This document shows positions 1-64,000 of a stretch of 64,000 nt of DNA, piece by piece. This DNA is from Xanthomonas hortorum (lineage in GTDB: Bacteria; Pseudomonadota; Gammaproteobacteria; Xanthomonadales; Xanthomonadaceae): assembly GCF_024339125.1 (NCBI RefSeq), contig NZ_CP101417.1, forward strand, positions 3,173,001 through 3,237,000, read 5' to 3'. Under the pieces are notes generated by a model. It was not told the DNA's origin and did no database searches. It saw only the letters and a list, made by a program, of their open reading frames with translations. A program made the position numbers and the translations under genes. Position 1 is the first letter of the stretch; the number at the start of each line of letters is the position of its first letter.

Positions 1-611
1 TCCCAGTTTTCCAGGATGTCCTCGTTGGCGAACTTCTCGGTACCGATCAGGTTGACGTGGCGGATCTTGGCCGCCTTGCCTTCCTTGATCGCGATGGCCA
101 CGTCGACGCGGTTGCGATCCAGCGGGCTCACCGTCGGAGTGATCTCGACGTTGTACTTGCCGCGGTTGTTGTACTGGCGGGTCAGTTCCTGGGTCACGCG
201 GTCCAGGCTCAGCCGGTCGAAGGTGCCGCCTTCGGTCAGGCCGATATCGCCCAGGCCCTTGAGCAGCTCTTCGGACTTGATGTCCTTGTTGCCGGTCACG
301 GTGAGCTTGTTGATCGCCGGGCGCTCCTTGACCGTGATCACCAGGATGTTGCCCTGGCGATCCAGCTGCACGTCTTCGAAGAAGCCGGTGCGGTACAGCG
401 CACGGATCGAGTCGGCAACCTTGCCATCGTCCACGGTGTCGCCGCGATTCACCGGCAGATAGGTGAACACGGTGCCGGAGGCAATGCGCTGCAGGCCGTC
501 GACGCGGATGTCGCTGGCAACGAACGGCTCGGCCGCCAGGGCCAGGGCTGGCAGGCTGAGGCCGGCGGCAAGAGCGAGGGCAAGCAGGCGGCGAGTGGGA
601 AGACGCGTCAT
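1..611 (-). CDS. bamA: Outer-membrane assembly factor BamA, N-terminal part (runs off left edge)
   Basis: This is the first ~203 codons of the Omp85 protein at the heart of the BAM complex, which folds beta-barrel proteins into the outer membrane. The start at 611 gives an Arg-containing n-region, a Leu/Ala-rich core and a signal-peptidase-like site before AAEPF. Next comes the POTRA-type opening SDIRVDGLQRI, then FFEDVQL and VKERPAI, covering POTRA 1, POTRA 2 and the start of POTRA 3. The barrel lies outside the window. It is the last visible gene of a minus-strand envelope-biogenesis run and follows rseP by 83 bp, the conserved order in many proteobacteria. The family call is secure. Confidence 0.95.
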   Translation of the reverse strand, partial: MTRLPTRRLLALALAAGLSLPALALAAEPFVASDIRVDGLQRIASGTVFTYLPVNRGDTVDDGKVADSIRALYRTGFFEDVQLDRQGNILVITVKERPAINKLTVTGNKDIKSEELLKGLGDIGLTEGGTFDRLSLDRVTQELTRQYNNRGKYNVEITPTVSPLDRNRVDVAIAIKEGKAAKIRHVNLIGTEKFANEDILENW

Positions 612-694
612 GTCACATCCGGTTGGAGTCGATTTCGGGTGTTGCTGGATGCCGACGTATGACGACGACAACAGGCGGAAAGGGTGGAGCAGTT

Positions 695-2041
695 TCATCG
701 TGGAAGCAGGCCGAGGATGTCGTTGTAGAACGCCAGTCCCATCAGCCCTGCCAGGAGCGCCAGGCCGACATATTGCCCGGCAATCATGGCCCGTTCGCTG
801 ATCGGGCTGCCCTTGATCAACTCGATAAGGTAATACAGCAGATGCCCACCGTCCAAGATCGGGATGGGCATCAGGTTGATGATCGCCAGGCTGAGCGACA
901 GCAATCCCAGGAAATACAGGAACCAGTCGAGCCCGCGTTCGGCCGAGGCATTGGCGGCGCGCGCAATTGTGACTGGGCCGGAGATGTTTTTCACCGAGGC
1001 CTGGCCGGTCAGCATGCGCTTCATCATGCCCAGCGAATCGGCAGTCATCTTGCCGGTTTCGCGGATGGCGGCAGGGACGGCGGCGAACAGGCCGTACTGC
1101 TGGCGGCTGTCGTAGGCCGGGGCTGGTGCGGGGGCAAACCCCACGCCCAGCATCCACTGTCCTTGCGGCGACTTGCGCGGGGCAATTTCCAGCGCCAGCC
1201 GGTCTTCGCCGCGTGCGACCTCGATCATGCCTTTCCCGCCCTGCGCGCCCAGCGTCTGCAGCTGGGCAGGAATCTCGTCGGCCGAGCGGATCGGCTGGCC
1301 ATCGATGGCCACGATGCGGTCGCCCGGCTTGAGCAGGCCCTCGGCCGCAGAGCCGGCGACCACCTGACCCACCACCGGCGGCTGCAGCATGAACTGCCAG
1401 CCGATGCCGGCCAGCGCGGCCACGCGGCGCTCGTCGAAACCGGCCGGCAGCTGCGACAGGCGCAGGGTGTGCTCGCTGTTGCCGGCGCCCTCGGCGGCGG
1501 TCAGCACGCGGATATCGCGCCTGTCCATCGCTGCGGTGGTGAGCTGCATGCTCGCATCGCTCCAGCTGCTCACGTTGCGGTCGTCGATCCGCACGATGCG
1601 CTCGCCAGGCGTCAGCCCGGCTTCGGCGGCCAGGCCATCGGCACGGCCGACGGTGGCCGAATAATCCTGCTTGCCGACCACGAACATCGCCCACAGCATC
1701 GCCATGCACAGCAACAGGTTGGCGATCGGGCCGGCCGCGACAATCGCGATGCGTTGCCACACCGTCTTGCGATTGAAGGCCTGATCCTGCTCGGCCGGAT
1801 GCACCTCGCCTTCGCGCTCGTCGAGCATCTTGACGTAGCCGCCCAGCGGAATCGCGGCGATCGCGAACTCGGTACCGTGGCGGTCGCGGCGCATCCACAA
1901 CGGCTTGCCGAAACCCACCGAAAACCGCAGCACCTTGACGCCACAGCGGCGCGCGACCCAGAAGTGCCCGAATTCGTGAAACGTCACCAACACGCCCAGG
2001 CTGACGATCATCCACCAGACCGAACCGATGAAATCACCCAT
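695..2041 (-). CDS. rseP: Site-2 protease RseP, inner-membrane zinc metalloprotease
   Basis: RseP is the intramembrane protease that, after DegS, cuts the anti-sigma factor RseA and so releases the envelope-stress sigma factor; it also clears signal peptides. The 448-residue length is normal. The zinc motif HEFGH is at residues 22-26 in the first membrane segment, and the second active-site motif LDGGH is near residues 396-400. Two PDZ-like segments lie between them (around GLTPGERIVRIDDR and LLKPGDRIVAIDGQ), and the C-terminal end is hydrophobic. It sits between dxr and bamA, as in E. coli and many relatives. Confidence 0.95.
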   Translation of the reverse strand: MGDFIGSVWWMIVSLGVLVTFHEFGHFWVARRCGVKVLRFSVGFGKPLWMRRDRHGTEFAIAAIPLGGYVKMLDEREGEVHPAEQDQAFNRKTVWQRIAIVAAGPIANLLLCMAMLWAMFVVGKQDYSATVGRADGLAAEAGLTPGERIVRIDDRNVSSWSDASMQLTTAAMDRRDIRVLTAAEGAGNSEHTLRLSQLPAGFDERRVAALAGIGWQFMLQPPVVGQVVAGSAAEGLLKPGDRIVAIDGQPIRSADEIPAQLQTLGAQGGKGMIEVARGEDRLALEIAPRKSPQGQWMLGVGFAPAPAPAYDSRQQYGLFAAVPAAIRETGKMTADSLGMMKRMLTGQASVKNISGPVTIARAANASAERGLDWFLYFLGLLSLSLAIINLMPIPILDGGHLLYYLIELIKGSPISERAMIAGQYVGLALLAGLMGLAFYNDILGLLPR

Positions 2042-2067
2042 GGATGCAACTCGGCTGCGTGGATCGA

Positions 2068-3258
2068 TCAGGCATGAAAGGAATGATGGGCGAGGGCGCG
2101 TTCAGTGATCTGCCGTGCTTGGGCATCGGCAGAAAGAAGGGTGTCGAGGGTGTCGGCATTGTGCCGTGGGAGCGTTGTCAGTGTGTGTTCGACCAACGCT
2201 GGGATCGCTAGGAAACCCACTTTGCCCTGAAGAAAGGCTGAAACAGCCACTTCGTTGGCCGCGTTCAGGATCGCGGGCGCGGTTCCACCGGCCTCCAGTG
2301 CCTCCCAGGCCAGCCGCAGACACGGAAATGCGGCGGTGTCCGGTGCTTCGAAATCCAGTCGCCCCTGGCTCAGCAGATCCAGCCCGGCAACGCCCGATTC
2401 GACCCGCTCCGGCCACGCCAGGCCGACCGCCAGGGTGGTGCGCATGTCCGGCAGGCCAAGCTGGGCCAGGGTGGAGCCGTCGACGAATTCGACCAGCGAA
2501 TGCACCAGGCTTTGCGGGTGCACCAGCACATCGATCTGCGCGCCGGGCAGGCCGAACAGGTGATGCGCCTCGATGACCTCCAGGCCTTTGTTCATCAGGG
2601 TCGCCGAATCCACCGAAATCTTCGGGCCCATCGACCATTTGGGATGTGCGACCGCTTGCGCCGGGGTGACCGCGCCCAGCGCGGCGCGCTCCCAGCCGCG
2701 GAATGGCCCGCCGGAGGCGGTCAGGATCACCCGCCGCACGCCACGGCTGGCGTCGCAGGAGCGCAGGCACTGGAAGATGGCGCTGTGCTCGCTGTCGATC
2801 GGGATGATCTCCGCGCCCGCCGCCGCCGCGGTGCGGGTCAGCAGCTCGCCGGCCAGCACCAGCGATTCCTTGTTGGCCAGCAGCAGGCGCTTGCCGGCGC
2901 GGGCGGCGGCCAGGGTCGAAGGCAGGCCGGCGGCGCCCACGATGGCGGCCACCACGGTGTCGCAGGCATCGCTGCCGGCCAGTGCATCCAGTGCCTCGCT
3001 ACCTGCATGCGCCTGCGTGGCCAGGCTGGCCGCACGCAAGCCATCGCGCAGCGCCGGGTACAGGGAGTGGTCGGCAATCACCGCATGCGCGGGCCGATGC
3101 GCGGCGCATAGCGCCAGCAATGCCTCGACCTTGTTACCGGCCGACAGCACGCTGGCGCGCAGCCGCTCGGGGTGACGGGCGATCACATCCAATGCCGACG
3201 CACCGATCGAGCCGGTGGCGCCGAACACGGCGACCTGACGGAGAGAAGAGCCAGCCAT
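2068..3258 (-). CDS. dxr: 1-deoxy-D-xylulose-5-phosphate reductoisomerase
   Basis: Dxr makes 2-C-methyl-D-erythritol 4-phosphate from DXP with NADPH, the first committed step of the MEP isoprenoid pathway. The start at 3258 gives 396 residues, the usual length. The open frame continues upstream only as a shadow across cdsA, so that longer version is rejected. The NADPH-binding GATGSIG is at residues 13-19. ANKESLV and [12 protein letters not shown] carry substrate and metal ligands, and [11 protein letters not shown] is typical. The gene starts 2 bp after the cdsA stop and feeds isoprenoid to uppS in the same run. Confidence 0.96.
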
Positions 3259-3260
3259 GC

Positions 3261-4088
3261 CTAGAATCCGAGAATTTCCTTGCCGAGTGCGAACACCGGA
3301 AGGGCGGCGAGCACGCCATCGATGCGATCCAGCACGCCGCCGTGGCCCGGAATCACAGCACCCGAATCCTTGGCGCCGGCGTGGCGCTTGAGCAGGCTCT
3401 CGAACAGGTCGCCCAGCACCGAGGCCAGCACCGCAATGGCAGAGACCAGCATCAGCTGCGGCACATGCGCCAGGGTCAGACCGGCCAGCCAGCCGAATGC
3501 GCAGGCGACCACGATGCCGGCAACCATGCCGCCGAGCAGGCCTTCGATGGTCTTGTTCGGGCTGACCCGCGGCGCCAGCTTGTGCTTGCCGAACGCGCGA
3601 CCGGCGAAATACGCGCCCGAATCGGCCGCCCACACCATGGTCAGCGCGGTCAGTAACCACAGATTGCCCTTGTCCGGATTGGCATGCAGCAGCACCAGCG
3701 CGGCCCAGGCCGGCAGCACCGCCAGCGTGCCGGCGGCCAGCTTGAGCGCACGCGCCTGGCCGTTGCCGTGGTCTGCGCCAAAGGTGAAAAAGCGCAGCCA
3801 GAGCAAGGCCAGCAGCCACCAGGCGACACCCACCAACGCGGCAATCTGGAACAGCACCATGGAGCCGGCCGACGCCCACACCATCAGCACCATCAGCAGC
3901 AGATTGAGCATCAGCAGCACGGTGCGCGGCAGGCTGTCGTCGATGCCGGACAGCTTGAGCCACTCCCACAGGCCGGTCAGGAACAGGATCGCCGCCAGCG
4001 CTGCCAGCCATTGGGTCGGCAGTAGTACGATCGCGCAGATGGCGAGCGGCGCCATGATCAACGCGGCAATCACGCGGGTCCTGGTCAT
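3261..4088 (-). CDS. cdsA: Phosphatidate cytidylyltransferase
   Basis: CdsA makes CDP-diacylglycerol from phosphatidic acid and CTP, the branch point of phospholipid synthesis in the inner membrane. The 275-residue product is almost entirely hydrophobic, with about eight membrane segments. The C-terminal signature region reads [13 protein letters not shown], then [19 protein letters not shown], with the conserved Asp residues. The start at 4088 overlaps the uppS stop in an ATGA arrangement, which points to translational coupling. A longer in-frame reading to 4250 is the uppS shadow. Confidence 0.95.
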
Positions 4089-4861
4089 GCGGAGGAGGCC
4101 TCTGTCGCCTTGTCGGCAATCTGGGCGCTGGTCAGGCCGAAGCGACGTTCGCGCCCGGCATAGTCGTCCAGCGCCTGCTGCAGCACCGCGGCATCGAACT
4201 CCGGCCACAGGGTTTCGGTGAACCACAGTTCGGTATAGGCCAGCTGCCACAACAGGAAATTGCTGATGCGGGTGTCGCCACCGGTGCGGATGAACAGATC
4301 CGGCGCCGGCAGGTCGGCCAATGCGATCCGGCTGGCCAGCAGGGCTTCGTCGATCTGCTGCGGCTGCAGACGGCCGGCAGCCACTTCTTCGGCCAGTGCA
4401 CGTGCGGCCAGCGCGATGTCCTGGCGGCCGCCGTAGCTGGCAGCGATGCTCAGCACCAGCCGCGAGTTGGCGGCGGTGATGCGCTCGGCGCCGGCCATGC
4501 GCTCGCGCAACGGCGCGGCAAAGCGGCTGCGGTCGCCGATGAAACGCACTTGCACGCCACGCCGCTGCAGTTCGTCGACCTCGCGATCGAGTGCATGCAG
4601 GAACAACTTCATCAAGGCATCCACTTCCTCCTGCGGGCGGCCCCAGTTTTCACTGGAGAACGCGAACAGGGTCAGCGCCGAGACGCCTTTTTCCAGGCAG
4701 AAGTCGATGGTGCGATTGACCGCACGCGCGCCTGCGCGATGGCCGATCATGCGCGGACGGCGCCGACGCTGCGCCCAACGCCCGTTGCCATCCATGATGA
4801 TGGCAATGTGGCGCGGCACGGCGGCAGCGGAGGGTTCTGGATGCATGGCAGGTGATGCCAC
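4085..4861 (-). CDS. uppS: Undecaprenyl diphosphate synthase
   Basis: UppS is the cis-prenyltransferase that extends farnesyl diphosphate to C55 undecaprenyl diphosphate, the lipid carrier for peptidoglycan and O-antigen. The product has 258 residues. The catalytic block [10 protein letters not shown] is at residues 21-30, with Asp24. SSENWGRP and the C-terminal [19 protein letters not shown] block are also present. An internal Met six residues in could be the true start. The gene lies 2 bp after frr and overlaps cdsA by 4 bp. Confidence 0.95.
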
Positions 4862-4863
4862 GA

Positions 4864-5421
4864 TCAGACCGTCATCAGTTCCTGTTCCTTGCCCTTGACG
4901 ACCTCATCCACGTCCTTGATGGCCTTGTCGGTCAGCTTCTGGATGTCGTCTTCGGCGCTGCGCGCCTCGTCTTCGGTGACTGCCTTGTCCTTGAGCAGAT
5001 CCTTGACCTGCTGGTTGGCATCGCGCCGGATGTTGCGGATGGCCACCTTGCTGTCTTCGCCTTCGCCGTGCACGGACTTGCTGAGCTCCTTGCGGCGCTC
5101 CTCGGTCAGCGGCGGCAGGTTCAGACGGATCACGGTGCCGACCACGGTCGGGGTCAGGCCCAGATCCGAGGCATAGATCGCTTTTTCGACGTCCTTGATC
5201 ATGCCCTTGTCGAACAGGCTGATGACCAGCGAGCGGCCTTCGGAGACGCTGATGCTGGCAACCTGATTCAAGGGGGTGTCGGTGCCGTATGCCTTGACCT
5301 TGATGTTGTCCAGCAGCGCCGGAGAGGCGCGGCCGGTACGCACGGTGGTCAGGGAATGGCGCAGAGCATCGATGCTCTTGGTCATGCGCGTGAGCGCGTC
5401 TTGTTTGATCTGGTTGAGCAT
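4864..5421 (-). CDS. frr: Ribosome recycling factor
   Basis: RRF works with EF-G to split post-termination ribosomes. The start at 5421 ([10 protein letters not shown]) gives 185 residues, the standard length. The frame stays open upstream for 31 codons, but those are non-conserved and are not counted. Typical blocks are [12 protein letters not shown] in the helical domain and [12 protein letters not shown] near the hinge, with the charged C-terminal helix. The gene follows pyrH, the conserved pairing. Confidence 0.96.
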
Positions 5422-5584
5422 CGCCGGAATCCGTGTGGAGCTGAATCCGGGGATTATAGCCGGGACTGCGTTTTGAGACTTGCCGGCTGGCAGGGTCCTG
5501 CGCAGCCGGTTCACTTGCGGCGCCGCTTCAGCCCGGCGACGCTATCGGTCAGGTATCAGCGCAGTTCCTGGAACGGCGCTTTTG

Positions 5585-5607
5585 CGATTCCCCAATCCCG
5601 ATTCCCA
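5585..5607. repeat. Degenerate ATTCCC-type short repeat after pyrH
   Basis: Three tandem variants of gattccc/caatccc lie 3 bp beyond the pyrH stop codon. Similar clusters occur at 12018-12045, 60641-60670 and 60728-60755, mostly just past the 3' end of minus-strand genes. No clear hairpin is formed by this copy alone. Its function is unknown. Confidence 0.6.
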
Positions 5608-5610
5608 ACC

Positions 5611-6333
5611 TCAGCTCCGGCCCTGAACCAGCGTGCCGATCTGCTCGCCGTGCAGGATGCGCAGCAGCACGCCGGGCTCGCTCATGCCGAAGATGCGCAG
5701 CGGCAGGTCGCTGTCGCGTGCCAGGGCGAAGGCGGCGGTGTCCATCACTTCCAGGCCCTGCATGATGACCTGGTCGTAGGTCAGGGTGTCGTAACGCACC
5801 GCATCGGTGTGCTTCTTCGGGTCCTTGTCGTAGACGCCGTCGACCTTGGTTGCCTTGAGCAGCAGGTCGGCACCGATCTCGATCGCGCGCAGCGCCGCAC
5901 CCGAGTCGGTGGTGAAGAACGGGTTGCCGGTGCCGGCGGCGAAGATGGCGATGCGGCCCTTTTCCAGATGACGGATCGCGCGCCGGCGGATGAAGTCTTC
6001 GCACACGTCGTTGATCTTGATCGCGCTCATCACGCGCACCTTGGCGCCGAGCTTTTCCAGCGCGTCCTGCATGGCCAGTGCGTTGATCACGGTGGCCAGC
6101 ATGCCCATGTGATCGCCGGTGACGCGGTCCATGCCGCTGGCGGCCAGACCTGCGCCGCGGAAGATGTTGCCGCCGCCGATCACCAGTGCGACCTGCGCGC
6201 CGGCCTGCTGCGCTTCGATCACTTCATGGGCGAGGCGATTGATGACTTTGGGGTCGATGCCGTAATCCCCGTCTCCCATCAGCGCCTCCCCGGAAAGTTT
6301 GAGAAGAATGCGGCGATAGGGAAGTGCAGACAT
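5611..6333 (-). CDS. pyrH: UMP kinase
   Basis: PyrH phosphorylates UMP to UDP with ATP and belongs to the amino-acid-kinase fold, unlike eukaryotic UMP kinases. The start at 6333 ([15 protein letters not shown]) gives 240 residues, as expected; codons further upstream are non-conserved. Landmarks are LKLSGEAL at the phosphate loop, [23 protein letters not shown] and the C-terminal [14 protein letters not shown]. It heads the pyrH-frr-uppS-cdsA-dxr-rseP-bamA run, and the 106 bp before the next gene could hold the promoter. Confidence 0.96.
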
Positions 6334-6439
6334 GGGGGAACCTCGGTGTGGGGGATCGGCAAACGCCGGCAAGTCTAGCGGAAGCCTGTCACCGGGCGTG
6401 GTAAAAATTCGCTTGTCGGGGCGTGACGTGATGCGTTGC

Positions 6440-7963
6440 TCAGTGCGCGCGCAGCGGCTGCGGGGCTGGCACATCGGTCGCATCGTAAGCGGTGACACGG
6501 TTGCGGCCGCGATGCTTGGAGCGATACAGCGTACTGTCGGCAGCCTGCAATAAATGCTCGATGCTCTCGAACTGGCGGCCGCCGCCGCCATGCGTGGCCA
6601 GCCCTGCGGAGAAGGTGATGTGCAGCGGGCCGCTCTGCAATTGCGCCATCGGCGTGCGTGCGGTTTCGACCAGGATGCGCTCGATCACCATCAATGCGGC
6701 GTCGGCTGTGGTGTTGGGCAGGATCACCAGGAATTCTTCGCCACCATAGCGGGCGACCAGGTCGCTGGTGCGCACCATCCGCTGCAGTGTCTGCGCAAAA
6801 TTACGCAGCACTTCGTCGCCGATCAGGTGCCCATGCGAATCGTTGACGCGCTTGAAGTCGTCCAGATCGATGAAGGCGATCGACAGCGGCCAGCTCTGGC
6901 GTGATGCAAGCTCGAATTCGTGCTCGAGCGCAGTGCCGAGCTGGTGCCGATTGAACACACCGGTGAGTGCGTCGCGGCTGGCCTGTTCGGCCAGATGACG
7001 CATGCGGTTTTCCGATTCGTCGGCATGCCGGCGCGCTTCGGCCACATCCTGCAACTCGCGCAGGCTGCGCAGCATCGCCAACTCGCGGGCCTGCTCGAAG
7101 ATCATCTGGATGTGCTCGGGCTGCGGTACGCGGATGTCGAACAGGGCTTCCAGTTCGGGCAGCGATTCGGCGATGCGCTCGATCACTTTTTCGAAGCGTT
7201 CTGCGTCCAGTTCCAGCACCTGCTGGGCCTGCTGTTGCGCGTGTTCGGTGGCGGTGACCGCGCTGGCCGACAGCCAGATATCGGCCAGCCGTCCGGACAG
7301 CGCGACACAGGCCATGAACGGTTCCAGGCTGGCTGGCTCCTGTTCGCTTTGCGCGATCGCGTTCTGCAGATACGGCGGTAACTGCCATTGATGCGCAAGC
7401 CAGGCGCCGACCTCGGCATGGGTTGCGCCAAGGTGCTCGCGCTCGGCTTCCAGCAACGCGGTGTTGTCCGGTGCCTGTTCCAGCAGCGGCGCATACAGCG
7501 CGGGTGCGCCTTGCAGCAGGGCCAGCTTGCCGATGTCCTGCAGCAGGCCGGCCAGCATCAATTCTTCGGGTTTGCGGATGCCGTAGGCCTGCCCGAGGAT
7601 GCGGCTGGCCAGTGCGCACAAGCCGGCACGCCGCCAGATACGATCGTGCAGCGGATGCGCGGTGAAGGTGCTGCGCACGCCGTGCACCATCGAAAACCCA
7701 AGTGCCAGGCTCAAGGTGGCGTTGAGGCCGAGCATGGTCAGCGCCTGGCCGAGGTTGTCGATGCGGCGGCGGCTGGCGTACAGCGGCGAATTGGCAACGC
7801 GCAGCATGCGTGCGCTCAATGCCATGTCCATGCCGATGACATTGGCCGTCGCGGTCATGTCCACATCGGGGTCTTGCGCAAGTTCAATGATGCGCAGCGC
7901 GACGCCGGGCGGCGATGGCAGATTGCGGCAGTAGTGCAGGGCGGCTTGGAGGTCTGGTTGCAT
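6440..7963 (-). CDS. HDOD-GGDEF diguanylate cyclase
   Basis: This is a 507-residue signalling protein without a membrane segment. Residues ~10-210 form an HDOD domain ([18 protein letters not shown], then a degenerate HD-like fold). A short linker follows, with a coiled-coil-like stretch near 280-325. The C-terminal GGDEF domain has the intact motif GGEEF at 407-411. An RxxD site (RTSD, 398-401) sits exactly five residues before it, so the enzyme should make c-di-GMP and be product-inhibited. The output target is not evident from its neighbours. HDOD proteins in Xanthomonas are linked to c-di-GMP and virulence control, but no specific homologue is claimed here. Confidence 0.9.
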
Positions 7964-8196
7964 GATTCATCGCCGACGGTGAGCGCAAGCATACAGCTGC
8001 GTTCGTTGAGTGGGGCACGCCAAGCTTTGCCATCGCTGCGCTGCGATATGCGCGTTCTGGACGCTGAGAGCCTTGTCGGCATTCAGATTTAGCGGCCACC
8101 GTCACAACATCTGTAGAGTCGAGGTCGGTTGTCGGTGCGGTGTATGCGTGCGCTTCAGCTTTGAGCGTCGGTGCGGATGCGCATCAGGTTTCAGGC

Positions 8197-8231
8197 AAAA
8201 AAAAGCCGCGGCATGCCGCGGCTTTTTTTTT
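8197..8231 (-). terminator. Rho-independent terminator after tsf
   Basis: A perfect GC-rich hairpin (8205-8222, gccgcggc arms around a two-base centre) has eight A residues on one side and nine T on the other. It lies 15 bp past the tsf stop and would end the rpsB-tsf transcript; the A/T symmetry makes it bidirectional. The rest of 7964-8245 should hold the promoter of the HDOD-GGDEF gene, but no convincing box was seen. Confidence 0.9.
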
Positions 8232-8245
8232 GCGTGTGGCGAAGA

Positions 8246-9124
8246 TCAGGCCAGGCCGGCCTGCTTCATCACTTCGGCGGCGTAGTCTTCCACCACCTTC
8301 TCGATGCCTTCGCCAACGGCCAGGCGCTGGAAGCCGATCACCTCTGCACCGGCCGCCTTGACGGCCTGCTCGACGGTCTGATCGGTGTTCAGCACGTACG
8401 GCTGACCGTACAGCGTGACTTCGTTGATGATCTTGCTGATCTTGCCGCTGATGATCTTTTCCAGGATCTCGGCCGGCTTGGACTTGTCCTTCTCGGACAT
8501 CTTGGCCAGTTCGATTTCCTTTTCCTTCGCAACGAACTCGGCCGGAACGTCGGAGGCCTTGACGTGCGGCGGGTTCATCGCGGCGATGTGCATGGCGATG
8601 CCGCGTGCCAGCTCGATGTCGCCACCCTTCAGCTCGACCAGCACGCCGATGCGGCCGCCGTGCACGTAGGCTGCGACGTTGTTGGCGCTGTCGATGCGCA
8701 CCAGGCGACGCACCTGCAGGTTCTCGCCGACCTTGGCGATGACCGCAGCGCGGCGTTCTTCGATGGTCTCGCCGCTGTCGAGCTTGACGCTCTTCAGCGC
8801 TTCGGCATCGGCCGCATCCGAGTTCAGCGCAGCGGTGGCCACGGTCTCGGTGAAGGCCAGGAAGTTCTCATCCTTGGCGACAAAGTCGGTTTCGGAATTG
8901 ATTTCGACCAGCACGGCCTTGCCGCCGGCCTGGGCGGTCGCGATGCGGCCTTCGGCGGCAACACGGTCGGCCTTCTTGTCGGCCTTGGCCAGACCCGACT
9001 TGCGCAGCCATTCGGCAGCGGCGTCGATGTCGCCAGCGTTTTCGACGAGTGCCTTCTTGCACTCCATCATGCCGGCGCCAGTGCGCTCGCGCAGTTCCTT
9101 GACCAGGGAAGCAGTGATTTCCAT
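8246..9124 (-). CDS. tsf: Elongation factor Ts
   Basis: EF-Ts is the guanine-nucleotide exchange factor for EF-Tu. The start at 9124 gives 292 residues beginning [20 protein letters not shown]. It includes the conserved CKKAL with the UBA-like N-terminal domain and the signature [12 protein letters not shown]. The open frame continues 16 codons upstream without conservation. It is co-transcribed with rpsB, 170 bp upstream, across a strong hairpin. Confidence 0.97.
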
Positions 9125-9255
9125 GGAATTACCTCGTTTGGACGAATGCATGCGGCGGAGATGTTCCGCCAATGAGGAGACGGCGCAATGTGCTGGCCGC
9201 CCCCGTAGATGTCTTCAGTGGCCCGGGCGACGGGACGCCATGGTCCCGTCGGGGC

Positions 9256-9283
9256 TGCGGCCGCACAGCATGGTGCGGCCGCA
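9256..9283 (-). promoter_or_regulatory. rpsB-tsf intergenic stem-loop
   Basis: A perfect 11-bp inverted repeat (9256-9266 and 9273-9283, tgcggccgcac arms) with a six-base loop lies between the rpsB stop and tsf. There is no T-run, so it is not an obvious terminator. It may act as an mRNA processing or stability element, or a partial attenuator setting the S2 to EF-Ts ratio. Confidence 0.7.
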
Positions 9284-9294
9284 TTGCAGGCCGA

Positions 9295-10134
9295 TTACTC
9301 GGCAGCAGGAGCAGCCGGAGCTGCGGCATCGGCCGGAGCGTCAGCCTTCTTTTCGGTCTTCTCGGCCTTCTTGGCCGGGGCGCGACGGCCCTTGCCTTCG
9401 TCGGCGGATTCGGCCGAGAACTCTTCTTCGCGCACGGAGGCGGAGTTCGGAGCAGCAGCCTTGCCTTCCAGCACGGCGTCGGCAGCGGCGCGTGCATACA
9501 GCTGCACGGCACGAATGGCGTCGTCGTTACCCGGGATGGCGTAGTCGACCAGGGCCGGGTCGTAGTTGGTATCGACCACGGCGATCACCGGGATGCCGAG
9601 CTTCTTGGCTTCCTTGATGGCGATATCTTCATGGCCGATGTCGATCACGAAGATCGCGTCGGGCAGGCGGTTCATTTCCTTGATGCCGCCCAGCGAGGCG
9701 TCCAGCTTCTCGCGCTCGCGACGCAGGCCCAGCACTTCGTGCTTGACCAGCTTCTCGAAGGTGCCATCGGTCTCGGCCGCTTCCAGTTCCTTCAGGCGCG
9801 CAACCGACTGCTTGACGGTGCGGAAGTTGGTCAGCGTGCCGCCCAGCCAGCGCTGGGTCATGAACGGCATGTTGCAACGCTCGGCTTCTTCCTTGATGGA
9901 CTCGCGCGCGCTGCGCTTGGTGCCCAGGAACAGGATGGTGCCGCGCTTCTGCGCGATCGAGGAGAGGAAGTTCATCGCGTCGTTGAAGAGCGGAACGGTC
10001 TTCTCGAGGTTGATGATGTGGATCTTGCCGCGCGCGCCGAAGATGTACGGCGCCATCTTGGGGTTCCAGTAGCGGGTCTGGTGACCGAAATGGACGCCGG
10101 CTTCCAGCATCTGACGCATGGTGACTTGGGGCAT
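9295..10134 (-). CDS. rpsB: 30S ribosomal protein S2
   Basis: S2 binds the head-body junction of the 30S subunit. The start at 10134 ([19 protein letters not shown]) gives 279 residues. Conserved blocks include [17 protein letters not shown]-like LFLGTKRSA and [10 protein letters not shown]. The last ~45 residues are an Ala/Lys/Glu-rich tail, longer than in E. coli and probably disordered. The gene heads the rpsB-tsf operon and is preceded by a long untranslated leader. Confidence 0.97.
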
Positions 10135-10379
10135 TGAAGTAATTCCTGGTAGCGGAATCGCCGTGCGCGGCTGTTGTTGAAAAGTCCGCACATGGATGTG
10201 CGGGCTGTTGCGAGGGACTCGCATCAAAACGCACGTGATTCCGGGGTTGGGCTTCCCTGTCGCCTCCGTGTCGAACCCCTCGCGGGGCACCCCGGCACGG
10301 ATGGCGGCGGCAGGTGTGAATTCGTCGGTGACGTCCGACGTGGACGACGCAATGCGTAAAGACGCAAAACAGCCGGCGG

Positions 10380-10408
10380 AGTATAGCCGGCAGGGCGCGT
10401 CTGCGCAA
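10380..10408 (-). promoter_or_regulatory. Sigma70-type promoter of rpsB-tsf
   Basis: On the minus strand, a -35 box TTGCGC (10408-10403) and a -10 box TATACT (10385-10380) are separated by exactly 17 bp. The start would fall near 10373, leaving a ~240-nt leader (10373-10135) before rpsB. That length suits S2 autoregulation, which is established for the E. coli rpsB leader; the leader itself was not folded. Confidence 0.75.
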
Positions 10409-10411
10409 TTG

Positions 10412-10577
10412 GTCGGCTTGGGGACGTCCAGCTGCGCTGAAGCTCAACAGCTTGGGCGCCTTGAGAGGTTCATTGGAGGTGTGGATGCTTCGGGGGCAGA
10501 GCAGTTGGTCTGTTGATTGACTGCGGGGCCCTTGCCCGCCCACCATTGCGGGACACGCCGCAAGTACGTCCGTGTAG
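10412..10577 (+). repeat. 307-bp intergenic repeat, copy 1, left part (interrupted by IS110)
   Basis: This is the first 166 bp of a repeat whose intact copy lies inverted at 35865-36171. It ends inside the 108-bp palindromic core, which begins near 10527 (cccttgcccgcccacc). The continuation resumes at 11832. The left edge abuts the rpsB -35 box. Confidence 0.85.
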
Positions 10578-10645
10578 CAACTGTGTTGATCAGGACCTCA
10601 ACCCGCGACCTTTGAGCGGTTTCCTTCAGGCGCGTTCATCGGTAG

Positions 10646-10675
10646 GTGCCGGCCGCTGGCCGGCACGCTTTTTTG
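10646..10675 (+). terminator. Hairpin terminator in the IS110 right end
   Basis: A perfect 9-bp GC stem (gtgccggcc, loop gct) is followed on the plus strand by gc and six T. It faces transcription entering the element antisense to the transposase, so it may shield the transposase from read-in. It is not placed to end the transposase mRNA efficiently. Confidence 0.7.
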
Positions 10676-10701
10676 CGTTTGCGCATGGCCGTCAAATGCG
10701 C

Positions 10702-11625
10702 TCAGGCGGGCTGCATGGCGGCTCTTTCATCGCGCACGCGCGCATTGAGGATGACCAGCATCTTGCGCATCACCGCCACAAGGGCGACCTTGCCCTCCTT
10801 GCCGCGTGCCCGCAGCGCTCTGTAAAAATCGCGCAGACGTGGCTCGTGCCGAGCTGAGGACATGGCCGCCATATACAGCGCCTGTCGGATGTCGGCTCGG
10901 CCTCCGCCAATCCCCCGTTTACCTCGCATCGCGCCGCTGTCGCGCGAGAGCGGGGCAACGCCAACCAATCGGGATATCTGCTTTCCGCTGAGCGTCCCAA
11001 GCTCTGGTAACCGGCACGCCAGCACGGCCAGCAGCACCGGACCGACCCCTTTGAGCGTCTTCAACGCAGCCAGGTGCGGTTGCTCGGTGAGTAGCGTCTT
11101 CAGCTGCCCGGCGATCAGTTTGTCTAACCGCGCCACACTGCGCACAAGCTGGTTCACGTTGCCCTGCAGCAGCTTGCGCAGCGCTTTTTCCGCAACCTGC
11201 AGCAGCTGCTGCCTTGCTGTTTTCAACAGATCCACCAGTTGCCGACGGGCACGCACATGCTCGCCCAGATCGCGCTGCCATGGTTCCAGTGGAACATACT
11301 GATGGAGCTCCATCTTCTCGGCCATGCAGGCCAACATGGCGGCGTCCAGCCGGTCGGTCTTGGCCAGTCCCAAACCGTTGGCCAAGTTGCGTGCCCGTTG
11401 CGCATTGACGCGCGCCACCGGCAATGCGGCGTGATGCAAGGCATCCAGCGCTGCCAGCTCGTAGCCCCCGGTCGCCTCCAGCACCACCTGCCGCACCGAC
11501 AGCGTATTCAGCCAATCGACAAGCTTCCGATGACCGCCTGCGGTGTTGGTGAACTGACGGGTCTGGCCTCGAAAAACCGCAACGTCAAGAGAGTGTTTGC
11601 ACACATCGATCCCGATTCCGCTCAT
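10702..11625 (-). CDS. IS110-family transposase (DEDD recombinase)
   Basis: This 307-residue transposase looks full length and uninterrupted. The N-terminal RuvC-like DEDD domain shows GIDVCK with the first Asp, then LEATGGYE with the Glu, then KTDRLDA with the last two Asp. A coiled-coil middle leads to the C-terminal Tnp domain, which has LKGVGPVLLAVL and RDSGAMRGKRGIGGGRADIR; its Ser is the likely nucleophile. IS110 enzymes use a structured RNA to recognise target and donor DNA, and such an RNA is predicted immediately upstream on the same strand. The element is probably still mobile, judging only from intactness. Confidence 0.95.
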   Translation of the reverse strand: MSGIGIDVCKHSLDVAVFRGQTRQFTNTAGGHRKLVDWLNTLSVRQVVLEATGGYELAALDALHHAALPVARVNAQRARNLANGLGLAKTDRLDAAMLACMAEKMELHQYVPLEPWQRDLGEHVRARRQLVDLLKTARQQLLQVAEKALRKLLQGNVNQLVRSVARLDKLIAGQLKTLLTEQPHLAALKTLKGVGPVLLAVLACRLPELGTLSGKQISRLVGVAPLSRDSGAMRGKRGIGGGRADIRQALYMAAMSSARHEPRLRDFYRALRARGKEGKVALVAVMRKMLVILNARVRDERAAMQPA

Positions 11626-11639
11626 GGGAAATCTCCGCT

Positions 11640-11815
11640 AGGCTAGAAATGTCGAGAGCTCCCTCGCCTGCCCAGTCTTATCGTTTCGAGTGTCACCTCG
11701 GGCAACTGTTCGGGCGAATCAAGGGAGAATCCGGCGTGGGTACCAAGCTACACGGCGATCGCTGAGATCCAGGCTCTCACGGTGGCCCACGCCGGCTCTC
11801 GACACCTAAACTGCC
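11640..11815 (-). ncRNA. Predicted IS110 bridge RNA with readable target and donor guides
   Basis: This is the non-coding end 5' of the transposase. Reading along the transposase strand, a stem (11795-11786 with 11740-11731) encloses an internal loop. That loop holds AGAGCCT (11777-11771), identical to the left target half plus the CT core. It also holds CCGTGTAG (11755-11748), complementary to core plus right target half (CTACACGG). Further 3', ACAGTTGC (11709-11702) is identical to the right element end plus the core C. GATAAG (11682-11677) is complementary to core plus left element end (CTTATC); a small cgag/ctcg hairpin lies between these last two. The order target-left, target-right, donor-left, donor-right matches the scheme established for IS621. 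RNA ends are estimates. Confidence 0.88.
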
Positions 11816-11831
11816 AGATTCCGAACAGATA

Positions 11832-11975
11832 AGGCTCTTACGCGGCATCCATGCCGCGTAAGGTCCCGCGATGGTGGGAGGGCAAGGACCAGTGGAGATG
11901 GCTGGTGTGCATCGTTGCGAGCAGTGAATGCGACGCGGCGGTCAGATGTGGTGCGGCCTGATCAGCTCAGTTCGA
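11832..11975 (+). repeat. 307-bp intergenic repeat, copy 1, right part
   Basis: This is the continuation of the repeat broken by the IS. It contains the inner palindrome (cttacgcggcat type), the second arm of the outer core palindrome ending at 11890, and then about 85 bp colinear with copy 2 up to ctgatcagctc (11958-11968). With 10412-10577 it reconstitutes about 307 bp. Positions 11976-12017 show nothing further. Confidence 0.85.
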
Positions 11976-12017
11976 TCCAAACAACTGAGCGGTTTCGTCA
12001 GCCACTCTAATGCTGCC

Positions 12018-12045
12018 CCGATTCCCAATTCCCAATTCCCGATTC
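12018..12045. repeat. ATTCCC-type short repeat at the end of the pilus operon
   Basis: Four tandem variants of attccca/attcccg run into the stop codon of the last pilus gene. It is the same family as at 5585-5607 and around 60641-60755. No function is evident. Confidence 0.6.
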
Positions 12046-12751
12046 ACGGCTCAAGCGTCAGCGTGGTCTCGATGTCGCTGTTGATGCGCGCCACGAAGCG
12101 GCCGCTGCCGGTGGGCAGGTTGGCCGGTAGTGCCCATTGGCGGGTTTGGCCTGGCAACACGTAACCGGCCAGATCATCACGGATGCTGCGGCGAGTGCCG
12201 CCAGCATCGATGTAGGCCAGATCGGCCAGCCGTGCATGGCTGAGCCCGGCATTGTGCACGCTCAGTGCGCGTCCGCCGCCGTGGCCGGACAGGGTGGTCC
12301 GCAGTACCGGATTCGGTTCGGCTGGCTGGCTGGGCAGGGCGAACACCGGGGTGGAATAACGCAGCAACTCGGTTTCGTCGCCGGTGGCGTGTTGGGTCAC
12401 CACCAGTCGATAGCTGTCTTCGGTCTGCACCGGGCTGGGGCCGAGCCGGATCACCCGCAACAGCTGGCGCCCTTGCGACGGTATCTCGAAATGATTCGGG
12501 CTGACCGTGGCGCCGGTGGCGGGTTCAAGTACTTCGCGCTCGCCATCCTGCCGCCAGCGGTAGAGCTTGGCTTCGGCGCGCCATGGCAGCGCGGCCTGGT
12601 TGTAGAGCCAGACCGTTGCCTGATCGCTATCGGCCGGGATATGCGCAGTGGTCGGTGCGATGGCGATCTCGGCAGCGACGGCGCCGCCGTCGATTGCGAC
12701 GCAGGCCAGCGCAACTGCGAGCCAGCAATGAAGGGAGCGTCGCGTGGCCAT
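12044..12751 (-). CDS. Second periplasmic pilus chaperone
   Basis: A 235-residue PapD-like chaperone of the archaic (Csu-type) group. A signal peptide (MATRRSLHCWLAVALACVA, then AVAAEIAI) is followed by two Ig-like domains. The first contains LLRVIRLGPSPVQTEDSYRLVV, the conserved F1/G1 region that donates a strand to pilins; a GYVLPGQTRQWALP segment follows in domain 2. It is the distal gene of the pilus operon, 2 bp after a small pilin-like gene. Having two chaperones around one usher is unusual and suggests one may serve the tip adhesin or the small subunit. Confidence 0.88.
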   Translation of the reverse strand: MATRRSLHCWLAVALACVAIDGGAVAAEIAIAPTTAHIPADSDQATVWLYNQAALPWRAEAKLYRWRQDGEREVLEPATGATVSPNHFEIPSQGRQLLRVIRLGPSPVQTEDSYRLVVTQHATGDETELLRYSTPVFALPSQPAEPNPVLRTTLSGHGGGRALSVHNAGLSHARLADLAYIDAGGTRRSIRDDLAGYVLPGQTRQWALPANLPTGSGRFVARINSDIETTLTLEP

Positions 12752-12753
12752 GG

Positions 12754-13080
12754 TCAGAACGCGATCGTGGTGATGCGTGCGGCGGTGGCCGGCGCCGGGC
12801 CTGCCAATGCGCTGGCGTCCTGGCCCGTGCTTGCGATGGCCGGTGTTTCGGCGGCACGCGCCGGCTGGGCGATCGCCATCGGCGTGCCCCTGGAACAACT
12901 GGCGCGCGGCGGCGTGGTGCGCAGCTCGCAGCCGCTGAGCAGGCGCAGGCCGATGTGCAGGGTGGAATTTTCCGGGCCGCGGCTGGCCGCAGCATTGGCC
13001 ACAGACGCGCTGCAGAACAGAGCAAGCAGCATCAGGCGCTTCAGGAGGGTGACCGGCATCATGAAGGCAATCGTTTGCAT
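12754..13080 (-). CDS. Small secreted pilin-like protein in the pilus operon
   Basis: A 108-residue product, not assignable to a named family. A hydrophobic signal peptide ends near SVANAAA. The mature part starts STLHIGLRLLSGCELRT, which resembles the first strand plus Cys of spore-coat-U pilins. It continues with an Ala/Pro/Thr-rich stretch and ends ARITTIAF, like the final strand of chaperone-usher subunits. The middle strands of a normal pilin are missing. It may be a minor or terminating subunit, or a pilin with an internal deletion. Spacing to its neighbours is 48 bp upstream and 2 bp downstream. The start codon has no strong ribosome site; a Met six codons further in is the alternative. 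Confidence 0.6.
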   Translation of the reverse strand: MQTIAFMMPVTLLKRLMLLALFCSASVANAAASRGPENSTLHIGLRLLSGCELRTTPPRASCSRGTPMAIAQPARAAETPAIASTGQDASALAGPAPATAARITTIAF

Positions 13081-13128
13081 TGGAGACGTAACAAATAGCG
13101 ACGTCCCGGATGCGAACTTGATTAACTG

Positions 13129-14163
13129 TCAATAAGTGATGGAGACGGTCACCGTGTCGTTGTAGTCGCCTGCGATGGGGAGTTGCGGTGCGGGCGCGCG
13201 GCCGTAAACGGTCACCGTCTGGGCCACTCCGTTGCCGGTGCCGCTGAGCGTATCGACGCCGATGCTGGTCCCCCAACGGCTGCCGCGGCCGACGTCTCTG
13301 TAGAGCTCATAGGCGATGTAATTGGCGCTGCTGGAATGCCGCATGCGTCGGAGACTGCCCGTGGCGTTGATGCCGTCGCCCAGGCCGATGTTCCAGGCGG
13401 TGCGGTTGGTGCAGGTCAGGCTGATGGTGGAGCTGCGGTCGATGGCGGTGTTGATGGTGCCGGCAATGCTGCCGAAATCCAGGTCGGTGGTGACGTAGGT
13501 ATTGCAGCGTGCCGGCACGTTGGCCGAGGCGGTGAACGGGAAGGCGTTGCTGGCGGTCTTGGCGCCGCTGCCGCCGGCCATGCAACTGCCCGGAAGCGGT
13601 GGGATGCCGATGATGCTCTCGTTGTAGGCATAGCGCAGCACGGTGTCGGCGCCGCCGAAGCTGCTGGTGTGGTTGCCGACCGACAGGATCTGGTTGGCCG
13701 GAATGCGTCCGTACAGCGTGATGGTGGCCGTCTGCGAGCCACCGGTGATCACCGGGACGCCGTACGACAGCGTCAAGGTGCGCGGCGACGGCGTTGTGGA
13801 TCCGGTGGCACCCCAGATCTGGGTGCGCGTGGCATCGCTGTAGACCTGGAAGTCCAGGCTGTCGCTGGTGGAGTTGAGCATGCGGCGCGGTGCATACAGC
13901 CCGCTGCTGGCGCTGCCTGGCCCCAGGTCCAGGCAAAGGCTTACTTGTGCATAGCCCAGGACGCTGAGCGCGGCGGTTGCGCAGGAGACGTTGAGCGTTG
14001 CCACTGCATCGGTGGTGCCATTGGCGGCGACATTGCCGAATGCCAGCGGGGTGCCGAGGGTGACCGTACAGGTGGTGTCGGCATGCGCGCGCTGATTTGG
14101 TGCAAGCCATAGCGTTGCGATAGCCAGCGCAAACACCAGGCGCCAGAGGCCGTGCAGGTTCAT
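13129..14163 (-). CDS. Two-domain spore-coat-U pilus subunit, probable tip adhesin
   Basis: 344 residues: a signal peptide (ending QRAHADTTCTV), then two tandem spore-coat-U domains. Domain 1 shows TCTVTLGTPLAFGNV, YAPRRMLNS and VLRYAYNES. Domain 2 shows ARCNTYVTTDLDFGSI, LRRMRHSSSANYIAYELY and the terminal TVTVSITY donor-strand motif. In archaic Csu pili the two-domain subunit (CsuE) is the tip adhesin, so the same role is inferred here. The start at 14163 overlaps the usher stop (ATGA), which suggests coupling. Upstream in-frame codons are usher shadow. Confidence 0.85.
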   Translation of the reverse strand: MNLHGLWRLVFALAIATLWLAPNQRAHADTTCTVTLGTPLAFGNVAANGTTDAVATLNVSCATAALSVLGYAQVSLCLDLGPGSASSGLYAPRRMLNSTSDSLDFQVYSDATRTQIWGATGSTTPSPRTLTLSYGVPVITGGSQTATITLYGRIPANQILSVGNHTSSFGGADTVLRYAYNESIIGIPPLPGSCMAGGSGAKTASNAFPFTASANVPARCNTYVTTDLDFGSIAGTINTAIDRSSTISLTCTNRTAWNIGLGDGINATGSLRRMRHSSSANYIAYELYRDVGRGSRWGTSIGVDTLSGTGNGVAQTVTVYGRAPAPQLPIAGDYNDTVTVSITY

Positions 14164-16577
14164 GGCGTTTTCTGCTCGGTGACGCATTGCAGTGGTCCCA
14201 CCCGCGGAATGCCGCTCGGGTGGGCCGGATAGGTGAACTGCGCGCTGCAGCGGCCCTGCGGCAAGTCGACCAGCAGGTGGTTGTGGCTCTGTAGATTGTC
14301 CAGATAGGTTTCGCCGTCGTAGCCGACCACCACGCGTTCGGCATCGCCCTCGCGCTGCACCACGCTGCCCACCGGCAGCGGGGCGCCTTGCGCGTCGTGC
14401 AACACGATGATCGCCGCGCGTACGCGGGTGATGCCGAAGCGCACCGCGACGCCGGATTGCTGGCGCGGCGTCACTGCGGTATCGACGCGGTCCACGCGCA
14501 GATCCGCCGGCAGGTTCAAGGTGTCGATCGACAACTGGTTGCGCTGCCACGATTGCAGCGGGGTGACCAGCAGCGTGCCGCGCGCATCGGTGACGCCGAT
14601 CAGGCGATTCTCCAGCCGTACCGGAATGCCGGCCTGGCCGTCGGTGGACACCACCGCAAACGCATCCTGGATATCGCGCGCGGCAAAGCCACGCCCGTTC
14701 ATCCACACCAGGCTGCCGCTGGCGCTGGCATAGCCGAAGTTGTCGCCATCCTGATTGGCTGCGCCGAGGTTGTAGCGGCCGACCCGGTTCAACCAGCCAA
14801 GTTCGGCCAGCCCGCCGCTGGCATCGTCGCCGGCACGCCCCTGCAGGCGCCAGCCGATGCCGCCCAGGTCGCCGTCGCCAGGCAACGGCTGGCTGACATC
14901 GGCCACAAATCCGGTGCGATTGCCGTTGCGCTGCATCGAGGCGCTGGCCTGACGCAGCTCGCCGAAGGTGGTCGATAGCGACAGATACAGGCTGCGATCG
15001 CTGCGCACGTCCAGGTTCTGATTGCCGGACAGATTGGCGGCCCAGTTGCGCCCGAAACTGCGCGACCAGAACACGCTGGCATAGCGCGAGGTGTCGCCTT
15101 GCGGATAGCTCAGCCGCACGTAGCTGGTCCCGAGTGAGCCGATCGGAGCGACGTTGACGCCGAACACCGCGCGGTCGCTGATGCGTGCCGGCAATGCGCC
15201 CTGCAGCGCGCCCAGGTCGCGGTAGTCGCCATGGGTGCGCTGGGTGCCGAGATTGAAATTGAAACGACGGTTGTTCCAGGCATAACCCAGCACGTACTGG
15301 CCGCCACGCAGCGCATCCATCTGGCTGTGCGCATAGGCGAGGTTGAACACCCCGCCCACGCCAAGCAGCCAGATCCCGCCGGCCCCGGCGTTGACCACGC
15401 CGCCGCCGGCTTCGGCATGCGCCTCGATGGTGAAATCGTCGCGCAGGCCCTTGCGCAGGGTGGCGCTGGCGACCGTGCGCGCATCGTAGGAAAACGAGCG
15501 CACGCCGTAGTCCTGGCGCAGGTGGCCGATCCCGGCCGACCATTCGGAGATGCCGCGCGCCAGCAGTTGCGGGGTGCCGTAAAACGCGAAGTCCAGCCGG
15601 CGCACGCGGCCGAACGCATCGGTCACCACGATCTGCGCCTGGCCGGTGCCGCTGATGCCCGGTTGTGCGGCCAGCTGAAACGGCCCGGCCGGCACCTGGC
15701 CGCTGTATTGGCGCAGGCCATCGACATACAGCTCGATGGTTGAAGGCACCGCCGCTTCGCCCAGAAAACTCGGCGTCGGCGTCAACACGCGATAGGGCTG
15801 CAAGGCGTAATTGCGGCCGATCTGCACGCCGCCCAGGCGGATCGAGCGGCTCCAGTCGACAAAGCCGCTGTAGAAGTCGCCGACCGTCAGGCTGGTGGCT
15901 GTATCCGGGAAATCCATCTGCCAGGCGCTGTCCAGGCGCACCGCTTCGCTGCGCCAGCGCTGGTCCTGCGGACGGTCGTAGGCCAGGAACACGGCGGTGG
16001 TGTCGACCATGCCGCGGCCGATGCCGAAGCCGCGCAGTTCGGTCGCCAACGACACGCTGCTGGCACCGGCATTGCGCGTGGCATAGACGTCGTAATTGAG
16101 CAGCATGCCCGGGGAGGCGGTGGCGCTGGGCGGGGCGACTTCTTCGGCTTTCAATACCGTGGTGGAGAGCGACAGCTGGGCCAGCGGCACCTGCAGCGCC
16201 AGCCGCTGCAGCGCGGCGTCGTAGCGCACTTCCACATCGGGCAGGCGATCCAGATCGACCAGCTCGCCGGCGCTGCGGTCGGCCAGGATGAAGCCTAGCT
16301 TGCGCAGCGTTTCGACCGACCCACGCAGGTGGCCGTCCACCAATTCGAACGGCGCCAGGCCGCGGTCGGCCTGATTCAGGGTGACATCCAGGTACAGCGT
16401 CTGCGGCAGTGCGCTGGCGCTTTGCGGGGTTTGATCGGGCAGCGCGGCAACGTCGGCCAGATCGACAGCCGCGGCGCTTCCCAGGCAGGTGGCGGTCGCG
16501 AGCAGCGTCATCGCCAGCCGGGCCGTGTCACGGCGCTGTCGGCGTTGCCAACAGGGTGCGTTCGTCCGCCTCACCAT
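14160..16577 (-). CDS. Outer-membrane usher of the archaic chaperone-usher pilus
   Basis: An ~805-residue FimD-type usher that threads and polymerises chaperone-bound subunits across the outer membrane. The chosen start (16577) gives an Arg-rich n-region and the hydrophobic MTLLATATCLGSAAA. The N-terminal domain has LYLDVTLNQ and YDAALQRLALQVP. The barrel/plug region includes GDFYSGFVDWSRSIRLGGVQIGRN-type sequence and PSTIELYVDG. C-terminal plug-like domains end near the Cys pair (GRCSAQF and LQCVTEQ). The start overlaps the upstream chaperone by 50 bp; a later Met at 16511 would leave a signal peptide without positive charges. Confidence 0.9.
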   Translation of the reverse strand: MVRRTNAPCWQRRQRRDTARLAMTLLATATCLGSAAAVDLADVAALPDQTPQSASALPQTLYLDVTLNQADRGLAPFELVDGHLRGSVETLRKLGFILADRSAGELVDLDRLPDVEVRYDAALQRLALQVPLAQLSLSTTVLKAEEVAPPSATASPGMLLNYDVYATRNAGASSVSLATELRGFGIGRGMVDTTAVFLAYDRPQDQRWRSEAVRLDSAWQMDFPDTATSLTVGDFYSGFVDWSRSIRLGGVQIGRNYALQPYRVLTPTPSFLGEAAVPSTIELYVDGLRQYSGQVPAGPFQLAAQPGISGTGQAQIVVTDAFGRVRRLDFAFYGTPQLLARGISEWSAGIGHLRQDYGVRSFSYDARTVASATLRKGLRDDFTIEAHAEAGGGVVNAGAGGIWLLGVGGVFNLAYAHSQMDALRGGQYVLGYAWNNRRFNFNLGTQRTHGDYRDLGALQGALPARISDRAVFGVNVAPIGSLGTSYVRLSYPQGDTSRYASVFWSRSFGRNWAANLSGNQNLDVRSDRSLYLSLSTTFGELRQASASMQRNGNRTGFVADVSQPLPGDGDLGGIGWRLQGRAGDDASGGLAELGWLNRVGRYNLGAANQDGDNFGYASASGSLVWMNGRGFAARDIQDAFAVVSTDGQAGIPVRLENRLIGVTDARGTLLVTPLQSWQRNQLSIDTLNLPADLRVDRVDTAVTPRQQSGVAVRFGITRVRAAIIVLHDAQGAPLPVGSVVQREGDAERVVVGYDGETYLDNLQSHNHLLVDLPQGRCSAQFTYPAHPSGIPRVGPLQCVTEQKTP

Positions 16578-17298
16578 TGATCCTTGCGATGATGGTGCCG
16601 CGGGCGAACTGCGCCAGCGGTGCACCCAGCGACCAGCGCATGGTCTGGCCGGGCAGCACATAGCCCACCAGTCCGTTCAATGTGGTCTTGGTCGCGCCAT
16701 CGACCCGATGCTGCAGGTCGGCGACCTGGGCATGCCCATTGCCGGTGTTGCTGATCTGGATCTGCGCATTGCCGTCGCTGCCGGCCACCACTTGCGTGCT
16801 CAAGGTCGGCGTGGGCTCGGCTTTTCCAGGCGGCAGCACGAAGATCGGCACCGAGTAGCGCAGCACGAACTGCATGCCCTTGCGGTCGGCATCGGCATTG
16901 GGCAATTCGTCGACGATGATGCGGTAGCAGACTTCCTGCCTGGTCGGCGCAGGCCCGGCGCGGATCACCCGGATCAGCTGGCGCTCGCCGGCGGCCAGGG
17001 TGCGCATCGGTGGGCTGACCAGCAGTTCCTGGGTCGGGTCGAGCTGGTCCTGCCCGTCTCGCTGGGTCCAGCGATAGGCGCGGGTCTGCACCTGCACCGG
17101 CACGCCGCCGCTGTTGCTCAGCCACAACCCGTCGGCGGACTGTTCTGCGCTCAGCGTCAGCGAGGTCGGTGCCAATTGCAGGCTGGCTGCGCGCGCCGAT
17201 AGCAGCGGCCAGGCGCTGCTCAGCGCGAGCGTCAAGACCATTCCGGTCGTGACCAGCCACGCCGGCATGCGAGACGACAGGCGGTGGTGCAAAGGCAT
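16528..17298 (-). CDS. First periplasmic pilus chaperone
   Basis: 256 residues, PapD-like. A signal peptide ends near LLSARAASLQLAP. The Ig domain 1 has VQVQTRAYRWTQ and the G1 region LIRVIRAGPAPTRQEVCYRIIV; domain 2 has GYVLPGQTMRWSLG. It pairs with the usher downstream and the pilin upstream (8 bp gap), the order seen in Csu-type operons. A start 10 codons further in (17268) is possible. It is clearly related to the distal chaperone, so the two probably arose by duplication. Confidence 0.88.
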   Translation of the reverse strand: MPLHHRLSSRMPAWLVTTGMVLTLALSSAWPLLSARAASLQLAPTSLTLSAEQSADGLWLSNSGGVPVQVQTRAYRWTQRDGQDQLDPTQELLVSPPMRTLAAGERQLIRVIRAGPAPTRQEVCYRIIVDELPNADADRKGMQFVLRYSVPIFVLPPGKAEPTPTLSTQVVAGSDGNAQIQISNTGNGHAQVADLQHRVDGATKTTLNGLVGYVLPGQTMRWSLGAPLAQFARGTIIARINGEADERTLLATPTAP

Positions 17299-17306
17299 GC
17301 GCGCGC

Positions 17307-17831
17307 TCAATAGACGATCGTGGCGGTGATCGTGTCCTGGTACGCACCGGTTGCCGGATTGTTGGCGGACGGGTTGGTCACACGGCCGTAGACCGGATAG
17401 ACCTGGTTGATGCCGGTGGCGGTACGACTCAGCGTATTGGTGCCGCTGGTGCTGCCCCACACCGTGCTGCGGCCCAGATCCTGGTACAGCTGGTAGGCGA
17501 TGAAGTTGTTGGTGGTGACCAGCGCATCGGTGTTCTTCATGCGGCGGGTGGTGACGTCGTTGGCGGTGCCGGCATTGCTGCCTGCGCTCAAGGCGATGTT
17601 GTACGGCGTCAACGCGGTGCACTGCGCGGTCACGCTGCCGTTGGCGTCGGCATTGGCGGTCGAGGTGGACAACACCGAGCCGAAGTCGACGTCCGTCGCA
17701 GATGCCGCCGTGATGGTGCAGGCCTTGGTGACGGCGATCTTGACGTTGAATGTGGTGGTATCGGCTGCTGTGGCAACGCCAATGGTCGAGAGCAGGCCGA
17801 GGGACAGCAGGACAGGACGGACAGTACGCAT
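17307..17831 (-). CDS. Major spore-coat-U pilin
   Basis: 174 residues: a signal peptide (MRTVRPVLLSLGLL, cut near ATAAD) and one spore-coat-U domain (FNVKIAVTKACTIT, VDFGSVLST, RRMKNTDALV, then NFIAYQLYQDLGRS). It ends with the donor-strand motif DTITATIVY. The start at 17831 is preceded by AAGGAA at 6-nt spacing; a second ATG two codons upstream overlaps that site. As first gene of the operon and a single-domain subunit, it is likely the shaft pilin. Confidence 0.9.
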   Translation of the reverse strand: MRTVRPVLLSLGLLSTIGVATAADTTTFNVKIAVTKACTITAASATDVDFGSVLSTSTANADANGSVTAQCTALTPYNIALSAGSNAGTANDVTTRRMKNTDALVTTNNFIAYQLYQDLGRSTVWGSTSGTNTLSRTATGINQVYPVYGRVTNPSANNPATGAYQDTITATIVY

Positions 17832-17891
17832 GGACATTTCCTTGACCGGTCTGGTCATTGGTGACGCGACGACGTGTCGCCCTTCCTCCAA

Positions 17892-17907
17892 TGCATCAGC
17901 TGTGCCA
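17892..17907 (-). promoter_or_regulatory. Sigma54-like promoter of the pilus operon
   Basis: On the minus strand the sequence TGGCACAGCTGATGCA has GG and GC ten bases apart, the -24/-12 spacing of RpoN promoters. It lies about 60 bp before the pilin start. The -12 element differs from consensus at one base (ATGC for TTGC). The rest of 17832-18149 shows no other strong signal; the weak map promoter must lie near 18050-18140. Confidence 0.55.
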
Positions 17908-18149
17908 AACGATAACGCCGAATTCACGCGCTATCTAGCTGTTTAATCTGATTCTTTTCGCAAAATTGGGATGTCCTGCGGATGACTCCGTTAATGGAGA
18001 ATTTGACGCTTTCTGAACTATGTCACACATGAATGCGCGGTGACGCCAGTTTTTTGCTGCACCGCCCGCTTCCGCCGTAACGGCGTGTTTTGCAAAAAAC
18101 GGCTGCGCGGGTCGTTCAGATTCAGCCCGAATCGGCGATAATCCGGACC

Positions 18150-18926
18150 ATGAGCGTCAATCTAAAAACCAAAGAAGAAATCGAACTGATGCGCGTCGCC
18201 GGCCGCCTGGCCGCCGAGGTGCTCGACATCGTGGCCCCGCACGTGCAACCGGGCGTGACCACTGCCGAGCTGGACCGCATCTGCCACGACCACATCGTCA
18301 ACGTGCAGGGCACCATTCCTGCCAATGTCGGTTATCGCGGCTTCCCCAAGAGCGTGTGCACCTCGGTCAATAACGTGATCTGTCACGGCATCCCGAGCGC
18401 GGCCAAAGTCCTGAAGGAAGGCGACATCGTCAATATCGATGTCACCGTCATCAAGGACGGCTGGCACGGCGATACCAGCCGCATGTATTACGTCGGTACG
18501 CCGTCGGTGATGGCCAAGCGCCTGGTCGATACCACCTACGAAGCGATGTGGCGCGGCATCCGCGCGGTCAAGCCGGGTGCGACGCTGGGCGATGTCGGCC
18601 ATGCGATCCAGAAGTATGCCGAGGCCGAGCGCTTCAGCGTGGTGCGCGATTACTGCGGCCACGGCATCGGCAAGGTCTATCACGACGAGCCGCAGGTGAT
18701 GCATTACGGCCGTCCCGGCGAAGGCCTGGTGCTCAAGCCCGGCATGACCTTCACCATCGAGCCGATGATCAACGAAGGCACCTACCACCATAAGACGCTG
18801 CCCGATGGCTGGACCGTGGTCACCAAGGACCGCAAGTTGTCCGCGCAGTGGGAACACATGGTCGCGGTGACCGAAGACGGCGTGGATGTGCTGACGCTGT
18901 CGCCGAACGCGCCCGCCCCGGTATGA
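18150..18926 (+). CDS. map: Type I methionine aminopeptidase
   Basis: MetAP removes the initiator Met from nascent proteins with small second residues. 258 residues from MSVNLKTKEEIELMR. The five metal ligands sit in the usual blocks: INIDVT-type VNIDVTVIKDGWHGDTS (two Asp), YCGHGIG (His), FTIEPMIN (Glu) and QWEHMVAV (Glu). The start at 18150 is chosen from conservation; the ribosome site is weak. glnD starts inside its stop codon (ATGA). Confidence 0.97.
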   Translation: MSVNLKTKEEIELMRVAGRLAAEVLDIVAPHVQPGVTTAELDRICHDHIVNVQGTIPANVGYRGFPKSVCTSVNNVICHGIPSAAKVLKEGDIVNIDVTVIKDGWHGDTSRMYYVGTPSVMAKRLVDTTYEAMWRGIRAVKPGATLGDVGHAIQKYAEAERFSVVRDYCGHGIGKVYHDEPQVMHYGRPGEGLVLKPGMTFTIEPMINEGTYHHKTLPDGWTVVTKDRKLSAQWEHMVAVTEDGVDVLTLSPNAPAPV

Positions 18927-21532
18927 CGGCCACGCCGGCGGATCGACCCGACCCGGGTGTCGCCGGCGATGCCGAGTGGGCCGCGCAGGCCCGTCCGCTG
19001 CTGGTGCATGCGGACATGCGGCTGTGCAAGCGCTTCGATCAGGGTGAACCGATCGAACGCCTGGTGGCCTTGCGCGCACGCGCGGTCGACCAATTGATGC
19101 GCAATGCCTGGACGCGCTGCATCCCGGGCGATGCCGGGTTGTCGTTGCATGCGGTTGGCGGTTACGGGCGCGGTGAACTGTTTCCGCGTTCGGACGTGGA
19201 TGTGCTGGTGCTGGGCGAAAGCGCGGTGCAGCAACAGCACGAGCAGGCCCTGGCGCGCTTGTTCGCGTTGCTGTGGGATGTGGGCCTGCCGATCAGTCAT
19301 GCGGTGCGCTCCGCTGCGCAGTGCACCGCCGCTGCAGCCGACCAGACCGTGCTGACCGCATTGATCGAATCGCGCCCGCTGGTTGCAGGGAGCGAGGCGC
19401 GCGCGGCACTGGCCGCAGCGATCGCCCCGCAACGGGTGTGGCCGGCGCGCGAATTCTTCCAGGCCAAGCGCGAAGAACTGCTGGCGCGGCATCAGCGCTT
19501 TGGCGACACCGCCGACAATCTGGAACCGGACATCAAGGACGGCCCTGGCGGCTTGCGCGATCTGCAGACGCTGGGCTGGATGGCGCTGCGCGCCTTCGGC
19601 GTCAAGGATCTGGAAGCGCTGGTCGGGCTTGGCCATGTCGGCTTCGACGAGGCTGCGGCGCTGCGGCGCGAGCGCGAAGAACTGGCGCGGCTGCGGTTCG
19701 GTCTGCACATCGTCGCCAACCGGCCGGAAGAACGCCTGCGTTTCGATTACCAGAAGACCCTGGCCGAGCGGCTGGGGTTTGCCGACGACCCGGAAAGCCT
19801 GGGCGTGGAAAAGATGATGCAGCGCTTCTATCGCAGCGCTGCATTGATCCGCCGCATCAGCGACCGGTTGTTGCAGCGCTTCGAAGAACAATTCGATGGC
19901 GAAGCGGTACCGGAACCGATCGGTGGCGGCTTCAGCCTGCGCCGCGGCTATCTGGCGGCCGACGCGGATGATTGGCCGGCCGGCGATGTGCTGCAGGTAT
20001 TCGCGTTGTTTGCGCAGTGGGCGGCCCATCGCGAGGTGCGTGGCCTGCATTCGCTGACCGCGCGCGCGCTGGCCGAGGTGCTGCGCGAGCTGCCGGCTTA
20101 CGACGTGGCCGACGCCACCGCGCGCGACCGTTTCATGGGGCTGCTGCGCGGCCCGCGTGCGATGGAAACGCTCAATCGCATGGCGCGCCTGGGCGTGTTG
20201 GGCCAGTGGATTCCCGCATTCGCCAGCGTGTCTGGGCGCATGCAGTTCGACCTGTTTCATGTCTACACGGTGGACCAGCACACGCTGATGGTGCTGCGCA
20301 ATATCGCGCTGTTTGCGGCCGGTCGCGCCGACGAGCGTTTTTCGATCACGCATGAAGTCTGGCCGCGCTTGCGCAAGCCGGAATTGCTGCTGCTGGCCGG
20401 TCTGTTTCACGACATCGCCAAGGGCCGTGGCGGCGACCATTCCGAGCTGGGTGCGGTGGATGCGCGTGCGTTCTGCCAGGCGCATCGGCTCAGCGAAGGC
20501 GATACCGCCTTGGTGGCCTGGCTGGTGGAGCAGCATCTGCGCATGTCGGTGACCGCGCAGAAGCAGGACATCTCCGACCCGGAGGTGATCCATCGTTTCG
20601 CCACGCTGGTGGGCACGCGCGAACGGCTGGACTATCTGTATCTGCTGACCTGCGCCGACATCGCCGGCACCAGCCCCAAATTGTGGAATGCCTGGAAGGA
20701 CCGGCTGCTGGCCGATCTGTATTTCGCTGCGCGCCGCGCCTTGCGCGAAGGTCTGGAACATCCGCCGCCGCGCGAAGAACGCCTGCGCGAAGCGCGCGAG
20801 TCCGCGCGTGCGCTGATGCAGGCGCAAGGCCACGACGATGCCACCATCGATCGTCAGTTCGCCGGCATGCCGGACGAGAATTTCCTGCGTTTCCGTCCTG
20901 AGCAACTGGCCTGGCAGGCGGTGTCGCTGATCGAAGTGCAGATCGGCCAGACCACGGTCAAGGCGCGTCGCGCAGTGCCGGACAACGACGCACTGGAAGT
21001 GTTCGTGTATTCGCGCGACCGTGACGGGTTGTTCTCGGCGATCGTCTCCACGCTGGATCGCAAGGGTTACGGCATCCACCGCGCCCGCGTGCTGGATGCA
21101 CCCAACGATGCCATCTTCGACGTGTTCGAAGTGCTGCCGCAGGACAGCTCTGCCGATGGCGACCCGCAGCGTCTGGCTGCGGCCTTGCGGCAGGTGCTGG
21201 CCGGCGACCTGCAGAAGGTGCGTCCCTCGCGGCGTGCGGTGCCGCGCCAGCTGCGCCATTTCCGCTTTGCGCCGCGTGTGGAATTCAGCGAAAGCGCTGG
21301 CGGCCGCCGCACCCGCATCAGCCTGGTCGCACCCGATCGCCCCGGCTTGCTGGCCGACGTGGCCAACGTGTTGCGCCTGCAACACCTGCGCGTGCACGAC
21401 GCGCGCATTGCCACGTTTGGCGAGCGCGCCGAAGACCAGTTCCAGATCACCGACGAGCACGACCGCCCGTTGTCCGAATCCGCCCGGCAGGCGCTGCGTG
21501 ATGCGCTGTGCGCCTGTCTCGATCCCACCTAG
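18923..21532 (+). CDS. glnD: PII uridylyltransferase / uridylyl-removing enzyme
   Basis: GlnD senses glutamine and adds or removes UMP on PII, setting glutamine synthetase activity and nitrogen transcription. 869 residues. The nucleotidyltransferase motif GG (79-80) is followed by SDVDVLVLG with DxD at 91-93. The HD hydrolase motif [17 protein letters not shown] is near residue 495. ACT domains are near 690 ([14 protein letters not shown]) and 797 ([18 protein letters not shown]). It overlaps map by 4 bp and precedes dapD by 17 bp. Confidence 0.97.
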
Positions 21533-21549
21533 CACCTCCGGAGACCCCC

Positions 21550-22749
21550 ATGGCTACCAAGAAGACTGCGCGCAAGCAGAGCGCGACCACGACCAGCGCA
21601 GCGCCTGCGCGCGCGAACGCAAAAACCAGCAAGACCAGCGGCAAGCCAAGTGACAACAAGTCGGTCGGCAAGCCGGTAAGTAAGGCAGTCAGTAAGTCAG
21701 GCAAGCTGCCTGTTGCGCGCAAGGCCACCGCTGTCGCAGCTGCCGACACCAAGGCTGCTGCCAAGAAGAACGTTGCAAAGAAAGTCGCTGCCAGCGCACC
21801 GCGCGTGGCCAAGCAGCCGACCAGCGTGGTGTCTGCGCCGGCGGCCAAAAAGGCTGCCGCTGCGAAGAAACTGCCGATCGCCGAAAAGGCCTTGCACAGC
21901 GTTGCCGCGCAGGTGGGCACCGACGAACTCAAATTCGGTATCGAGAGCGCATTCGAGCGCCGCGCCAGCTTGACCATCGACGAAATCGACGGCTCCACCC
22001 GCGCCATCGTCACCCGCGTCATCGACGGATTGGAGAGCGGCGAGTTCCGCGTCGCCGAGCCGGACGGGCAGGGCGACTGGACCGTCAACGAGTGGTTGAA
22101 GAAGGCCGTGCTGCTGTATTTTCGTGTCAACGAGATGGCGGTGATCGAGGCGCAGCCGGCGCCGTTCTGGGACAAGGTGGAATCGCGTTTTGCCGGTTTC
22201 AACGAGGCCGAGTTCCGCAAGGCCGGTGTGCGTGTGGTGCCGGGCGCGGTGGCGCGTCGCGGCAGCTATTTCGGCAAGGACGTGGTGCTGATGCCGAGCT
22301 TTACCAATATCGGCGCGTACGTCGGCGAAGGCAGCATGGTCGACACCTGGGCCACGGTGGGTTCGTGTGCGCAGATCGGCAAGCACTGCCATCTGTCCGG
22401 CGGCGCCGGCATCGGCGGCGTGCTGGAGCCGCTGCAGGCCAGCCCGACCATCATCGAAGATCATTGCTTCATCGGCGCGCGTTCGGAAGTGGTGGAAGGC
22501 GTGGTGGTGGGCCATCACAGCGTGATCGGCATGGGCGTGTTCATCGGCCAGAGCACGCGCATCTACAACCGTGCCACCGGCGAAATCTCGTATGGCTATG
22601 TGCCGCCGTATAGCGTGGTGGTGTCCGGGCAACTGCCGTCCAAGGATGGCTCGCACTCGCTGTATTGCGCGGTGATCGTCAAGCAGGTGGATGCCAAGAC
22701 GCGCAGCAAGACCAGCGTCAATGAGCTGCTGCGTGGCCTTGCCGATTGA
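21550..22749 (+). CDS. dapD: Tetrahydrodipicolinate N-succinyltransferase with Lys/Ala-rich N-terminal extension
   Basis: DapD succinylates tetrahydrodipicolinate in the DAP/lysine pathway. Residues ~108-399 are a complete Dap[11 protein letters not shown], then the left-handed beta-helix with [29 protein letters not shown], and [13 protein letters not shown]. The first ~107 residues are low complexity (Lys, Ala, Ser, Thr, repeats such as [10 protein letters not shown]), unlike the ~274-residue E. coli enzyme. The start is supported by GGAG 7 bp upstream of the ATG, and no internal start has a better site. The extension is basic and histone-H1-like in composition; its role is unknown. dapE lies three genes downstream. 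Confidence 0.93.
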
Positions 22750-23216
22750 GCACGCAACCGAACATGCACCAGGACATCCTCTCCAGGGCCGCATCGCGCT
22801 GGATGAGGTGGGGCATCCCGGCATTCTGGCTGGGCTGGGGCGTGCTCTACACGGTCGGTGTGCTGACCCGCGATCCTAGGGTCACAACCGGCGGGCCGTG
22901 GCATTGGATCGTGCCGGCGCTGGTAGTGGTGATGGCCGTGCGTTGGCTGCGGCAACCGGCGCGCTGGGCACAGGTGTACGACGCCGGCGATGCCTTGTTG
23001 GTCGAGCGCCAGGGACGGCGGCAGCGCATCGACCTGCGTGACTTGCGCGCGGTCGAGCCGGCCTGGCTGATTCCGCCGGTGCGCCTGGCACTGCAGGTGC
23101 AGGCCGGCGACGCACCGGTGATCTTCCTGCCTGCCCACGGCCGGTCGCCCGAACTGCTTGCCACCGACCTGATGGCGCGCGCCGATGCGCGCCGCGCAAC
23201 CACAGGAGCTGCATGA
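22746..23216 (+). CDS. Small inner-membrane protein of unknown function
   Basis: 156 residues from a TTG overlapping the dapD stop (TTGA), or 150 from the ATG at 22764. Two hydrophobic segments near residues 23-40 and 52-66 form a hairpin. A soluble C-terminal part follows ([24 protein letters not shown], then a predicted beta-rich region), reminiscent of PH-like bacterial domains. It is embedded between dapD and an arsC-like gene with almost no gaps, so it belongs to the operon. I do not recognise a named family. Confidence 0.75.
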
Positions 23217-23217
23217 C

Positions 23218-23574
23218 ATGACTACGCTATACGGACTCAAAAACTGCGACACCTGCAAAAAAGCCACCAAGTGGCTGGACCGCTTCGATGTCGCCTACAC
23301 CTTCGTCGATTACCGCGATCACAAGCCCGAGCCGGAGACGCTGGTGGCGTGGGCCGAGCAGGCCGGCGGATTCGATGCGCTGATCAACAAGTCGTCGACC
23401 ACCTGGCGGCAACTGCCGGACAACCGCAAGGCTGCAGCCAGCGCCGCCGAATGGAAACTGCTGCTACGCGAATATCCGCAACTGATCCGCCGCCCGGTGG
23501 TCATCACCGATGACGGCCAGCTCAGCCAGGGATTTTCGGACAACGGTTTCAAGCAGCGCTTTGGCGTTGCGTGA
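23218..23574 (+). CDS. ArsC/Spx-family thioredoxin-fold protein (YffB-like)
   Basis: 118 residues. The N-terminal motif NCDTCKKATKWL has a CxxC-like pair at Cys10 and Cys13. Other family features are the ArsC-type KSSTTWRQL and RRPVVITDDGQLSQGF. The true arsenate reductases of this family carry a triad of Arg residues, and only part of that pattern is evident. It is more likely a glutathione-dependent reductase of the YffB group. In many gammaproteobacteria a YffB gene sits just before dapE, as here. AGGAG lies 9 bp upstream of the start. Confidence 0.88.
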   Translation: MTTLYGLKNCDTCKKATKWLDRFDVAYTFVDYRDHKPEPETLVAWAEQAGGFDALINKSSTTWRQLPDNRKAAASAAEWKLLLREYPQLIRRPVVITDDGQLSQGFSDNGFKQRFGVA

Positions 23575-23618
23575 GCCAGTGCTGCCGCAGCTCCCCACTT
23601 CTCCAGTGATTCCCGATC

Positions 23619-24746
23619 ATGTCCGACATTGTTGACCTCACCTGTGAACTGATCTCCCGCCCGTCGGTGACGCCGGACGATGCCGGCTGTCAGGAACTGA
23701 TCGCGCAGCGGCTGGCGCGCGCCGGCTTTGCTGTCGAACACCTGCGCCTGGGCGCGGTGGACAATCTATGGGCCACGCATGGCAGCGGTGCGCCGGTGCT
23801 GGTGCTGCTCGGGCATACCGATGTGGTGCCGCCGGGGCCGCGCGAGGCGTGGACCAGCGATCCGTTCGACCCGCAGATTCGCGATGGTGTGCTGTACGGG
23901 CGCGGCGCCGCCGACATGAAGAGTGGAGTGGCCGCATTCGTGGTCGCCGCCGAACAGTTCGTTGCCGCGCATCCGCAGCACACCGGCACGCTGGCGCTGC
24001 TGCTGACCTCCGACGAAGAAGGCGATGCCATCAATGGCGTGCGGCGGGTGGCCGAGCTGTTCCGCGAGCGTGGGCAGGCGATCGATTGGTGCATCACCGG
24101 CGAGCCGTCGTCCACCGAGCGGTTGGGCGACCTGCTGCGGGTCGGCCGTCGCGGCAGCCTGTCCGGCACGCTGACGGTGAAAGGCGTGCAGGGGCATGTG
24201 GCGTACCCGCACAAGGCGCGCAATCCGATCCATCTGGCAGCACCTGCATTGGCAGAGTTGGTAGCACGGCAATGGGACGATGGCTTCGAGAGTTTTCCGC
24301 CGACCAGCCTGCAGATCTCCAATATCCATGCCGGCACCGGCGCCAACAACGTGATCCCCGGCGAGCTGCAGGTGGCCTTCAATCTGCGTTACACCCCGCA
24401 TTGGGATGCGCCGCGATTGGAAGCGGAGATCGCCGCAGTGCTGGATCGCCACGCGCTGGAGTATTCGCTGCGTTGGCATCGCAGCGGCGAGCCGTTCTAC
24501 ACCCCCGAAGGGTGCCTGCGCAGCGTCGCGCGCGAGGTATTGGGGCAGTTTGCCGGAGCGCCGCCGGAAGAGAGCACTGGCGGCGGTACCTCCGATGCGC
24601 GCTTCATCGCACCGCTGGGCGCGCAATGCATCGAGGTCGGCCCGGTCAACGCCAGCATCCACCAGGTCGATGAGCATGTGCGCGTGGCCGATCTGGAAGC
24701 GCTGCCGGCGTTGTACCGCACGCTGATCGAACGCCTGCTGGTCTGA
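23619..24746 (+). CDS. dapE: Succinyl-diaminopimelate desuccinylase
   Basis: DapE hydrolyses N-succinyl-LL-DAP to LL-DAP and succinate; it is a di-zinc M20 enzyme. 375 residues, normal length. Metal ligands are in [10 protein letters not shown] (His66, Asp68), [11 protein letters not shown] (bridging Asp) and [12 protein letters not shown] (catalytic Glu pair). GGTSDARF comes near the C-terminus. It completes the glnD-dapD-YffB-dapE cluster; 44 bp separate it from the previous gene. Confidence 0.97.
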
Positions 24747-24940
24747 GTTGCCAGGACATGCCGATGCCAAGCGCTGGTTTGCAGAATACGCAGCGAGCGC
24801 CACGGCATGCGGTCACCTGCGGCATGCCGATGCTGCTGCTCGAAGCAGGCATCGCCAAGCTGCGCTAAGACCTTTTGGATTGCAGCAGCATCTCGCTTGC
24901 ATTGCGCTGCCAGGTGGCATGGACGCCCAAGGCTCGGGGG

Positions 24941-25843
24941 CTAGTCGAACGTCCAGAACGGCGGTTTGATCGCCTCGCGCCAAAGCGATTCGTCGGCGAT
25001 ATAGAACGTCTGTGCGGACGCCTTGGCAAACCAGGTTGCCGCCGTCTCCACGTCGCGCGTCACGCCGCTGCTGCCGCGTCCGAGCAGCAGGCCAGAAAAA
25101 TACTGGCCATACACATTGCGCTGGTCCGCCGCGCGCCGGTACCAGCGCAGCGCCTCCGTACCGTCTCTGTCCACGCCACCCATTCCTTTTTCATGCAGCG
25201 CGCCAAGATCGACTTGCGCCTCGGCGTCGCCGTTACGGGCGCGGCGCTGGATGTCGCGTACCAGCGGGTGCAATGCACCGCCGCTTGGCGCGATGGCGGC
25301 GGGAAGCCCCGACGATCCGGATGCGGAGCGCTCATAGATCGTTGCGCGCAGATCCCAGCGCAACGCCGCAGCCGCCTCCCCACGGTCGCGGTGGAACTTG
25401 GCGAGCTCGGCGATGGCATACGGGTTTCCATGCATGGCCGCTGCCAGGTACCAGCGCTCGCCCTTGCGCGGCGACGCACGTAATGCGACGCGCTGGTCGA
25501 TGTGCGGGCTGTCGGGATGGAAGAGCGTCCCGCTTGCCCAGATTCGTCCCAGCGCCAGTTCGGCGCGGGTGTTGCGGAACGTCCACGGGGTGATCGCCGC
25601 GGCACGTTCGTACCAGTGGATGGCGCGCGGGTCGTTGCGTGCCTCCAGGCGTTCGGCCGCATTCCACGCGCTGTCGAAACTGCCATCGGCCGCCTGTTTT
25701 TCCAGCTGTTGCAGATAGACTGGATCGGTGCGCGGAGGGGCGCTGCTGCAGGCTTGCAGCAACACTGCAAGCAACAGGGCCAGGGGCGGCATGCGTCCGA
25801 TGCGTGGGGTCATTCCATTACTGCCGATTGTTGGGGCGGTCAT
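24941..25843 (-). CDS. Sel1-repeat lipoprotein
   Basis: About 300 residues with a lipoprotein signal (LALLLAVLLQAC lipobox) and Sel1/TPR-like repeats. The clearest repeat is DAEAQVDLGALHEKGMGGVD followed by ALRWYRRAADQ; another is near GNPYAIAELAKFHRDRG. Such proteins are periplasmic scaffolds. The start at 25843 has GAGG three bases upstream; shorter starts at 25813 and 25795 give more compact signal peptides. It is transcribed away from the asnB leader. The 194 bp between its end and dapE hold nothing evident. Confidence 0.8.
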   Translation of the reverse strand: MTAPTIGSNGMTPRIGRMPPLALLLAVLLQACSSAPPRTDPVYLQQLEKQAADGSFDSAWNAAERLEARNDPRAIHWYERAAAITPWTFRNTRAELALGRIWASGTLFHPDSPHIDQRVALRASPRKGERWYLAAAMHGNPYAIAELAKFHRDRGEAAAALRWDLRATIYERSASGSSGLPAAIAPSGGALHPLVRDIQRRARNGDAEAQVDLGALHEKGMGGVDRDGTEALRWYRRAADQRNVYGQYFSGLLLGRGSSGVTRDVETAATWFAKASAQTFYIADESLWREAIKPPFWTFD

Positions 25844-25947
25844 TATCCTCGCAATACGCCGGTGCGACTGCGGCGTGGTCTGCGATGCCGGGCTTGGTTG
25901 CCATCGCAACAGTTGCGCCGCCGTCGAAAGCGGGATACGGTCGAGTC

Positions 25948-26040
25948 ATGTCATCGCTCCTGCCCAACCTCGTCAATAACGCCAACCGCAACAATCTGCG
26001 CGCGAATAATCGTGCGCGGCCGATGCGGATCTGCGACTAG
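25948..26040 (+). CDS. Asn-rich leader peptide of asnB
   Basis: A 30-residue reading frame with eight Asn, including three Asn-Asn pairs at residues 10-11, 15-16 and 20-21 (VNNANRNNLRANNR). It stops at TAG 26038-26040, 34 bp before a strong terminator and 131 bp before asnB. A product so enriched for the end product of the downstream enzyme is the hallmark of an attenuator leader. No strong ribosome site is visible; GAG lies 3 nt before the ATG. It probably has no function as a protein beyond being translated. Confidence 0.85.
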   Translation: MSSLLPNLVNNANRNNLRANNRARPMRICD

Positions 26041-26100
26041 GCGAAGTACAGCAAGCGCCCAGGAATCAGAAAACCCGCATCGGCCGATGCGGGTTTTTTT
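26017..26100 (+). promoter_or_regulatory. asnB: Transcription attenuator of asnB (antiterminator/terminator)
   Basis: The terminator hairpin at 26070-26097 is a perfect 20-bp palindrome (26074-26093) extended by A/T pairs and ending in seven T (26094-26100). Its left arm (26075-26086) is also perfectly complementary over 12 bp to 26017-26028, inside the leader-peptide frame, so the two pairings exclude each other. A third stem (25996-26005 with 26010-26019) lies over the last Asn codons and competes for the start of that segment. A ribosome stalled at early Asn codons would leave 26017-26028 free and allow read-through. One reaching the stop codon would cover it and permit termination. Confidence 0.85.
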
Positions 26101-26171
26101 ATGGGTGTCATTCTCGTGCAGCACGCTCTTCCACCGGCCGCCAACCCCCGCAGTTTTTCAGGAGTGTTTCC

Positions 26172-27866
26172 ATGTGTTCCATCTTCGGTATTTTCGGCCT
26201 GCAACCCGGTGACGATCTGCAGGCATTGCGCCGGCAGGCACTGGAATGTTCGCAACGGCAGCGCCATCGCGGTCCCGACTGGAGCGGCGTGTATGTCGAT
26301 ACCGGCGCGATCCTGGTTCATGAGCGCCTGGCCATCGTCGACCCGGCCGGTGGTTCGCAGCCGTTGCTGTCCGAAGATGGGCAGCTCGCCCTCGCCGTGA
26401 ACGGTGAGATCTACAACCATCGCGAGCTCAAGCAGGAGCTGACGCAGCCGTACGCGTTCCAGACCGGCTCCGATTGCGAGGTGATCAATGCGCTGTACCG
26501 CGAGGATGCGCCGGCCTCCTATCTCAACCGCCTCAACGGCATCTTCGCCTTCGCGCTATGGGACAAGACCGCCGGGCGGGTGATCATCGCGCGCGACCCG
26601 ATCGGTGTAGTGCCGCTGTACTGGGGCCATGATCGCGAAGGCCGCTTGCGGGTGGCCTCCGAACTGAAATCGCTGGTCGACGATTGCGCCGATGCCGCGC
26701 AGTTCCCGCCCGGCCATTGGTACGACAGCGCCACCGGCGCATTGAGCCGCTACTACGAGCGCGCCTGGCGCGAATATGCCGAAGTGGAAGGCGTGCAGGT
26801 GCAGTTGCAGGAATTGCGCGAGGCGTTCGAGCGTGCAGTGCATCGCCAGTTGATGACCGACGTGCCGTACGGCGTGTTGCTGTCTGGCGGTCTGGATTCG
26901 TCGCTGGTCGCTGCCGTTGCCGCGCGCTACGCACGTCATCGCATCGAAGAGAACGACACCACCGAAGCCTGGTGGCCGCGCCTGCATTCGTTCGCGATCG
27001 GTTTGAAGGGCTCGCCGGATCTGGCCGCCGCCGAAGTCGCTGCCGCCGCGCTGGGCACTGTGCATCACGGCTTCGAATACACGTTCGAAGAAGGTCTGGA
27101 TGCGCTGCCGGAAGTCATCCGTCATATCGAGACCTACGACGTCACCACCATTCGCGCATCCACCCCGATGTTTCTGCTGGCGCGGCGGATCAAGGCGATG
27201 GGCGTCAAGATGGTGCTCTCCGGCGAAGGCAGCGACGAAATCTTCGGCGGCTATCTGTACTTCCACAAAGCGCCGAACGCGCGCGAATTCCATGAGGAAC
27301 TGGTGCGCAAGCTCGACGCGCTCAACAACTTCGATTGCCTGCGCGCCAACAAGTCGATGATGGCCTGGGGTGTGGAGCCGCGCGTGCCGTTCCTGGATCG
27401 CGAGTTCCTGGATGTGGCGATGCGCATGGATGCCAGTTTCAAGATGATCGACAAGACCAGCAGCGGCGCCATGCGCATGGAAAAGGGCGTGTTGCGCGAA
27501 GCCTTCGCCGGCTATCTGCCCGAGTCGATTCTGTGGCGACAGAAAGAGCAGTTCAGCGATGGCGTGGGCTATGGCTGGATCGATGGACTCAAGGCGCATG
27601 CCGCCGCGCATGTGAGCGATCGCGAGTTGGCCGCGGCCGACAAGCGCTATCCGGTCAATCCGCCGCAGACCAAGGAAGCGTATTTCTATCGCACGCTGTT
27701 TGCGCAGTTCTTCCCCAGCCAGGCGGCTGCGGAGACGGTGCCGGGCGGCAAGTCGATCGCGTGTTCGTCGCCGACCGCGATTGCCTGGGATGCGAGTTTT
27801 GCTGCGATGGCCGACCCGTCCGGCCGTGCGATTGCCGGCGTGCACGAACAGGCACTGGCTTCGTAA
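26172..27866 (+). CDS. asnB: Glutamine-dependent asparagine synthetase B
   Basis: AsnB makes Asn from Asp with ATP and glutamine amide. 564 residues. Cys2 is the glutaminase nucleophile after Met removal, followed by RHRGPD, AIVDP and NGEIYNH of the class II amidotransferase domain. The synthetase domain has the ATP-binding SGGLDSS at 238-244 and SGEGSDEIFGGY. A ribosome site AGGAG lies 8 bp before the ATG. It is a single gene preceded by an Asn-rich leader and attenuator and followed by a hairpin. Confidence 0.97.
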   Translation: MCSIFGIFGLQPGDDLQALRRQALECSQRQRHRGPDWSGVYVDTGAILVHERLAIVDPAGGSQPLLSEDGQLALAVNGEIYNHRELKQELTQPYAFQTGSDCEVINALYREDAPASYLNRLNGIFAFALWDKTAGRVIIARDPIGVVPLYWGHDREGRLRVASELKSLVDDCADAAQFPPGHWYDSATGALSRYYERAWREYAEVEGVQVQLQELREAFERAVHRQLMTDVPYGVLLSGGLDSSLVAAVAARYARHRIEENDTTEAWWPRLHSFAIGLKGSPDLAAAEVAAAALGTVHHGFEYTFEEGLDALPEVIRHIETYDVTTIRASTPMFLLARRIKAMGVKMVLSGEGSDEIFGGYLYFHKAPNAREFHEELVRKLDALNNFDCLRANKSMMAWGVEPRVPFLDREFLDVAMRMDASFKMIDKTSSGAMRMEKGVLREAFAGYLPESILWRQKEQFSDGVGYGWIDGLKAHAAAHVSDRELAAADKRYPVNPPQTKEAYFYRTLFAQFFPSQAAAETVPGGKSIACSSPTAIAWDASFAAMADPSGRAIAGVHEQALAS

Positions 27867-27880
27867 CGTCGCTACAACTG

Positions 27881-27917
27881 CAGTGGCCGGCATGCGCTCA
27901 CGCACTGCCGGCCACTG
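27881..27917. terminator. Hairpin between convergent asnB and beta-helix genes
   Basis: A perfect 12-bp inverted repeat (cagtggccggca arms at 27881-27892 and 27906-27917) with a 13-base loop lies 14 bp past the asnB stop. There is only a short T-poor tail, so termination is likely but weak or Rho-assisted. Confidence 0.6.
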
Positions 27918-27923
27918 TTGCAA

Positions 27924-28973
27924 TCACTCGTGGCGTACGCAATAGCCGTAGCGCTGCGGCTCGATATCCACACCGGCCACATCGGCCTGGTTGTTGCGCC
28001 ACAGGTTCGGCTTGAAGTCGCCCGCAGTGCAGTTGGCGGCGCGGTCCACGCCGATGGTGTAGGTGAACGGATTGCTGGCAAAGCGGTTGTTCTCGAACAC
28101 GTTGTCCTGGCTCATGCTGTTGTCCCAGCACAGGATTTCCGGGGTGCGGTAGCGAATCGCGCAGGCCAGAAAGATGCCGGCGACCTTGTTGCCTTCGAAC
28201 TGGTTGTTGCTGAAGCGGTTGCGCCGCGCATCCGACAGATAGATGCCCTGGCTGCCATTGCGCTCGAAGCGGTTGTTGCGGATTTCGCTGTCTTCCAGGT
28301 GCTCGGTGGTCAGGCCTGCCGCCACGTTGTCGTGGATGTAGTTGTTGACCATGGTGACCTTGGCGGTGCGGTTGAACGACACGCCATCCCAGATCGCACC
28401 GGAGACGTCGTTGTTTTCGATGGTGATCTCGCGCGTGTCGTACTCGCTCAACAGGCAGGCGCTGCGGCATTTGTTGACCTGCAGGCCGGCAAGCCGGATG
28501 CCCTGGCCGGAACGCACCACCACTGCGCTATTGCTCAGATACGGGCGCTCGGGCATGAATTCCTTGTCGCCGGTGCTGGCGACGATCTGCATGTCTTCGA
28601 TGCTGACGTTGCGGATCACACCGATCGGCTGCTGATTTTCGTAATCGCCGACCACCAGCGCCGGCTGCTGCACGCCATCGGCCATGCGCAGCACTGTGGT
28701 CGGGCCCTTGCCGCGCAAGGTGAGATTGCCGCGGTGGATCGAGACCAGGCCGTTGAGCGGAAATTCGCCTTTTTCCAGGCACAACACCGCAGGCGTATCG
28801 CTTTGCGGAAGCTTGTCGATGGCTTTTTGCAGATCCTGGCCGGGGCGCACTTTGGCGGTGCACGCGGCGACGGGCGCGTCCGGTGGGCCGGGTTGTGCGG
28901 GTGGCGCAGCCGAGCAGGCAGTGGCAATGAACAATGGCAACAGGGCGGAAACGGAGCGGGCAAGCTGAGGCAT
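27924..28973 (-). CDS. Right-handed beta-helix lipoprotein
   Basis: 349 residues. A signal peptide ends in a lipobox-like ATAC (Cys20), followed by a Pro/Ala linker. The body is a parallel beta-helix with repeated Asn ladders (ITIENNDVSG, VTMVNNYIHDN, SEIRNNRFERNG, FSNNQFEGN, VFENNRF). This fold is shared by pectate lyases, polysaccharide epimerases and copper NosD-like proteins; no catalytic signature was recognised, so the substrate is open. 243 bp separate it from the upstream TonB receptor on the same strand, so co-regulation is possible but not shown. Confidence 0.8.
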   Translation of the reverse strand: MPQLARSVSALLPLFIATACSAAPPAQPGPPDAPVAACTAKVRPGQDLQKAIDKLPQSDTPAVLCLEKGEFPLNGLVSIHRGNLTLRGKGPTTVLRMADGVQQPALVVGDYENQQPIGVIRNVSIEDMQIVASTGDKEFMPERPYLSNSAVVVRSGQGIRLAGLQVNKCRSACLLSEYDTREITIENNDVSGAIWDGVSFNRTAKVTMVNNYIHDNVAAGLTTEHLEDSEIRNNRFERNGSQGIYLSDARRNRFSNNQFEGNKVAGIFLACAIRYRTPEILCWDNSMSQDNVFENNRFASNPFTYTIGVDRAANCTAGDFKPNLWRNNQADVAGVDIEPQRYGYCVRHE

Positions 28974-29216
28974 GCGGATTCCGGTCAGTGGGGGGAGGGG
29001 AGCGATGGTGTGGAGATGAACTCCATATCGCGACGGCCTCTAGTGTGTCCCACCGAACGTTAAGGTCTGGCTGATTCCGGCGTGCGCGATTCTGCGCAGG
29101 TTCATTGCGTCGCTGTAGTCGAGGCCGCAACGGCGTGTGCGTCACGCCGGAGCGGCTGACGAACGTCACAGTTGAGCGCAGCGATCAAGATCTGAGCACG
29201 TGCGCGGTTGCCACGC

Positions 29217-31358
29217 TTAAAAACTGTAAGCCAGCTGCGCATAGATGCGACGCGGTTCGCCCGGAAAATGCCCGGTGCGTTCGGTGAAACCGCTCACCGC
29301 ATAGACCTTGTCGAACAGGTTCTTGACGTTGACCTGCAGCTTCCACGCATCCCACTGCGTCTGCCAACTGATGTCGAAGATCGCATACGGTTTGACGCGC
29401 TGGCCTTCCAGGCTGACCCGCTCGCCCACGTAATCGGCACCAAAGGCGATTGCCGATTTCCAGGCCGGCAGGTCGTAGCGCGTCCACAGGCCGAAGGTGT
29501 TGCGCGGTGCATTGGCAAAACGGTCGCCGGAGGCATTGGTGATGCCGTTGGTGCCTGCATCGAGCACGCGCGCATCGTTGTAGGCGTAGGTCAGATTGAG
29601 CACCCAACGCTCGGTGAGGTCGGCCAACAGATCCACTTCCAGACCTTCGCTGCGCACCAGGCCGAGGGCGGAGAGTTGATTGACGCCATCGACGATGCTG
29701 CCGTTGGCTTGCACGATATTGCTGCGTTCGATGCGGTACAGCGCAGTATTGAGCGTGAGCCCGCCATCGTTGAGCGCGGTTTTCAGACCGACTTCCCATT
29801 GCGTGCTGCGCTCGGGATCGAACGGCCCGCCGACGCTGCTGTCCTGATTTGCCGCATCCTGCGGCAGAAAACCGCTGGCATAACTTGCGTAGGCATTGAC
29901 GCCATCGCGCAGCACGAAGGTGCTGCCCACGCGCCAACTGAGATCGTTGCCGGTGACGCGCGAGCCATCCAGCAGGTTGTCGTCCTTGAAGCCGTCCCAA
30001 CGCAGCCCGGCCATCGCATACCAGCGCGGCGTCAGTGTGAGTTCGTCCTGCAGATACGCACCGTAGCGCTGGCTGCGGGTGCTGGTGGCGCGCCAGGGCA
30101 GGCTGTCCAGACCATAGTCGTAGAAGCCGCTGCGCCCGTACACCGGGTTGAGCAGATCGATGCCCGGCACCGGGCCGCGCGTGCGGCCGGTGTCGGCGGT
30201 ATTTGCGGTTTGCGCGCGGAAATCCGCATCCAGCCGGTAGTAATCCGCGCCCATCAGCAGCTTGTGTTCGATCGCGCCGATGCTGGTGCGGAAGATCGCG
30301 TTGACGTTGCTGGAGATCGCATCGTTATCGCGGAACTGATTGCGCAACTGGCGCGTCATCCATTCGGCGGTGCCGTCGCCATCGCGGTCGATCAGGCCCA
30401 TCGGCTCGTGATAGATCTGATGCTCGTCGTTCTTGAACCAGCGCAGCGCCATGTCCACGTCCCACGCATCCGATGGCGCAAAGCGGTACTGCGCAAACGC
30501 CACCTTGGCGCGCATGTCGAGGAAATCGGTGGGCTCGTTGTGATTCCAGCGACGATCGGTGAGGAAGTTGCCGTCGTCGTCCACCGGCACGCCACGCAGG
30601 CGATTGCCGCCCAGGTTCTGGGTGATGTCGGTGTACTGCAGCGTGAGCTCGCCGGTCTGTCCGATGTCGAACGCCACCGACGCATCGCCGATCTGGCTCT
30701 GGCTATCGGTATTCCAGCGAAAGCCATCCTCGCCATCGGCATAGGCACCGATGCGGTAGCGGATGCGCCCATCGTCGCGTGCCGGGCCGGTGGCTTCGAA
30801 CGAGGCCGCACCGAAGGATTGATTGCCTACCTGCAGCTCGACCCGACGCGCGGCCTGATGGCCAGGTTTGCGGGTGACGTAGTTGATGACGCCGCCAGGC
30901 TCGCCACCGCCGTACAGCGCGCCGGCCGGGCCCTTGAGCACTTCCACGCGTTCGATATTGAACAGCTGCGGCACCGAGAAGCCCGCATACGGGTCGCCGC
31001 GCAATCCGTCGTACAACACGTTTTCCTGGCGGAATCCGCGCAGGGTGACACCGGCATAGCTGAAGAAACTGATGCCGCTGATGCTGCGATACAGATCGGT
31101 GATCTGCCGCGCCGCCTGGTCGTCGATCAGCTCGCGCGGCAGCACCTGCACCGACTGCGGCACCAGCGCCAGCGGCGTATCGGTGCGTGTGGCCACTGCG
31201 GCGTCTTCGGACTTGTAGAGCGTTTGCGCACGGCCGATGACATCGACGCCATCCAGGTCGGTGACGGTTGCTGAGGTGCTGGTGTGCTGAGCGAAAGCGG
31301 ATGGCGAGTGTAGGGCGAGCGCAGCGGTAAGCGCGGTGACAAGGAGCGTGGGGCGCAT
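29217..31358 (-). CDS. TonB-dependent siderophore receptor
   Basis: 713 residues. The signal peptide ends SAFAQ. The plug domain has LALVPQSVQVLPRELI, the siderophore-receptor motif NVLYDGLRGDPY, and RVEVLKGPAGALYGGGEPGGVINYVTRKP. A 22-strand barrel follows, ending with the outer-membrane signature IYAQLAYSF. The plug matches the FhuA/FpvA-like siderophore class rather than sugar or vitamin receptors. A Fur-box-like sequence lies just before the start codon, supporting iron control. The ligand cannot be named from sequence. Confidence 0.92.
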   Translation of the reverse strand: MRPTLLVTALTAALALHSPSAFAQHTSTSATVTDLDGVDVIGRAQTLYKSEDAAVATRTDTPLALVPQSVQVLPRELIDDQAARQITDLYRSISGISFFSYAGVTLRGFRQENVLYDGLRGDPYAGFSVPQLFNIERVEVLKGPAGALYGGGEPGGVINYVTRKPGHQAARRVELQVGNQSFGAASFEATGPARDDGRIRYRIGAYADGEDGFRWNTDSQSQIGDASVAFDIGQTGELTLQYTDITQNLGGNRLRGVPVDDDGNFLTDRRWNHNEPTDFLDMRAKVAFAQYRFAPSDAWDVDMALRWFKNDEHQIYHEPMGLIDRDGDGTAEWMTRQLRNQFRDNDAISSNVNAIFRTSIGAIEHKLLMGADYYRLDADFRAQTANTADTGRTRGPVPGIDLLNPVYGRSGFYDYGLDSLPWRATSTRSQRYGAYLQDELTLTPRWYAMAGLRWDGFKDDNLLDGSRVTGNDLSWRVGSTFVLRDGVNAYASYASGFLPQDAANQDSSVGGPFDPERSTQWEVGLKTALNDGGLTLNTALYRIERSNIVQANGSIVDGVNQLSALGLVRSEGLEVDLLADLTERWVLNLTYAYNDARVLDAGTNGITNASGDRFANAPRNTFGLWTRYDLPAWKSAIAFGADYVGERVSLEGQRVKPYAIFDISWQTQWDAWKLQVNVKNLFDKVYAVSGFTERTGHFPGEPRRIYAQLAYSF

Positions 31359-31366
31359 TGGTCACT

Positions 31367-31385
31367 AATGGGAATGGTTATCAAA
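31367..31385 (-). promoter_or_regulatory. Fur-box-like operator of the TonB receptor
   Basis: On the minus strand TTTGATAACCATTCCCATT contains a 7-1-7 element (TGATAAC, C, ATTCCCA) matching the Fur consensus halves TGATAAT and ATTATCA at 11 of 14 positions. It ends about 8 bp before the start codon, so bound Fur would block the promoter or ribosome site directly. Confidence 0.65.
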
Positions 31386-31550
31386 TGCATCTTAGCATGA
31401 TGTGCTCGCTTCGCTGCGTGGACCGCTAGGGCCGGGTGTAGGTTTTGAGCCGGGCGTAGGTTTGAGAGGTGCAGGGTGGAGATTTGCAGACGTGCAGATT
31501 TGTAGAACGCAGAACTTCAGACATGTGGACACGCAGACGCACAGCGCATC

Positions 31551-31723
31551 CCTTCTCCCGCCGGGAGAAGGTGCCCGAAGGGCGGATGAGGGTACGGGCG
31601 CAGCCTCGTGCTCGCCCACGCCATAGCGCTGTTGGACTCGAATGGATAGAGGCGCGCCGCGTGCAATCCAGCATTGCTTGATGCCCGTACCCTCACCCCA
31701 ACCCCTCTCCCGCAGGAGAGGGG
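31551..31723. repeat. Pair of inverted palindromic intergenic repeats
   Basis: Two hairpin elements face each other: cccttctcccgccgggagaagg type at 31551-31571 and cccctctcc/ggagagggg at 31702-31723. A 13-bp inverted repeat sits inside them (tgagggtacgggc 31587-31599, its complement 31683-31695). They resemble the abundant 'cccctctcc' intergenic repeats of Xanthomonas. The remaining parts of 31391-31813 contain no convincing gene. Confidence 0.7.
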
Positions 31724-31813
31724 CTAATGCAGCTCACCCAAGCGTTTTGCTTTCGTCGAAACCCGTATCCACTGTCGAAACCTGTGTCGACAGACGAGAC
31801 AACACGACCACGC

Positions 31814-34222
31814 CTAATTCGGCTGCAATCGCAGCGTGTAACGCGTAGCCGTCGGCAAAAACGGGGTCGGCCGGCCATGCACCCAATCGTCATGCCCCGC
31901 GCCCCAGAACGGCGACAACGGATGTCCGCTCTGGCCGCCCGGCATATGCACGATGCCGTCGCGTTCGTGGCCTGGCGAGACCACCATGCGTTCGGAGGCG
32001 CCGAAGGCCGGGCCTTGCACGCGCGGCATGTCGCGATCGCCGGGCAGTTGATCCGGCGGCATGCACAGCCAGCGCTTGGCGAGGGCAGGCAAGGCGCGCG
32101 CGATCGGGTGGCAGATCGCGGCGGTATTGCGCTCGCCCCAGGTGCGCTCGCTCAAGGGGCCGTCCTGCGCAGCTAAATCCGTCTGCGCACTGCGTGCAGC
32201 ATCGGCAAGCAACTGATCCCAACTGGTGTACGTGGGCGGCAACAAATGTGCAGGGCGCTGCTGCAGCAACGGCCAGACGATGCCTTCCAACTGCGCGCGA
32301 CGCGGCGGCAGGAAGTCATCGCCAAGCGCAGCGTTTGCCGGTGCCAGCAGTCCGGCTTCCACCGCATCGATGGTCATGCTGCGAAAACCGCGCACGATGC
32401 GATAGCTCACCGAGCCGGTGGACGCATGCCCGTGCCACTGCCGTGTGGCGACTTCGATTTGTTGCAGCGCCGGGTCCTTGCTGTGTTCGACCACGCTGCG
32501 CAACAACTGCCACCACCGCGTGAGCAGCACGGCGCGATCGTCGAGCTGGATGGCAAGCAGATCCAGTTCGTTGAAACGCTGTTTTGCGAACAAGTCGTCG
32601 CGAATCTGCTGCGCGCGCGCGCCCAGGTCGTAGCCGGCATTGCCGAGTGTCGCCAGCTGTTGCGCATCGACGATGCGGCTGTTTGCAGTCCAGAGCCGGT
32701 GCGCGGGTGGGTCGATCAAGGCGGGTGCATTGTCGCTGCGCACAGGCCAGGGCACGCAGCCGGTCGGCGCAGTTTCGGAGGCGACCGCTCCGGCAGTCGA
32801 AGGCACTGCCTCGTTCGACTCCTGCGCCGAGGTTGCAAGTTCGGCAGTACCGCTCGGGCTGCACCCCGCATTGCGTGCCGGGCGTGCGCCGATCAGCCGC
32901 CAGGCGATGCGGCCGCTGCGATCGGCCAGTACGAGATTTTGCGCGGGAATGCCCGAGCGATCCGCCACCGCAAAAGCCGCCTGCAGATCCGCCGCGCTGC
33001 TCATCTGCGCGAAATCCAGGCGGATTGCGCCGGGAAGCTGCGCGGCCCAGCGCAGTGCGAGCAAACTGCCGTCGGCATTCTCGTGCAGGATCGGGCCCCA
33101 GACCGCCTCGCGAACGGGAAAACTTACCGGTGCAGCGCCTGCCACACGAATCGTTTCGACATGCGTGGTGAGCGCTTGCGGATGCCCGGGCGTGGCTGGC
33201 GCAATCCGCGCGAAATCCGCCGTATCGATATAGCTGTTGGTGAACGCCCAGGCCACGTGCCCATTGCTGCCGACCACCACCGCCGGCAGGCCGGGCAGGG
33301 TGAAGCCGGTGACATCCACCTTGCCCTCGGGCGCGCTGATATCCGGATACCGCAAGCGCGCGCGGAACCAGATGTTGGGCGCACGCAGGCCCAGGTGCAT
33401 GTCGTCGGCGACGATGGCGCGACCATCGCGGGTGAGGCTGCCGTCCACGGCGAAGTTGTTGCTGCCCGGGGTCGGTTGTTCGGCGCGTGGTGCGGCGGCT
33501 GGATGCGGCAAACGCCGCAGATCCAGCGTCGCCGCATCCGGAAGCGCCGCATCGCCCAGTGCCGGCCCGAACAGCGGTGCATCCCAGCTGGAGCCCTGAT
33601 GATCGAGCAGCGCCGCCAGTGCGGGCGGCACCACCGCGCGGATGCGTGCGATGGCCAGTTCGGTCTGGTTGTCGTTGTCCTGCAGGTCGGCGTACATCGC
33701 CATGCCGGTGAGGATGGAATCGTCCAGCGTCCATGCGCGCGGCGTCTGCCGCAGCAGCAGGTACGGCCATGGACGCACGCGCAAGGCCGCCAGCCCGGCA
33801 TTCACGCCGTCGGTATAGGCCTGCAATGCTGCGCGCTGGCTGCCTGCAGCAATGTCCAGGCTGGCATGCACGCGGGCGCGCAACCGATGCACGCGATTGC
33901 GCTTGTCCAGGTCCAGCGCCGCGGCGCCAAACAGCTCGGAGAGTTCACCGGCCGGCGCGCGGCGCATCAGATCCATCTCGAAATAGCGCTCCTGCGCGTG
34001 CACATAGCCGAGCGCACGCATGGCATCGACCTGGCTGGCCGCATCGATGGTGACCACGCCCAATCGGTCGCGCTGCACGCTGACCGGTGCCGCCAGGCCG
34101 TGCAGTGCGCTATTGCCGTCCAGCTGCGGCAGGCTGCCACGCATCAACAGATACACGGCCAACACGGCCGCCACGACCAACACCAAGATTGCCAGCAGCA
34201 GCCGGCCCAGCCATTTGCGCAT
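31814..34222 (-). CDS. Penicillin-acylase-family N-terminal nucleophile hydrolase
   Basis: 802 residues. One N-terminal hydrophobic segment (residues ~5-27) is a signal anchor or uncleaved signal peptide. The alpha-chain part runs to PTPG, and the beta chain should start at Ser254 of SNNFAVDG, the autocatalytic Ntn nucleophile. Other family landmarks are [34 protein letters not shown] and WQQL-like helices with [24 protein letters not shown] near the end. Relatives hydrolyse penicillins, cephalosporins or acyl-homoserine lactones; which applies cannot be told. It shares a 145-bp divergent control region with the bacterioferritin-like gene. Confidence 0.9.
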
Positions 34223-34367
34223 TGTCGATTCCTTGAGCTCGGTCAAAGTGTGGCGCGCCGTCATGACGGTGGCGGGTCTGGTGGCAACGCAACTGAAAGT
34301 GATTCCGATTAGATCATTGCCCGGCGGCTTAGGGCACCATGCGCGCATTGCGTCGCTGGAGCACACC

Positions 34368-34853
34368 ATGAAAGGCCATCCCGAAGTCGTCGATTACCTC
34401 AAGCAGCTGCTGCGCGGCGAGCTGGCGGCACGCGACCAGTATTTCCTGCATTCGCGCCGTTACGAAGATCAGGGCCTGATGGCGCTGTACGAGCGCATCA
34501 ATCACGAGATGCAGGAAGAGACCGAGCACGCCGACGCGCTGCTGCGGCGCATCCTGTTCCTGGAAGGCGACCCGGACATGCGGCCGTCGGAGTTTGCGCC
34601 CGGCAAGACCGTGGTGGAGATGCTCGAGCGCGATCTGGTGGTGGAATACGAAGTGCGCGCTGCGCTCGCCGCCGGCATGAAGCTGTGCGAAGAGCACGGC
34701 GATTACGTCAGCCGCGACATGCTGCTCAAGCAGCTGCAGGACACCGAAGAAGATCACGCCTGGTGGCTGGAGCAGCAGCTCGGCCTGATCAAGCGCATTG
34801 GCCTGGAGTTGTACCAGACCTCGAAGATCGACAAGGGTCACGTGGCCGGCTGA
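34368..34853 (+). CDS. Bacterioferritin-like iron storage protein, heme-ligand Met replaced
   Basis: 161 residues from [15 protein letters not shown], aligning with Bfr over its whole length. Ferroxidase residues Glu18, Glu51, His54 and Glu94 are present, and a TEEDH block matches the C-terminal Glu/His pair. The residue aligned with Met52, which ligates the inter-subunit heme in E. coli Bfr, is Thr (EETEHAD). This subunit may therefore not bind heme, or may form mixed shells with another Bfr encoded elsewhere. 34854-35133 downstream shows no gene. Confidence 0.88.
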
Positions 34854-35133
34854 GTCGGGCGACTGGGCGCTGCGCAGCCGAAGAGCTGGCGCAGCACAGC
34901 TTCGCAGTCGGCAGGTGCCGCGCTGTGCATCGCGATTGCTGCGCTGCCTGCGTCATCTACCGACCGTCTGCTGCGGTGTGTTGCTTGGCGCATTGCGCGC
35001 GTTGCAGAACCACCGCGTGGCGCAAGGTCACGCGGTCTCGATTGGCTTGCGACTCGCGCATTGTGCGAAGCATGCAGTGGCCGACTGATGCGAAGACGGC
35101 TTTGGGGCGCGACAGCGCGTTCGAACGCAATCG

Positions 35134-35790
35134 TCAGTTACGTTGCAGGCGATACACCCCGGTCGACAGCGCAGTAACGCCATCGGCACGGAAGCGTGGC
35201 TCCTGATCCAGGATGTCGCGGTGTTCCAACGCCTGCACCTGCCACTGCGCGTCGAACAATGCGTGCACCTCGGCAGTATCCACCGAGAAGGGTGGGCCGG
35301 CTTTTTCGGCTTGCGGATAGTCCAACGTGATCAGCAGACCGCAGCAGCCTGCGGGCAGGCGCGCATAGACGGTCTCCAGATGGCGCCGACGTAGCGCCGC
35401 AGGCAGGGCGATCAATGCAGCGCGGTCATAGACAGCGCTGCAATCGGCCAGCACGCTTGCGTCCAGTGCAAAGGCATCGCCGCAGATGATTTCGATCGGG
35501 CCGGCAATAAAGTGCTCGCCGGCGCTGCTGGTGTGTCGCTGCGGTTGCAGGCCTGCGTCATCGAAAAACTGCGTGACGGCCAACGGCGATACTTCCACAC
35601 CCAGCACGCGATGGCCTTGCGCGGCCAACCAATGCATATCCAGTGTCTTGCCGCACAACGGCACCAGCACGCGGGCAGCCTTCGGCGACTGCAACGCCGG
35701 CCAATGCTTTTGCAGCAGCGGCATCACCTCGTCCTGATGGAAGCCGGTCTGACCGTCCTGCCACCGCTGCAGCCAGAAATCTGTGTCCAT
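35134..35790 (-). CDS. tpm: Thiopurine S-methyltransferase
   Basis: 218 residues, SAM-dependent methyltransferase of the bacterial TPMT group, which methylates thiopurines and, in several bacteria, selenium or tellurium compounds. Typical features are FWLQRWQDGQTGFHQ at the N-terminus, the SAM-binding LVPLCGKTLDM and VLGVEVSPLAV, and VYDRAALIALP. The start at 35790 sits beside three octamer repeats (35795-35818) where a ribosome site would be expected; no Shine-Dalgarno sequence is visible. Confidence 0.93.
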   Translation of the reverse strand: MDTDFWLQRWQDGQTGFHQDEVMPLLQKHWPALQSPKAARVLVPLCGKTLDMHWLAAQGHRVLGVEVSPLAVTQFFDDAGLQPQRHTSSAGEHFIAGPIEIICGDAFALDASVLADCSAVYDRAALIALPAALRRRHLETVYARLPAGCCGLLITLDYPQAEKAGPPFSVDTAEVHALFDAQWQVQALEHRDILDQEPRFRADGVTALSTGVYRLQRN

Positions 35791-35794
35791 GATG

Positions 35795-35818
35795 TTGTCT
35801 TGTTGTCTTGTTGTCTTG
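35795..35818. repeat. tpm: Three tandem TTGTCTTG octamers in the tpm leader
   Basis: Perfect 3 x 8 bp direct repeat starting 4 bp upstream of the tpm start codon (reads CAAGACAA on the coding strand). It takes the place of the ribosome-binding site. Copy-number change by slippage could alter expression. Confidence 0.8.
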
Positions 35819-35864
35819 CGTTGACCAGTGATGTGATGGCGAAAATAGGAGTGATATTGCCGCT

Positions 35865-36171
35865 CGAAAGGAGCTGATCAGACCGCAACTCATCGCACAG
35901 CTGCCTGGCAGACACCGCGCGCAACCACGCACACCGACCATCTTGATTGGTCCTTGCCCGCCCACCATCGCGGGACCTTACGCGGCATGGATGCCGCGTA
36001 AGAGCCTACATGGATGTACTTGCGGCGTGTCCCGCGATGGTGGGCCGGCAAGGACCCTGCAGCCAAGCCGCAGATCATCCGCTCTACAACCGACGCATCC
36101 GCACCGTTCGATGACCTCTCAAGACGACGCAGAGCTTGAACTTCAGCGTCGTTTGGATGTTCCAAGCCGAA
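35865..36171 (-). repeat. 307-bp intergenic repeat, copy 2 (intact)
   Basis: Read on the minus strand, this is colinear with copy 1 on both sides of the IS110 insertion. Its 108-bp core (35949-36056) has outer arms of ~28 bp (ggtccttgcccgcccacc type) around an inner perfect 12-bp hairpin (cttacgcggcat, 35977-35988 and 35991-36002). It preserves the uninterrupted IS110 target agCCTaca at 36003-36010. 36172-36233 shows nothing further. Confidence 0.85.
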
Positions 36172-36233
36172 CTAATCGAGGGCGCGACGACAGCATCGAA
36201 CGCGCCGCCGCGCGCCGCTTAGGTGAACAAGCG

Positions 36234-38477
36234 TTACTGCACTTCCAGCCCATCTACTTTCTGCCACCCGCGCGGCAACAACGCCCCGCGGCTCGCACGC
36301 GCGCCCACATACGTATCCAGATCCTTGAACGACAGGCTCATGGTGCGTGCTCCGCTGCGTACCAGCAGCGTGTTGCCCGGCGCCACCGCCACCACCGCCA
36401 CCACGCGCTCGGTGCCGAGCTTGGCCTTGGGGATCTCGATGATCTTGTTGCCTTTGCCCTTGTCCAGCTCAGGCACATCGCTGGCCGCCACCGCCAGCAG
36501 ATTGCCGGCGCTGGTGACCGCGACAATGCGATCGCTCTGCGGGTTGATCACTTGCGCCGGCGTGAGCACTTGCGCGCCGGTGGTCAGATTGAGCATCGCC
36601 TTGCCGGCCTTGTTGCGACCGGTGAGGTTTTCGAAGCGGGTGACGAAGCCATAGCCGTGCGATGAGGCCAGCACGAAGCGGGTGGCGTTGTCGGCGCTGG
36701 CCATGACCTGGAACGACGCGCCGGAAGCGGGCGAGAACCGCCCGGTCAACGGCTCGCCATTGCCTCGCGCCGAGGGAAGGGTGTGCACTGCGGTGGAGTA
36801 GGCGCGGCCTTCCGAATCCAGGAACGCCACTTGATGGGTGCTGCGGCTGCGCACTGCGGCCAGCAGGCTGTCGCCATCGCGGTAGGACATGCCGGGCGGA
36901 TCCACTTCGTGGCCCTTGGCCGCGCGCACCCAGCCCTTTTCCGACAACACCACGGTCATCGGTTCGCTGGCGACCATCTCCGTTTCGTCGATCGCCTGCG
37001 CCGCGCCACGCTGCACCAGTGGCGAGCGACGTGCGTCGCCGAACTTCTTGGCATCGGCGGTCAGTTCGTCCTTGATCAGCTTCTTCAGCTTGGTCTTGCT
37101 TTCGAGAATGGCCAGGATCTGCGCGCGTTCCTTGGCGAGGGCTTCCTGCTCGCCGCGGATCTTCATTTCTTCCAGGCGCGCCAGCTGGCGCAGCTTGGTT
37201 TCCAGAATGTATTCGGCCTGTTCCTCGCTGAGTGCGAACTTGGCCATCAACACCGGCTTGGGTTCGTCCTCGCTGCGGACGATGCGGATCACTTCGTCCA
37301 GGTTGAGGAAGGCGATCAACAAACCTTCCAACAGGTGCAGGCGGCGCTCGACCTTCTGCAGGCGATGGTTGAGGCGGCGGGTGACGGTATCGCTGCGGAA
37401 GGTCAGCCACTCGCTCAGCAATTGGCGCAGATTCTTTACCTGCGGGCGGCCATCCAGCCCGATCACGTTGAGGTTGACGCGGTAGCTGCGCTCAAGATCG
37501 GTGGTGACGAACAGGTGGCCCATCAGCTGCTCGGCATCGACGCGGTTGGAGCGCGGCACCAGCACCACCCGCACCGGGCTGGTGTGGTCGGATTCGTCGC
37601 GGATGTCTTCCAGCCACGGCAGCTTCTTGGCGCGCATCTGCTGGGCGATCTGCTCGATCACCTTGGACGGCGAGACCTGGTACGGCAGCGCGTCGATGAC
37701 AATGTTCGCGTGTTCTTTCTTGTAGGTGGCGCGCGCACGCACGCTGCCGTGGCCGGTCTCGTAGATGGCGCGCAGGTCGGCCACCGGGGTGATGATTTCG
37801 GCGGTGGTCGGGTAGTCCGGGCCGAGCACGTGCTCGCACAGTTCGGCGACCGTGGCATCGGGGTTGTCGAGCAGGCGCAGCAGCGCGCTGACGATCTCGT
37901 TGAGGTTGTGCGGCGGCACGTCGGTGGCCATGCCCACCGCAATGCCGGTGGTGCCGTTGAGCAGCAGGTGCGGCAGGCGTGCCGGCAACCAGGTCGGCTC
38001 TTCCAGGGTGCCGTCGAAGTTGGCGGCCCAATCGGTGGTGCCTTGGCTGATCTCGCCCAGCAGCACTTCGGCGATCGGGGTCAGCTTGGATTCGGTGTAG
38101 CGCATCGCCGCGAACGACTTCGGATCGTCGGTGGAACCGAAGTTGCCCTGGCCTTCGATCAGCGGGTAACGGTACGAAAACGGCTGCGCCATCAGCACCA
38201 GCGCTTCGTAGCACGCGCTGTCGCCGTGCGGATGGTACTTACCGATCACATCGCCCACGGTGCGTGCGGATTTCTTCGGCTTGGCGGCGGCGTTCAGGCC
38301 CAGCTCGCTCATCGCGAAGATGATGCGCCGCTGCACCGGCTTCAGTCCGTCACCCAGAAACGGCAGGGCGCGGTCGAGCACCACGTACATCGAATAGTCG
38401 AGATAGGCGCGTTCGGCGTACTCGCGCAGCGGCAGCTGTTCGAAGCCATGGAAGGTGGGGCGGGTCAGATCGGTCAT
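36234..38477 (-). CDS. parC: DNA topoisomerase IV subunit A
   Basis: ParC cuts and religates DNA to decatenate daughter chromosomes, paired with ParE. 747 residues from [20 protein letters not shown]. The active-site Tyr127 lies in AAMRYTE. The quinolone region reads [12 protein letters not shown] with Ser87 and Glu91 unchanged, so there is no classical resistance mutation. The C-terminal half has the degenerate beta-pinwheel domain. The frame continues upstream without conservation. An AraC regulator follows divergently arranged genes upstream. Confidence 0.96.
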
Positions 38478-38539
38478 TGCGAAGCCAGGTCCTACGAAAG
38501 AGGAGCCCGCGCGCCAGGCGCGAGCTCGAAGAGCGCCGA

Positions 38540-39391
38540 TTATCCGGATGCGGCGGGGGATGCCAAGCCGCGCGCGTGGCCACCGGCCAGATAACGCGTG
38601 GGCGGGGCGCCGAAATGGCGGTGGAACACGCTGACGAAAGCGCTGGGGCTGCTGTAGCCGAGCTGGTCGGCGACCTGTGCCACCGCGCTGCCCTGACTCA
38701 AGCGCCGCAGGCCTTCGGCGAGCCTGGCCTGCTGCCGCCACTGCGCGAAACTCAGCCCGGTCTCGCTGCGGAAGTGCCGGCTCAGACTGCGCGGCGACAG
38801 CCCGCCCCAATCGGCCCAGGCATCCAGCGGGCGCGGGTCGGCGGGGTTATCGAGCAGCTGGCGGGCGATGCGCAGCAGCCGGCGGTCGGCCGGCATCGGC
38901 AGGTGCAGGTGGTCGATCTGGACCTGGCACAGCTCGTCCAGCAGCACGGCGGCCAGCCGTTGCTGGGCGCTATCCAGCGGCTGATCCAGCGGCCAGCTGG
39001 CGGCGCGCATGATCGCTTCGCGGGCCAGCCCGGTCAGCCGGATCACCCCGCCTTGCGCGGGCAGGGCGGCGCAGGCATCCGGCCGCACCACCACGCCCCA
39101 GCCGCGCATCGGCCCGGCCAGCTCCACGGTGTGCTGCTGGCCGGGCGGCATCCAGCCGGCGCAGCCCGGCGGCAATGAGAGGGTGCCCTGTTCGGTATGC
39201 ACGGTCAGTACGCCGTGCTCCACATACATCAGCTGGCCGCGCACATGCGCGTGCGCGGCGGTCTCCGGCGCCCATACCGCATGCAGATCGGCCAGGAAGG
39301 CGATCACTTCCGGACCATCGGCCCACTCGAAGCTGGCGCGCACGCCCGGATGCAAGGCATCGACCGTCGTTGGCGGGTTTTCGATAGTCAT
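38540..39391 (-). CDS. AraC-family transcriptional regulator
   Basis: 283 residues. The N-terminal half is a cupin-like sensor ([33 protein letters not shown]). The C-terminal ~100 residues hold two helix-turn-helix units; the second ends [29 protein letters not shown], the AraC signature. The ligand is unknown. It is divergent from the MarR-efflux operon, with 123 bp between starts, so it might influence that operon. Confidence 0.9.
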
Positions 39392-39464
39392 TGGCGCAAT
39401 TGTATTACCAGGCCAGCCAGACCCGCGCGTATCGTGGCGATCCTTTCAGGCGGTTTAATCCCTT

Positions 39465-39494
39465 TCGACATATTTGCATTGACAAATATATATT
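39465..39494 (+). promoter_or_regulatory. Promoter/operator of the marR-efflux operon
   Basis: A 7-bp inverted repeat ATATTTG-N6-CAAATAT (39470-39489) overlaps a promoter with -35 TTCGAC (39465-39470), 18-bp spacer and -10 TATATT (39489-39494). A second reading has a perfect -35 TTGACA at 39479-39484 with a poor -10, AAAATA at 39502-39507. Either way the palindrome would let MarR binding block RNA polymerase. The block is strikingly AT-rich for this genome. Confidence 0.65.
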
Positions 39495-39514
39495 CCGGAA
39501 GAAAATAGCCGGCC

Positions 39515-39955
39515 ATGAACGATCTCTCCTCCGCCTCGCCGTCGTTCGGTTTGTTGCTGCGCCAGGTGCGCGACGCGCTGATGCGGCAGCTCGATGCCGA
39601 GATGAAGGGCGAACTGCCCGACTTCGGCTTCAGCCACTACGTCGGCTTGAAGATTCTGGCGGTGCGCTCGCCCTGTACGGCCAACGAACTGGCGCTGGCG
39701 CTGGACCAGACCCCGAGCGCGGTGACCCGGCTGCTGGACAAGCTTGAAGCGCTGGGCGCGGTGCGGCGCGAGCCGCATGCGCAGGACCGGCGCGCGTTGC
39801 AGATCGTCATGACCGAACAGGGCGTGGCCTTGTGGGAGCGCCTGAAGCTGCGCGGCGAACGCGCCATTGAGCACGGCCTGCGCGATCTGGCCGCGCCCGA
39901 GCGCGAACAACTCACCTCTCTTCTCATTCGTGTCCGCGATGCACTCAACTCATGA
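39515..39955 (+). CDS. MarR-family repressor of the efflux operon
   Basis: 146 residues. The winged helix is in TANELALALDQTPSAVTRLLDKLEALGAVRREPHAQDRRALQI, with the DRR wing typical of MarR/EmrR/SlyA. It is the first gene of marR-OMF-emrA-emrB and overlaps the next gene by ATGA. By analogy with EmrR it likely represses the operon until a phenolic or drug ligand binds. Confidence 0.92.
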   Translation: MNDLSSASPSFGLLLRQVRDALMRQLDAEMKGELPDFGFSHYVGLKILAVRSPCTANELALALDQTPSAVTRLLDKLEALGAVRREPHAQDRRALQIVMTEQGVALWERLKLRGERAIEHGLRDLAAPEREQLTSLLIRVRDALNS

Positions 39956-41466
39956 ACGCTGCTAGTTCCTCGATCCAGATGTTGCGCCTGCGCTCAACGC
40001 GCTTTGCGCGGCCGCTTGTGCTCACCGCCTTGACGCTGGCATTGGCCGCCTGCGCGAGTAGTCGTGGTCTGGCTCCGCAAGGCGCCGTGCTGGAACCGGG
40101 CGCGCTGCATGCCGAGCGCACCCTGGCGCAGACCACCCTGAGCCCGGCGGCGTGGCCGGCCAGCGATTGGTGGCGCGCCTTGGGCGATCCGCAATTGAAT
40201 GCGTTGATTGCCGAAGGCCTGCAACACAGCCCCAGCCTGGCGGCGGCCGATGCGCGCCTGCGCCAGGCGCAGGCACGCATCGGCACCGCGCAGGCCGACC
40301 GCGGCCCGAGCCTGTCGGTGTCCGGTGGCTATGCCGGCGTGCAGTTGCCCGAATCGGTGGTGGGCGACGAACGCGGCGGCAAGTTCGGCGGCAACGGCCA
40401 GGTAGTGCTGGATTTCCGCTACGGCGTGGACCTGTGGGGCGGCAAGCGCGCCGCCTGGGAAGCGGCAGTGGACCAGGCGCATGCGTCCGATGTGGATGCG
40501 CAGGCAGCCCGCCTGAACCTGTCGGCGGCAATCGCCGAAGCCTATGCCCAGCTCGATTACGCGTGGCGTCTGCACGATGTGGCCAGCGACGAGTTGACGC
40601 GCGCGCAGAAGACCCTGGATTTGACTCGGCAACGTCGCGGCGCCGGCATCGATAGTGAACTGCAGGTGCGTCAATCGCAGGTGCGCGTGCCGGCTGCGCA
40701 ACAGCAGCTGCAATCGGCGCAGCAGCAGATCGACGAAGCGCGCACGGCGCTGGCCGCCTTGGTCGGGCAGGGCCCGGACCGCGGGCTGGATATCGCGCGC
40801 CCCACCTTGAGCAGCGCAGGCGCGCTGCAATTGCCAAGTGCATTGCCGGCCGAGTTGTTGGGTCATCGCCCCGATGTGGTCGCCGCGCGCTGGCGCGTTG
40901 AAGCGGCCGATAAAAACATTGCGGTCGCCAAGACGCGCTTCTATCCCAGCTTCAACATCACTGCGTTGGGCGGGCTGGTGAACCGGGATGTCGGCCAGTT
41001 GCTGGAAAGTGCATCGCTGTTCGGCGTGGTCGCCCCGGCATTGAGCCTGCCGATCTTCGATGGCGGTAAGCTGCGCGCCAATCTCGCCGGCAGCGATGCG
41101 CAATACGACCTGGCGGTGGCCGACTACAACCAGAAGGTGCTCGATGCGCTGCGCGAGGTGGCCGACCAGGTCAACGCAGTGCGTTCGCTGGAGCAGCGCG
41201 CACGCTCGCAGGACGAGGCAGTGCAGACCGTCACTGCCGCCTTCGATCTCGCACAACAACGCTACCGCGCCGGCATTGGCAGCTATCTGGAAGTGCTCAG
41301 CGTGCAGGAGCAATTGCTGCTCGCACGCCAGCGCATGGCCAGCCTGCAATCGCAACAACTGTTGGCCTCGGTGAGGTTGCAGCGCGCCTTGGGCGGCGGA
41401 TTCACGCCGGAACCTGCGCGCGACACCGCACACGCCGCGACCACTTCCGCACAACCGAATTCCTGA
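39952..41466 (+). CDS. NodT/OprM-type outer-membrane efflux lipoprotein
   Basis: 504 residues with a lipobox LALAAC (Cys34). Two outer-membrane-efflux repeats follow: DWWRALGDPQLNALIAEGL begins the first and GHRPDVVAARWRVEAADKNIAVAKTRFYPSF the second. Long coiled-coil helices would form the TolC-like tunnel. It is encoded with its own membrane-fusion and pump proteins, so the operon makes a complete three-part machine. Confidence 0.93.
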   Translation: MNAASSSIQMLRLRSTRFARPLVLTALTLALAACASSRGLAPQGAVLEPGALHAERTLAQTTLSPAAWPASDWWRALGDPQLNALIAEGLQHSPSLAAADARLRQAQARIGTAQADRGPSLSVSGGYAGVQLPESVVGDERGGKFGGNGQVVLDFRYGVDLWGGKRAAWEAAVDQAHASDVDAQAARLNLSAAIAEAYAQLDYAWRLHDVASDELTRAQKTLDLTRQRRGAGIDSELQVRQSQVRVPAAQQQLQSAQQQIDEARTALAALVGQGPDRGLDIARPTLSSAGALQLPSALPAELLGHRPDVVAARWRVEAADKNIAVAKTRFYPSFNITALGGLVNRDVGQLLESASLFGVVAPALSLPIFDGGKLRANLAGSDAQYDLAVADYNQKVLDALREVADQVNAVRSLEQRARSQDEAVQTVTAAFDLAQQRYRAGIGSYLEVLSVQEQLLLARQRMASLQSQQLLASVRLQRALGGGFTPEPARDTAHAATTSAQPNS

Positions 41467-41476
41467 GACAGCGACG

Positions 41477-42670
41477 ATGAGCCAGACGACTGCAACTTCT
41501 TCCCAACCTGCGCCGGCCGCGCCCAGCAAGCGCCGTGCGGCGCTGCGCATCGTGGCCATTGTGGTGATCCTGGCGATCATCGGTCTTGTGGTGTGGTACT
41601 TCCTGGTCGGCCGCTGGCACGAAGAGACCGACGACGCGTATGTGCAGGGCAACCAGGTGCAGATCACCCCGATGGTGGGCGGCACCGTGGTCAGCATCGG
41701 CGCCGAAGACGGCATGCGCGTGGAGCGCGGCCAGTTGCTGGTGCAGCTGGACCCGGCCGATACCGCAGTCGCATTGCAGCAGGCCGAAGCCAACCTGGCC
41801 AAGACCGTGCGTCAGGTGCGCGGTCTGTATCGCAGTGTGGAAGGTGCGCAAGCCGAATTGTCTTCGCGCGAAGTCACGTTGCGCAGCGCACGTGCCGACT
41901 TCGCACGGCGCAAGGATCTGGCTGCCAGCGGCGCGATTTCCAACGAAGAACTGGCGCATGCCCGCGAAGAACTCGCTGCTGCCGAAGCGGCGGTGAGCGG
42001 TTCGCGCGAGAGCTTCGAACGTAATCGCGCCTTGGTGGATGACAGCGCGGTGGCGAATCAGCCAGACGTGCAGACGGCCGCCGCGCAGCTGCGTCAGGCC
42101 TATCTCAACCATGCGCGCACCGGTGTGATTGCGCCGGTGTCCGGTTACGTGGCGCGTCGTTCGGCGCAGCTCGGCCAGCGTGTACAGCCGGGTAGCGTGC
42201 TGATGGCGGTGGTGCCGCTGGAGCAGGTGTGGGTGGAAGCCAATTTCAAGGAAACTCAGCTCAAGCACATGCGTCTGGGCCAGCCGGTGGAACTGCATTC
42301 GGATCTGTACGGCGGTGGCGTGAACTACATCGGCCGCATCGAAAGCCTGGGCCTGGGCACCGGCAGCGCGTTCTCGCTGTTGCCGGCGCAAAACGCCAGC
42401 GGCAACTGGATCAAGATCGTGCAGCGCGTGCCGGTGCGCATCGCGGTGGATGCCAAACAATTGGCCGGCAATCCCTTGCGCATTGGCTTGTCGATGAAGG
42501 TCGAGGTCAATCTGCACGATCAGCAGGGCAGCGTGTTGCCGACCAAGTTCGCCAATGGCGCGGTGTTTTCCACCGACGTGTATGCGCAGCAGTTGCAGGC
42601 CGCCGACGCGGATATCCAACGCATCATCCAGGACAACCTGCCCACGCAGGCTGTTTCCAAGGCGGGCTAA
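41477..42670 (+). CDS. emrA: EmrA-type membrane fusion protein
   Basis: 397 residues. A single N-terminal membrane segment (~residues 20-42, ALRIVAIVVILAIIGLVVWY) precedes a lipoyl/barrel-sandwich start (ETDDAYVQGNQVQITPMVGG), a coiled-coil hairpin and a beta-barrel region (VSGYVARRSAQLGQRVQPGS, VWVEANFKETQL). This is the HlyD/EmrA class that couples an MFS pump to an outer-membrane channel. The gene lies 10 bp after the channel gene and 6 bp before emrB. Confidence 0.94.
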   Translation: MSQTTATSSQPAPAAPSKRRAALRIVAIVVILAIIGLVVWYFLVGRWHEETDDAYVQGNQVQITPMVGGTVVSIGAEDGMRVERGQLLVQLDPADTAVALQQAEANLAKTVRQVRGLYRSVEGAQAELSSREVTLRSARADFARRKDLAASGAISNEELAHAREELAAAEAAVSGSRESFERNRALVDDSAVANQPDVQTAAAQLRQAYLNHARTGVIAPVSGYVARRSAQLGQRVQPGSVLMAVVPLEQVWVEANFKETQLKHMRLGQPVELHSDLYGGGVNYIGRIESLGLGTGSAFSLLPAQNASGNWIKIVQRVPVRIAVDAKQLAGNPLRIGLSMKVEVNLHDQQGSVLPTKFANGAVFSTDVYAQQLQAADADIQRIIQDNLPTQAVSKAG

Positions 42671-42676
42671 GCCAGC

Positions 42677-44257
42677 ATGTCTTCGCAAGCTCCCACCGCG
42701 CCCGGCGGCCCCTCGGCGCCTGCGCCCGCCGCCGGCTTTCGCCCGGCGAGCGTGGCGTTGTGCACCGTGGGCCTGGCGATGGCCTCGTTCATGCAGGTGC
42801 TGGACACCACCATCGCCAACGTGTCGTTGCCGACCATCGCCGGCAATCTCGGTGCCAGTTCGCAGCAGGCCACCTGGGTCATCACCTCGTTTGCGGTCAG
42901 CACCGCGATCGCCTTGCCGCTGACCGGTTGGCTGAGTCGGCGTTTTGGCGAGACCAAGTTGTTCGTATGGTCGACACTGGCCTTCACCGTTGCTTCGTTG
43001 CTGTGCGGGCTGGCCCAGAGCATGGGCATGCTGGTGGTGTCGCGTGCGCTGCAGGGGTTTGTCGCCGGGCCGATGTACCCGATTACCCAGAGTCTGCTGG
43101 TGTCGATCTATCCACGCGAAAAACGCGGGCAGGCGCTCGCCTTGCTGGCAATGATCACAGTGGTGGCACCCATCGCCGGCCCGATCCTGGGTGGCTGGAT
43201 CACCGACAACTACAGCTGGGAATGGATCTTTCTGATCAACGTGCCGCTGGGCATCATCGCCAGCAGCATCGTCGGTTCGCAGTTGCGCCATCGCCCTGAG
43301 CAACTTGAAAAGCCGCGCATGGATTACATCGGTCTGATCCTATTGGTGGTCGGTGTCGGCGCGCTGCAGCTGGTGCTGGATCTGGGCAACGACGAGGATT
43401 GGTTCTCTTCCGACAAGATCGTGGTGTTGGCCTGCGTCGCTGCGGTGGCGCTGGTGATATTCGTGATCTGGGAGCTCACCGACAAGGACCCCATCGTCGA
43501 TCTCAAGCTGTTCCGGCACCGCAACTTCCGTGCCGGCACGCTGGCGATGGTGGTGGCGTATGCGGCGTTTTTCAGTGTGAGTCTGCTGATCCCGCAATGG
43601 CTGCAGCGCGACATGGGCTACACGGCGATCTGGGCTGGCCTGGCCACCGCGCCGATCGGCATCCTGCCGGTGCTGATGACGCCATTCGTGGGCAAGTACG
43701 CGCTGCGGTTCGATCTGCGCATGCTTGCCACCGTGGCCTTCATCTTTCTGTCGTTCACCAGCTTCCTGCGCTCCAACTTCAACCTGCAGGTGGACTTCAA
43801 TCACGTGGCCACCGTGCAGTTGGTGATGGGCGTGGGCGTGGCGTTGTTCTTCATGCCGGTGCTGCAGATTCTGCTGTCGGATCTGGACGGGCGCGAGATC
43901 GCGGCAGGTTCCGGCCTGGCCACCTTCCTGCGCACCTTGGGCGGCAGCTTTGCCGCATCGTTGACCACCTATCTGTGGGCACGTCGCACCCAGGTGCACC
44001 ACGCGCACATCACCGAACACATCTCGGTGTACACCCCGGGTATGCAGGAGCAGGTCACCGCGATGGGGCAGGGCGACCTGCAACGCGGTGCTGCCTCGCT
44101 CAACAACATGATCAACCACCAGGCCTCGCAGATGGGCTTCAACGACATCTTCTACCTGCTCGGCTGGACGTTCCTGGCGATCATCTTTTTCCTGTGGCTG
44201 GCCAAACCGCCGTTTGGTGCGGGTGCCGGTGGTGCGGCGGCAGCGGGTGGGCATTGA
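42677..44257 (+). CDS. emrB: EmrB-type drug:proton antiporter (DHA2, 14 membrane segments)
   Basis: 526 residues of the major facilitator superfamily, DHA2 group. Motif C-like LDTTIANVSLPTIAG is in segment 1, GWLSRRFGETKLF is motif A, and AGPILGGWITDNYSWEWIFLINVPLG is the family signature in segment 5. It should export hydrophobic toxic compounds with EmrA and the NodT-type channel. The gene ends where the AT-rich island starts. Confidence 0.95.
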   Translation: MSSQAPTAPGGPSAPAPAAGFRPASVALCTVGLAMASFMQVLDTTIANVSLPTIAGNLGASSQQATWVITSFAVSTAIALPLTGWLSRRFGETKLFVWSTLAFTVASLLCGLAQSMGMLVVSRALQGFVAGPMYPITQSLLVSIYPREKRGQALALLAMITVVAPIAGPILGGWITDNYSWEWIFLINVPLGIIASSIVGSQLRHRPEQLEKPRMDYIGLILLVVGVGALQLVLDLGNDEDWFSSDKIVVLACVAAVALVIFVIWELTDKDPIVDLKLFRHRNFRAGTLAMVVAYAAFFSVSLLIPQWLQRDMGYTAIWAGLATAPIGILPVLMTPFVGKYALRFDLRMLATVAFIFLSFTSFLRSNFNLQVDFNHVATVQLVMGVGVALFFMPVLQILLSDLDGREIAAGSGLATFLRTLGGSFAASLTTYLWARRTQVHHAHITEHISVYTPGMQEQVTAMGQGDLQRGAASLNNMINHQASQMGFNDIFYLLGWTFLAIIFFLWLAKPPFGAGAGGAAAAGGH

Positions 44258-44378
44258 CTTGGGTTGTGCACAGAGAAGCTTCTATCCGCAGCGATTTATT
44301 TAAAAGCTATTTTTGGAATCTAAAAGTAATAAGTGGATAGGATTTAATGGATGTAGTCATTGCTTCTTATGGTGATAT

Positions 44379-46712
44379 TTATGGATCAGTTTCAGAAAAA
44401 TCTTCCAGCAATAAAGTCTTAAACATAGTTCGAACATCACTTTCACTTAGTACGCGTTGAGGATGACGCTGACTAGGTGATCCATGTCCGGACTCAGCAT
44501 CTTCTTCATCCGTATCGTCCGCACTAGCTTCCATTGCATCGCGAACTCCACGCAAAGGAATTGCAAAAAATCTTGACTTCTTTTTCTTCTGCGCTAGTTC
44601 GGACAAATTTTCAAGGAGACGCTCTTTCTCGTAGAGGTCTTCACAATTATCGTAGTCATCTTGCCAGCCCTCGTTCATGTAAAAGCGAAGTCCATCGTGA
44701 AATTTTTGCGAATTACGTTGCTGCCAGCCAGGAGTGTCTTCCGGTAGATTAATAAGGTCTCGCCAATGGTACGACCGAGCGTATGGTAATGAATCTAATA
44801 GTTTTTCAAGGACTAGCTGTCGAATGAAAGTTCCATGGCTCTTCTCCGGGCTGCTATAGGTTGCCATCTCGCGTACAAGTTCCCGAGTAGCCCAAATATT
44901 CACCATGTGGGGAGCCCAGTTCGCAATTAGCCTTATCATTGCGTCTTGAATTTGTTCGAGGCCAGCGTTTGCTTCTTTAGTAGCACAAAACTCGGTTAGA
45001 AATCGAATTCGTTCCTCTGTGCTGTTGTCAACCTTATCTGCAACTATTCGTCCCTCGGTTGAGGTTTCGAAAGCGTACGTTGGGGAATCTGCTAATGAAG
45101 TTAGCTTCGCGATGAAAACTGCGCTGTGATCACGCGGTAGCATTTGCGCTGTTGGTGAGCCAATTTCTTTTTTTAGCCGCCAAACAGCTGCGATTTGTTT
45201 GAAGTGGATAGCCGATTGTAGGATGTCAGAATATGCTTGTGCATCAGCAGAAATGACCGTTCCGACATATCCCTTTACTGACGGGTTTAAGTAATCAACG
45301 CTTCGGGATCTAATGGCTATGAATCCACCTTCAAGAATTTTAAGATTTGCCTCAAATTCATTCGGTTCGATTTGCTGGTTGTACCTCTTGGCCCTTGTGA
45401 TGCGAAGCTCGTCAAAACAGGACTTCAGGCCGGCGAGGCTGTCTCCCCCGTCAGTGTACAAGGCTAGAAGAAGACAGCGTCCAGCCTCCGAAATCTGTGT
45501 GCGATAGGCGTGATCCCAAATTCTTTCTGGGTTTTCTAGTAAATTTTCGATGTATTTCTGATAGTTTTCGGGGAGTACTGACTCGATGCGATCTAGGTCA
45601 GCTAACCACTCAATTAATCGAGGGTTGAAGTGTGGGTGTTGAATAATCTTTAGAAAAAAATCGCCTATTAGTATTTTTTTCTTGTGCGAGTAGGGTAGTT
45701 CGCTGAAATAGAGATGGTTATAAAGTATTCTCGCCCGATCGCCAAAATTGTAGTGACTAAGCTTTAATATAATTCGGTCGCGAATTAATTTATTATCATT
45801 TAGTCGCTCAGATAGGTGTATCGCGCTGCTGAGGATGTGTTCGCGCGTAGTCAGGATAAACTTTGAGTTTGATGATCTTCTGATCATTTCAATAAAGTCA
45901 ACCACGGCTTTGTCATGGTTTTGGCCAAAGTATTCTCGTCGGTCACCGAGAAAAGTTTGTCCGAGGAAGTCGTCATAATAGAATATTTGTTTAGATTCTT
46001 TTTTATATAAATTCTTACCTTCGGTGATGTTTGCTTGGATGACTACGGGTTCGTAACCCTCCTCTAGGCTGGAATAAAGAAGCATCTCAGCTAGTGTTGT
46101 CTTTCCAATTCCAGGAGGTCCGGAGATCACCAGGATTCTATCCTTACTCAAAATTTTTTTTGCCTGAGGATACGCTTGGTTCTGAACAAAAAGTGGAAGT
46201 TTTTGCCTGATGCGCTCTACTTCAAATTGGGTTTGGCAAACTTCAGCGTTGTGCAAAATTCGGTCAATAACATTTGTGCTCGCAAGCCATAATTTAAAAT
46301 TTGCTCGCTCGACATCTGGATGTTTGGCGAGGAGTCCATCAATGTCGTTGGTTCCTAAAATATCTGATGGCGATTTTATATAAGGATTCAATGCTTCTAG
46401 AATGGAAAGTTTGTTTCCTGGTGAAAGACTTACTGTCGTCATGACGACATATCGACTTGGGTTAATTTTATGGATCTTAGGTAGCTCGGAGTCTTTCAAG
46501 TGACGTAGCAATGCGGCAAAGCCTGATTTGGCAAAGTGCTTGCATTGAATGACAACTAGGTTGCCAGGATGTGTGGTGTAACGCAGATCGATGCCGCCGT
46601 CGCGACCTTCCTTGAACGCCTCTAATACGACATTCCACTCTGCTTGCAAGAGATCTCGAGAGACTTCTTCAAAATCTTGAGGCGAGAGTGCTTCATAGTT
46701 GTAATTTGGCAT
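44379..46712 (-). CDS. Mrr-like nuclease fused to a STAND NTPase, predicted anti-phage defence protein
   Basis: 777 residues. Residues ~10-120 look like an Mrr/PD-(D/E)xK nuclease: DFEEVSRDLL, then GGID with Asp42 and IQCKH with Gln56 and Lys58. After FKLWLAST (139-146) comes a P-loop NTPase with Walker A GPPGIGKTT (198-206), Walker B IFYYDDF (243-249) and a sensor-like ILTTRE (286-291), resembling the nSTAND3 type. The remaining ~450 residues are helical with no recognised repeats and an acidic tail. Such proteins sense a phage product and activate the nuclease; that role is inferred. Low GC and unlike codon use mark recent transfer. It converges with emrB. Confidence 0.8.
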   Translation of the reverse strand: MPNYNYEALSPQDFEEVSRDLLQAEWNVVLEAFKEGRDGGIDLRYTTHPGNLVVIQCKHFAKSGFAALLRHLKDSELPKIHKINPSRYVVMTTVSLSPGNKLSILEALNPYIKSPSDILGTNDIDGLLAKHPDVERANFKLWLASTNVIDRILHNAEVCQTQFEVERIRQKLPLFVQNQAYPQAKKILSKDRILVISGPPGIGKTTLAEMLLYSSLEEGYEPVVIQANITEGKNLYKKESKQIFYYDDFLGQTFLGDRREYFGQNHDKAVVDFIEMIRRSSNSKFILTTREHILSSAIHLSERLNDNKLIRDRIILKLSHYNFGDRARILYNHLYFSELPYSHKKKILIGDFFLKIIQHPHFNPRLIEWLADLDRIESVLPENYQKYIENLLENPERIWDHAYRTQISEAGRCLLLALYTDGGDSLAGLKSCFDELRITRAKRYNQQIEPNEFEANLKILEGGFIAIRSRSVDYLNPSVKGYVGTVISADAQAYSDILQSAIHFKQIAAVWRLKKEIGSPTAQMLPRDHSAVFIAKLTSLADSPTYAFETSTEGRIVADKVDNSTEERIRFLTEFCATKEANAGLEQIQDAMIRLIANWAPHMVNIWATRELVREMATYSSPEKSHGTFIRQLVLEKLLDSLPYARSYHWRDLINLPEDTPGWQQRNSQKFHDGLRFYMNEGWQDDYDNCEDLYEKERLLENLSELAQKKKKSRFFAIPLRGVRDAMEASADDTDEEDAESGHGSPSQRHPQRVLSESDVRTMFKTLLLEDFSETDP

Positions 46713-47170
46713 TGGCGACCTTTTTCTAAACTGTCAAAATGAACACAATCCAGCAACGCAATGGCATACCTCACATTGCGTTCCATCTCGTTGGCAAGCT
46801 TGCCGAGTTTTATGAGGTGCGACATCTTCTCGCCTAAGCAGCGGGCTTAAATCCAAGTCCGATAATAATCCTACTCGCCAGGAGCTCAGCGTAGTCGCCA
46901 AGCGCGACGCTGTTGATTCTCACTGAGAAGCTGTTTGTCATGTTCCAGACGCCAGAGGTAGATCTCAGCCCAAACATGTAGCAACTTCAATGGTTGTGCT
47001 TGTTTTGACATTCTCGCGTGAGTGCAAGTAGATCTTCGCGGAGGTGACTTCGCGACAGCTATGCTAAGGCAAGATTGTGCGGGTATATGTTTAAGCGCGT
47101 AGCAGCTATCTATTAGTGAGGTTAGTGACAAAGCATGTACTCGCTAAGCTTCTAGCAGCCCTTGACCAAA
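46713..47170. other. AT-richer intergenic part of the island
   Basis: About 460 bp upstream of the nuclease-STAND gene, of mixed composition. It must contain that gene's promoter, but no clear boxes stand out. The only candidate gene is a 41-codon frame at 46886-47011. No integrase, direct repeat or copy of the tRNA-Leu 3' end was found. Confidence 0.5.
46886..47011 (-). CDS. Possible 41-residue protein in the island
   Basis: An ATG frame (MSKQAQPLKLLHVWAEIYLW) with a GAGA sequence just before the start and a basic end (QQRRAWRLR). It does not resemble any family I know. It could be a small partner of the defence protein, a remnant, or chance. Confidence 0.25.
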   Translation of the reverse strand: MSKQAQPLKLLHVWAEIYLWRLEHDKQLLSENQQRRAWRLR

Positions 47171-47204
47171 CGCAAAAAACCCCGCCTGAGCGGGGTTTTT
47201 TGCG
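47171..47204. terminator. Bidirectional terminator after tRNA-Leu
   Basis: A perfect 15-bp inverted repeat (cgcaaaaaaccccgc, loop ctga) has A6 on one side and T6 on the other. It lies 16 bp past the tRNA 3' end and insulates the tRNA from the island. Confidence 0.92.
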
Positions 47205-47219
47205 ATCTACCGTGAGTCG

Positions 47220-47306
47220 TGGTGCCCAGGAGAGGACTCGAACCTCCACGAAGTTGCCCCCGCTAGCACCTGAAGCTAGTGCGTCTACCAATTCCGCCAC
47301 CTGGGC
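47220..47306 (-). tRNA. tRNA-Leu, anticodon CAG
   Basis: 87 nt including encoded CCA (minus strand). The acceptor 5' GCCCAGG pairs with the 3' end CCTGGGC before ACCA. The D region has GGCGGAATTGGTAGACGC. The anticodon loop TTCAGGT gives CAG. A long variable arm and TTCGAGTCC are present, as in class II tRNA-Leu. It reads CUG, the main Leu codon in this genome. Confidence 0.96.
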
Positions 47307-47320
47307 GACTCAGGGGGCGA

Positions 47321-47349
47321 ATTGTGCAAGTTGCGCACGAAGCTGTCAA
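47321..47349 (-). promoter_or_regulatory. Promoter of tRNA-Leu
   Basis: On the minus strand a perfect -35 TTGACA (47349-47344), a 17-bp spacer and -10 CACAAT (47326-47321) sit just upstream of the tRNA. A GC-rich stretch follows the -10, compatible with stringent control. Confidence 0.7.
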
Positions 47350-47448
47350 CGCATCTCGCACAAATTCTTCGTGGTGGCTCGCGCCTGCCGGCGACGTGAG
47401 AAGACGGCGTGGCGGACGCGCGCAATGCGCGCCCGCCGCGATGCCGGT

Positions 47449-49686
47449 TTACGGCAGCTGCGCCGCCGGCAAGGTGACCTCCGCACTTTGCACCGGTTCG
47501 CTTGCCGAACGCGCCAACTGCACGCGGTAGGTGCCGGCCGCGATGGTCCAGTGACGTGCCTTGGCATCGAAGTCGGCCAGCGTCTTGGGTTCGGCGATCA
47601 CCTGCACGTTGCGCTTTTCGCCCGGCTTGAGGGTGAGCTTCTGCCAGCCGATCAGGCGCAGCGGGGTGGCGTGGCCGTCGGGCAGGGTGAGGTAGAGTTG
47701 CGGCACGGCGGCGCCTTCGCGCTGGCCGATATTTTCCACTTCGAAGCTCGCCGTGAGCTGGCTGCCATTGGCCTGCACGCGTAACCCGCCCATGCGGAAC
47801 TGGGTGTACGACAGGCCGTGGCCGAACGGGTAACGCGGGGTCAGCTTGCGCGCGGCGAACCACTTGTAGCCGACGTTGGCGCCTTCGATGGCGTAGTCGA
47901 TGCTGTCTTCGCCCGGCTTGGCCGGCTTGAAGCCCAGGCCAGGAATCGAGGGACGCGGCAGCTGCGATTCGTCCACTGGCCAGGTCACCGGCAGATGGCC
48001 GGAAGGATTGACCTTGCCGGTCAGCAGGTTGGCGATCGCCTCGCCTCCGCCGATGCCCGGATACCACGCCTGCAACACCGCCGGTACGCGCTCGGCCCAG
48101 GGCATGCGCACCGGGCCGTTGGTTTCCAGCACCACGGTGGTCTTGGGGTTGGCCTTGGCCACCGCTTCGATCAGTGCGTCCTGGTTGTCGGGCAACTGCA
48201 TGTCCGGCAGGTCCACCGATTCGGCGGCCCATTGGGTGGCGAACACGATGGCCACATCGGCGGCCTTGGCCGCGCGTGCTGCGGCAGCGCGGTCCTTGCC
48301 GTCGACATAATCGATCTGCACATTCGGCAATGCGGCGCGCAGCGCCTGCAACGGCGAGGACGGATGGATGATCACCGGGCCGGGCCAGGTGGTCGGGGTG
48401 AGGCCGGGCACCGCGTTGCCGCCGTTGATGGTGTAGTCCACCCGCGAAGAACCGCCGCCGGACATCACGCCCTTGTCGGCGTACCCACCGATCACCGCGA
48501 TACGGCGCACGTCCTTGGACAGCGGCAAGGTGGCCTGCTCGTTACGCAGCAGCACGCTGCCTTCCTCGGCAACATGCTGCGCGGCCAGTAGTCCGGCCTT
48601 GCCGTCGATCGGCTGGCGCTGGGTTGGGTGATCGAACGCGCCATGCGCGAACAGGCTGCGCAGCACGCGCTTGACCATGTCGTCGAAGCGCGCGCGCGGC
48701 ACCACGCCGGCCGACACCGCCATGCGCAGCGGCGCATCGAAGAACACCGCCGCATCGAATACTTCGCCGGCCGATTGCTGGTCCAGACCGGCCAGCGCCG
48801 CCTTGGAACCGCTGTGCACGCCGCCCCAGTCGGACATCACGTAGCCGGGGTATTTCCATTCCTGCTTGAGCACCTGATTGAGCAGGTAATCGTGCTCGCA
48901 GCCGTAGACACCGTTGATCTTGTTGTAGGAGCACATCACCGAGGCCGGGTCGCCGATCTTCAACGCGATCTCGAATGCCAGCAGATCCGATTCGTGCATC
49001 GCCTGCTCGCCGATCTCGGCGCTATGGAAGTTGCGCCGGGTTTCCATGTCGTTGAGCGCGAAGTGCTTCATCGTCGACAGCACATGCTCGCTCTGCACGC
49101 CACGAATCGATTCGCCAACCATCGTGCCGGCCAGCAGCGGGTCTTCGCCGGCATATTCGAAATTGCGCCCGTTGCGCGGGTCGCGCTGCAGGTTGACGCT
49201 GCCGGCCAGCAGCACATTGAAGCCCTGCTGCCAGGATTCGCGGCCCATGGTCTTGCCGCCGGCATAGGCCAGCTGCGGATTCCAGCTCGATGCCGTGGAC
49301 GGGCCGGACGGCATCGCGGTGGCGAAGTCGCCCTTGCGAATGCCGCCCGGATTGGTCACGCCCACGCCGGCGTCGGCTAGCTGCTGCGCCGGGATGCCCA
49401 GGCGGGGGATGCCGGGCACGTAGCCGGCCGAGCCCAGCGCGCCCTCGGGCTTGGGAATCTTGTCGGTGCCCAGGCCGAAGTAGCTGCGCAGCATCTGGAA
49501 TTTTTCGTCTTCGCTCATCTGCGCCAGCAGGCGGTCGGCGCGCTGGTCCGCAGTCAAGGCGGTGTCCATCCACGGCTGCGCTGCAGCGGCGGGTTGTGCG
49601 CTGAGCGGGGCGGCAAACGCGACGCTCATGCCGAGTGCAATGGCGAGCGCGAGACGGCGCGGCGTGGCGCGTGTAAACGTTTTCAT
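47449..49686 (-). CDS. Secreted family 3 glycoside hydrolase (beta-glucosidase/xylosidase type)
   Basis: 745 residues with a signal peptide (MKTFTRATPRRLALAIALGM, cut near LSAQPAAAA). The GH3 TIM barrel shows the substrate-binding KHFALND (207-213) and the nucleophile Asp286 in GYVMSDWGG. The alpha/beta sandwich domain has the RNEQATLPL start, and a fibronectin-III-like domain closes the protein (YPFGHGLSYTQF onwards). It likely degrades plant-derived beta-linked oligosaccharides in the periplasm. The start at 49686 is chosen for the signal peptide; 14 further upstream codons are open. Confidence 0.92.
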   Translation of the reverse strand: MKTFTRATPRRLALAIALGMSVAFAAPLSAQPAAAAQPWMDTALTADQRADRLLAQMSEDEKFQMLRSYFGLGTDKIPKPEGALGSAGYVPGIPRLGIPAQQLADAGVGVTNPGGIRKGDFATAMPSGPSTASSWNPQLAYAGGKTMGRESWQQGFNVLLAGSVNLQRDPRNGRNFEYAGEDPLLAGTMVGESIRGVQSEHVLSTMKHFALNDMETRRNFHSAEIGEQAMHESDLLAFEIALKIGDPASVMCSYNKINGVYGCEHDYLLNQVLKQEWKYPGYVMSDWGGVHSGSKAALAGLDQQSAGEVFDAAVFFDAPLRMAVSAGVVPRARFDDMVKRVLRSLFAHGAFDHPTQRQPIDGKAGLLAAQHVAEEGSVLLRNEQATLPLSKDVRRIAVIGGYADKGVMSGGGSSRVDYTINGGNAVPGLTPTTWPGPVIIHPSSPLQALRAALPNVQIDYVDGKDRAAAARAAKAADVAIVFATQWAAESVDLPDMQLPDNQDALIEAVAKANPKTTVVLETNGPVRMPWAERVPAVLQAWYPGIGGGEAIANLLTGKVNPSGHLPVTWPVDESQLPRPSIPGLGFKPAKPGEDSIDYAIEGANVGYKWFAARKLTPRYPFGHGLSYTQFRMGGLRVQANGSQLTASFEVENIGQREGAAVPQLYLTLPDGHATPLRLIGWQKLTLKPGEKRNVQVIAEPKTLADFDAKARHWTIAAGTYRVQLARSASEPVQSAEVTLPAAQLP

Positions 49687-49810
49687 ATCGGGGTGTGGCA
49701 CGGGGTGGTCCTTGTGGTGCGGTTGCAATCAGGGGAGGGCACCGCAGTGCCCAAGTTCGAATGGCGCGCGTGCGCGCCGAATCAGGGGGTTGCCGTAATC
49801 GGGCGCGGCA

Positions 49811-51580
49811 TCAGAACTGCGTCTGTGCCGTGCGCAACACCGGATACAAGCGGTAGCGCTCGTCCCAGGAGGAATGCAGGCGGGCGAAGAATTCCAGCCT
49901 TGCCTTCGGGTCGGCGGCGAAGGCCGCATCGCTTGCCAGGCGCTGTTCGAATTGCGCTTTCACTGCCGGGTCGCGTTCGAGCATGTCGCGGGCGACATCC
50001 TCGGCGACGTAGTCTTCCATGTATTCCTTGCGCTCGAATGCGGTGTTGAAAAACCCCCACTGCAACAGCGAGTCTGGCGCCTGCGGTTCCAACATCGCCA
50101 TCACCAGGCGCGACTTGGCCTGGGCAATCGGGACGAACAGCGAGCCGGCTGGCACGTTACGGGTTTCATCGCGCCAGTGGCCGGCGATTTCCAGGTTTTG
50201 ATGGCCTTCGTTGGAGCGTGCGGCAAACGTTGCCTTGTCGGCACGGAAGCTCTGCACCGGATACTCGCCAGCAGTGGCGATGGTGTCGAAGGCGATGCCG
50301 TGCAGGCGTAGTTTTTCCGCCACCAGCGCGGCCTGCGCGGCAGGCACCAGATAGCCGCCGCGTGGTGCATCGATCACCACGTCGGGGGTGATCTGATCGC
50401 GTAACGGCACCTTCCAGATCTGTGGTTTGGTCTCGTCGTAGCGCGTCATCAATGCGCCGGAAATCGGCGAAGGCGTGCGCGTGTAGGCGTAGCCGCGGAA
50501 GGCAACAGTGCGTGCGGCCGGGCCGGCAGCGAAGCTCAACGGCTCCATTTCGCCAGCCAGTTTGGTGGCACGCTGATCGGCTGCCAGCGCATCGGCGCGC
50601 CACTTCGTACCGTTGCGCGCGGTCTGCTGCAGCACCGAGACGATGGCGTTGCGGGTGACGCGCACACGCACCGGGTAGGTCTTCCACGAATGCGTTTCCA
50701 CCAGCATGCCGAAACGGTTGCGCAGCAGGAAATAGCCATGCGAAAAACGCGGCGGCGACACGTCGTCGGCAAAGCCGGAGGTCGGGTCGTCTTCGTGCAC
50801 GAACGAGGGGTAATACGGCAGCGGCAGCGAGCCTTGTTTGGCCAGATCGGCAATCACAGCATCGCGCCAGCGCGTGCCGTCGCGTTGCAGCGTGGCATCG
50901 CCGGCATGCACCGGTTCCACCTGCACCGAGACATCGTGTTCGAACTTGGCGCCATCGGTGACATGCAGGTCCACATACATCAGCGGGTCCCACTGCTGCA
51001 CCAGCCGCAGCATCGCCTGCATTTCCGGCGCGTCGGCCTTGAGGTAGTCGCGATTGAGATTGAGGTTCTGCGCGGTGGTGCGCCAGCCCATCTGTTCGGG
51101 GCCGCGTTGATTGGGGCGGTTCCAGGCACCGAAGCGTTCGTGGCCGTCGACGTTGAACACCGGCACGAACACCCACACCAGTTTGTCGAGCACGCCTTTG
51201 CCGGCCTTGCCGTCCAGCAACTCGCGCAGCGCCAGAAAGCCCGCGTCCTTGCCGTCGATCTCGCCGGCATGGATGCCGCCTTGCACCAGCACCACCGGCA
51301 ACTTGCGCTGCGCGGCACTGGCCGCATCCAGCGCGCCGCTGGTGGAGACGATCAGCGCCTTCATCGGCCGGCCTTCCGGGGTGGTACCGAAGTCGATGCA
51401 GCGCACCGCCTGCGGATAGCGCTGGGCGAAGGCATCGCACAGTGCGATGACCTCATCGTAGCGTCCGGTTTGGGCAAAGCCGCTGCGCTCGGCCAGGGTG
51501 GTCAGCGGTTCGGCGGCCAGTGCGGCGGGGGCGGTGGTCAACAGCAACAGGCTCAGGGCCAGGCGGGTGAAGCGGGGCAT
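49811..51580 (-). CDS. Secreted M14-family zinc carboxypeptidase
   Basis: 589 residues with a signal peptide ending ALAAEPL. Zinc ligands are His104 and Glu107 in GGIHAGEIDG and His206 in MYVDLHVTDG, the M14 pattern. RNLNRDY-like NLNLNRDYLKADAPE follows the first pair. A C-terminal extension of about 250 residues is beta-rich. It probably trims peptides in the periplasm. A POT-type peptide transporter is divergently encoded 296 bp away, and that interval shows no other feature. Confidence 0.9.
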   Translation of the reverse strand: MPRFTRLALSLLLLTTAPAALAAEPLTTLAERSGFAQTGRYDEVIALCDAFAQRYPQAVRCIDFGTTPEGRPMKALIVSTSGALDAASAAQRKLPVVLVQGGIHAGEIDGKDAGFLALRELLDGKAGKGVLDKLVWVFVPVFNVDGHERFGAWNRPNQRGPEQMGWRTTAQNLNLNRDYLKADAPEMQAMLRLVQQWDPLMYVDLHVTDGAKFEHDVSVQVEPVHAGDATLQRDGTRWRDAVIADLAKQGSLPLPYYPSFVHEDDPTSGFADDVSPPRFSHGYFLLRNRFGMLVETHSWKTYPVRVRVTRNAIVSVLQQTARNGTKWRADALAADQRATKLAGEMEPLSFAAGPAARTVAFRGYAYTRTPSPISGALMTRYDETKPQIWKVPLRDQITPDVVIDAPRGGYLVPAAQAALVAEKLRLHGIAFDTIATAGEYPVQSFRADKATFAARSNEGHQNLEIAGHWRDETRNVPAGSLFVPIAQAKSRLVMAMLEPQAPDSLLQWGFFNTAFERKEYMEDYVAEDVARDMLERDPAVKAQFEQRLASDAAFAADPKARLEFFARLHSSWDERYRLYPVLRTAQTQF

Positions 51581-51876
51581 CCAGCGGTCCAGTGTTCCAG
51601 GAAAACGTTTGCAATGTAGCCGAGCCGGCGCAGCAGGCCAATCTGCACTGCGTCATGACTTCCGTGTGATCGGCTTGGCAGCGGGGTTTCGATACGTGTT
51701 TTTCAGCATGCGCCTGGCCGGACGACTTTCCGAACCGAGCCACGACCGTAGCAACGGCCGCAGCGGGGTCGACGCATGCAACGTCCTCCACCGAAGCCTT
51801 ATCCAATGGTCGCGATGGCGGCCAACCCGCAGCCGCCGGTACGATAGCGCGTGTTTTCTGCTCGACCGGACTGCCT

Positions 51877-53442
51877 TTGACCACTACCACCTTGCCGGGC
51901 TCTACTGCCGGGGCGCGGTTGCCGCGCCAGATTCCTTTCATCATCGGCAACGAGGCCTGCGAGCGTTTCAGCTTCTACGGGATGCGCAACATCCTGGTGC
52001 AGTTTCTGATCACCTCGCTGCTGTTGCAGGAAGTCGGCGGGCCCGGCCGTGAGGCCGAGGCCAAGCACATCCTGCACAGCTTCATGATCGGGGTGTTTTT
52101 CTTTCCGCTGCTCGGTGGCTGGTTGGCCGATCGCTTCTTCGGCAAATACAACACCATTGTGTGGTTCAGCCTGGTGTACTGCGCCGGCCATGCGTGCCTG
52201 GCGCTGTTCGAAGGCAGCCGCAACGGATTTTTCGTCGGGCTGGGGCTGATCGCATTGGGCGCGGGCGGCATCAAGCCGCTGGTGGCCTCGTTCATGGGCG
52301 ACCAGTTCGACCAGACCAACAAGCACCGGGCCAAGGTGGTATTCGACGCCTTCTACTGGATCATCAACTTCGGCTCGTTGTTCGCTTCGTTGTTGATTCC
52401 GCTGGCGCTGAAACATCTGGGTCCGGCATGGGCGTTCGGCATTCCCGGCATTTTGATGTTCGTGGCCACGCTGGTGTTCTGGCTGGGCCGCAAGCGTTAC
52501 GTGCGGGTGCCGCTGCCACCGACCGATCCGCATGGCTTCGGCGCGGTGATGCGCACCGCCTTGCTGGCGCATGAGCCGGGGCAGGGCCGTCCCGGCCTGA
52601 TGCTGGCAGTGGTGTCGGTACTGCTGGCGCTGGCCTGCTTCGCGCTGGTCGAACAGCTCGGCATCGTCATCTGCCTGTGCATGGCGCTGGTGTTGCTGCT
52701 GGCGGGCATCGGTGGCGGCACCTGGTGGCAGCTGGAGCGTGCACGCGGTATCCATCCCGATACGGCGGTCGAAGGCGTGCGTGCGTTGCTGCGGGTGCTG
52801 GTGATCTTCGCGCTGGTGACGCCGTTCTTCTCGCTGTTCGACCAGAAGGCCTCGACCTGGGTGCTGCAGGGGCGCGAGATGACCATGCCGGCCTGGTTCA
52901 CCGCCTCGCAGATGCAGGCGCTCAATCCGCTGCTGGTGATGCTGCTGATCCCGTTCAACAACCTGGTGCTGTATCCGCTGCTGCGGCGTGGCGGCTGGGA
53001 GCCGACTGCTTTGCGGCGCATGACCTGCGGCATCGCCTTCAGCGGCCTTGCCTGGATCGCGGTCGGTGGCATCCAGATCGGCATGGACGGCGGCGAGCCG
53101 ATGCATATCGCCTGGCAGATCCTTCCCTACGCGCTGCTGACCTTCGGCGAGGTGCTGGTGTCGGCCACCGGTATCGAGTTCGCCTACAGCCAGGCGCCGC
53201 CGTCGATGAAGGGCGTGGTGATGAGCTTCTGGTACCTGACCACCACGGTGGGCAATCTATGGGTGCTGTTGTCGAACGTGGCGGTGCGTAACGAGACGGT
53301 GACCGCGCATATCGCCGATACTGGGCTCAGCGAAGCGGCATTTCTGATGTTCTTCTTCGCGGCCTTCGCGTTTCTGGCGGCACTGGCCTTCGGCCTGTAC
53401 GCACGCCGGTATCGCATGGTCGACAATTACCGTTCTGCCTGA
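51877..53442 (+). CDS. POT-family proton-coupled peptide transporter
   Basis: 521 residues from TTG (the next in-frame ATG would cut the first helix). The POT signature is present: NEACERFSFYGMRNIL in helix 1, GGWLADRFFGKY at motif 1 and the PTR2 signature FDAFYWIINFGSLFASLL in helix 5, with about 14 membrane segments. It imports di- and tripeptides, in keeping with the neighbouring secreted peptidase. A rhomboid gene begins 7 bp later and is probably co-transcribed. Confidence 0.92.
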   Translation: MTTTTLPGSTAGARLPRQIPFIIGNEACERFSFYGMRNILVQFLITSLLLQEVGGPGREAEAKHILHSFMIGVFFFPLLGGWLADRFFGKYNTIVWFSLVYCAGHACLALFEGSRNGFFVGLGLIALGAGGIKPLVASFMGDQFDQTNKHRAKVVFDAFYWIINFGSLFASLLIPLALKHLGPAWAFGIPGILMFVATLVFWLGRKRYVRVPLPPTDPHGFGAVMRTALLAHEPGQGRPGLMLAVVSVLLALACFALVEQLGIVICLCMALVLLLAGIGGGTWWQLERARGIHPDTAVEGVRALLRVLVIFALVTPFFSLFDQKASTWVLQGREMTMPAWFTASQMQALNPLLVMLLIPFNNLVLYPLLRRGGWEPTALRRMTCGIAFSGLAWIAVGGIQIGMDGGEPMHIAWQILPYALLTFGEVLVSATGIEFAYSQAPPSMKGVVMSFWYLTTTVGNLWVLLSNVAVRNETVTAHIADTGLSEAAFLMFFFAAFAFLAALAFGLYARRYRMVDNYRSA

Positions 53443-53449
53443 GGTCCGC

Positions 53450-54058
53450 ATGATTACCCTGATCCTGATCGCCATCACCGGCATCGTCTCGTGGATGGCG
53501 TTCAACAACCGCAAGCTGGCCGACCGGCTGGTGCTGTGGCCGCCGGCGCTGGACAAGCAAAAGCAATACGACCGCCTGGTGACCTACGGCTTCATCCATG
53601 CCGACCTGGGCCATCTGGTCTTCAACATGATCACGCTGTTCTTCTTCGGCCGGTACATCGAAGACGTGATGACGCGGCTAAGCGGCAGCGTGCTGACCTA
53701 TCCGTTGTTCTATCTGAGCGCGCTGGTGGTGTCGATCCTGCCCAGCTATCTGAAGAATCAGAAGAACCCCAATTACCTCAGCCTGGGCGCTTCCGGCGCG
53801 GTGTCGGCAGTGTTGTTCGCCTTCATCCTGCTCAAGCCGTGGACGATCATCCTGGTGCTGTTCATTCCGGCGCCGGCGATCATCTATGCGGTGTTCTACG
53901 TGGGCTACAGCCTGTGGATGGACCGCCGTGGCGGCGATCGCATCAACCACAGCGCGCATCTGGCCGGTGCGGCCTTCGGTGTGATGTTCATGCTGATCAT
54001 GGAGCCGCGGGTGTGGCAGGTGTTTCTGGAGCAGCTGTCCAATCCGCGCTTCGGTTAA
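53450..54058 (+). CDS. Rhomboid-family intramembrane serine protease
   Basis: 202 residues, six membrane segments. The catalytic Ser115 is in LGASGAVSA and the His170 in HSAHLAGAAFG, the GxSG/H dyad of rhomboids; FIHADLGHLVFNM in segment 2 is also typical. Substrates are unknown. It is in an apparent operon with the peptide transporter. About 147 bp to the next gene hold nothing evident. Confidence 0.9.
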   Translation: MITLILIAITGIVSWMAFNNRKLADRLVLWPPALDKQKQYDRLVTYGFIHADLGHLVFNMITLFFFGRYIEDVMTRLSGSVLTYPLFYLSALVVSILPSYLKNQKNPNYLSLGASGAVSAVLFAFILLKPWTIILVLFIPAPAIIYAVFYVGYSLWMDRRGGDRINHSAHLAGAAFGVMFMLIMEPRVWQVFLEQLSNPRFG

Positions 54059-54205
54059 GCGCGTCGGTTTAGCAAGGTTTGCCGAAGGACAGCGTGGCCG
54101 TCAGGCGGCGCGGAGGTGATCGGAAATCGTGATGGCTGGGTTGCCTGAGGCAACCGGCCAGGGCCATCGATGCGATTGGCCCTGGCGGGTAACGCGACGC
54201 TTGGC

Positions 54206-54394
54206 TCAGGCCGCGTTGCGTTCCTGGTCGGCAACGGCAGTGCTGCCGTAGGCCTGCTGCAAGCGCTCGTACACCGTATCGTTGAGCTGCGCGAAGTCCG
54301 GGTTGTGGGTATCGCCGTTGATGGCGAACTGGAACAGGCCCTCAAGCAACGAGCTATCGCTGTCTGTGCTGTGTCCTGCCGAATCGTTGTTCAT
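54206..54394 (-). CDS. Small acidic protein, 62 residues, unknown
   Basis: The start has a strong ribosome site (GAGGAG, 7-nt spacing), which makes this short frame credible. The product is acidic and polar (MNNDSAGHSTDSDSSLLEGLF, then PDFAQLNDTVYERLQQAYGS), with no membrane segment or Cys. No family is recognised. It lies between the convergent rhomboid gene and a divergent GNAT gene. Confidence 0.6.
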   Translation of the reverse strand: MNNDSAGHSTDSDSSLLEGLFQFAINGDTHNPDFAQLNDTVYERLQQAYGSTAVADQERNAA

Positions 54395-54621
54395 GCGGTG
54401 ACTCCTCGTAGGTAAGGCGAAGACGTCGGCAGATGGCCGGCAGCCCGTGCCAGCCGGCCATGCGCAGCGAATGCCTTCGGCTCAGCTATCGGCGCTACGC
54501 GAACGAACTTAAGTGCGCCTTCGACGCGCTGCGCTACGTGTCACAGCATCGATTCATTTTCACGCAGGCGCGGCGCCGCGCTGGTCACACTCATCACCAC
54601 ATTCACTGCCAGACGCAGACC

Positions 54622-54909
54622 ATGATGGAGGCCGCGACAGTGCAGGCAGAACACGATCCGACCCGGCAACGCTTCAGCGTAGACACCGATGGACAACGCG
54701 CCGAACTGGCCTACCGTCTTGAGGGCGAGCGCATGACCATCACGCATACGCATGTGCCGGAGGCGATCGGTGGGCGCGGCATCGCTGCCGTGCTGGTCGA
54801 GGCCGCTTTGCATTACGCGCGCCAGGCGGGGTGGAAGGTCGTACCCGAGTGCAGCTACGCCGAGGCGTATGTACGTCGGCATCAACAGTTTCAGGATCTG
54901 CTGGCCTGA
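54622..54909 (+). CDS. Short GNAT-type N-acetyltransferase (YjdJ-like)
   Basis: 95 residues. It matches the minimal GNAT group: RAELAYRLEGERMTITHTHVP, then the acetyl-CoA loop GGRGIAAVLVEAALHYAR and the end VVPECSYAEAYVRRHQQFQDLL. Two ATGs are adjacent at 54622/54625 and either may be used. The acetyl acceptor is unknown. Confidence 0.85.
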   Translation: MMEAATVQAEHDPTRQRFSVDTDGQRAELAYRLEGERMTITHTHVPEAIGGRGIAAVLVEAALHYARQAGWKVVPECSYAEAYVRRHQQFQDLLA

Positions 54910-54958
54910 TCGCCGGCAGCGTGTCTTTGCAGCGTGTATTCGATGAGGGGCAGGTGGG

Positions 54959-55804
54959 ATGGGGCGGTTGTTTGCAGTGAATGGAATGCGGGGCGTGCTG
55001 ATGCTGGCTCTGCTGGCGGGGTGTACACAGCGCGCACCTACAACGGCAGAAACGACGGAGCCGGCAGCGGACGCAACAGCGCAAGCGATGCCGGCTCCGG
55101 AGCCCGTTGTCGTCCAGAGCGGCCCATTGGAAGATGTGATCGAGCATGCGCCTGCCTATATGGTCGGCATCAGCTATCCACGTGGGCTGGATGCGTACCC
55201 GGAATTGGCCGCGCTGATCCGCAGCTATTCGCAGGACGCGCGCGCCGAGTTGATGGAAGCCGTCTCTGGTCTTGGTAACGACAAACCTGCCGCACCCTAT
55301 GAGCTGTCGCTGGCGTTCGAGACCGTGCTGCAGACTGCCGATCTGATCGTGGTGTCTGCCGATGGCAGCCGCTACACCGGCGGCGCGCATGGCGAGCCGC
55401 TGGTGGCGCGCTTCGTCTGGTTGGTCAAGGAGCGCAAGCAACTGACGGCGCAGGCGTTGATTCCCGACCCGGCGGGCTGGGAAAAGATCGCACGCGAGGT
55501 CGCCGCGCAGTTGCACAACGCCGCCGCCCAGCGCGTGGAAGCCGACCGCGTACCGGTCGAGGAGCAGGCTGAACAGGTCGCCTCGGCGGATCGCATGATT
55601 GCCGAAGGCACCGCGGCACAGGTCGACAACTTTGCCCAGTTCGTGCCGGTACTGAACCCGGCAGGGCAGATCACTGCGCTACGGTTCGTGTTTCCGCCGT
55701 ATCAGGTGGGGCCGTATTCGGATGGCACGCAGACCGCCGATGTCGCTGCCACCACATTATTGGCCTGGGTCGCGCCGGAATATGTACATCTCTTCGCTCG
55801 CTGA
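54959..55804 (+). CDS. DUF3298-type lipoprotein
   Basis: 281 residues. A lipobox LALLAGC near residue 22 is followed by a Thr/Ala/Pro-rich linker. The body has SADGSRYTGGAHGEP and the C-terminal FPPYQVGPYSDGTQ, both diagnostic of the DUF4163/DUF3298 pair found in PdaC-like and RsiV-like proteins. That fold can bind lysozyme or peptidoglycan, but no such role is shown here. 66 bp separate it from the next gene. Confidence 0.82.
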   Translation: MGRLFAVNGMRGVLMLALLAGCTQRAPTTAETTEPAADATAQAMPAPEPVVVQSGPLEDVIEHAPAYMVGISYPRGLDAYPELAALIRSYSQDARAELMEAVSGLGNDKPAAPYELSLAFETVLQTADLIVVSADGSRYTGGAHGEPLVARFVWLVKERKQLTAQALIPDPAGWEKIAREVAAQLHNAAAQRVEADRVPVEEQAEQVASADRMIAEGTAAQVDNFAQFVPVLNPAGQITALRFVFPPYQVGPYSDGTQTADVAATTLLAWVAPEYVHLFAR

Positions 55805-55829
55805 GATGTCACCCCGCAGATGATGTGAT

Positions 55830-55848
55830 TGAATGGCTTGGCCATTCA
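55830..55848. promoter_or_regulatory. Palindromic operator before the second marR gene
   Basis: Perfect 8-bp inverted repeat TGAATGGC-ttg-GCCATTCA, 23 bp before the marR start. Its size and place suit autoregulation by the MarR dimer. Confidence 0.65.
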
Positions 55849-55870
55849 GTAATGTAATCAAACGGGTGAT

Positions 55871-56371
55871 ATGAGTAGTTTCGATCCAACCGCAAGTCGC
55901 GTGGACCACACCTGCGTGCGTTACCCGGCGTTCCCACGGGAGCCGGCGGTCCTGGTGAGGTTGATCAAGCATCTCTACAAGCGGCTGCATACGCAGGGCT
56001 GTAGAACGCTCAAGCCGTATGGGATCAGTCCACCGGAATACGAAATTCTGATGATGATCTACGGCACGCCGGAGCAGGCGATCACGCCTACCGAAGTGGC
56101 CGAAGCGGCCAGCGAGAAGCCGGCCAACATCACCCGGCTCACCGATCAGCTCTGCGAAAAGGGCTTGATCGCGCGTGGCAGCAGCCCCGACGATCGGCGC
56201 AAGATCGTGCTGACGTTGCAGCCGGCAGGCCTGGCCTTGATCAACAGTCTGCTTCCCGATGCCTGCACGCTGTTGAATGCAGAAACTTCCTGCATGAGCG
56301 AGGCAGAGCAGGTGCGTCTGGAAAAACTGCTGAGGAAATTGTTGGAAGGTGTGGATGCTGTCGAGCTCTGA
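55871..56371 (+). CDS. MarR-family transcriptional regulator
   Basis: 166 residues. The winged helix includes ITPTEVAEAASEKPANITRLTDQLCEKGLIARGSSPDDRRKIVLTL, with the DDRR wing. The N-terminal extension HTCVRYPAFPREPAVLVRLIK resembles the EmrR/MprA group. The DUF3298 lipoprotein lies upstream on the same strand and dcp converges downstream. Its regulon is not evident beyond its own promoter. Confidence 0.9.
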   Translation: MSSFDPTASRVDHTCVRYPAFPREPAVLVRLIKHLYKRLHTQGCRTLKPYGISPPEYEILMMIYGTPEQAITPTEVAEAASEKPANITRLTDQLCEKGLIARGSSPDDRRKIVLTLQPAGLALINSLLPDACTLLNAETSCMSEAEQVRLEKLLRKLLEGVDAVEL

Positions 56372-56416
56372 ACGACAGGCGTCTGGCTTGCCGCAGGACG
56401 CGCCACCGCACGCATG

Positions 56417-56453
56417 AAAAAACGCCGCCCGGATCGCTCCGGACGGCGTTTTT
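56417..56453. terminator. Bidirectional terminator between marR and dcp
   Basis: A GC-rich hairpin (acgccg/cggcgt core, extended through ccgga/tccgg with one mismatch) has A6 on the left and T5 on the right. It serves both convergent genes. Confidence 0.88.
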
Positions 56454-56471
56454 ATTTTCCTGCAGATCCCT

Positions 56472-58670
56472 TTACGGCTTGGACTGTGGTGCTTCCGGCG
56501 TAGCGCCATCGCCGCCTTGCGCGCTCAGGCCGCGCTTTTCGAGCAGGGGCTCGATCTGCGGCGCATGCCCGGCAAAGTTCTGGAACAGCTCCATCGCATC
56601 CACGCTGCCGCCACGCGAGAGCAGGGTCTGGCGGAAACGATCGCCATTGGCGCGGCTCAACCCGCCATGCTGCTTGAACCACTGCTGGGTGTTGGCGTCC
56701 AGCACTTCTGACCAGATGTAGGCGTAATAGCCGGCCGCATAGCCGCCCATGATGTGGCTGAAATACGGGGTCTTGTAGCGCGGCGGCACCGGCGCATAGG
56801 CAATGCCGTCCTGCTGGAGTGCCTTGGCTTCGAAGGCCATGACGCCGGCTGCGTCGGGCACCTGGTTGGCGCTGAGTTGGTGCCAGTTCTGATCCAGCAT
56901 CGCCGCACCCAGATACTCGGTGGTGGCAAAGCCCTGGTTGAACTTGGAGGCCGCAATCACCTTGTCCAGCAGCGCCTGCGGCATCGGCGTGCCGTTCTGG
57001 TAATGCTTGGCGTAGTTCTTCAGGATGGTCGGCTCGTCGGCCCACATTTCGTTGACCTGCGAGGGGAACTCGACGAAGTCGCGCGGCACGCTGGTACCGG
57101 AGAAATACGGGTATTTGACGTCCGAGAACATGCCGTGCAGCGCATGGCCGAACTCATGGAACATGGTGGTCACTTCGTCCCAGGTCAGCAACGTGGGCTG
57201 GCCGGCCGGCGGCTTGGGGATATTGAGGTGATTGGCCACCACCGGCTTGAAACCGGTCAGATCCGATTGCGAGACATACGAGTTCATCCACGCGCCGCCG
57301 CGCTTGGATTCGCGTGCGTACATGTCGGCGATGAAGATCGCCAGCTGCTTGCCGTCGGCATCGAACACGTCGTAGACGGTGATGTCGTCGCGATAGGTGG
57401 GCAGGTCGGTGCGCTGCTTGAAGGTCAGGCCGTATTCCTGATTGGCCGCATAGAACACGCCGTTTTCCAGCACGTTCTTCAGCTCGAAGTATGGCTTGAG
57501 CTGCGACTCGTCGAAGTTGTACTTGGCCTGGCGCACCTTCTCGCTGTAGTAGGCCCAATCCCAGGCTTCAAGCTTGAAGCTCGGCTTGCGCGCGGCCTTT
57601 TGTTCCTTGTCGATCATCGCCTGCAGATCGGCCGCTTCGCGCTTGGCATTGGCCACTGCGGCCGGCGCCAGCTTGCCCAGCATCGCATTGACCGCCTCGG
57701 GGGTCTTGGCGGTCTGGTTTTCCAGCGAATAGGCGGCGTAGGTGGGGAAGCCGAGCAGCTTGGCCTTGTCTGCGCGCAGCTTCATGATGCGTGCGACCAG
57801 CGCGGTGTTGTCGTACTGGCCGCCGTGGCTGCCACGCGACACCGAAGCGTCGTAGATTTTCTTGCGCAGCTCGCGATTCTTCAGCTGGGTCAGCGGCGGC
57901 TGGCCGGTGGTGTTGAGCAGTGCGATCACGTATTTGCCGTCGAGCTTGCGCGCCTTGGCGGCTTCTGCGGCGGAGGCGATCTGCTCGTCTGACAGGCCAT
58001 CGAGCTGCTTGACGTCATCGACGACAACGGCGGCGGCATTCACTTCGGCCAGCACGTTCTGGCTGAAGGTGGTGCCCAGGTTGGCCAGCTCGGCATTCAT
58101 CGCCTTGAGCGTGGTCTTGTCGGCATCGGAGAGCTTGGCGCCATCGCGCACGAAGTCGCTGTGGTACTTCTCGACCAGGCGCAGGCCTTGCGCATCCAGG
58201 CCCAGCTTGCTGCGTTGGTCGTACAAGGTCTGGATGCGTGCAAACAGCTTGCCATTGAGCGAGATCGCGTCGCGGTGCGCGGCGAATTTCGCCGAATAAT
58301 CGGCCTGCAGTTTCTTGCGTGCGTCGTTGGTGTCGGCACCGACCAGGTTGAAGAACACCGTGGTGGCGCGATCGAGCGTGGCGCCGCTTTTTTCCAGCGC
58401 GATGATGGTGTTGTCGAAGCTCGGCTTGGCCTTCTGGTTGGCAATTTTTTCCACTTCCTTCAACTGCTCGGTCATTCCGGCGTCGAAGGCGGGTGCGAAA
58501 TCGCTGTCTTTGATCTTGTCGAACTGCGGGTAATGCAGCGGCAACGTGCTGTCGGCGAAGAACGGATTGGCTTGGGTGGCGGCCTGCGTGGCGGCAGGTG
58601 CGGCGATGCTGTAGGACGGCATGGCAAGTCCCAGGGAAGCGGCCAGGGCAAAGGCGAGACGGGTGGTCAA
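56472..58670 (-). CDS. dcp: Peptidyl-dipeptidase Dcp (M3 metallopeptidase)
   Basis: 732 residues with a signal peptide (MTTRLAFALAASLGLAM, cut near SIAAPAA). The thimet-oligopeptidase motif HEFGHALHG is near residue 505, with the third ligand Glu in SQVNEMW. It removes C-terminal dipeptides; the signal sequence puts it in the periplasm, unlike the cytoplasmic E. coli enzyme. The C-terminus ends in a short Gly/Ala/Pro-rich tail. Confidence 0.93.
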   Translation of the reverse strand: MTTRLAFALAASLGLAMPSYSIAAPAATQAATQANPFFADSTLPLHYPQFDKIKDSDFAPAFDAGMTEQLKEVEKIANQKAKPSFDNTIIALEKSGATLDRATTVFFNLVGADTNDARKKLQADYSAKFAAHRDAISLNGKLFARIQTLYDQRSKLGLDAQGLRLVEKYHSDFVRDGAKLSDADKTTLKAMNAELANLGTTFSQNVLAEVNAAAVVVDDVKQLDGLSDEQIASAAEAAKARKLDGKYVIALLNTTGQPPLTQLKNRELRKKIYDASVSRGSHGGQYDNTALVARIMKLRADKAKLLGFPTYAAYSLENQTAKTPEAVNAMLGKLAPAAVANAKREAADLQAMIDKEQKAARKPSFKLEAWDWAYYSEKVRQAKYNFDESQLKPYFELKNVLENGVFYAANQEYGLTFKQRTDLPTYRDDITVYDVFDADGKQLAIFIADMYARESKRGGAWMNSYVSQSDLTGFKPVVANHLNIPKPPAGQPTLLTWDEVTTMFHEFGHALHGMFSDVKYPYFSGTSVPRDFVEFPSQVNEMWADEPTILKNYAKHYQNGTPMPQALLDKVIAASKFNQGFATTEYLGAAMLDQNWHQLSANQVPDAAGVMAFEAKALQQDGIAYAPVPPRYKTPYFSHIMGGYAAGYYAYIWSEVLDANTQQWFKQHGGLSRANGDRFRQTLLSRGGSVDAMELFQNFAGHAPQIEPLLEKRGLSAQGGDGATPEAPQSKP

Positions 58671-59167
58671 GAGAGTGGCTCCAAAGTGCGAACCGCCGAG
58701 GCTAACCCAGCCGGGCCGGACAGGCGTGTGACAAAAGGCATGGCTGCAAGGTCATCGTGTAGCCAATCCGCGAACGTGGCCGGTGGACGAGGCCGAGCTC
58801 GACCAGCTGGTCGGCGGCAGTGCACGCGGGCTCCGCCGTTAGCTGGCGCCGCTGGACCGCGACTCGCAAGACGCAGCGTTACCGTGAAATGCCGTAGTCG
58901 AACGCTGCGGCGAAGTGCGCCATCTGGGCTGGTCCAATGATGGCTCGCTTGGGTCTCGTTCGTTTTGTGGGGCCGCCTGGCGTTTCACCTGCGGCGCTAA
59001 CAATGATTCGGAGACATTGGATGAACTGTGGGGATGGCCCCAACAGAGCGTCGATCTGTCGCGCCTTTCTGCTGTCGCGCGCGTGCTGAGCACGCGCAGT
59101 GCGGATGCAGTGCCGCAATGCCGACAGCTGGGCTACGCTGCCGTTTCCCTGAGCATCCGAGCACGCC
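58671..59167. other. 497-bp intergenic region, dcp to glutathione peroxidase
   Basis: Divergent control region for two genes. One 19-base palindrome (gcgcgtgct-g-agcacgcgc, 59079-59097) lies 71 bp before the peroxidase start and could be an operator. No credible gene was found in either strand. Confidence 0.5.
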
Positions 59168-59653
59168 ATGAGCGACATCTCCACGTTTGAATTCACCGAC
59201 CTGGACGGTCGCACGCAGTCGATGCGCGACTATGCCGGCAAGGTGCTGCTGGTGGTCAATGTCGCTTCGAAATGCGGCTTTACGCCGCAATACGCAGGCC
59301 TGCAGGCGCTGTGGCAGCGCTATCGCGAACGTGGCTTGGTGGTGATCGGGTTCCCGTGCGATCAGTTCGGCCATCAGGAGCCGGGCGATGCGGCGCAGAT
59401 CCGCCAGTTCTGCTCGCTCGATTACGCGGTGGATTTTCCGCTGGCCGAGAAGATCGAGGTCAACGGCAGTGGCGCGCATCCGCTGTGGCAGCACCTCAAG
59501 CACGAACAGCGCGGCGTCCTGGGATCGGAAGCGATCAAGTGGAATTTCACCAAGTTCCTGATCGGCCGGGATGGCACGGTGCTGGAGCGTTATGCGCCGA
59601 CCACCAAGCCGGAAGCGTTGGCTGCGGATATCGAGCGCGCGCTGGGCGCGTGA
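59168..59653 (+). CDS. Glutathione-peroxidase-family thiol peroxidase
   Basis: 161 residues. The peroxidatic Cys36 is in NVASKCGFTPQY. GFPCDQFGHQEPG (Cys64) would give the resolving Cys and Gln, and KWNFTKFLI supplies Trp and Asn of the catalytic tetrad. It uses Cys, not selenocysteine. It reduces hydroperoxides, probably with thioredoxin as donor, as in most bacterial members. Confidence 0.94.
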   Translation: MSDISTFEFTDLDGRTQSMRDYAGKVLLVVNVASKCGFTPQYAGLQALWQRYRERGLVVIGFPCDQFGHQEPGDAAQIRQFCSLDYAVDFPLAEKIEVNGSGAHPLWQHLKHEQRGVLGSEAIKWNFTKFLIGRDGTVLERYAPTTKPEALAADIERALGA

Positions 59654-59677
59654 TCTTGCAGGGCGTGTTGCTCAACC

Positions 59678-59747
59678 CGTAGGAGCGCACCTGGGCGCGA
59701 TGGGGCGTTACCGGGACTGCTTCATCGCGCCCAGGTGCGCTCCTACG
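59678..59747. repeat. 25-bp perfect inverted repeat between convergent genes
   Basis: Arms 59678-59702 and 59723-59747 (cgtaggagcgcacctgg...) are perfectly complementary over 25 bp with a 20-base loop. There is no T-run. It is probably a dispersed Xanthomonas palindrome that also separates the peroxidase and fpr transcripts. Confidence 0.85.
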
Positions 59748-59779
59748 ACGGTGCGGTGGCGGCTACTCCGCGCGCCGCA

Positions 59780-60559
59780 TCACTTCTCGACGAACGCGCG
59801 CTCGAAGACGTAATGCCCCGGCGTGCCGATGCGTGGCGAGGTTTCAAAACCGCGCGCATCCAGCACGTTGCGCAGGTCGGCCAGCATCTGCGGGCTGCCG
59901 CAGATCATGAAACGGTCGTTGGCCGGATCCAGCGGCGGCAAGCCCAGCGTCTGCTGCATGCGGCCGTCTTCCATCAGCTCGGTCAGGCGGCCCCGATTGG
60001 CGAAGTCTTCGCGCGTCACCGCCGGGTAATACAGCAACTTGTCGCGCAGGAGGTCGCCGAGAAACTCATGCTGCGGCAGCTCGCGCTCGAAATAGTCGCG
60101 GTAGGCCAGATCCTGCACGAAGCGCACGCCCTGGGTCAGGATCACCTTGTCGAAACGCTCGTAGGTTTCCGGATCCTTGATTACCGACAACCACGGCGCC
60201 AGGCCGGTGCCGGTGCCCAGCAGGTACAGGTTGCGTCCTGGGTGCAGATCGCTGATCAGCAGCGTGCCGGTGGGCTTCTTGCCGACCAGTACCTGATCGC
60301 CCGGTTTGATGTGCTGCAGCCGCGAGGTCAGCGGGCCGTCCGGCACCTTGATGCTGAAGAACTCCAGATGCTCTTCCCAGTTGGCGCTGGCGATGGAGTA
60401 CGCACGCAGCAACGGGCGCGTCTCGGTTTCCAGGCCGATCATCACGAATTGGCCGTTCTCGAAACGGAAACCGGCATCGCGGGTCGTGGTAAAGCTGAAG
60501 TAGGCGTCGGTCCAGTGACGGACCTCGAGCACCGTTTGGGCGCCGAAAGCGGAAGACAT
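59780..60559 (-). CDS. fpr: Ferredoxin--NADP+ reductase
   Basis: 259 residues. The FAD domain has LRAYSIASANWEEHLEFFSIKV and the NADP domain LLGTGTGLAPWLSVI, with the C-terminal GTPGHYVFERAFVEK typical of the bacterial subclass ending near Val-Glu-Lys. It passes electrons between NADPH and ferredoxin or flavodoxin, often in oxidative stress. The start at 60559 (MSSAFGAQT) is chosen from conservation. Confidence 0.94.
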   Translation of the reverse strand: MSSAFGAQTVLEVRHWTDAYFSFTTTRDAGFRFENGQFVMIGLETETRPLLRAYSIASANWEEHLEFFSIKVPDGPLTSRLQHIKPGDQVLVGKKPTGTLLISDLHPGRNLYLLGTGTGLAPWLSVIKDPETYERFDKVILTQGVRFVQDLAYRDYFERELPQHEFLGDLLRDKLLYYPAVTREDFANRGRLTELMEDGRMQQTLGLPPLDPANDRFMICGSPQMLADLRNVLDARGFETSPRIGTPGHYVFERAFVEK

Positions 60560-60640
60560 GCCGGTGAGTGTCGTGGGAAGAATACCTGGCAATTCTACCT
60601 CAAGCCGGCCAAATGAGATGAACTCTCATTTAGGTGGCCG

Positions 60641-60755
60641 GGATGCGGGATTCGGGATTGGTGATTCGCAAGAGCGGATCCTTGGGTCCTGGACGTTCCC
60701 GGGCCCGCGATGGACCGGCAGCTCAGGCCAATCCCCAATCTCCCATCCCGAATCC
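60641..60755. repeat. Inverted pair of ATTCCC-type repeats upstream of fpr
   Basis: gggattcgggattgg-type sequence near 60641-60670 and its complement near 60728-60755 flank about 57 bp. Together they could fold into a long hairpin between the ABC transporter stop (60761) and fpr. The spacer contains cccgggcccg but no gene. Confidence 0.6.
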
Positions 60756-60760
60756 CCGCC

Positions 60761-62641
60761 TCACCGATACCCCGCCGCCTGCAACTCGAACAACTCCGCA
60801 TACCGCCCACCCTGCGCCATCAACTCCGCATGCGTGCCGTTGGCCTCGATGCGGCCCGCAGCCAGCACCAGGATGCGGTCGGCCATGCGTACGCTGGAGA
60901 AACGGTGCGAGATCAGCACCGCAGTGCGGTTGTCCGACAATTCCTTGAAGCGCTGGAACACCTCGAACTCGCTGCGTGCATCCAGTGCGGCGGTGGGTTC
61001 GTCCAGGATCATCAATTGCGCATCGCGCATGTAGGCGCGTGCGATGGCGATCTTCTGCCATTGCCCGCCGGACAGATCCACGCTGTTCTTGAAGCGTCGG
61101 CCGATCAATTGATCGTAGCCATCGGGCAGGCTGTCGATGAGCTCGCCGGCCATCGCGCGCTGCGCAGCGGCCTGGATGCGCGGCGCATCGCCCATTGCAT
61201 CGACCTGGCCTACGCCAATGTTCTCGCCAACGCTCAGGTGATAGCGCACGAAGTCCTGAAAGATCACGCCCAGGTTGGCGCGCAGATCGTCCAGATCGTA
61301 GTCGCGCAGGTCCTGCCCATCGAGCAGGATGCGGCCTTCGTCCGGGTCGTACAGCCGTGCCAGCAGCTTGACCAGGGTGGTCTTGCCGGCGCCGTTTTCG
61401 CCGACCAGGGCCAGCACTTCGCCCGCCCGCAGCTCGAAATCCAGGTGCCGCACCGTCCATTGTTCGGCGTCCGGATAGCGAAAACCCACTTCCTCGAACA
61501 CGAAGCCCTGGCGGATCGGTCGCGGCACCGGCAGCGCATTCGGGCGCGAGCGGATTTCCGGCACGATGTTGAAGAACGAATACAGATCGTCCAGATACAA
61601 GGCCTGCCCGGCGACCTGCGAAAACCCGATCAGCAGTCCTTCCAGCAACTGGCGCAGGCGCAGGAAACTGCCGGCCAGAAAGGTCAGATCGCCGATGCTG
61701 AAATCGCCGCGCACGGTGCGCCAGGCGATATAGCCATAGGCCATGTAGTAACCCAATGTGCCCAGCGCAGCCAGCAGCGCGCCCCATAGCGCCCGCTTGC
61801 GCGCCAATGCGCGATTGGCCTGGAAGAACTTGTCGGCCAGCCGGCGATAGCGTGCGATCAAAAACCGGTGCAGGTTGAGGATCTTGACTTCCTTGGCCGT
61901 CTCGACGCTCGCGCCGACCTGGCGCAGGTAGTCGAGCTGGCGCCGCTCCGGCGTCCACTGGAAATTGAGCGAATAGCCCAGCGCATTGAAATGCGCCTCG
62001 CCGATGAAGGCCGGGATCAGGGCGATGGCCAGCAGCAGGATCAACCACGGTGCATACACCACCAGGCCCACCGCCAGGCTGACCACGGTAATGGCGCCCT
62101 GCACCTGGCCGAACAACTGGCTCATCAGGTTCATGCGGTTCATGGTCTGGCGCCGCGCCCGATCCAGCTTGTCCTGCCGGTCGGGGTCTTCGAAATCCTC
62201 CAGATCCAGCTGTGCGGCGTGTTCCATCAGGCGCACGCTGGCGGCGTTGTTGAACAACTCCGACAGCAGCGCATCGGCGTAGCCGACCAGCCGGCCGAGC
62301 AGGTCCGAACCGATTGCCAGCGCCAGTTCCAGCGCCAGCAATTCCAGCAGCCGGTTCAGGCGGCCGCTGCTCAGCGCCTGGCTCAGCGAATCGAAGGCCG
62401 GCGGTTGACCGACCAGATGGATCGCCTCGTCGATGATCAATTTGCCGATATACAGCGAAGCCACCGGCATCAACGCGCGCAGCACGCGCAGGCCGATGCT
62501 GCTGGCGCTCAGCCAGCGGCTGGTCTGCCAGATCTGGCGCAGAAACGGTGGCAGGTTACGCAACGCATTCAAGCGCTCGCGCAGGGTGGGGCCGGTACGG
62601 GGTGCGGCGGGCGCGGTGGCGCCGGAACGGGAGGCTGACAT
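60761..62641 (-). CDS. ABC exporter half-transporter (permease-ATPase fusion)
   Basis: 626 residues. The N-terminal membrane domain has six hydrophobic segments between ~45 and 330. The ATPase has Walker A GENGAGKTT, the Q-loop VIFQDF, signature LSGGQWQKIAIARA and Walker B LMILDEPTAALD. It works as a homodimer. The permease resembles exporters of peptides or lipids, but the substrate is unknown and no cargo gene is adjacent. The frame continues upstream to 63952 only as antisense of the fumarase gene. Confidence 0.9.
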   Translation of the reverse strand: MSASRSGATAPAAPRTGPTLRERLNALRNLPPFLRQIWQTSRWLSASSIGLRVLRALMPVASLYIGKLIIDEAIHLVGQPPAFDSLSQALSSGRLNRLLELLALELALAIGSDLLGRLVGYADALLSELFNNAASVRLMEHAAQLDLEDFEDPDRQDKLDRARRQTMNRMNLMSQLFGQVQGAITVVSLAVGLVVYAPWLILLLAIALIPAFIGEAHFNALGYSLNFQWTPERRQLDYLRQVGASVETAKEVKILNLHRFLIARYRRLADKFFQANRALARKRALWGALLAALGTLGYYMAYGYIAWRTVRGDFSIGDLTFLAGSFLRLRQLLEGLLIGFSQVAGQALYLDDLYSFFNIVPEIRSRPNALPVPRPIRQGFVFEEVGFRYPDAEQWTVRHLDFELRAGEVLALVGENGAGKTTLVKLLARLYDPDEGRILLDGQDLRDYDLDDLRANLGVIFQDFVRYHLSVGENIGVGQVDAMGDAPRIQAAAQRAMAGELIDSLPDGYDQLIGRRFKNSVDLSGGQWQKIAIARAYMRDAQLMILDEPTAALDARSEFEVFQRFKELSDNRTAVLISHRFSSVRMADRILVLAAGRIEANGTHAELMAQGGRYAELFELQAAGYR

Positions 62642-62905
62642 CGCACTAGTGTGCAGCGCTTTGCGTAGGCGTGAAGTGTTGGAAGGCGCCAGTGCGCATC
62701 CCTGCATTGGCGCGCGATAGCTGCTCTGTCGCTGACTGCGCCCTCGCAAATCGGTGCGGCCGGTGTATCGCAGGGCACCCGGGCGTTGGGTCGGGCGCCA
62801 CGCAATCCTTGGCCTGGTCAATCGCAGCCATTGACGCGGCCGCAGGACGCGCTGGAAGTTTGGACTAAAATGCCCGGATTGCCCCCGCCAGCCGTAGAGC
62901 CAGCC

Positions 62906-64000
62906 GTGACCTCGATCAAGCAGGAAGACCTCATCCAGTCCGTCGCCGACGCGCTGCAGTACATCAGCTATTACCACCCGGTCGACTACATCAAGAATCT
63001 GTCCGCCGCTTACGAGCGCGAAGAGTCGCCGGCCGCCAAGGACGCCATCGCGCAGATCCTGATCAACTCGCGCATGTGCGCCGAAGGCCACCGCCCGATC
63101 TGCCAGGACACCGGCATCGTCACCGTGTTCCTGGAAATCGGCATGCAGGTGCGCTGGGACGACGCCACCATGGGTGTGGAAGACATGGTCAACGAAGGCG
63201 TGCGCCGCGCCTACAACCACCCCGACAACAAGCTGCGCGCCAGCGTGCTGGCCGACCCGGCCGGCAAGCGGCAGAACACCAAGGACAACACGCCTGCGGT
63301 GGTCAACACCAAGATTGTGCCCGGCCACCATGTCGAGGTGATCGTCGCGGCCAAGGGCGGCGGTTCGGAAGCCAAGAGCAAATTCGCCATGCTCAACCCG
63401 TCCGACTCCATCGTCGACTGGGTGCTCAAGACCGTGCCGACCATGGGCGCCGGCTGGTGCCCGCCGGGCATGCTCGGCATCGGCATCGGCGGCACTGCCG
63501 AAAAGGCCATGCTGCTGGCCAAGGAAGCGCTGATGGAGCCGATCGACATCGTCGATCTGCAGGCGCGCGGTGCCTCCAATCGCGCCGAAGAACTGCGGTT
63601 GGAGCTGTACGAAAAGGTCAACGCGCTCGGCATCGGCGCGCAAGGCCTGGGCGGCCTGACAACGGTGCTGGACATCAAGGTCAAGGATTACCCGACCCAC
63701 GCCGCCAACCTGCCGGTGGCGCTGATTCCCAACTGCGCCGCCACCCGCCACGCGCACTTCACCCTGGACGGCAGCGGCCCGGTGATGCTGGACCCGCCGT
63801 CGCTGGAAGACTGGCCCAAGCTCACCTACAACCCGACCAACGCGCGCCGGGTGAATCTGGACACCATCACCCGCGAGGAAGTCGCCAGCTTCAAGCCCGG
63901 CGAAGTGGTGCTGCTCAACGGCAAGCTGCTGACCGGCCGCGACGCCGCGCATAAGCGCATGATCGACATGCTCAACAAGGGCGAAACCTTGCCGGTCGAC
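62906..64000 (+). CDS. Class I fumarate hydratase, N-terminal part (runs off right edge)
   Basis: 365 codons of a ~505-residue iron-sulfur fumarase of the TCA cycle. Conserved blocks are CQDTGIVTVFLEIG (first cluster Cys), KGGGSEAKSKFAM, GIGGTAEKAMLLAKEAL and NCAATRHAHFTLDG with another Cys. GTG at 62906 gives MTSIKQEDLIQSV, which fits related starts; an in-frame ATG at 62870 adds 12 residues. The 228 bp upstream, shared with the ABC gene, show a TAAAAT box at 62866 but no matching -35. Confidence 0.93.
   Translation, partial: MTSIKQEDLIQSVADALQYISYYHPVDYIKNLSAAYEREESPAAKDAIAQILINSRMCAEGHRPICQDTGIVTVFLEIGMQVRWDDATMGVEDMVNEGVRRAYNHPDNKLRASVLADPAGKRQNTKDNTPAVVNTKIVPGHHVEVIVAAKGGGSEAKSKFAMLNPSDSIVDWVLKTVPTMGAGWCPPGMLGIGIGGTAEKAMLLAKEALMEPIDIVDLQARGASNRAEELRLELYEKVNALGIGAQGLGGLTTVLDIKVKDYPTHAANLPVALIPNCAATRHAHFTLDGSGPVMLDPPSLEDWPKLTYNPTNARRVNLDTITREEVASFKPGEVVLLNGKLLTGRDAAHKRMIDMLNKGETLPVD

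Follow-up and report, generated by a model that had tools for sequence, protein, structure and literature searches.

An IS110-family left end of Xanthomonas hortorum with a predicted bridge RNA on the transposase strand and a probable sX15 antisense RNA on the other

The left end of an IS110-family element present in five identical copies in Xanthomonas hortorum very probably carries two opposed RNAs. One is a predicted bridge RNA, read in the direction of the transposase, with four guides that match the repeat used as target and the ends of the element itself; the other strand matches the small-RNA family sX15 and likely gives rise to an antisense RNA that spans the bridge RNA in full. Positions given here are those of the window, the complete 64,000-nucleotide stretch that was analysed (NZ_CP101417.1, 3,173,001 to 3,237,000), and the plus strand is its forward strand. 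The bridge RNA is a further case of a known kind; its antisense partner is the interesting part.

The element occupies positions 10578..11833 on the minus strand, and a genome search found five copies identical across the full 1256 bp. All five (5/5) are inserted at the same position of a palindromic repeat, with exact junctions and with surrounding flanks that differ among the copies. The left target half, a hairpin of the repeat, lies at 11834..11858 and ends on the minus strand with gcgtaagagc; the right half, at 10530..10577, starts on the minus strand with CTACACGGACGT. Joined, the flanks read taagagc-CT-acacgg on the minus strand, and the element ends read acagttg-CT-tatc. In one of the five occupied sites a T replaces a C in the right half of the target, a change that would be tolerable through a G-U pair. 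At least 46 empty copies of the repeat were found in the genome, with 104-105 of 105 bases aligned to the joined empty site at 91-98% identity, a lower bound since 40 of the 252 first-look candidates were scored. The short-site 12-mer GAGCCTACAYGG occurs 196 times in the genome, against 0 occurrences of the reversed control. Among the genome places listed, GAGCCTACAYGG sites were often in inverted pairs about 250 bp apart, a REPIN-like arrangement. A match to t44 RNA was also seen at window positions 10246-10336 on the minus strand, just below the threshold (41.8 bits, cut-off 44) and upstream of a gene recognised by eye as rpsB-like.

The transposase gene (10702..11625, minus strand) encodes 307 aa with two Pfam domains over their cut-offs, DEDD (PF01548, 67.8 bits) and Transposase_20 (PF02371, 58.9 bits). 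Its relatives of solved structure are IS621 (8wt6, E 3e-25) and ISCro4. In the alignment with IS621, residues D7, E50, D91, D94 and S230 fall on its RuvC-like and serine positions, which we take to be the catalytic ones. The noncoding ends measure 208 nt on the left and 124 nt on the right, and the RNA lies upstream of the transposase, which is the layout of the IS110 group and not of IS1111. A 3-base inverted repeat, ATA/TAT, has been described at the donor ends of the IS110 group (PMC11208160, available text); here TAT follows the core, and acagttg carries no ATA. A GGAGA motif at 11632..11636 (minus strand) is the likely ribosome-binding site of the transposase gene.

The predicted bridge RNA is contained in the 208-nt left end, on the minus strand. 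Its target-binding loop (11731..11795) is formed by a 10-bp stem pairing 11786-11795 with 11731-11740, and contains the left target guide AGAGCCT (11771..11777), identical to the left flank plus core, and the right target guide CCGTGTAG (11748..11755), complementary to the core plus right flank, with a small hairpin (11757-11769) between them. The donor-binding arm (11659..11728) has an inner stem GCCCG/TGGGC and, further out, a helix of 6 bp or more within 11713-11728/11659-11668. It carries the left donor guide ACAGTTGC (11702..11709), which matches the element end, and the right donor guide GATAAG (11677..11682), which is complementary to the element start, separated by the hairpin CGAG-GTGACA-CTCG (11687-11700). 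Both loops are enclosed by a closing stem with its 5' arm, GTCGAGAGC, at 11795..11803 and its 3' arm, GCTCTCGAC, at 11651..11659; GAGAG is found in the first in 30 of 30 aligned relatives, and CTCTC in the second in 29 of 30, the remaining relative having an N there. A previous reading made from the sequence alone (the sequence-only reading) had proposed an IS110 element with a bridge RNA whose target can be stated from its sequence; the four guide segments, the 10-bp stem and the donor hairpin were all found at the positions it gave, and the guides match both the site and the element ends. Each loop has two guides in the order seen in IS621, at the sequence level; that part of the claim of an arrangement exactly as in IS621 stands, but "exactly" was too strong, given the closing stem around both loops, which is missing in 11 other left ends.

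The match between guides and target is unlikely to be a product of chance. Every CT dinucleotide of the window, 6374 over its two strands, served as a mock core for comparison with the 208-nt left end. A 7-nt left match turned up in that end for 48 of these cores and an 8-nt right match likewise for 48, and none (0/6374) had both in order and 10-60 nt apart, as the real site does. Folding of the 208 nt gave z-scores of -2.81 for the transposase strand and -3.23 for the opposite strand, so that folding alone cannot pick the strand. Folds of single elements gave strand means of -77.7 and -77.8, with the transposase strand better in 15 of 30.

Relatives of the transposase were detected in 32 of 348 genomes of the order (E 1e-45) and in 8 of 369 genomes of the class, the own genome counted in both, and 30 of 41 distinct left ends were aligned. 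The four relatives that carry a name are Xanthomonas, and the closest of them is 99% identical. The consensus structure has 33 pairs, and compensatory changes, set beforehand as a test of the stems, were present in 19 of them; the outer donor helix, aligned pair by pair, gave 237 Watson-Crick, 5 G-T, 1 A-C and 2 other cells. The consensus energy was -47.9 on the transposase strand versus -40.4 on the other, and no pair was exclusive to the other strand.

Guides and flanks, whose covariation the sequence-only reading had proposed as a test, change together among the 28 elements with both flanks, with the exceptions given below. The right target guide covaries as a reverse complement with the core plus right flank (diagonal sum 27.2) and the left target guide as an identity with the left flank plus core (11.4), compared with a largest maximum of 8.6 in 100 permutations, a null that ignores relatedness. 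Other diagonals were also above this null, namely 11.8 (right guide read as identity) and 9.8 (beside the left guide). For the donor guides, the left one is a 7-nt repeat of the element end in 28 of 28 elements, and the right one is an exact 5-nt complement of the element start in 27 of 30 and lacks it in the other 3. The right donor guide did not surface in the donor covariation scan, whose top diagonals are trivial because the element start belongs to the left end. Taken together, the sequence evidence supports the bridge RNA reading well, and the element has a good predicted bridge RNA of an already known kind.

Comparison of the Xanthomonas elements for which both guide and right flank were seen revealed two sets: guides ending in GTAG pair with CTAC flanks (the element described here, L071, L073/L187, L185 and L201), and guides ending in GGAG pair with CTCC flanks (L190, L193 and L202). 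On sequence grounds, these sets represent natural retargeting inside Xanthomonas. The exceptions are Leaf148 (L072) and its near copy L186, with a GTAG guide facing a CTCC flank, an A-to-C target change unmatched by the guide, and L045, which has a broken transposase and a GGGG guide facing a CTCC flank. The left end of L073 begins with two near-identical tandem copies of its first 16 nt, beside the target.

Eight relatives with the same RNA architecture (L183, L132, L125, L182, L181, L178, L123 and L128) are located in attC-like sites, ctaacgc-CT-gaattaagcc, recognised as attC by eye and matched by the guides of their elements; therefore the IS110 group too, and not the IS1111 group alone, appears to target integron cassettes. 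Three further sX15/bridge loci (L203, near 1500-1660, L057 and L058) lie by target-like repeats with no transposase match across the 3.2-kb locus. The L203 RNA locus passes directly into the right target half (ctacatggacg), as if the part from the closing stem through the right end had been deleted.

The only promoter-like arrangement found on the bridge RNA strand requires the joined ends of a circle. A -10-like box, CAGTTT, which may belong to a sense promoter, is located at 11808..11813 (minus strand), with A2 and T6 in 30 of 30 aligned relatives and T1 in 20 of 30. Lying 17 bp before it, CTT (11831..11833, minus strand) would be the second half of a -35-like TTGCTT whose first half, TTG, is at the right end (10578..10580, minus strand). 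The hexamer TTG[CA][TC]T exists solely when the element ends join, and its distance to the sense -10 is 17 bp, without deviation, in all 28 elements (28/28) for which both ends are known. Six elements carry an additional A at the right end together with a left end shorter by one base, and the 17-bp spacing is thereby preserved. Conservation of TTG is not independent proof of a promoter, because the donor guide also demands it. The bridge RNA lies within the likely leader of the transposase transcript and its promoter likely forms only in the excised circle, which makes the earlier description of it as separately encoded doubtful.

The opposite strand of the same region matches the Rfam family sX15 (RF02234), which the sequence-only reading had overlooked. 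The match covers the full model at 11651..11808 on the plus strand with 170 bits (cut-off 55), and is thus antisense to the bridge RNA; its experimental strand was taken from the Rfam model. In the 14 relatives' loci scanned, 11 of 11 matches were opposite to the transposase. Of the 198 family genomes scanned, 22 had a match over the cut-off (35 at E 0.001), as did 21 of 35 genomes of the genus, the own genome counted in each; among the controls the figure was 0 of 14. Two genus genomes carry more such loci than the five of the own genome, G475 with 18 matches and G473 with 10. In Rfam, sX15 is a small RNA of Xanthomonadaceae, and the entry line gives no link to an insertion sequence. No such link was found in the literature searched, a limited library, and one paper recovered there names sX15 only within a table of predicted RNAs, while another uses the term in work that, going by its title, concerns a different subject.

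A candidate promoter for this RNA lies at the transposase start. The -10-like box TAGGCT (11639..11644, plus strand) is 6 nt before the sX15 start and 2 nt from the GGAGA motif, and T1, A2 and T6 of its TAnnnT pattern are kept in 30 of 30 aligned relatives. The -35 is weak, with no clear hexamer in the first transposase codons. At the sequence level, an RNA antisense to the transposase leader, with a -10-like box adjoining the ribosome site, has the layout of Asr9, the antisense RNA of ISPpu9. These features suggest that an antisense copy over the whole bridge RNA is likely made from the plus strand, and a regulatory role of the sX15 antisense RNA here may be inferred.

The box is accompanied by the closing stem in 34 distinct left ends (the 30 aligned ones and 4 near-duplicates). 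Both are absent at that place from 11 others, of which seven are distant left ends and four lie on plasmids of E. coli, Paraburkholderia, Azospirillum and Burkholderia. A TAnnnT is found at another place in G264 and in the Paraburkholderia plasmid. The possibility that the sense and antisense boxes extend the closing stem was ruled out: of the 90 cells formed by their three inner bases, 20 are paired (30 if G-U is allowed), and 0 of 30 rows are paired throughout, so the boxes are more than a longer stem. In a tree of 39 transposases the closing-stem elements do not fall on one side of a branch, and the stem trait takes 3 changes on the best tree. The well-supported branches force 1, and the co-occurrence of stem and box may therefore be a single event.

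The alternative that survives best, although we consider it rather unlikely, is that there is no antisense RNA, sX15 being a wrong-strand record of the bridge RNA and TAnnnT being kept for some other reason. The stems read about equally on both strands, therefore a strand error would leave the Rfam model intact, and a strict scan for sigma-70 promoters and terminators over 11560-11900 found none on either strand. Against it, all 30 relatives (30/30) keep T-A-n-n-n-T at the spacing that a transcript beginning with the first sX15 model base would require, the 11 left ends without the box at that place also lack the stem there, the boxes do not extend that stem, and ISPpu9 makes such an antisense RNA from a similar place (PMC8450116, available text).

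Counts of G-T and A-C cells were also tried as a strand test. Pairs present on both strands gave 9 G-T and 6 A-C of 835 cells; an RNase P RNA control from the same bacterial family (27 of 30 loci used) gave 24 G-T and 2 A-C of 1107. The comparison hints that both strands are constrained, but no claim is drawn from it because the RNase P set is less diverse (87% versus 61% identity) and misalignment adds A-C cells. A tRNA control was discarded, with one tRNA in the 215 sequences.

That the element is a dead relic, its five copies spread by homologous recombination between repeats and not by guided transposition, is very improbable: the copies are identical and lie within a repeat family able to recombine, but there is an open reading frame with all five catalytic positions, and the flanks of the copies differ from one another while the junctions are exact. 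Least probable of all is that the plus-strand RNA, sX15, is itself the working guide; complementarity to the sites is symmetrical, so the strand of the earlier reading could be wrong, the guides of one strand being necessarily complementary in the other RNA, and Rfam holds the sX15 strand, but a target loop followed by a donor loop fits IS621 on the transposase strand only (PMC11208160, available text), the extra pairs exclusive to that strand show 57 G-T against 11 A-C cells (partly biased, the pairs having been picked there), and the plus-strand consensus energy is the weaker one.

With a bridge RNA on the transposase strand and sX15 as its antisense, the following cycle can be proposed. Excision would join the ends and create the TTGCTT-N17-CAGTTT promoter, from which bridge RNA and transposase mRNA would be transcribed together; transposase and bridge RNA would then insert the circle into a further repeat copy by recombination at the CT core. 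The standing promoter beside the transposase start would produce the antisense RNA in the integrated element too, where it could pair with the bridge RNA and leader, tuning transposition. Its effect may be inhibition, by masking the guides, or help, by freeing the ribosome site, as reported for Asr9 of ISPpu9.

A broader proposal, made tentatively and with more doubt than confidence, is that an anti-bridge RNA is built into the elements of a large IS110 branch: sX15, which the catalogue lists with no function, would be antisense to a transposon's guide RNA over its full length, and a single palindromic stem would set the same 5' end for both RNAs. Antisense from the integrated element and bridge RNA from the circle only would then switch an RNA-guided recombinase between silence and movement. 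The present reading connects RNA-guided transposition with a small-RNA family that is already catalogued, and it opens antisense control of bridge RNAs to direct tests. The guide/target pairs in the palindromic repeat, the attC-like sites and the CTCCTACA repeats provide additional natural examples of retargeting.

IS621 and other elements are known to have bridge RNAs and a promoter at the junction (PMC11208160, PMC11187229), and in the available texts of these two main bridge RNA papers the word antisense is absent. With IS621 (Durrant 2024, PMC11208160; Hiraizumi 2024, PMC11208158) the element shares a DEDD and serine transposase, a CT core and a bridge RNA in a long left end, predicted in our case, together with a target loop before the donor loop, guides that read the bottom and then the top strand, insertion in palindromic repeats and a promoter, putative here, across the joined ends. 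It differs in having its own guides and target and, likely, an sX15-type antisense RNA; the GAGAG/CTCTC closing stem around both loops may be a further difference. The seekRNA of ISEc21, of the IS110 type, is similar in its upstream noncoding region, in the circle with a new promoter and in the bottom-strand match preceding the top-strand match, while its target is different (Siddiquee 2024, PMC11187229, available text). The nearest parallel to the antisense RNA is ISPpu9, for which the accessible part of PMC8450116 describes Asr9, a proven antisense sRNA of about 180 nt directed against the transposase leader (244 nt), with a promoter whose -35 is inside the first transposase codons and whose -10 overlaps the ribosome site, and whose loss lowered transposase translation. 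ISPpu9 and the element described here are both IS110-family members with an antisense promoter, putative in our case, at the transposase start, and ISPpu9 is likewise inserted in repeats, of the REP type; it differs in its AG core and in a second, sense sRNA downstream (Asr9 and Ssr9; PMC8450116).
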